A program made the position numbers and the translations under genes. A DNA stretch of 22,368 bases from a virus: the IMG/VR virus record IMGVR_UViG_3300044838_000141, positions 1-22,368 of that record; one strand, written 5' to 3'. Positions 1 to 22,368 of this stretch are shown here, piece after piece (positions within the stretch are counted from its first letter, which is position 1; the number at the start of each line of letters is the position of its first letter). A model generated the notes under the pieces. The model worked only from the letters and a program-made list of their open reading frames with translations. It did no database searches and was not told the DNA's origin.

Positions 1-117
1 CTCGCCGAACTCGCCGAACTTGCCGAACTCGCCGAACTTGCCGAACTCGCCGAACTTGCCGAACTCGCCGAACTTGCCGAACTCGCCGAACTTGCCGAAC
101 TCGCCGAACTCGCCGAA
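1..117. repeat. 9-bp tandem repeat array (CTCGCCGAA / CTTGCCGAA)
   Basis: Thirteen consecutive 9-mers. From unit 2 to unit 12 the CTCGCCGAA and CTTGCCGAA versions alternate, so an 18-bp higher-order unit is superimposed on the 9-bp unit. The array runs exactly up to the stop codon (118-120) of the minus-strand gene next to it and continues off the left edge of the window. A second array of the same word lies at 671-935 and abuts the stop of the coat gene in the same way. Confidence 0.95.
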
Positions 118-570
118 CTAGTAAGTCGAAGTAATATCCTTATCGATTTGCAGCGCGCCCTGGTAAATAGTGCTCATCCGGCGCTTTTTACCTTCGAATT
201 CGGTGACCTGCATATCGAAATTCAGGGTCAGGGGCGCGGGCAGCCGGCGCGTCAGCTTCTGATCGATAAGCACGGTCAATTGGTCCACGCTTCCGTAGAT
301 CACCTGGTTGGGCGACTGGGTGGTCCGGTAGAACACGCGGATATCGCCCCCGTCTTTTAAGGGGGCCGTAAACTCCATCGAGAGGCGGTGATTGGTGGCC
401 GCGCCCGGCTCGCGGCCGATATCGCCTACCTGCTCAAAACGATTGAGCAGGACAACCGAATCGTCGTCGCGCAGCACGCGCAGCGTGATCTCGAGCGTGT
501 CGCCCCTGACCATCGATATCTTGCTGCCCTGCAGGCTGCCGTTGCTTATACTGATTATTTCAGCTCTCAT
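118..570 (-). CDS. Putative phage structural protein (150 aa), downstream of coat gene
   Basis: I do not recognise the family with certainty. The protein is beta-rich. Near the N-terminus (residues 20-31) it has a segment of the type MVRGDTLEITLRV, which resembles the opening strand of immunoglobulin-like or baseplate-type phage proteins. There is no signal peptide or membrane segment. Its place directly downstream of the coat gene on the same strand is where P22-like late operons encode head-completion or tail-accessory proteins, so a virion role is inferred from position. The ATG at 570 has no Shine-Dalgarno; the leader is A/T-rich (AACTAAAATG). The stop codon touches a 9-bp tandem array. 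Confidence 0.6.
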   Translation of the reverse strand: MRAEIISISNGSLQGSKISMVRGDTLEITLRVLRDDDSVVLLNRFEQVGDIGREPGAATNHRLSMEFTAPLKDGGDIRVFYRTTQSPNQVIYGSVDQLTVLIDQKLTRRLPAPLTLNFDMQVTEFEGKKRRMSTIYQGALQIDKDITSTY

Positions 571-935
571 TTTAGTTAATACTCAGAAGGGCAGGAGTTC
601 GGTGGACGATCCGTGATGAATTGGAAGTTCCTCTGCCTGTTCTGCCCGACTGAACTGGTTCGGGACGATAAGTTAACCGAGTTCGGCGAGTTGACCGAGT
701 TGACCGAGTTAAGAACCGGCAACTCACAAGACTCAATGAACCCAATAACTTAAGCGAACCCGGAATTTAAGTAACCCGGTAACTCTGACAACTCGGCTAA
801 CTCGCTGAACTCGCCGAACTCGCCGAACTCGCTAAACTCGCCGAACTCGCTAAACTCGCCGAACTCGCCGAACTCGCTAAACTCGCCGAACTCGCCGAAC
901 TCGCCGAACTCGCCGAACTCGCCGAACTCGGTTAA
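571..935. repeat. CTCGCCGAA-family inverted composite between coat gene and next gene
   Basis: No gene is seen here. The gap holds degenerate GAGTTGACC/GAGTTCGGC words on the left (671-712) and about sixteen CTCGCCGAA-type words on the right (about 790-930) in the opposite sense. A perfect 22-bp inverted repeat pairs 671-692 with 916-937. The right copy ends inside the stop codon of the coat gene (936-938). The spacer between the arms holds other short words, such as an ACTCAATGAACCC-type run at about 731-745. The whole could fold into one long hairpin in the 3' UTR of the coat transcript. Confidence 0.85.
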
Positions 936-1787
936 CTACGCTTTATTCGCGATCAGCACCGCCAGGCTCTTCGGCTGCACGACCTTCGCGCCGTAAACAT
1001 GAAGCCCCTTGACCGCATCGCCAAACCGTTTTTCCGGTTTGTATGTCTGCAGGTCGACGATCTGTTCGGCATAAGCCGTGGCTATGCTGTGGCCGGCCAT
1101 GATCTTATACTTCGTTCCCGTGGTGTTCGGGACGTTGTTGGATTTCAGGATCTTAAAGCCGGCCGCTTCGCCCACTTCGCCGTTGGCGAGGGTTGTGTCC
1201 GATCTCGAGCTTCCCGATTTCACGAATCTCTCATCCTTTAAAAGAAGCCCGTGAAACCACGCCGGCACCACCACGAAACGGCCGTCGATCGGCGTATTGT
1301 TCTCGTCGAGCAGCACGCCCAGGTCGACCAGGTATTCATAGGCGTCGTCCTTGGTCGGGATCTTCGGCGTGGTGGTAGAGCCGATCTTGTTGCCGGCCAG
1401 CGCCGCCGCATCCATGATCCCGGCGAGGAACGTATCGGCCTGTTCGCGAAGGGCCCAGGCCGCGCGGCGCATCGCCTCATCCATGACGTTTACATTTTGC
1501 TGGGCGCGGTCGACGCTATCGACATAGAAATTGAAATATTTCGATTGGTCGATAAGCAGGCTCTGGTCCTCGTCCGTCAGGATCTGGGGGTCGGAGATGT
1601 TTGTATTTTTGACGTAATCCCCGATCGCCACTTCGCCGATCGAGCCGATCTTCACGGTGTTGCCCGATTCCTTTATCTCGCCCTCGTAATCGCGGTTGAC
1701 GGTTCCGTCCTGCGCATAAACCAGGGCCTTTTCCAATGCAGCGAGCAATCTCGCCGCCCATACGGTAGGTATAAAATTCAGTGCCAT
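936..1787 (-). CDS. Phage major capsid protein, P22 coat (gp5)-like
   Basis: This is probably the major coat protein forming the icosahedral head (HK97 fold). The 283-aa protein starts MALNFIPTVWAARLL. It continues with a DYEGEIKESGNTVKI segment (residues 33-47), then SLLIDQSKYFNFYVD (about 76-90), then a helix with VMDEAMRRAAWALREQAD. This succession is characteristic of the P22 coat/protein-5 family found in many environmental phages. At 283 aa it is shorter than P22 gp5, consistent with a version lacking the large insertion domain. The scaffold gene lies just upstream (1953-2480), the normal order. The ATG at 1787 has no Shine-Dalgarno but is preceded by an A-rich run. Confidence 0.87.
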   Translation of the reverse strand: MALNFIPTVWAARLLAALEKALVYAQDGTVNRDYEGEIKESGNTVKIGSIGEVAIGDYVKNTNISDPQILTDEDQSLLIDQSKYFNFYVDSVDRAQQNVNVMDEAMRRAAWALREQADTFLAGIMDAAALAGNKIGSTTTPKIPTKDDAYEYLVDLGVLLDENNTPIDGRFVVVPAWFHGLLLKDERFVKSGSSRSDTTLANGEVGEAAGFKILKSNNVPNTTGTKYKIMAGHSIATAYAEQIVDLQTYKPEKRFGDAVKGLHVYGAKVVQPKSLAVLIANKA

Positions 1788-1952
1788 AATTTTTTTTGTA
1801 GTTAATTAACGGGTTGGTTAGGTCAAATTGATCCCGTTCGTGGTTCGAGGTCGGTTGTTTGTGGTCCCGGCCTTTTTTTCTTATTCGTGTAGATTCGTGG
1901 TTTGTTTTTGGTTTTGTTCGTAGTTAGTTGGTTTCTTACCACCAACCACGAA
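1788..1952. repeat. Degenerate ATTCGTG/GGTTGGTGG palindromic spacer between scaffold and coat genes
   Basis: The spacer contains GTTCGTGGTTCG words at about 1837-1850, ATTCGTGTAG/ATTCGTGGTT words at about 1881-1903, and an inverted ACCACCAACCACGAAC arm at 1938-1953. It is a partly decayed version of the nested elements found in other gaps. No promoter is evident. Confidence 0.7.
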
Positions 1953-2480
1953 CTATCCCTCCGCCAGGACTTTCCTCACATCCTGCCAGTCCAGCTTGGA
2001 TATTTCGGCGGCCGTCATTTTTGAGAGCTTTTCTTTTGTCAGGTAGTTGGTGTCCGCGTTTTTCCCGGCGCCGCCATCGATAGACCCGGCCGGCGCTTCG
2101 AACCCGAACTGTTCCGGAAACTTGCCCTGGAGCTTCTCGACCAGCGCGGTCGAGTTAGTGACGCGTCCTTCCGTATCGAACTGCAGCGATTCCTTCGCCG
2201 AGTTAAAAAGCAGCTCGGGCGATCTCGCACCCGCTTTTTTCAGCGCGGCGGTGATCTCGTCGCGAGCGTCGCGCAGGCGCAGGCTTTTTTTAAGTTCCTC
2301 GTTTTCCGCCTGGAGAGCGTCGGTACCGGCGCGTTTCAATTCCTCGGCCCGCGTTCTCAGATCGCTTTCGGTATAGAGGAGGGTGGTGGTATCAGCGGGG
2401 GCCGCCTGGCCGTCTGCCAAATTCTTATCATTATTTTGTTGGTTGGTGTCGGGCTGATTCGCCGTGGGCTTAGCGCTCAT
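1953..2480 (-). CDS. Phage scaffolding protein
   Basis: A 175-aa, very hydrophilic protein with the features of a capsid assembly scaffold. The disordered N-terminus is rich in Asn, Gln, Ala and Asp (residues 1-35). A charged coiled-coil stretch follows (about 38-85). A central region holds SPELLFNSAKESLQFD, and the C-terminus is a helix with a LTKEKLSKMTAAEISKLDW pattern (147-165). That C-terminal motif recurs in scaffolds of small tailed phages and binds the coat N-arm by analogy. The gene lies immediately upstream of the coat gene, as expected. The ATG at 2480 has no Shine-Dalgarno; its leader contains an ATTCGTGT word from the neighbouring repeats. The portal gene, normally next to it, is 10 kb away. 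Confidence 0.82.
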   Translation of the reverse strand: MSAKPTANQPDTNQQNNDKNLADGQAAPADTTTLLYTESDLRTRAEELKRAGTDALQAENEELKKSLRLRDARDEITAALKKAGARSPELLFNSAKESLQFDTEGRVTNSTALVEKLQGKFPEQFGFEAPAGSIDGGAGKNADTNYLTKEKLSKMTAAEISKLDWQDVRKVLAEG

Positions 2481-2583
2481 ACACGAATGAGATTACGGCA
2501 ATTCTTTGGAATCGTAGATAGCGGCTTTTAAGGAAAACGGCAATTTCGATAGATTTTATAAGAAAGAAGACAAAAGCCAATTT

Positions 2584-2731
<148 letters not shown>

Positions 2732-2737
2732 TGAGCT

Positions 2738-3007
2738 ATGTCCCTTGCCGACCACATAACAACCGATCTGCCCGCCGAGCTCGAACAGATCCTGCGCCGG
2801 GCCGATTACCCAACCTTTATCAAAAGGCTCAAGTCCCGGTCGGACGAGTATTATTTCCGTGTCCACGATCCGCGGAACCACGTCCTCGGCCGCAGCCCGG
2901 CCTTTACCGGCCCGGTCGAGCGCGATGTCGCCTACACGGCGTTTATCGACTATGTCGAGATCGAGATCCACAACCGCCGGCAAAGACAGCTCAATTTTGG
3001 ATTTTAG
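2738..3007 (+). CDS. Hypothetical protein, 89 aa
   Basis: Not recognised. It is a soluble protein with a helical, charged N-terminal half (LPAELEQILRRADYPTFIKRL) and an EYYFRVHDPRNHVLG stretch at residues 37-51. The codon use matches neighbouring real genes and differs from the repeats on both sides, which is why I prefer it to the opposite-strand reading frame. It has no Shine-Dalgarno; the ATG follows a run of TGTATTC repeats. Its last residues and stop codon come from TTTTGGATTTTAG repeat words, so repeat sequence supplies the C-terminus. It is one of the few plus-strand genes in this half of the window. Confidence 0.6.
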   Translation: MSLADHITTDLPAELEQILRRADYPTFIKRLKSRSDEYYFRVHDPRNHVLGRSPAFTGPVERDVAYTAFIDYVEIEIHNRRQRQLNFGF

Positions 3008-3225
3008 ATTTTGGATTGGAAGAATGGGTTGGTGGTAAGGCTATTTCGTTTATTTGTGTTGATTCGTGTATATTCGTGGTTTCTTTCTTATCCTCGAAAA
3101 CCGGAACCACGCGCTTAATACAAATCAACACGAATAAGAACTGTCCACGAACAACGAACTACGAACAATGATCGACGAACAACGGACCACGAACAACGGA
3201 CCACGAACTACTGACAACGAACTAC
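2999..3225. repeat. Nested ATTCGTG palindrome with GAACAACGGACCAC right shell
   Basis: TTTTGGA words (2999-3021) lead into the ATTCGTG palindrome. Its left arm is at about 3046-3082, its core reads TTATCCTCGAAAACCGGAACC, and its right arm with AATCAACACGAATAAG is at about 3116-3138. A long run of ACGAACAACGGACCACGAAC words (3148-3225) follows. That last run continues through the start of the 3168 gene and encodes its first 20 or so residues. Confidence 0.85.
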
Positions 3226-3668
3226 CGACGCGTCCCGTCTCGGTATGGATCGCGCAGGCGATCATATTTCTGCTTGCCGCCGTCTGGGGGCTGGCCGGGC
3301 TGGTAAATCTATACGTGGTCCTGGTAAACCGCTTAGGGATCACTTTCCCCATTGTTTCGGGGGCCGTGTCGCTTCTGTGCTCGGTTCTTTTTCTTGTGGG
3401 TTTCCGGGGCCTTGTTAAACGCCGGGCTTACGGCCGGTGGATCGCCGTGGGCGGCCTCTCGCTGGTTTTTATTGCAGGCGTGCTGAACAGCTTCGCGGCA
3501 TTTAACCGGTACCCGGACACGGCCAAGGCATTGGGCGCGTTTGCCGTGGGCTTGATAGTTTTCGGGCCGCTCGGTTTCCTGGTGTACCGCTTGGCGCGCG
3601 GCGCGCGGGAGAACGCGTTTTTCTCGGGAACTCACCACGGAGACACAGAGAACGCGGGGGATCCTTAA
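3168..3668 (+). CDS. Four-helix membrane protein, unknown function, with repeat-derived termini
   Basis: A 166-aa inner-membrane protein with hydrophobic segments at about residues 25-53, 59-80, 90-112 and 122-142, and a basic cytoplasmic loop (KRRAYGR). The family is not recognised. The first 19 residues (MIDEQRTTNNGPRTTDNE) are translated from GGACCAC/GAACAAC repeat words. The last dozen residues (THHGDTENAGDP) come from a CACGGAGACACAGAGAACGCGG repeat. Only the middle therefore looks like ancestral protein. No in-frame ATG occurs between the repeat and the first helix, so the true start may be this ATG or a non-ATG codon further in. Confidence 0.65.
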   Translation: MIDEQRTTNNGPRTTDNELPTRPVSVWIAQAIIFLLAAVWGLAGLVNLYVVLVNRLGITFPIVSGAVSLLCSVLFLVGFRGLVKRRAYGRWIAVGGLSLVFIAGVLNSFAAFNRYPDTAKALGAFAVGLIVFGPLGFLVYRLARGARENAFFSGTHHGDTENAGDP

Positions 3669-3695
3669 AGACGAATAAATGATAGGATGAAGAGG

Positions 3696-3865
3696 ATAAT
3701 AGTTCGTGGTTGGTGGTCCGTGGTTGGTGGTTACGGCGATTCGTTTTATTCGTGTTGATTCCTGTATATTCGTGGTTTCTTCTTACTATCCTCGAAAAAA
3801 CCGGAACCACTAATATACACGAATAAGAACTGCCACGGACCACAGACAACGAACCACGATCTCCG
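3696..3865. repeat. Nested palindrome: GGTTGGTGG shell around ATTCGTG arms
   Basis: Outer left arm GTTCGTGGTTGGTGGTCCGT at 3702-3721, inner left arm TTATTCGTGTTGATTC at about 3745-3760, core TATCCTCGAAAAAACCGGAACC at about 3787-3808, inner right arm ATACACGAATAAG at about 3815-3827, and outer right arm CACGGACCACAGACAACGAACC at about 3833-3855. It is a clear example of one word family enclosing another. Confidence 0.88.
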
Positions 3866-3898
3866 AACTTTAGCCATTAAACTACCGTACTGCTTCTT

Positions 3899-4390
3899 AT
3901 GTTCTGTCAAGCATGTGGAAATTCGGTAAATCCCGGCCTCAGCTACTGCAGCACCTGCGGTGCGCGAATCGGCGGCGAGAAGGATAGCGCCCCGGAGCAG
4001 ATGTCCGAATCGTCGTTCAATCTGCTGGTGTCGGCGATCCTCGCCATCCCGATCGCCGGTATCGGGATCATCATAGGCCTTCTGGTGGTGATGAAAAAAG
4101 AGCTCGCCTTTCGCGACGAGATCATCGCGACTATCGCGATGATGGCGTTTGTGCTGCTGCTGGTTTCCGAGGGAGGCTTGCTGTGGCTGCTGTTTCACCG
4201 GACGCGGGGCGCCGGGAAAGAAAAGAAGAAGGTCGGGTTACCGCCGGCGGATACCCGGCGTTTGCCCGACGTGGTGATAAAGGGCCTCAACGAGGGCCAG
4301 CCCCGGACCGCCCAGGATACCGTCTCCAGCGTAACCGAGCATACAACCCGAACACTCGACGCCGTTCCGCGAGACCGAGAAACAGGATAA
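3899..4390 (+). CDS. Zinc-ribbon domain membrane protein
   Basis: A 163-aa protein with an N-terminal zinc ribbon: Cys3-x2-Cys6 and Cys17-x2-Cys20 in the MFCQACGNSVNPG...YCSTCG pattern, known from many bacterial zinc-ribbon membrane proteins. Two hydrophobic helices follow at about residues 41-65 and 75-99, then a polar tail rich in Thr and Arg. Such proteins usually display the ribbon in the cytosol. The substrate or partner is unknown. No Shine-Dalgarno is obvious upstream of the ATG. It lies between two repeat palindromes and has no operon partner on its strand. Confidence 0.75.
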   Translation: MFCQACGNSVNPGLSYCSTCGARIGGEKDSAPEQMSESSFNLLVSAILAIPIAGIGIIIGLLVVMKKELAFRDEIIATIAMMAFVLLLVSEGGLLWLLFHRTRGAGKEKKKVGLPPADTRRLPDVVIKGLNEGQPRTAQDTVSSVTEHTTRTLDAVPRDRETG

Positions 4391-4395
4391 AGATC

Positions 4396-4480
4396 TCAAC
4401 GCAGAGTGCGCAGAGGACGCAGAAAGTAGCTGAACCGATTTTTCTTCTCCGCGCTCTCGGCGCCCTCTGCGTTGTAATCT
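4396..4480. repeat. CGCAGAG-family palindrome
   Basis: The left arm CAACGCAGAGTGCGCAGAGG begins at 4398. The inverted right arm, with CTCCGCGCTCTCGG and CCCTCTGCGTTG, ends at about 4475. The loop of roughly 25 bases is unrelated to other copies. The element lies between convergent genes (3899-4390 plus, 4507-4860 minus), so it could act as a bidirectional transcript end. Confidence 0.85.
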
Positions 4481-4506
4481 ATCCTGCTAACAACGGACCG
4501 CGAACA

Positions 4507-4860
4507 TTAACCACCGACGACCTCTTTCCCGCGCTCCGTCAATTCATATACCTCGGGCTGCATAAACATCGGCCGGCTCCTTTTTACGAGGCCCAGTTTG
4601 ACCAGCTTATCCAGCCGGTAGAGCGCCGCCATGCTTTCCATATCCATGCCCTGTCCAAATGCCTCGGCCGACGTACCCGTGGCCGACTGCGCCAGACTCG
4701 CCAGCGCCTCCCGCTCCACCGCGTCGATATTTATCTCGGGCGCCGCAGCAGGTATCTCGACCTCGGCAGGTTCCTGCCATGCCGCGTCCTCGCCCATCGC
4801 CGTTTCACCGGCCGCCGCGGCTTTCCTGCCCGAACCGAATATACTTTTTAATAAGCTCAT
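4507..4860 (-). CDS. Hypothetical protein with winged-helix-like C-terminus (117 aa)
   Basis: Not recognised as a named family. The N-terminus MSLLKSIFGSGRK is amphipathic. A low-complexity Ala/Glu/Pro linker follows (about residues 14-45). The C-terminal 40 residues (ALYRLDKLVKLGLVKRS, then YELTERGKEVV) resemble the recognition-helix and wing part of MarR/PadR-type winged-helix domains, where LxxLxxxGLV...YxLTxxG is common. I place the start at the ATG at 4858-4860 rather than an upstream TTG. A role as a small DNA-binding regulator is inference. Confidence 0.6.
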   Translation of the reverse strand: MSLLKSIFGSGRKAAAAGETAMGEDAAWQEPAEVEIPAAAPEINIDAVEREALASLAQSATGTSAEAFGQGMDMESMAALYRLDKLVKLGLVKRSRPMFMQPEVYELTERGKEVVGG

Positions 4861-4916
4861 AATATTCAACTATATATAGAACCGGGAGCCGCAAGGTGAC
4901 GAAGGCCGCGGTAATG

Positions 4917-5010
4917 ATTCAACGCACAGGGCGCAGGGAACGCAGAGAGAGAGAGAGAGAGTGACTGACTGAAAAAATTTACGTTTTCTCAGCGTTCTCT
5001 GCGTTGAAAG
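4917..5010. repeat. CGCAGAG-family palindrome with short (GA)n tract
   Basis: Left arm AACGCACAGGGCGCAGGGAA at 4920-4939 followed by a GA tract (4945-4961). Inverted right arm TCTCAGCGTTCTCTGCGTTG at 4987-5006. It separates two minus-strand genes. Confidence 0.85.
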
Positions 5011-5024
5011 TATATTCTGGTTTC

Positions 5025-5447
5025 TCATACCCCCGCCAGCATTTCATCCCTGATCCCTATCGCTACCAGGGCGTCCGCGTCGTCCAGCGATTCCAGGTAG
5101 ATCGCCGTCAAAGACGTCATTACCAGCTCGTTGAATTCGCGCACCTTTTGCACCGGCCATTCCAGCGCCGCGCCCTGCGAGGTCTTGAAAAGGGCCAGTA
5201 AAAAAGGAGCGTAACTCGCTCCCCGAAATTCGATTTTCTCGGTCTTGGCGTTTACCGCTACGTCCCTGTTTCCGGTCGCCACCCGTGCCTCGTACGATCG
5301 GAACGCTTCGCCGGGCGCGGTAAACCGCGACCGTTCGAGCCCGTCGCCGACGGCAAAGCTGACCTCGAAAAATCTCTTCTCCTCGAGCACGGCCCGCGCC
5401 TCGTTAAAGACCACTGTAAACTCGCTGCGTATCTGTTCGGGGGTCAT
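5025..5447 (-). CDS. Hypothetical protein, 140 aa
   Basis: Not recognised. It is a soluble alpha/beta protein that starts MTPEQIRSEFTVVFNEA. The open frame extends 31 codons further upstream, but that stretch crosses the intrinsic terminator of the gene before it (5468-5504) and has no coding character, so I chose the ATG at 5445-5447. The middle is rich in beta strands with charged residues (FEVSFAVGDGLERSRF), and the C-terminal half is helical. No membrane segment or metal motif is visible. It could be a cargo gene or a phage-associated gene; the sequence does not decide. Confidence 0.6.
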   Translation of the reverse strand: MTPEQIRSEFTVVFNEARAVLEEKRFFEVSFAVGDGLERSRFTAPGEAFRSYEARVATGNRDVAVNAKTEKIEFRGASYAPFLLALFKTSQGAALEWPVQKVREFNELVMTSLTAIYLESLDDADALVAIGIRDEMLAGV

Positions 5448-5467
5448 ATAATACCGGGAATAAATGT

Positions 5468-5504
5468 AAAAACCCGCCCAAGGTGAACAAAACACCGGGC
5501 GGGT
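5468..5504 (-). terminator. Intrinsic terminator (minus strand) after the RRM protein gene
   Basis: Inverted repeat ACCCGCCC (5472-5479) with GGGCGGGT (5497-5504) and a 17-base loop. Read on the minus strand the stem is followed by a TTTTT run. A smaller TTGCC-TTCG-GGCAA hairpin (5527-5540), with a UUCG tetraloop on the minus strand, lies just upstream in the same 3' UTR. Confidence 0.75.
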
Positions 5505-5628
5505 ATAAAACCTGAAAACAGGAATTTTGCCCGAAGGCAATAAATATTATTTAGAAGCCGGTAGTCAGGATCCGGGAGCGGGAATACACAATTTCGATCC
5601 TCACTTCTTGCTACTGACTACTGACGAA

Positions 5629-5970
5629 CTACCAGGGCTTGTTGCTTCTTCCGCCGCCGCCGCCGCCATAGCCGCCACCGCCGCCATAGCCGCCGCCGCC
5701 GCCGCCGCCGCCGGCACGTTTTTCCTGGGGTTTCGCTTCGTTGACCTTCAGGTTGCGGCCGTCGATCTCTTTGCCGTCAAGCTGCGAGATCGCGTTCTGG
5801 CCTTCTTCCTGCGAAGACATTTCGACAAAAGCAAAACCGCGCGAGTTGCCGGTTTCACGGTCTGTGATGATATTGGTTGAATCAACCGTTCCGACTTCGC
5901 CGAAGATCTTCTCGAGGTCCGTTTGCGTTGTGTTGAAGGAAAGATTTCCTACGTAAAGTTTCATTGACAT
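5629..5970 (-). CDS. RRM-domain glycine-rich RNA-binding protein
   Basis: A 113-aa protein with one RNA recognition motif: RNP2 LYVGNL (residues 5-10) and RNP1 RGFAFVEM (44-51), then a Gly-rich tail (about 87-107) with embedded Tyr residues, ending RSNKPW. This is the architecture of bacterial cold-shock-type RRM proteins (the cyanobacterial Rbp class), which bind single-stranded RNA. The start is the ATG at 5968-5970; a second Met follows two codons later. An AAAGG sequence about 11 bases upstream may serve as the ribosome binding site. The gene has its own terminator, so it is probably monocistronic. It is a typical cellular gene, out of place between phage structural genes. Confidence 0.9.
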
Positions 5971-6369
5971 AAAATTAAATACCTTTTTCCCATTGGGATT
6001 TCAAAAGAAGCGTCGAATCGGATTGTCTTCGGAGAAAAACGGTCTGCTGCGAAGGTTCGGGTTTCGGATGCTCAAAATTTCAAGAGCTACTTCTGTAATT
6101 ATTATCGGAGCCTGCTCTCTAACTTATCCAAAAACCGTCTTTGACGAGCGCGTCATTTCTGACGCAAGAGAAGGATTAACATAACTACTATGGACTGTTT
6201 GTCAGATAATAGCAAGTTATCCCCGGATTTTGGATTTTAGATTTTGGATTTCGGATTGGAAGAGGAAGGCGGAAACGCGAACCGAAAGCGAGCGTATTCT
6301 TCGACTTCGGATCGGAAAACATCCAAATGGCTCAATGACTCAATGATACAACGAACCACCGACCACCAA
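5971..6369. other. Intergenic region: leader of RRM gene, hairpin, and word repeats
   Basis: No gene is supported. The left 200 bases are the likely 5' leader of the RRM gene. A perfect hairpin GCGTCA-TTTC-TGACGC lies at 6150-6165. From about 6228 there are TTTTGGA/TTTCGGA words (to 6258), then CTCAATGA words (about 6332-6345), then AACGAACCACCGACCACCAAC (6351-6370), which runs into the end of the next minus-strand gene. The plus-strand open frame across this area consists of repeats and opposite-strand coding sequence. Confidence 0.6.
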
Positions 6370-6540
6370 CTACTTCGTTACGTCGATCTTTCTTTTGCGC
6401 ATCCGAAAGAGTGTTATACCACCGTAAAGAGTTGCTATTACGCCAACGACAAATACGTAGGGATTTGCCCTAATCCCATAGAGCGTCAAAAGCAACCCGC
6501 CCAACAAGAAACAACCGGCTATAAATCCTTTAGGGGTCAT
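6370..6540 (-). CDS. Small two-helix membrane protein (56 aa)
   Basis: This short gene reads ATG at 6538-6540 to TAG at 6370-6372. It starts MTPKGFIAGCFLLGGLLLTL and ends FRMRKRKIDVTK. Two hydrophobic helices (about residues 6-22 and 28-46) are separated by a YGIRANPY turn, and the C-terminus is strongly basic, which predicts both ends in the cytoplasm. No function is recognised. It lies divergent from the tRNA gene, with about 80 bases between the two starts. Its stop falls inside GGTGGTCGGTGG repeat words. The coherent hydrophobic-plus-basic pattern makes a chance frame unlikely. Confidence 0.6.
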   Translation of the reverse strand: MTPKGFIAGCFLLGGLLLTLYGIRANPYVFVVGVIATLYGGITLFRMRKRKIDVTK

Positions 6541-6621
6541 AATAAATTAGAGTATGCTCCGCTTTTCGTAATCTTTCAATATCTGGTAATATATGTGAGA
6601 GTTTTACTCTACACAAACCCT

Positions 6622-6696
6622 GGCGCATTCGTCTAGTGGTTAGGACGCAAGGTTCTCAACCTTGAAACAGGGGTTCAATTCCCCTATGCGCTACCA
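6622..6696 (+). tRNA. tRNA-Glu (anticodon CTC), CCA encoded
   Basis: The full cloverleaf can be drawn. The acceptor stem pairs GGCGCAT (6622-6628) with ATGCGCT (6686-6692), with one G-U pair at the top. The D arm is GTCT-AGTGGTTA-GGAC. The anticodon arm is CAAGG-TTCTCAA-CCTTG with anticodon CTC, decoding GAG. The T arm is GGGG-TTCAATT-CCCC. Discriminator A is at 6693 and CCA at 6694-6696. The D and T loops are canonical. I see no copy of its 3' end elsewhere in the window, so there is no evidence that it served as a phage attachment site here. Confidence 0.96.
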
Positions 6697-7165
6697 CATA
6701 TTACACCTCTTTTTTACCGAAAATGTTTGTGTTTTTCAAACATTAGCGTTCCGTTTCGGCTAATTTTGACGATTTCCATTTGTTTACAATAACTTAGCCT
6801 AAATAATTAGAACGAAAAACGCGGTCTAAGGTTCCATTTTCTCTAGTCCGTCGTCCGCTGCTCGTAAGGCCGCGGCATCCATTAATGATTTAGATGTTAG
6901 ATTTTCGATTGCGGTCCCATTCGTGTTGAATTGCGGTCCTATTCGTGGTTTCTTCTCATCCCCCGAAAGATGGGACCACGAATTAACACGAATAAGAACT
7001 CCCCACGGACCACGGACCACGGACCACGAACAACCAACCTCATTTCCGTACGCCGCATACCAATTACGTATCGGCCGTACCCCCGAATATTTCATTTTGC
7101 GCCCAAATTCGCTTTTGGCACGGGCATTGCCCTATACAACCGCGGGGAGTAAAAAATACAGCATT
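6697..7165. other. Intergenic region after tRNA: hairpins and nested ATTCGTG/GGACCAC repeats
   Basis: No gene is supported. Just after the tRNA is a T6 run (6711-6716), then two hairpins: AATGTTTG/CAAACATT (6722-6744) and ATTAGC/GCTAAT (6742-6764) followed by TTT. These may end the tRNA transcript, but neither is a strong terminator. From 6917 to 6998 there is an ATTCGTG palindrome with a variant core (CATCCCCCGAAAGATGGGACC). A run of CGGACCA 7-mers follows (about 7004-7030). The last 110 bases are probably the promoter and leader of the secreted-protein gene at 7166; a TATACA sequence at 7132-7137 could be a -10 element. Confidence 0.6.
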
Positions 7166-7618
7166 ATGAAAAACTTACAAAAAACATTAAAAGGCGCCGC
7201 AATAGCGCTCTCGATAGCTTTCGGACTCATTCTTATTACAGGTACGGACGCTAGCGCCCAGTATCGCGACAACGGCGGGTACAATCAGCGGGATAATAAC
7301 CGTAACGACGACCGCTACGACAACCAAAATAGCAATCGCTACCGCCAGGCCGTCCAGAAGGGCTTCCAGGATGGCAGGCAGCAGGCCATGCGCGATGCGC
7401 GCAATCGCAACGGCCGCAACAACAACGGCGACTGGAACAACAACAACGACTATAACGGCGGCTACCAGAACGAGAACCGCGGTTATAATTCACGCAACGG
7501 CGGACGCTCGGCATACCAGTCGGCATACCGCGCGGGCTTCCAGCGCGGCTACCGGGAAACGATGCAGCGCATGCAGAGCCGCAACAACAACGGCCGCAAC
7601 GGACGACGCGGAAATTAG
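7166..7618 (+). CDS. Secreted Asn/Arg/Gly-rich protein with two repeat motifs
   Basis: A 150-aa protein with a signal peptide: MKNLQKTLKG, a hydrophobic core to about residue 27, and a likely cut after DASA (31). The mature part is Asn-, Arg-, Gly- and Tyr-rich. It contains two copies of a roughly 21-residue motif: YRQAVQKGFQDGRQQAMRDA (59-78) and YQSAYRAGFQRGYRETMQRM (117-136), each beginning with Tyr and carrying a GF(Q)xG centre. The linkers are nearly pure Asn/Gly/Arg. I know similar small exported proteins from environmental bacteria but no assigned function. The start is the ATG at 7166; the frame is open upstream only across repeats. Basic composition suggests binding to an anionic surface or nucleic acid, which is inference. 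Confidence 0.75.
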   Translation: MKNLQKTLKGAAIALSIAFGLILITGTDASAQYRDNGGYNQRDNNRNDDRYDNQNSNRYRQAVQKGFQDGRQQAMRDARNRNGRNNNGDWNNNNDYNGGYQNENRGYNSRNGGRSAYQSAYRAGFQRGYRETMQRMQSRNNNGRNGRRGN

Positions 7619-7806
7619 TTGGTGGTTAGTGGTTAGTGGGAAATGGCCTTGGTGGAAACCGGGGCCATTTTTATTTTGGATTTGGGATTTCGGATTTGGG
7701 TTTATTCGTGTTGATTCATGTCAATTCGTGGTTTTCTTATCATCCTCGGAAAACGGAGAACCACGAATCAACACGAATAAGAACTAACCACTAACCACTG
7801 ACTAAC
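7617..7806. repeat. Triple-nested palindrome (GGTTAGTGG / TTTTGGA / ATTCGTG)
   Basis: Outer left arm GTTGGTGGTTAGTGGTTAGT at 7618-7637, then TTTTGGATTTGGG words (7674-7700), then the inner arm TTATTCGTGTTGATTCATG (7701-7719). The core is TCATCCTCGGAAAACGG. The inner right arm AATCAACACGAATAAG ends at 7781. The outer right arm AACTAACCACTAACCACTG occupies 7782-7800. The outer arm begins at the stop codon of the plus-strand secreted-protein gene and ends just before the stop of the minus-strand SUKH-type gene. It therefore fills a convergent intergenic gap exactly and may terminate both transcripts. Confidence 0.9.
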
Positions 7807-7808
7807 CC

Positions 7809-8270
7809 TTACATCACGATCTCGAGCGCTTCGATCATCATTTCATCGAAGGTCGGGACCGTTTTTGTCAGCTCCAGTGTGCCGTGGTCGAGGATCTGGA
7901 ATTCGCCGGTGGAGATGCGCTGGGCGTAGAGATCGAGCTTGGCCGATTCGCCGAAGATCAGGAAATCGCCGCACTTTTTCGTATCGCGCTGCAGCAGGTT
8001 CATTTTGACGAAACCTTCGATGGTGGCTTCGGGATAGCTGGCGTGCGGCGTGCTTTCGGAAGCGTAGACAGTCAGGTCGTCCAGCGTGAAACCGTTCACT
8101 TCCCTTAAAAACGCGAAGTAATCTTCCGGCAGGTCGGCCGCGAGCTTGGCCTTTGCCTCGTTCCTGAGCTTGCTGATGTCCCGTTCGTGAGCAGGTGATT
8201 GTAAGCTTTCTTCTACCTCTTCCGCCTCAATCCTGGCTTCTTCGAGCAGCTCCTTTAATCGTGCGTTCAT
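7809..8270 (-). CDS. SMI1/KNR4 (SUKH) family protein, YrhA-like
   Basis: A 153-aa protein. After a charged N-terminal helix (1-40) it has the SUKH signature: LPEDYFAFLREVNGFTLDDLTVY (47-69), then DFLIFGESAKLDLYAQRISTGEFQILD (102-128), then FDEMMIEAL near the end (141-149). SUKH proteins often act as immunity proteins against secreted or contact-dependent toxins, and some are general regulatory domains. No toxin gene is next to it, so an immunity role is only a family-level possibility. I chose the ATG at 8268-8270; the longer frame overlaps the upstream gene. No Shine-Dalgarno is visible, but a perfect palindrome GGGAAATTTCCC lies 10-21 bases upstream (8280-8291). Confidence 0.8.
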   Translation of the reverse strand: MNARLKELLEEARIEAEEVEESLQSPAHERDISKLRNEAKAKLAADLPEDYFAFLREVNGFTLDDLTVYASESTPHASYPEATIEGFVKMNLLQRDTKKCGDFLIFGESAKLDLYAQRISTGEFQILDHGTLELTKTVPTFDEMMIEALEIVM

Positions 8271-8352
8271 AGACTTTATGGGAAATTTCCCGCTACGGAG
8301 GAAATATACCACGAAAACGACAGGTTGCAACACATAGCAGCGCGCGCGGAGG

Positions 8353-9645
8353 TCATTTTTGCCTAAAATTACCATTTTTTTTCCGCCCGCCCAGTAATTC
8401 CCGCCAAACCTTCCACCGCCGGTACCGGACCGTCTCGCGGCCGATCCGTTTCCACGGCAGCTCGTTGCCGCCCATACCCGGGCTAACCGGGTCGTCATCC
8501 GGACCGCTCGGGGCATTGTGAAAATACTTGAAGGGATCGGCGTCGATCCTGATCCTACCGCGGTCTTCGTCGATCGTCAGTATCTGAATGAAATTGCCCT
8601 TCCTGTTGTTGTTGGCATGACGTCCCCCGGGCTCGGTCGTCGGCTCGTATTGCGTGGTGGTCCCGCAGCTGAATATATCGAACCTTCCGAACGGGCGGCG
8701 GTATTCGAGCTGCCGGTGTGTATGACCCGTCAGGACCGCGTCGATGCGGGCGCGATTCGCGGCCCTTAGAAATACATAGTCTTCGACGAGCCGGCAGTTG
8801 TCCTTGGCCCAGGGAAATTTCGGGGGGAAATGACAGGCCCAGATAAACGCCGGCACCTCGTTGTCAGGCAGTTCCCTGCGCACCTTGAGGGTTTGGTCGA
8901 CCAGCTCGTCGCAAATCTCCTGGTGCGCCTTTCCCTGGCCTATCCAGCCGCCGCCCCAGTCGTCGTGGTCGTCAAACTCCCTGAGCGTCATGTCGGCGAG
9001 AAAGATATAGGCGGTCAGCACCCGGTCGTTCGGCAGCGGGCTTTCCAGCCGCTTCATCATCTGGACCGGGGAACCGCGGAAATCATTAAGGGTGTCGAAG
9101 TTGGTCCCGCCCGGGTTAAAGAACCTCGGGATGTCTTTTATCGGCGTAGACCACGCGATCTCGTTCGTCAATTCGAACCGGTCGTGATTGCCCGGCAGGA
9201 ACCCGACCGGGATCTGGAGGGCCCCAAGGGTCGCATCGGCATTTTTATCGCTGTAATAAGCATCTTTCGTTAGGGTGGAAGGCGCGTTGAGAAATTCATC
9301 GACCAGCCGAATATCCTCCTCCTTTCCCGTGGTGGCCAGATCGCCGGTCAGGACGACGGCGTCGAGACAGCCCCCGGTGACATCGCCCCTGGGGTCGAAT
9401 TTTTTGGAATTGATGTAGACAAAAGCGGCAAAGCTCTCGAGGATCTCCGTCCTGTACGACGAGGCGGAGACCGTCCCGGTGCGGAAGCTCTCCCAGATGG
9501 CCCGCAGTGCTTCCCTCCTTTCCCTCAGGGCCGTGGGACTCACGTCCCAATTGGAAAGGTCGTGCCACGTGTCCTTTGGCGATCTGATCATCTCCATTTC
9601 CGAAATATGCAGGTCTGAGGCGTGAAGTATTTTGATGGGAGACAT
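8353..9645 (-). CDS. Calcineurin-like metallophosphoesterase
   Basis: A 430-aa two-metal phosphoesterase. The motifs in order are DLH at residues 11-13 (IKILHASDLHIS), GD at 101-102 (VVLTGDL), GNHD at 152-155, His272 in ACHFPP, and GHTH at 307-310. All the usual metal and phosphate ligands are present, so it should be catalytically active. The substrate cannot be told from sequence; the family includes nucleases and cyclic nucleotide and nucleotide-sugar hydrolases. The C-terminal 110 residues are strongly charged, with WKRIGRETVRYRRWKVWREL near the end. It has no signal peptide, so it is cytosolic. The start is well supported by AAAGGA a few bases upstream of the ATG. It is transcribed separately from the upstream gene, which has its own terminator (9899-9938). 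Confidence 0.88.
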   Translation of the reverse strand: MSPIKILHASDLHISEMEMIRSPKDTWHDLSNWDVSPTALRERREALRAIWESFRTGTVSASSYRTEILESFAAFVYINSKKFDPRGDVTGGCLDAVVLTGDLATTGKEEDIRLVDEFLNAPSTLTKDAYYSDKNADATLGALQIPVGFLPGNHDRFELTNEIAWSTPIKDIPRFFNPGGTNFDTLNDFRGSPVQMMKRLESPLPNDRVLTAYIFLADMTLREFDDHDDWGGGWIGQGKAHQEICDELVDQTLKVRRELPDNEVPAFIWACHFPPKFPWAKDNCRLVEDYVFLRAANRARIDAVLTGHTHRQLEYRRPFGRFDIFSCGTTTQYEPTTEPGGRHANNNRKGNFIQILTIDEDRGRIRIDADPFKYFHNAPSGPDDDPVSPGMGGNELPWKRIGRETVRYRRWKVWRELLGGRKKNGNFRQK

Positions 9646-9985
9646 AGTTTCCTTTAAATTTACTTTATTTTTTCCAACCGGCTGCGCACCGGGAACTACG
9701 CGATCCGTTCCCCGGCGCGACGCTTCACCCGGCCGGCTTGCAGTCCGATACCCCTTGAAATGTTCCGAATATCCTTTTCAGGCTATCTATTCGGCCGCAA
9801 AGTGCGTAAAGCTTTTTTTCGCAAAGCGCACAAAGAAAGACAAGGTTTTGTGCAAAATCAGCGGGTAGAAATATTCAGGAATGATACACGTAGTCGGTAA
9901 ATAAAATCAACCGGCCGCTTACGCGTATCCGGTTGATTAGTGTAACTGGAAAAGCTTGAATTACTGTCGGCCCGGTCAAAACGGT
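9646..9985. other. Intergenic region with terminator and CGCAAAG words
   Basis: No gene is supported. The region contains the intrinsic terminator of the upstream minus-strand gene (9899-9938), annotated separately. A patch at 9796-9838 has words of the CGCAAAG/GTGCG type (GCAAAGTGCGTAAAG, then CGCAAAGCGCACAAAG), apparently another degenerate word family. The last 20 bases before the phosphoesterase ATG carry its ribosome binding site. Confidence 0.6.
9899..9938 (-). terminator. Intrinsic terminator (minus strand) after the 345-aa orphan gene
   Basis: Perfect 10-bp stem AATCAACCGG (9905-9914) / CCGGTTGATT (9929-9938) with a 14-base loop. On the minus strand it continues into TTTTATTT. It lies 48 bases past the stop codon of the 9986-11023 gene and isolates that gene from the phosphoesterase. 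Confidence 0.8.
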
Positions 9986-11023
9986 CTAAGTATCGACTTT
10001 CGTATGAGTGGTTCCCGTCCCGTTGGCCCCGTTAGTTCCTTTGGTCCCATTGGTCCTGTTGGTTCCGTTGGTTCCGTTGGTCTCGCCGGGCGCCCTTGTT
10101 TCCGCCTTCATAAAATTCATCCTGATCGGTCTTCCCGCGGATTCCCTGCCTATCCGGATCGTATCTTCGGACGAATGCGGGGGGGCGAGTCTGCTCATAA
10201 CATCGGGGCTCATCTCTTCGGCGGGCATGCCCGGCCGTCCCACATCGCGAAGATAACTGGTTTGCGGCACGTGTGCATTTATCAGCCCGATCACCAGGTC
10301 GAGATCGGCATCGAGATCTCTCGGGAAGGGGTCGATAACGTCCGCCTTCAGTACCAGAACGCGGCCTGTTTTCGGCAATCGTTCCGGCGGCCGGGTATAG
10401 ATCATGCCGAACAGCGCCGGGTATTGGCCGTCAAGCCTCAACAGCCAGCACTGGAAATCCCACGCCAGCAAGAGCAAGACCTCTCTTGCGCGCGCTTTCA
10501 AGCTCCCCGGCGTTTTTTCGCTCCGGATCAGCTTGAGGCCGAGGTTGCTCACCAGCCGGCGCGTGAACAGGTCATGGATCGAGCGGGGCTCGTCTCCCTC
10601 CTCGTAACCCGCGATAGCGATCAACTCAAGATGAGCGAATATTCGCTCGGCTACGTCCTTCTGAAAAAAATCGCCGAAGTCGTCGTCGGATATCTCCGGC
10701 TCGTCGTCCCTGTGAAGCAAAAGCTTCGAGAAACCCGCGAGAGCACGCTTGTGCCAGGAATCGTTTTTCGACAGCTTTGGAGGTTTCAGGGGTCCGGACC
10801 GCGCCCCGTTTCCGTTTTCTATTGCCTTCCGTCTTCCGAAAACCTCGCTAAATTCCCTCGCCACGTAGTCCTTGTTCATCTCCTCGTTAAGCCGGAGGAT
10901 CTCATCCGTGATCGTCCGCTCCGGGATGTAGAAACGCGAGTCGTCAAACAAATTCTGAACTTCCGCGTCCCAGTTCTGCGAACCGTTTGTTCCGTTTATA
11001 CGGAATTTCTCATCCTGTGGCAT
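9986..11023 (-). CDS. Orphan 345-aa protein with Thr-Asn-Gly repeat tail
   Basis: Not recognised. The start is decided by a textbook AGGAGG five bases before the ATG at 11021-11023; an upstream in-frame start would be 20 codons longer without such a site. The protein is soluble. Residues 30-65 form a charged helix-rich region (FYIPERTITDEILRLNEEMNKDYVAREF). A predicted helical core (about 118-200) contains VLLLLAWDFQCWLLRLDGQYPALF. An alpha/beta segment follows at 206-260. The tail (315-337) is a run of TNG triplets encoded by 9-bp repeats. A shorter NGTNG occurs at residues 10-14. The gene sits behind a structured leader and ends in its own terminator, so it is a single-gene transcript under apparent RNA-level control. 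Function unknown. Confidence 0.78.
   Translation of the reverse strand: MPQDEKFRINGTNGSQNWDAEVQNLFDDSRFYIPERTITDEILRLNEEMNKDYVAREFSEVFGRRKAIENGNGARSGPLKPPKLSKNDSWHKRALAGFSKLLLHRDDEPEISDDDFGDFFQKDVAERIFAHLELIAIAGYEEGDEPRSIHDLFTRRLVSNLGLKLIRSEKTPGSLKARAREVLLLLAWDFQCWLLRLDGQYPALFGMIYTRPPERLPKTGRVLVLKADVIDPFPRDLDADLDLVIGLINAHVPQTSYLRDVGRPGMPAEEMSPDVMSRLAPPHSSEDTIRIGRESAGRPIRMNFMKAETRAPGETNGTNGTNRTNGTKGTNGANGTGTTHTKVDT
10013..10087. repeat. In-frame 9-bp repeats encoding a TNG tail
   Basis: Degenerate tandem GGTTCCGTT-type 9-mers (GGTTCCGTT, GGTCCTGTT, GGTCCCATT and similar on the plus strand). Read on the minus strand these encode TNGTNGTNRTNGTKG near the C-terminus of the orphan protein. The style is the same as the intergenic word arrays, but inside a gene and with the frame preserved because the unit is a multiple of three. 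Confidence 0.85.
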
Positions 11024-11093
11024 AACTTCCTCCTTTTGCATCGAAGCCCTATCATTTGCAGCCCATCCGGGCCGCAAAACCATCGAGCAGAAT

Positions 11094-11225
11094 TGGCGAA
11101 AAGACCAAAATAAAAAATCTTCTCGCCACGTAAAAAGGGAAACAGCTTCGGGGGCGGTTTCCCTTTCTACACCTAATAAGACTTAACTGCAACACTTTTT
11201 TGCAAAATTATTTTCTCCGTCTTAT
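11094..11225 (-). promoter_or_regulatory. Structured 5' leader / candidate attenuator of the orphan gene
   Basis: On the minus strand the following occur in order: stem ATAAGAC...GTCTTAT with an inner TGCAA...TTGCA hairpin; a 10-bp perfect stem AAAGGGAAAC/GTTTCCCTTT followed by TTTTT (intrinsic terminator form); and an 11-bp stem TGGCGAGAAGA/TCTTTTCGCCA (one G-U) with a U-rich loop. The orphan gene's ATG is 70 bases further on. This order suggests premature termination or a short independent RNA. I see no clear anti-terminator pairing and recognise no known riboswitch class. Confidence 0.5.
11129..11166 (-). terminator. Intrinsic terminator in leader of orphan gene (minus strand)
   Basis: Stem AAAGGGAAAC (11134-11143) / GTTTCCCTTT (11157-11166), perfect over 10 bp with a 13-base loop. 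The minus-strand sequence continues TTTTTAC. It sits upstream of the orphan gene's ATG and 480 bases past the sigma-factor stop. Confidence 0.75.
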
Positions 11226-11260
11226 CTATTTGGCTGCGGCACAAGAGTCGTTTTTCGACA

Positions 11261-11288
11261 GAACTACTATAAAATATAACAATAGTTC
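11261..11288. promoter_or_regulatory. Imperfect inverted repeat with AT-rich centre (operator-like)
   Basis: GAACTACTAT (11261-11270) and the reverse complement of ACAATAGTTC (11279-11288) match at 8 of 10 positions around a TATAAAATATAA-like centre. A dyad overlapping AT-rich DNA upstream of the leader could be a repressor site over a promoter. No unambiguous -35/-10 pair was found. Confidence 0.35.
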
Positions 11289-11506
11289 TAAATCGTCCCG
11301 AATTCAACGGCCGAAACCGAAAAGCCGATAAAACACCTGTTTTGAAGTATTTGCGCGGAGCTGAAACACAAAATTCAATAGAAAAGATACTGTTGAAATG
11401 CTCAAAAAGGAGCAGTTTGCCGTCCGCGGTAACTAATCATACTAGAAAATTAAATTTTTTAAAATCTTTTTTTTCAGGGTCTTATATATTAGCGGTCAAC
11501 CTTGTT

Positions 11507-11546
11507 TTTGAAACGAACGGCTTTATTTTGAAACGAACGGCTTTAT
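11507..11546. repeat. Perfect 20-bp tandem duplication
   Basis: TTTGAAACGAACGGCTTTAT occurs twice in direct succession (11507-11526 and 11527-11546) with no mismatch, about 100 bases past the stop of the sigma-factor gene. It could be a recent duplication or a paired protein-binding site. Confidence 0.9.
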
Positions 11547-11649
11547 TTGCGGAGATCCCGTAGTGGGGCCGGTAAAATTAACCGGGCAGGCGGAAGATAT
11601 CCGGCGGGCCTTTCCGGTGCATTCAAGTTCGCCTGCTTCGAATGCCGCT

Positions 11650-12207
11650 TCAGGACCTTTCCGCGGTTTTTATCTTCCCGATGATCTTTTTAAGCTTGTA
11701 CCTGAGTTGGGCATGCATCGCGCGCACGTCCTCCTCGTTAGTCCCAAGGATCTTCGCGATCTCGGGGTCTTTGTACCCGAAAAGGTACATTTTCATCAAC
11801 TTCTTCTCGTCGTCCGTATCCAGCATATTCCATACCTTGGAAAGCATGATGCCGGATTCATGTTTCTTGTCTTCCTGCGCGGGGTCGGGCAGCTCGTAAA
11901 CAACCGCTTCGTCATCGAGGCTCGATTCTCTCGAGGGGTTCTCCCGCTTGAGGCGGTCGATAATTGTATTCCGGACGGCCGACCTCAAATAGGACGGCGG
12001 GAACGTGACGTTCGCGCGCTGCTCCACGCTCATCCGCAGGAGCTTAACGACCACCGTTTGCGCGCAGTCTTCGGCTGCCGATCGGTCGAGCGGGTAGCTA
12101 CGCACCATATAGAGGCTGCAGTCGACCAGAAAACGATAGACCTTCAGAACCATTTGAGGGTGCTCTCCGTCCAGCTGGGAGAGTTCGATTTTCTCGGTTT
12201 CTGCCAT
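11650..12207 (-). CDS. RNA polymerase sigma factor, sigma-70/ECF-like
   Basis: A 185-aa protein from the ATG at 12205-12207; an alternative TTG start lies 14 codons upstream. Region 2 covers about residues 20-90: AEDCAQTVVVKLLRM corresponds to the usual DxxQxxFxxL region 2.2 helix, and FPPSYLRSAVRNTIIDRLKREN to regions 2.3-2.4 (compare FRAWLxxIARNxxIDxxRR). Region 4 covers about 125-180: MLDTDDEKKLMKMYLFGYKDPEIAKILGTNEEDV is the helix-turn-helix that reads the -35 element. Region 3 is absent, as in ECF factors. No anti-sigma gene is next to it. It sits just downstream of the portal gene on the same strand but separated by 640 bases of repeats. Confidence 0.82.
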   Translation of the reverse strand: MAETEKIELSQLDGEHPQMVLKVYRFLVDCSLYMVRSYPLDRSAAEDCAQTVVVKLLRMSVEQRANVTFPPSYLRSAVRNTIIDRLKRENPSRESSLDDEAVVYELPDPAQEDKKHESGIMLSKVWNMLDTDDEKKLMKMYLFGYKDPEIAKILGTNEEDVRAMHAQLRYKLKKIIGKIKTAERS

Positions 12208-12850
12208 AGAAAACAGGGAGTTTCGGTCCGCGGAACCGCTTTGCGGCAAAACACTCTGCTTACATTAGCACGAAAAAGAATTTTTGCGCGATGGCGACGG
12301 CTATTCGTTCGTGGTTCGTGGTTGGTGGTTCGTAGTTCGTATTCCGGCTGCCGGCCACGGACCACCGGCCACCGACTACCAACCACCGACCACGACTACC
12401 AACGCCTTCTTTTTTTCTTTACTCCACAAGAGTTTAGTGATATTTTTGCAGGACTCCCGTTTTACATATTCCCGGCCCGGAGGATTTGTTTCGTGTTCGT
12501 TCGATTTTCGTTTAATTCGTGTTGATTCGTGTTGATTCGTGGTTTCATCTTAACCGCGAAAAAACCGGAACCGCGAATTCACACGAATAAGAACTGTTCG
12601 CTGCGGCGGAATTTACACTCCTATTCTACCGGCGCCCGTTCGGGTTTTTACTAAAATTCCGATTCCGCTCGCGGAATCCTTGCCATTTTAGATTTGAATT
12701 TCGGTTGATCATGGTTCCAGTCTGGCGTTATCACGAATCGACACGAATAAGAACAAGGGAATCGGAAATAATTTAAACGCGGAGTACGCAGAGAAAGAAA
12801 CCGTGTTTACTCTTCCTCGGCGCTCTCCGCGGTCTCTGCGTTGGAAATCC
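12208..12850. repeat. Cluster of four repeat elements between portal and sigma-factor genes
   Basis: No gene is supported. In order: a GGTTCGTGGTTGGTGG arm (12309-12340) facing ACCACCGGCCACCGACTACC words (12361-12400); an ATTCGTG palindrome (12509-12596) with arms of three ATTCGTG words and core TTAACCGCGAAAAAACCGGAACC; a perfect hairpin GATTCCGC-TC-GCGGAATC (12661-12678); a half element at 12712-12754 whose GGTTCCAGTC core is reversed relative to the standard copies; and a CGCAGAG palindrome (12776-12845) touching the portal stop. The last element forms the right border of the cellular block. Confidence 0.85.
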
Positions 12851-14299
12851 CTACTCGGCATTAAACGCCTCCGCCGAGGCCTGTTTCTCGCCCAGGATCC
12901 TTTTCACATCTACCTCGCCGTAGCCCGCCTCGATCAGCGCCTGCGCTTCCGAGATGCCGAGCTCCTTTTTCACCGCGATGTTCTCGAGTTTTTCCTTTTC
13001 CGAGAGCGGCGCCGGGTCTTCCCAATCGGCAAACAGCCGGGCGTCCGTCTTCCCTTCCACGGCAAGCGCAAACGCCATCACGTCTTCCCACACCTGCCCG
13101 AAGCTCTCCTGCCTGTCGCGCACCTTGGCGATAAACCGCGACTCGGCCCTTTTCAGCGCCTCGCCCGAGGGAAAATCGCCCGTCACCTGCATAAAGTAGT
13201 ACATCGGCGTGCCCGTTACGCAGGCCATGTCCATGCGGAAGCTGTCCTTTACTTTGAGAAACTGCTCGAGATTGGCCGCCTCGAAATCGCCGAATTTCGC
13301 GTCCTGGTTCTCGGTGATCCAGAGGTGGTCGACCCCGGCCTTAAACGGCGGAACGGGCTGGCCGTCCTCGCCGTACTCGATCTCGATCCCGGCCGCCCAG
13401 CGCTGCCGGTAGCTGGCAAACTCCATCGCCACCAGCATATCCAGCACCGATTTATTGAGCGCGTCCTGCACCGGCATCGCCGCGTCGAGCTCCGATTGGC
13501 CGGCCGCCCCGATGTCCGCGTTATTGGCAAAGTGAAACACCGGAACGACCCCGTACGGGTTGGGAATAACGGAACTCTCCTCCTGTTGTACCGCCGCCGG
13601 CCCGGCGGCTGTATCGCCGGCGACCCGCCGGCTCTTACTCCCCTCCTGGACAGGAGGGGTGGCCGTCAGGCCGGGGTGGTCGAGCTGATTTTCGACCTTG
13701 GACCTTGGACTTTGGACTTTGGACCCGCCGAAAGCCACAAACTCCTTCGCGTCGGGCAGGGTGTTCTCGCTCGCCGCTTTCGAGATATATTTCTCGATCC
13801 TGTCCGGGTAAAAAAGGTTAAGCCGCACCCGTTTATCTTGTGTGCGCCAGTGCTTGGCGGCCCACAGCACGCGGCCCGGCGTTTCCTCGTCGTAAACGGC
13901 GGTGCACATCCCGGCCTTGTTCGGGTAGATGGTCGCCTCGCCCCGGGCGTTCGGCCAGACGATCACATAGGCGTCGCCGTTCTTGACCGCTTCCTTGTGT
14001 ACCTCGCCCGATCGGCGGCCCATCCGGTTGGTCTGCCAGATCCGCCAGGCGTCGGTCGAAAGAGAGCCGCCGCCCTGCTCGACCCGGAATTCGCGGACCT
14101 TGAGCTTGTCGCGCACGGCGTCGCAAACGGCCGGGCAGAGGTTCAGCGCAAACTCGCGAAACATCGACCCGAAGGCGTTTTTAAACTTCTCGGTGGCAAA
14201 CGCCAGGTCGTGATCGCCCTTGTAATACCGCTCCGCCCGGCGGTAACGGTCGCTCGATGTACGGAAATTCTTGAGTGCTGTTTCTATGTCTGTGTTCAT
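12851..14299 (-). CDS. Phage portal protein, SPP1 gp6-like
   Basis: The portal forms the dodecameric DNA channel at one capsid vertex. The 482-aa protein shows the SPP1 Gp6-type layout: an N-terminal RRAERYYKGDH (20-30); NLCPAVCDAVRDKL (53-66); a KNGDAYVIVWPN beta-clip strand (106-117); FYPDRIEKYI (163-172); NPYGVVPVFHFAN (247-259); the stem and wing region with LLVAMEFASYRQRWAAG-like helices (about 290-310); and a C-terminal GEALKRAESRFIAKVRDRQESFG crown segment. Residues 191-243 are an in-frame low-complexity insertion made of repeat words. The ATG at 14299 has no Shine-Dalgarno but an A/T-rich leader. The terminase gene is directly upstream; the scaffold gene, normally next downstream, is 10 kb away. 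Confidence 0.88.
   Translation of the reverse strand: MNTDIETALKNFRTSSDRYRRAERYYKGDHDLAFATEKFKNAFGSMFREFALNLCPAVCDAVRDKLKVREFRVEQGGGSLSTDAWRIWQTNRMGRRSGEVHKEAVKNGDAYVIVWPNARGEATIYPNKAGMCTAVYDEETPGRVLWAAKHWRTQDKRVRLNLFYPDRIEKYISKAASENTLPDAKEFVAFGGSKVQSPRSKVENQLDHPGLTATPPVQEGSKSRRVAGDTAAGPAAVQQEESSVIPNPYGVVPVFHFANNADIGAAGQSELDAAMPVQDALNKSVLDMLVAMEFASYRQRWAAGIEIEYGEDGQPVPPFKAGVDHLWITENQDAKFGDFEAANLEQFLKVKDSFRMDMACVTGTPMYYFMQVTGDFPSGEALKRAESRFIAKVRDRQESFGQVWEDVMAFALAVEGKTDARLFADWEDPAPLSEKEKLENIAVKKELGISEAQALIEAGYGEVDVKRILGEKQASAEAFNAE
13571..13729. repeat. In-frame repeat module inside the portal gene
   Basis: It encodes portal residues 191-243. From right to left it consists of GGACTTTGGACCTTGG words (13693-13725), a CCCCTCCTG-type hairpin (about 13638-13658), and a GC-rich palindrome with CCGCCGGCCCGGCGG (13591-13605). 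The module TGTACCGCCGCCGGCCCGGC recurs in the endolysin gene (about 18387-18411), where it encodes nearly the same peptide (VA-x-x-TAAGPAA-VQQ). It sits between the PDRIEKY and NPYGVVPV motifs, at a surface loop by family analogy. Confidence 0.88.
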
Positions 14300-14314
14300 A
14301 ATTTATCTGTTTTT

Positions 14315-14460
14315 TAAGTCCCAAGTCCCAATAGTCCCAAAGTCCCAAGTCCTCAAACTCCAGCTTCCAAGATGACCCTTAGTCTTCGGGACGATCCACT
14401 TGGGACTTGGGACTTGGGACTTGGGACTTGGGACTTGGGACTTGGGACTTGGGACTTGGG
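14315..14460. repeat. ACTTGGG palindrome between terminase and portal genes
   Basis: The right arm is nine perfect ACTTGGG 7-mers (14398-14460). The left arm (14315-14352) holds degenerate copies in the opposite sense (AAGTCCCAAGTCCCAATAGT). A 45-base non-repeat loop lies between them. The array ends eight bases before the terminase stop codon. The perfect right arm against a degenerate left arm suggests recent expansion of one side by slippage. Confidence 0.95.
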
Positions 14461-14468
14461 ACTAACTC

Positions 14469-16121
14469 CTACCATCCAAACGACTTACCCCCCGGCTTCC
14501 TGAGCAGTCTCACCGCCAAACTCACCGCGTCGACCTGGTCGTCATGCGTATCCCCGCGTCCCGTAAACCGGCATACCTCCTCCAAAAAATCGTTGATCCA
14601 GGGGCCTTGGACGAGATATACCCTCCCCTCTTCCGCCAAATTCGCCCACGCCAGCGCCCTGGTATACTTGTCCGCGTCGACCTTCACCGCCTTGAACGCC
14701 ACGCCCCGCACCTGCCGAATCTGTCTAAGGTCCTGGACAAACGCCTGCCCGTGCAGCGCCTTTTCTATCCCGTGTTGGGTCTTCTTCTCCGTCGTCATCC
14801 TCTCGACCACATACCTCCGCTGCTCGGGATACTCGATCCGTTTACGAAACCCGTCGGCGATAAACAAATTGCCCTGGTTATCGAACCCGCAGCGGAAACT
14901 TGCCGTGTAATCCGCGCTCGTCCTGGTCGAAACGGCCAGGTCGTAACCCCTCGCCCAGCGGTCAAGGTCCGGGGTACGGGCCACGATCTTGTCCTTTCCG
15001 AACCACTTTCGGTTAAAAAGCCCGCCTTCCGCCGGGATCGGACTTTGCTGGAATAATGCCGAGAAGGAGTATGCGCCCAGCTTCTGACGGATCCGGTGAA
15101 GGGCTTCCTCGTCATACCGCTCGGGACACAGCGCTTCGCCCGGTAAACGTCCAAGCGGATCGGCCGCTTCGGTTGACGGGGTGGTGTGCTTCGATTTCGG
15201 ATTTTTCGCGGCCTTGCGGCTTGTCTTCTCCGCGGCCTCGCCGCTTGTCTTCTTCGCGGCTTTGCCGCATGAATGTGCGGAAAGGCTCAGCCTTTCCGTC
15301 GCCGGTTCCAAAATATCCGGAGGCTGCGCCTCCGTCTCCGCGCCCTTGCTTACGCGCGGGCTTCTGCATCCTTCCTCGGACCTTGGACTCGCCGCGGCTT
15401 CGCCCTCCGCCAGCGCCGGCAACGAGACCACTTCCCATTTCTCCCCGCCCGGCTCTTTCATCTCCTTCAGCAGATGGCCCGCGAGATCGTCGTCATGCCA
15501 CCTGGTCTGGATCAGGATGATCGCCGCCCCCGGTTCCTGCCGCGTGTAGATATCGTCGTTAAACCAATCCAGGCATGTTTCCCTGAAAGCCGTGCTTTCG
15601 GCATGTGCCCGTCCCTTTACCGGGTCGTCTATAATGATCAGCCCCGCGCCGAACCCGGTCACGCCCGCGCCCACCCCGACCGCTCTGACGCCCCCGCCCT
15701 GCTTCGTTTCCCATTCCTCCGCGGCGCGCCTCTCCTGCGAGAGTTCAATCTTGTTCTCGATCACCCGTCTGACCCTTCGCGAGATCCGGTTGGCCAGCTT
15801 TTGGTTATAGCTTCCGAGGATAATATTCAGCTTGGGGTTTCGCTTAAGCATATAAGCGGCGTACCTGACGCTAACCGTCTCGGTCTTGCTGTGTCTGGGC
15901 GGCATAAATATCATCAGGCGTTTTGTTTCGCCGATAGTTATTTTCCGCAGCCGCTCGTATAGGTAGATTTGATGCGGCCAGTCCCAGGTCATTTCCGGGG
16001 AAGTCTGGTGCAGCCATGTTTTAAAATCGAACCCGTGCATTTTTTTGTATCGGCGTGTTCTCTTTAAAAATTCGAGGCTTAGTTTAAACGGGTTGTGTCC
16101 TTTTCTTCTTCGTCCGGACAT
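14469..16121 (-). CDS. terL: Phage terminase large subunit
   Basis: The DNA-packaging motor ATPase and headful nuclease, 550 aa. ATPase domain: Walker A-type MPPRHSKTE at residues 73-81, Walker B LIIIDDP at 161-167, and coupling motif QTRWHDDDLAG at 205-215. RNase H-like nuclease domain: first acidic residue in RGYDLAVS (391-398), last acidic pair in GDTHDDQVDAVSLA (523-536). All catalytic residues appear intact. Between the domains, LPALAEG (234-240) should pass straight to DPLGRLPGEALCPERYDEE (321-339). An 80-residue repeat-derived insertion separates them. No small terminase gene is evident upstream. The ATG at 16119-16121 has no Shine-Dalgarno. Confidence 0.93.
   Translation of the reverse strand: MSGRRRKGHNPFKLSLEFLKRTRRYKKMHGFDFKTWLHQTSPEMTWDWPHQIYLYERLRKITIGETKRLMIFMPPRHSKTETVSVRYAAYMLKRNPKLNIILGSYNQKLANRISRRVRRVIENKIELSQERRAAEEWETKQGGGVRAVGVGAGVTGFGAGLIIIDDPVKGRAHAESTAFRETCLDWFNDDIYTRQEPGAAIILIQTRWHDDDLAGHLLKEMKEPGGEKWEVVSLPALAEGEAAASPRSEEGCRSPRVSKGAETEAQPPDILEPATERLSLSAHSCGKAAKKTSGEAAEKTSRKAAKNPKSKHTTPSTEAADPLGRLPGEALCPERYDEEALHRIRQKLGAYSFSALFQQSPIPAEGGLFNRKWFGKDKIVARTPDLDRWARGYDLAVSTRTSADYTASFRCGFDNQGNLFIADGFRKRIEYPEQRRYVVERMTTEKKTQHGIEKALHGQAFVQDLRQIRQVRGVAFKAVKVDADKYTRALAWANLAEEGRVYLVQGPWINDFLEEVCRFTGRGDTHDDQVDAVSLAVRLLRKPGGKSFGW
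15162..15401. repeat. In-frame repeat insertion in the terminase interdomain linker
   Basis: It encodes about residues 241-320 of the large terminase. It contains a perfect palindrome GGAAAGGCT-C-AGCCTTTCC (15278-15296), a hairpin CGGAGGC-TGC-GCCTCCG (15318-15334), a CGCCCTTGCTTACGCGCGGG word (15340-15359) that recurs at 19530-19549, GACCTTGGAC (15380-15389), and three in-frame copies of a GCGGC-TTGTCTTC unit. The translated product is Ala, Glu, Ser and Lys-rich with AAKKTSGEAAEKTSRKAAK. Confidence 0.85.
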
Positions 16122-16395
16122 GAGGTTACTACTGAGCGCGGGCGGCTCGCCCGCTCTTTGTATTTATTCGTGTTGATTCGTGTAAATTCGTGGTTACTTC
16201 CTGATAACCGCTAAATCCCACATCCCAAATTGACGCGGGGCTGCGCCTCCGTGGCTGCTCTGTCGCGTCAGCGACCATTGAATTTAGCCGTGCGTTTCGA
16301 CCCACGGGACGAGATCGATCGAATTCTTGTCGCGCGAGCGACAACTGATATTTTCAACCGTCGCTGACGCGGCCCTAATCCTCGCGGCAGAGCCG
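16122..16395. repeat. REP-like hairpin cluster plus half ATTCGTG element
   Basis: No gene is supported. An ATTCGTG left arm with core GGTTACTTCCTGATAACCGC lies at 16161-16210; its right arm is missing. Several short GC-rich hairpins follow: GGGGCTGCGCCTCC (16237-16250), GTCGC-GTCA-GCGAC (16262-16275), TTGTCGC-GCGA-GCGACAA (16327-16344), the related CGTCGCTGACGCGG (16360-16373), and GCGGC-AGA-GCCGC (16384-16396). This gap, where a small terminase gene would be expected in a P22-type order, contains only repeats. Confidence 0.75.
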
Positions 16396-16989
16396 CTACC
16401 TGAACAGAGCAAACAACGCCACACCGATAAGGACGTCCCGGACCCGTTTCAGCGGCGAGGTTTTTTTCTTTTTCAGCGTCTCGATCAGCTTGTCCTGGGC
16501 GGCGATGACGCCGTCCTTGGCGACGATCGTCTCGTTCTTGGCCGCGACCGTCTCCCTTAAACTAACTGCTTCCGCCTTCCGGGTCTCGTTCAACTCGAGC
16601 AGGACCCCCGAGGTGCGTTTCTCCGTCTCGAGCCGCTCTTTTAAAAGGCCATTCTCCCTTTCAAGCGCGTCGGCGAGGATGCGGGTCTTTGCGAGATCTT
16701 CTACCGCGGCGGCGCAGGAATTTATTAGTTTTTGAAGGTCGTCGGGTGTCGCTCCCACCACCCCGTCAGCCGAAGCGGCCGCCACCCCTCCTGAACCAGG
16801 AGGGGAGCCTGGAACCGCCGACTTTGGACCTTGGATCTGGGACTTGGGACTAATTACATCCGTGCCCGAGCTCTTCGAGCCGCCGGCAGAGGTCTGTGCT
16901 TGTACTATCGAGGGCGCGAACGCCGCGAGCGCGAGCAGCATCATTGCGGGCATTACCCGTTCGATCGGAAATTTTTTCCAGTTCTTCAT
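16396..16989 (-). CDS. Secreted coiled-coil protein overlapping the spanin-like gene; possible outer spanin partner
   Basis: A 197-aa protein with a signal peptide (basic start MKNWKKFPIERV, hydrophobic core 14-29, likely cut after VQAQ). A repeat-derived Gly/Ser/Pro/Ala linker follows (about 44-80), then a long heptad-rich coiled coil (about 95-175) and a C-terminal hydrophobic stretch (186-196). Its first 140 bases overlap the end of the upstream spanin-like gene in a different frame, the arrangement typical of two-component spanins (Rz/Rz1). However, it has no lipobox Cys after the signal peptide and is much longer than Rz1, so the outer-spanin call is tentative. It could instead be another envelope or lysis-timing protein. 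Confidence 0.55.
   Translation of the reverse strand: MKNWKKFPIERVMPAMMLLALAAFAPSIVQAQTSAGGSKSSGTDVISPKSQIQGPKSAVPGSPPGSGGVAAASADGVVGATPDDLQKLINSCAAAVEDLAKTRILADALERENGLLKERLETEKRTSGVLLELNETRKAEAVSLRETVAAKNETIVAKDGVIAAQDKLIETLKKKKTSPLKRVRDVLIGVALFALFR
16750..16860. repeat. In-frame repeat module in the spanin-region gene
   Basis: It encodes about residues 44-80 of the 16396-16989 product. It contains the hairpin CCCCTCCTG-AACC-AGGAGGGG (16786-16806, arms overlapping by one pair) and GACTTTGGACCTTGG and GGGACTTGGGAC words (16820-16850). The same two components, hairpin then TTGGAC words, make up part of the portal insertion. Its right end coincides with the stop codon of the overlapping spanin-like frame (16850-16852). 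Confidence 0.8.
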
Positions 16990-17281
16990 CTTGTTTTTTT
17001 GCTATCTTTTGGATCTCCGCGAGAGATCCTTCGAGCCGCTCGGCCTGCAGCCGGTATTTTTCGGCCTCCTGTTCGCGTGCGGAGGCGATCTTTTGCTTAT
17101 TATCGGCCTGATCTTTGGCGGCCCGGACGTCGCGCTCGAGCCCGCGGATCGTAAAATGCGACCACGCCGAGCCGACCATAACGCAGACCAAAATCGCGCC
17201 GGCGATCGTCAGCGCCAGGTAGATCTTTCGCCGCGGCGATAATTCAGTTAATGCCAGTGAAAAAATGTCGCGAATATTCAT
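16850..17281 (-). CDS. Rz/i-spanin-like lysis protein
   Basis: A 143-aa inner-membrane protein: short cytoplasmic start (1-18, including SPRRK), one hydrophobic helix (19-41), then a periplasmic charged coiled coil (about 45-105) and a C-terminal segment with RNDAARARGVRALDSTSTD and two Cys (residues 131 and 142, LCRRLEELGHGCN). This type II topology with coiled coil is that of phage Rz inner spanins, which with an outer spanin fuse the two membranes in the last step of lysis. It lies between the holin-like gene and an overlapping exported protein, which supports the call. The overlap covers its last 46 codons. No Shine-Dalgarno was found. Confidence 0.72.
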   Translation of the reverse strand: MNIRDIFSLALTELSPRRKIYLALTIAGAILVCVMVGSAWSHFTIRGLERDVRAAKDQADNKQKIASAREQEAEKYRLQAERLEGSLAEIQKIAKKQDEELEKISDRTGNARNDAARARGVRALDSTSTDLCRRLEELGHGCN

Positions 17282-17289
17282 AAGATTTT

Positions 17290-17450
17290 TTCAACGAGAG
17301 AGACCGCGGAGGGCGCAGAGAACAAGAAGAAGGTTTTTAGCAGGGATATTTAGTGAAAATGGCCGACTATATTGATTTTTACCCATTCCATCCTGACATC
17401 CTCGGTTAAATCTTCCTCCGCGTACTCCGCGCTCTCCGCGTTAAAACCAT
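17290..17450. repeat. CGCAGAG-family palindrome
   Basis: The left arm GACCGCGGAGGGCGCAGAGA is at about 17302-17321. The right arm, with TCCGCGTACTCCGCGCTCTC, is at about 17416-17435 and ends CGCGTTAAAAC. The spacer of about 95 bases is longer than in other copies and contains non-repeat sequence without a convincing gene. Confidence 0.75.
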
Positions 17451-17454
17451 TCTT

Positions 17455-17688
17455 TTAAATCTCCTCTTCCCCATCGATCCGTGTCCTGGCCTTTCGCCTC
17501 TCGGCCATTTGCCGGAAGCGTATCTGCACCATCACATCCACGGCCTTACCGATGCAAAAGAAAAGTATCGGCAGGACGATGGCCGAAATAATGGTGATGA
17601 GGGTCTGCGTTTCCATCACCGCAAAAAAGGAGGTCACGCTGCTAAAGCCTGCGAGGAGTATGTTTTTCATGTCCGAGTGAGAATTCAT
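17455..17688 (-). CDS. Holin-like small membrane protein
   Basis: A 77-aa protein with two hydrophobic segments (about residues 9-25 and 28-50) and a highly charged C-terminal tail (RFRQMAERRKARTRIDGEEEI), the usual design of small phage holins that permeabilise the inner membrane at a set time. It is located between the endolysin and the spanin-like gene, as expected for a lysis cassette. Two in-frame starts exist (Met1 and Met7, MNSHSDMKN). Dual starts control timing in lambda S, but here that is only a possibility. No sequence family was recognised, so the call rests on size, topology and context. Confidence 0.65.
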   Translation of the reverse strand: MNSHSDMKNILLAGFSSVTSFFAVMETQTLITIISAIVLPILFFCIGKAVDVMVQIRFRQMAERRKARTRIDGEEEI

Positions 17689-17696
17689 TTCAGATT

Positions 17697-17932
17697 TCTG
17701 ACTTTTGATTATTGATTTTTGATTTATTCGTGTTGATTTCGTGCTAATTCGTGGTTACTTCCTGATAATCGCGAAGACTGGAACCCACGAAGTTGGTCAG
17801 TTGTTCGTTGTCAGTGGTTAGTGGTTTTTGTTATTCGTGTTGATTCGTGATAATTCGCGGTTTCTCCTTATCCTCGGATCAAGGGAAACCGCGAATCAAC
17901 ACGAAATACACGAACAACGGACCACAAACGAA
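17697..17932. repeat. Two ATTCGTG elements side by side, with GGTTAGTGG shell
   Basis: First element, 17724-17790: left arm TTATTCGTGTTGATTTCGTG, core GGTTACTTCCTGATAATCGC and GACTGGAACCC, with a truncated right arm. Then GTTGTTCGTTGTCAGTGGTT words (17799-17830). Second element, 17831-17915: left arm TTATTCGTGTTGATTCGTGA, core TTATCCTCGGATCAAGGGAAACC, right arm CGAATCAACACGAAATACACG, followed by GAACAACGGACCAC. The two cores belong to the two different subtypes. Confidence 0.9.
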
Positions 17933-17933
17933 C

Positions 17934-19247
17934 TTACCCCCGAACAGCTCTTTCCCTTATCTTCCCGAGCGCAATCTGCCTATACAGATAATAGAGCATG
18001 AACGCGCCGGCGATCACGGCCACCGTCAGCCATACCTCGCGGGGCAGCCCGATGATAAAAGCGATCACCGCCCAGATCGATTGCCAGATCGTGCTCCCGA
18101 TGGTCGTCCAGAGCGATTTGGCCGCGTCCTTGCGCTGGCCGAGCCCGGAAACGACCTCGTTTACCCGGTCGAATTTCGCGCCCGCGGTGTCGATAACTTC
18201 TCCAGCCCGGTTCAGAAGCCCGCCTTCGCTTTCCCCTTCTCCCCCTCTCCCATTCTCCCCTTCTTTATTCAGCGGTTGAGCCGTAGTGTGGGCGTTTTCA
18301 GGGGATTCTGGCAGGATTTCAGGGGGAAACTGAGGTATCGCAAGGGTTTTTGTGGGCTGATTTAACGGCTCAACCGCCGAATCTTGTTGTACCGCCGCCG
18401 CCGGCCCGGCGGCTGTCTCGCGGGCGACCCGCCCACGCTCTTCCGATTTTGGATTTGGGATATGTGAGTCCCGAGTCCCGGGTTCCACAAGTCCCAAGTC
18501 GATGCGATTTTCACTTCGATCACCAACCTTGGGACCTGAGACTTGGGACTTGGGACTCTCGATTTGATCGAGCTTAACTCCGTGAACGTTGACCGGCAGC
18601 TCGAGCGGCCAGTTGCCGCGCGCGATCTGGGCGAGAAAAAAGTCGGTCCGGTAATCGGTCACGGCCAGCCGCGGAACGGATTCGAGCCAGGCGTCGCGGT
18701 TTTTTACATACGAATAGATCCACGCCTTTTCAAACTCAACGGCCGTCGAATAATTCTTTTTCGAGATCTTTACCCGGTCGCGAATGCGCGCGTAAGAGCC
18801 GTGGTTGATCGAATCGTATATGACCGCCAGCGAAAGGGGCAGCACAAAACCGGACCCCTCGGCCGCCTCGACCGCCGGTCGCAAGTATCTCTTCTCGGCA
18901 ATCTCGTGCTGCGCGGCGCGCATCTCGCTGGTCGGCGCCGCGGCCTTCAGGGCCTTTTTGAACCGCGCGCTGCCGGAGAGCTCGCCGATCGCGCCCGGGC
19001 CTTTTTGCCTGAGCAGCGGCAGCGCTTCCTCGATAGCTGCCCGGCCGATGGTCCCGCCGTTTCTGAAATACGCGGTTATCACCTCGAGCAGGGAGCCCGA
19101 GCGGTGCGTAAACTGGTTGATGCCGTAAGAGACACCGGCCCCGTCGTTGAGCACCACGCACGCCCCGTAATCGCCAAAAGCCTTCGAGGTTTCGAATATA
19201 TGCACGATTGCCAGCGCCTTTAATTTATCTTTTTCGGAAAAACTCAT
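17934..19247 (-). CDS. GH46 chitosanase-like endolysin with C-terminal membrane anchor
   Basis: 437 aa. Residues 1-225 resemble a GH46-type lysozyme-fold hydrolase: ALAIVHIFETSKAFGDYGAC (11-30), NDGAGVSYGINQFTHRSGSL (34-53), and SLAVIYDSINHGSYARIRD (139-157). Glu19 and Asp35 are spaced like the catalytic Glu and Asp of that family. As a phage lysis gene it would cut peptidoglycan glycan strands rather than chitosan; that is inference from context. Residues 228-345 are a repeat-derived low-complexity linker. Residues 375-425 hold one or two hydrophobic helices (SIWAVIAFIIGLP and LTVAVIAGAFMLYYLY), an unusual C-terminal anchor. The ATG at 19245-19247 has no Shine-Dalgarno. The holin-like and spanin-like genes follow. 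Confidence 0.72.
   Translation of the reverse strand: MSFSEKDKLKALAIVHIFETSKAFGDYGACVVLNDGAGVSYGINQFTHRSGSLLEVITAYFRNGGTIGRAAIEEALPLLRQKGPGAIGELSGSARFKKALKAAAPTSEMRAAQHEIAEKRYLRPAVEAAEGSGFVLPLSLAVIYDSINHGSYARIRDRVKISKKNYSTAVEFEKAWIYSYVKNRDAWLESVPRLAVTDYRTDFFLAQIARGNWPLELPVNVHGVKLDQIESPKSQVSGPKVGDRSENRIDLGLVEPGTRDSHIPNPKSEERGRVARETAAGPAAAVQQDSAVEPLNQPTKTLAIPQFPPEILPESPENAHTTAQPLNKEGENGRGGEGESEGGLLNRAGEVIDTAGAKFDRVNEVVSGLGQRKDAAKSLWTTIGSTIWQSIWAVIAFIIGLPREVWLTVAVIAGAFMLYYLYRQIALGKIRERAVRG
18213..18566. repeat. Large in-frame repeat module in the endolysin gene
   Basis: It encodes about residues 228-345. From right to left it contains GGGACTTGGGACTC words (18545-18558), AAGTCCCAAGTCGATGCG (18489-18506), GAGTCCCGAGTCCCGGG (18467-18483), GATTTTGGATTTGGGAT (18445-18461), the CCGCCGCCGGCCCGGCGG palindrome (18394-18412), which matches the portal module, and a CCTTCTCCCCCTCTCCC pyrimidine run (18234-18250). 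At least four word families are stacked in one reading frame without a stop codon. Confidence 0.9.
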
Positions 19248-19919
19248 TTCAATTTTGGATTTTGGTCTTGGATTTCGATCTTTTAAATTGCCGTCTGCTT
19301 TACCTTCGGTCTTTGACCTTTGATTTAATGCCTTTTTTCGTGTCGATTCGTGGTATTGCTTCCGGTTTTATTCGTGTTAATTCGTGTTAATTCGTGGTTA
19401 CTTCCCGGTAACCGCAAAATACCGGAACCCGTGAATCAACACGAAAGACCGGAAATCCGCGATTTTCGCTTTGAGCATTTAGTTTTTTTATTATCTTTCG
19501 TGGGCAATTTATCCAGGGTTGAGTGTTTCGCCCTTACTTATGTGCGGGCTTTTGCACTTGATTTGCGCGTCTAACGGGTGTATGATATTTATAACAATCG
19601 GACGATATTGGGCGAACCGTTTTTCGCTTGTTTATTTCTTCCGCCTCTTATATATCGTCCGCCGGGGCCGGGGAAAACCGGGCATCTCCCGGCCCGATTA
19701 CCAGAATAGGCAAAAAGGCCCGGCCCAATCAATTATGCTTTTTATTATGCACCCTACTCTGTTGAGTTTTGGAGGAATCGATAATTTAGAAGGAATGTAA
19801 GCAATTCGTGTTTTGGGGGGTCGTAATTCGTGGTTGGCGCTTACTCTAAACGATCTCAATGAACTGTTCCACGGACCACGGACCACGGACCGCTAACAAC
19901 TAACGACAAACGACTGATA
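19248..19919. other. Divergent intergenic region with repeats and an inverted repeat
   Basis: No gene is convincing. It holds TTTTGGA words (19253-19275), a compound ATTCGTG element (19336-19447) with core GGTTACTTCCCGGTAACCGC, the CGCCCTTACTTATGTGCGGG word (19530-19549) also present in the terminase gene, AT-rich sequence (19581-19596), a perfect 10-bp inverted repeat CGGACGATAT/ATATCGTCCG (19599-19608 with 19652-19661), a GC-rich CCGGG-CATCT-CCCGG hairpin (19678-19692), and CGGACCA words (19872-19892). It separates the minus-strand late genes from the plus-strand HTH-like gene, so promoters in both directions are expected here, but none is clear. Confidence 0.65.
19599..19661. repeat. 10-bp inverted repeat in the divergent control region
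   Basis: CGGACGATAT (19599-19608) and ATATCGTCCG (19652-19661) are exact reverse complements, 43 bases apart, beside AT-rich DNA. They could be paired operator half-sites or the stem of an RNA hairpin. The spacing does not favour a simple terminator. Confidence 0.5.
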
Positions 19920-20168
19920 ATGTATAAATCACAACAAACGTTTGATATTAAGCCTCGCACAAAACTCCGCCTTTCCGAGGTAGAGCGCCTGATCAAGGTC
20001 TATCGGATCATAATCCCGCCGCTCTCCCGCGCGACCCTCGTCAACATGTGCGAAGACGGCACCTTCGAAACCGCCGGCAGCGGCCCGACCTCGGTCGGCT
20101 GGCTCGTCTATGAAGACTCGTTCAAGGAATGGGTCACGGGGCTGGACGGTGAGAAAAAGGCAGCTTGA
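19920..20168 (+). CDS. Small HTH-like DNA-binding protein (excisionase/AlpA-like)
   Basis: 82 aa. The N-terminal part KLRLSEVERLIKVYRIII followed by LSRATLVNMCEDGTFETAG resembles the MerR/AlpA/Xis-type winged helix, where a recognition helix (SxxTLxxxxxxGxF) is followed by a short wing. The end is WLVYEDSFKEWVTGL, like the conserved (V)xxxxFxxW(L) end of excisionase-type domains. It could be a regulator or recombination directionality factor, but no integrase is in the window. It is transcribed away from the phage late genes. The ATG at 19920 directly follows repeat words; no Shine-Dalgarno was found. Confidence 0.68.
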   Translation: MYKSQQTFDIKPRTKLRLSEVERLIKVYRIIIPPLSRATLVNMCEDGTFETAGSGPTSVGWLVYEDSFKEWVTGLDGEKKAA

Positions 20169-20537
20169 TTTGGGAATTTGGTTTATTCGTGTCGATTCGT
20201 GTTGATTCGTGGTTCCAGTCTTTAGCGGTTAGTAAAAAGTAACCACGAATCGACGCGAATAAGAAACGCCGGATAAGACGATAACGTTCAAATCCGAAGG
20301 CCCGAATCCGAAATCGATATATCCTTGTTAATTTCCCCGCCTTCCAACCAAAAACCCTTGCAATTGCATCTCATCTGTCAATAATAGGTGTTATTCGTGG
20401 TCAGTGGTCCGTCGTCCGTGGGACAGTTCTTATTCGTGTTGATTCGTGTATATTCGTGGTTCTTTCTTATCCTCGGAAAACCGTAACCACGAATAAAACG
20501 AAATCGCCTTAACCACGGACCACGATCGAGGTAAATC
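20169..20537. repeat. Two ATTCGTG elements, one with reversed core
   Basis: No gene is supported. First element, 20181-20263: left arm TTATTCGTGTCGATTCGTG, core GGTTCCAGTCTTTAGCGGTT...AGTAACC, right arm ACGAATCGACGCGAATAAG. Its core is the reverse complement of the GGTTACTT...TAACCGC...GACTGGAACC core seen at 17755-17784. Second element, 20432-20500: standard core TTATCCTCGGAAAACCGTAACC. GGTCAGTGGTCCGTCGTCCG words (20399-20418) flank it on the left and ACCACGGACCACGAT on the right. The ribosome binding site of the next gene follows immediately. Confidence 0.88.
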
Positions 20538-21239
20538 ATGAGAATTGGTATCGCCCTTGTCCTTATATTACTAGGCGCCGGCATGGCGGCCGCGCAGCTC
20601 GATCTCTCCGCCCTGCAGGATCCCGGGCATAAGGCGTTCTCGAGCGTCGGCGATGTAAAATTCTCGGTCCCGAACGAGTTCGAGCTGCACGGTTCGCCCG
20701 GCGCCGGTCTCGCTTATATGTTCAACAACCCGTACAAGATCGGGCTCTTTGTCGCGGTGCCCGAAACGCCGGTAACGGACGAGTACCTCGGCTCGCTTAC
20801 CAAAACCGTCGCCGGGCTGTTTCTCGCGGACATAAAGGATTTTACGTGGAGGGTCGTGCCTTCGAATGGGATGCGTAAGGTCAGCAAATTCCAGACTGCC
20901 AGCGGTTTCGGGAAAGGTCTGTCCAGGAAAACTTACGTCCATATCGAATACGTTGCCGTAAAGGTCGAAAACCGCGAGGTCCTGATCGGGTATATCCTTA
21001 AATCCGGGCCCGAGTTCGAGTCGAGCGCGAGGGTGCTCTACGAGAAAGACGACCAGGGCCTGTTCTCGATGCCCGGGTGGTACGCCCAGGCGCACGTTAT
21101 CGCGTCGGTCACGGGCGAGAGATACAGGGACATAAACGCCGGGACCACGCTTAGCATGCCGGTCCCCGAAAAACGGCCGGACCTCAAAGCCGGCAGCGTG
21201 CGCGTCGAAGCCGGCACGCTAAAACCGAATCGGCAATAG
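20538..21239 (+). CDS. Secreted protein of unknown function (233 aa)
   Basis: Signal peptide MRIGIALVLILLGAGMAAAQ with a likely cut before Gln20, so exported. The mature part is an alpha/beta protein with FSSVGDVKFSVPNEFELHG (34-52), AYMFNNPYKIGLFVAVPETP (59-78), and a beta-rich second half including SRKTYVHIEYVAVKVENREVLIGYILKSG. The family is not recognised. A GAGG sequence at 20528-20531, six bases before the ATG, supports the start. It is not linked to a neighbour on the same strand. It looks like a host gene rather than a phage gene. Confidence 0.78.
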   Translation: MRIGIALVLILLGAGMAAAQLDLSALQDPGHKAFSSVGDVKFSVPNEFELHGSPGAGLAYMFNNPYKIGLFVAVPETPVTDEYLGSLTKTVAGLFLADIKDFTWRVVPSNGMRKVSKFQTASGFGKGLSRKTYVHIEYVAVKVENREVLIGYILKSGPEFESSARVLYEKDDQGLFSMPGWYAQAHVIASVTGERYRDINAGTTLSMPVPEKRPDLKAGSVRVEAGTLKPNRQ

Positions 21240-21424
21240 CCGGGTTAAACCGCCGCAAAACGCAAAAAGAATACCCGGCCTCCCCTCAGATATCTATTTT
21301 GAATTCAAACGGCTCCTACCCCGTCCCCAGGTGTCCCTGGGGGGCGGGGATTTGGGATCCGGGATGTCGGATTTAGTTTATCTTGGAACCATCAGGCGGG
21401 TTAAGCACGTTCAACCGACTTTAA

Positions 21425-21459
21425 AAAGTAAAAGCCTCCAGCTATTATGCTAGAGGCTT
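21425..21459 (-). terminator. Intrinsic terminator, strongest on minus strand
   Basis: On the minus strand an 11-bp stem AAGCCTCTAGC/GCTGGAGGCTT (one G-U) with a six-base loop (21432-21459) is followed by TTACTTTTT. On the plus strand the same stem is followed by AATTTCTT, which is weaker. It lies about 250 bases past the DUF3800 stop and 190 bases past the secreted-protein stop, so it may end both transcripts. Confidence 0.75.
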
Positions 21460-21604
21460 AATTTCTTAACCCCAGGGTCGTCACAGACTAGCCGGATAGG
21501 ATTTTCCTGGGGAATACATACATAAGATTATAGGTTAACCGGGAGGTTATCAAGTTTTCATTATTCCCGTGTTGCCCAGATTGTTTCACAGATAGGACAA
21601 GGGC

Positions 21605-21634
21605 TTGACAATGGGATGGCATAGTGACTACAAT
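21605..21634 (+). promoter_or_regulatory. Sigma-70-type promoter (plus strand)
   Basis: A perfect -35 TTGACA (21605-21610), an 18-bp spacer, and -10 TACAAT (21629-21634). It is the best promoter match I found in the window. It points into the end of the DUF3800 gene, antisense to it, and has no open reading frame of its own downstream. Confidence 0.5.
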
Positions 21635-21640
21635 TAAGTC

Positions 21641-21707
21641 AAATCCAGGTTTTTCTGGAGGGAGAAGTTTAGGTAACTTCGAAGGGGCCGAGAGGCCCCT
21701 TATAATT
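21641..21707 (+). ncRNA. Candidate small RNA (about 65 nt)
   Basis: Starting about 7 bases after the -10 element, the predicted transcript contains a CCAG-GTTTTT-CTGG hairpin (21653-21660 region) and ends with a perfect AAGGGGCC-GAGA-GGCCCCTT hairpin (21682-21701) followed by ATAATTTT. A promoter, short structured body and terminator in 100 bases would make a compact sRNA. The U-tract is interrupted, no known family was recognised, and the hairpin may simply be the DUF3800 3' UTR. Confidence 0.3.
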
Positions 21708-22368
21708 TTAAATAAATTTCTTCCCAAAGATAGCGGCTCTATATTGGTCATATTTCGGCCCAATTCTCTTAATGACCTCAACAGCGAAAGGCGCAATTTT
21801 TATCGATATTCCGTTTTCATTCAAAATCTCATTACGCGAAGGATGCGCAACGAGGTCGGCTAATTGCAATCCTGTTATATTAGCTTCCTTTTTTCTAAGT
21901 TTTATTTCGCAACTTGTAAGAGCCTTTTGTACCTCTGCCGCAGAAATAAAACGCGTACCATTGTAATAAATTTCCCGAAAGCATTCCGCCAGTTGTCGGT
22001 CCATTGGCTTGCCGCGGGCCTCCACCATGATGTCTGCCGTATGTCCAGTATTATTTAGACATTGAACGCATTTCTCAACTAATATCTCAAGACAATAGTG
22101 GTAAGGATGGTGCACGAACTTTCCGTACTTCGCAATATGGTTTTGTTTATCTAGGCATACAGAAAATACTTTATATTCCCAAGATTCGAGGAGTCCCAAG
22201 AAGTCCCTGTCAAAAGCAGCGCATTTATCCGCATCCCGCAATACTTCGAACGGAGCATTTTTATTGACGAGTTCCTTACGGTGTAAAACTAATGGATCGT
22301 CCGGGTGTGCATTAAAAATGATCGGCTTTTAATAATTCCATTTCAGGATGCATTACATCTCTTACGTG
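21708..22368 (-). CDS. DUF3800 domain protein, N-terminus off the window, apparent frameshift
   Basis: The C-terminal part has the DUF3800 pattern: LRDADKCAAFDRDFLGLLE, then YKVFSVCLDKQNHIAKYG, EARGKPMDRQLAE, and TGLQLADLVAHP near the end. DUF3800 proteins have an RNase H-like fold and are often linked to mobile elements and defence loci. Upstream of about 22312 the frame meets a TAA (22312-22314), yet the sequence to the window edge reads on in the next frame as HVRDVMHPEMELLKADHF. Dropping one base from the A5 run at 22314-22318 (T5 on the coding strand) joins the two into one family-like sequence, ADHFNAHPDDPLVLHRKEL. So this is either a homopolymer sequencing error or a true frameshift. 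The catalytic N-terminal part (a FIDESG-type motif in the family) lies outside. Confidence 0.75.

Follow-up and report, generated by a model that had tools for sequence, protein, structure and literature searches.

The window, i.e., the whole stretch of 22,368 nucleotides analyzed here, carries on its minus strand a gene for the large terminase TerL (14469–16121, 550 aa), in which Terminase_6N and Terminase_6C were recognized (Pfam, 1.6e-08 and 1.8e-13). Pfam, alignment, and structural model identified an ATPase and an RNase H-like nuclease domain with Walker and acidic nuclease residues. A preliminary description of this DNA had called these residues intact, and the motifs are indeed present, though the P-loop deviates from the usual form (PPRHSKTE instead of PPRHGKSE; PPRHSKSE in the relative L003). 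Further genes on the minus strand encode a portal protein (SPP1_portal, Pfam 1.2e-24; 12851–14299), a major capsid protein (Pfam; 936–1787), a scaffold-like protein (Pfam Phage_scaffold, below its cut-off; 1953–2480), and a GH46 lysin with a repeat-rich C-terminal part (Pfam 1.6e-16; 17934–19247). The nearest annotated phages show less than 60% identity.

At the junction between LPALAE and DPLGR, the TerL ORF contains an in-frame, stop-free insert of 81 residues (residues 240–320; 15162–15404, minus strand), one residue more than the 80 (15162–15401) reported before. The flanks, described as normally contiguous, are separated in compact homologues by two residues only, typically EN (LPALAE-EN-DPLGR), i.e., LPALAEENDPLGR or a close variant. 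Structure prediction, which had been suggested as a check, was performed with AlphaFold on an alignment of 36 sequences and yielded a mean pLDDT of 81 and a pTM of 0.74. Confidence was low over residues 243–318 (pLDDT 31–38) and mostly above 85 elsewhere; the linker insert is thus predicted to be disordered and the remainder of the protein to be folded.

The insert strings together small palindromes, a triple repeat with 24-nt units, and two dispersed words. Both hairpins named previously were found, GGAAAGGCTCAGCCTTTCC at 15279–15297, which scores best among the inverted repeats of the insert (arms of 10 bp), and CGGAGGCTGCGCCTCCG at 15318–15334. Three tandem 24-nt units (15197–15268, minus strand), each with a GCGGC..GCCGC palindrome, encode GKAAKKTS-GEAAEKTS-RKAAKNPK. 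The word CGCCCTTGCTTACGCGCGGG does recur, at 19529–19548 (plus strand) where 19530–19549 had been given, but the copy is degenerate, with three mismatches (17/20); no shuffle gave a second match. The preliminary description had missed that the module CACACCACCCCGTCAACCGAAGCGGC (15163–15188, minus strand) has a second copy with two mismatches (expectation 0) at 16754–16779 (plus strand), antisense within the ORF of a 197-aa Rz-like protein. The dispersed word ATGCAGAAGCCCGCGCGTAAGCAAGGGCG (coding strand; 15341–15369, minus strand) has exact 28-nt copies in the Acidobacteriota locus L041, and 23 nt of it lie within the TerL linker of L024. The core of this word, GCCCGCGCGTAAGCAAGGGCG, has more than 100 copies, spread over 33 of 162 genomes of the Blastocatellia class (at most 23 per genome) and often in inverted pairs about 40 bp apart, whereas the reversed control gave no match in the 162 genomes. 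Taken alone, the insert was marginal in its best inverted-repeat score against shuffles (p = 0.08), with an RNA folding z of −2.8, and displayed no clear terminal inverted repeat and no clear terminal GTAG or CGTC tag. It has no Rfam match; the sole Rfam match in the window is a tRNA at 6622–6693.

Repeats are also found elsewhere in the window. Long 9-nt tandem arrays (AACTCGCCG) at 1–119 and 738–982 flank an ORF downstream of the capsid gene, and arrays of the 10-mer TTCGTGTTGATTCGTG and of heptamers occupy most intergenic gaps, often as gene-flanking inverted pairs (about 20 places, e.g., 3043, 3739, 7705, 12506, 16157, 17834, and 20433). The GH46 lysin and the Rz-like protein likewise look repeat-rich. 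The portal protein contains a repeat-derived linker insert of its own (13568–13735, minus strand), with near-identical flanks and different content in L002 and L003/L015.

Relatives of the terminase and turnover of the linker

Two close IMG/VR relatives, L002 (82% identity; the closest) and L003 (67%), carry an insert at the same site with another sequence. In a scan of bacterial genomes, the family was found mainly in the Acidobacteriota class Blastocatellia, chiefly in Pyrinomonadaceae and Chloracidobacterium-like assemblies, with relatives in 40 of 162 Blastocatellia-class genomes; the records come almost entirely from metagenomes. In an alignment with 63 rows, inserts fall at three sites, at reference residues ~61 (N-terminal), 161 (within the ATPase domain), and, for the linker itself, 276. 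Single segments reach 276 aa, and one TerL has a length of 1037 aa. The linker had been proposed as one of few places where such an insert could be tolerated; this does not hold, as two further TerL sites and the portal site are also filled. Among 58 readable relatives, 32 have a linker insert of 14–251 aa, whereas the rest have none or two residues; the compact form is found in distant relatives and in one group of Acidobacteriota cluster copies. Linker contents of the 32 are repeat-derived and largely unrelated to one another, and no close homologue combines the same linker with an absence of repeats: their linkers differ and are mostly repeat-derived as well.

Turnover of the linker is fast relative to the core. 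In L023 and L042, which come from one genome, the cores are 97% identical in amino acids and 93% in nucleotides, and the 41-residue linkers are unrelated. The cores of the window TerL and L002 are 94% and 91% identical, respectively, and their linkers share only the 26-nt tail module formed by CACACCACCCCGTCAACCGAAGCGGC. On the IQ-TREE core tree, the presence of a linker insert changes seven times, with at least five changes forced by supported branches. Synonymous divergence between the window and L002 is about 0.4–0.6 before the linker and 0.13–0.28 after it; a recombination breakpoint at the linker is not claimed, since other pairs show no clean step.

Inverted repeats beyond all 60 shuffles were detected in 19 of 31 linker inserts, in 11 of 23 inserts at site 161, and in 3 of 21 at site 61. 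Several inserts form one hairpin spanning the whole length, with heptamer arrays in L016 and L023, nonamer arrays in L041, and a perfect 24-bp arm in L042. In L003, two inverted GTAGCGCC... units with visible GTAG ends enclose the insert, an arrangement reminiscent of a REPIN. Inverted ends are present only in a subset, and the end sequences differ from insert to insert. Words from TerL inserts are found again at other places, both in the same genomes and in further ones.

The reading frame is preserved throughout: frame 0 is open in all 29 linker inserts with a length of 20 aa or more, whereas both other frames are closed in 21 of them. Judged by the dN/dS values of the closest pairs (0.02–0.19), the cores are under strong purifying selection. 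Inserts common to close pairs had pN/pS values of 0.3–0.7 (four comparisons) and 1.3 in one short case. The preliminary description was correct in reading a repeat-derived, in-frame insertion at the ATPase–nuclease boundary of an otherwise intact terminase, and its interpretation of the insert is partly supported.

Genomic context of the terminase

The TerL gene family is not simply a phage family but part of a vertically inherited chromosomal cluster. This cluster is short and comprises a GH46 lysin, an Rz-like protein, TerL (in some lineages), portal, scaffold, capsid, and a protein of about 107 aa (936–2480 and 12851–19247 in the window; host loci L251–L259). GH46 relatives are present in all nine host clusters examined, and relatives of the scaffold-like protein sit between portal and capsid. 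Portal and capsid were found in 38 and 42 of 162 Blastocatellia-class genomes, respectively, nearly always in one copy each, and the relative of the window capsid is single-copy in most of the Acidobacteriota genomes that carry it. Most Acidobacteriota capsids are 71–82% identical to that of the window. Host neighbors of the cluster include CarA, TrmFO/GidA-family, and GGDEF proteins, and neither an integrase nor a tail family was recognized among the cluster and neighbor proteins scanned. Distances between capsids correlated with those between the DNA polymerases PolA of 20 genomes (Mantel r = 0.66, p = 0.0001; mean ratio 0.91), and shallow clades agree. The single-copy capsid, its co-divergence with PolA, and the housekeeping neighbors suggest that the cluster is likely a vertically inherited, domesticated element. 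As the window carries the cluster, it may itself be a chromosomal fragment. Between portal and scaffold, the window contains a sigma-factor-like ORF, a 365-aa ORF, a metallophosphoesterase, and a further ORF (7809–12249); the same four ORFs follow the portal in the same order in L015 (3428–7194).

In many lineages, TerL has left the cluster and now stands alone at conserved chromosomal loci, and these copies carry the heaviest load of repeats. Positions common across genomes, with neighbors identified by eye, are GAPDH-PGK (G006 and G102), inositol-phosphate synthase (G006, G105, and G106), electron-transfer flavoprotein/aminotransferase (G094, G103, G104, and G106), and a PqqD-like gene (G003, G005, and G086), among others. 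The idea that repeat-rich TerLs belong to prophages was dropped, as their neighbors are housekeeping genes. Solitary TerLs (L022, L023, L042, L143, L145, L148, L176, L180, L188, and others) have an unassigned N-terminal extension of about 60 residues and number one or two per genome. A linker insert is present in 26 of 28 TerLs away from the portal vs. 2 of 17 adjoining it (Fisher's exact test, 5e-8), a contrast that comes down to one to four independent phylogenetic pairs; solitary location and linker inserts are associated, and association is all that is observed.

Multicopy repeats were identified within the gene for all six TerLs, but only for 6 of 497 other ORFs with a length of 200 aa or more (~800 kb from three genomes), an enrichment figure biased by the choice of genomes with long TerLs. 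In the same genomes, all 27 full-length matches to PolA (DNA polymerase I; 894–911 aa) are without inserts. The clearest other insert-carrying host ORF in the sample looks like MutS2 (L196–L205; G006 contig 7, ~46695–49182 of the joined sequence) and contains NPQSAIR heptamer repeats in two internal stretches. That TerL is so often affected and host proteins barely argues that passive tolerance alone is an insufficient explanation.

Origin of the inserts and comparison with known systems

We consider it likely that the inserts are host repeats of the REP/RPE type, accreted in the terL gene of a domesticated cluster and translated as a disordered tether between two domains. Chromosomal repeats that are short and dispersed (palindromes of the REP/RPE type and words related to them) would enter terL in frame, arriving as mobile or copied elements, probably via a REP-associated Y1 transposase or repeat-mediated recombination. 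Selection would retain in-frame, stop-free arrivals alone, and survival would be limited to linkers between folded domains. Because terL sits in a domesticated phage-derived head, packaging, and lysis cluster inherited with the Acidobacteriota chromosome, and not in a fast-turning phage, it would have been exposed to repeats for long, and this residence in a repeat-rich chromosome would lead to accumulation. The motor has presumably remained functional, the added chain serving as a passive tether. Y1_Tnp was detected in 35 of 35 genomes checked, including those with compact TerLs; the presence of a RAYT is uninformative as a discriminator, as every genome tested was positive.

The extra chain could also be more than filler. 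It is conceivable, but in our view unlikely, that an order-scale Acidobacteriota lineage keeps a functional, vertically inherited GTA-like capsid system for DNA packaging, that its terminase moved to solitary chromosomal loci in many lineages, and that the continually replaced, repeat-derived linkers help to modify or regulate the motor. Linker change might likewise be favored as adaptive variation, e.g., by motor retuning or by escape from a host sensor. Avs-type STAND proteins are host sensors that recognize terminase and portal, the two proteins in which the insert hotspots of the window lie, and both the fast linker turnover and the far higher frequency of inserts in TerL than in other ORFs of the same genomes fit such a scenario. 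However, the pN/pS values of inserts held in common indicate weaker constraint and not positive selection, the window's lysin and Rz-like protein seem rich in repeats as well, and a chromosomal gene that is inherited vertically has no evident reason to escape the immunity of its own host. Escape from Avs is not supported, and we judge adaptive variation as a whole to be quite unlikely. An attraction of repeats by the gene or its product, TerL being an ATPase–nuclease that might cause DNA breaks close to where it is encoded, seems very doubtful to us: it would agree with the over-representation of intragenic REPs in DNA-processing enzymes (Di Nocera et al. 2013, PMC3733652), with the MutS2-like ORF, and with the ratio of affected TerLs to other ORFs, but PolA is clean in the same genomes, and that ratio was drawn from genomes selected by their long TerLs.

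Two readings would remove the translated insert from consideration altogether, and we find both extremely improbable. Terminase genes are known intein sites, and many inserts fold as a single long hairpin, as could be expected of an intein, an intron, or a translational bypass. Against a self-removing element of this kind, content is wholly different between relatives, and the frame is always kept, which would be needless for a removed RNA or a bypassed gap; neither an Rfam match in the insert nor a Pfam splicing domain in six insert-bearing TerLs was found. No intein or other domain was recognized within the insert, and these six TerLs gave no other Pfam domain above cut-off. The metagenomic origin of nearly all records could instead point to an assembly artefact, since repeats provoke misassembly; yet assemblies made independently in many studies show such inserts again and again, always in frame and at these three sites, and with intact cores.

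If repeat accretion in a domesticated terminase gene is the correct explanation, palindromic repeats, mobile or copied, are able to remodel the linkers of an essential-type molecular motor time and again without destroying it, and the family offers a natural experiment on the flexibility of the joint between the ATPase and the nuclease. The context suggests that Acidobacteriota harbor a domesticated capsid cluster not described so far, which bears on the spread of GTA-like systems, and metagenome collections can list chromosomal loci of this kind as viruses. We found no report of a domesticated GTA-like cluster in Acidobacteriota in the open-access literature. Gene transfer agents of alphaproteobacteria and others are similarly phage-derived, single-copy, and inherited with the chromosome, with no integrase seen (PMC11841831). 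The cluster described here, a candidate GTA-like system, shares the single-copy and vertical character, with no integrase among the proteins scanned, but a full particle set including a tail was not found among these proteins; only head, packaging, and lysis genes were recognized.

By sequence criteria, we class the TerL inserts as a variant of the REP/RPE-type protein-coding palindromes: the units are palindromic (the hairpins of the window each being short), multicopy, and dispersed, and they lie in frame in a gene still under selection. No earlier report of a terminase gene family with protein-coding palindromic repeats was found in the open-access literature. Long inverted repeats within translated genes are also known from nematomorph mitochondria, in which, however, both arms encode conserved protein parts, whereas the palindromes described here lie in non-conserved linkers (PMC6649704). 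Intragenic REPs occur mainly in replication and repair genes, in many cases the sole genes of a species to be tagged by a REP, and two Xanthomonas species carry different REPs at about the same site of recB (Di Nocera et al. 2013, PMC3733652). This bias toward DNA-processing enzymes is already known and unexplained, and TerL adds dozens of examples from a single gene. The inserts resemble GTAG/CGTC REPs and REPINs in their position inside genes and, in L003, in the inverted GTAGCGCC... units (PMC3733652). That study differs in that its text is without phage or terminase; in TerL, one and the same site has been filled over and over in a lineage of order scale, with inserts of up to 276 aa. The Rickettsia RPEs are closely comparable, being short palindromic repeats that lie in frame within protein genes and are apparently tolerated (review PMC10969869). 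While RPEs belong to defined families and affect many unrelated host genes, many unrelated kinds of repeat have here filled the same three linkers of one phage-derived Acidobacteriota gene.
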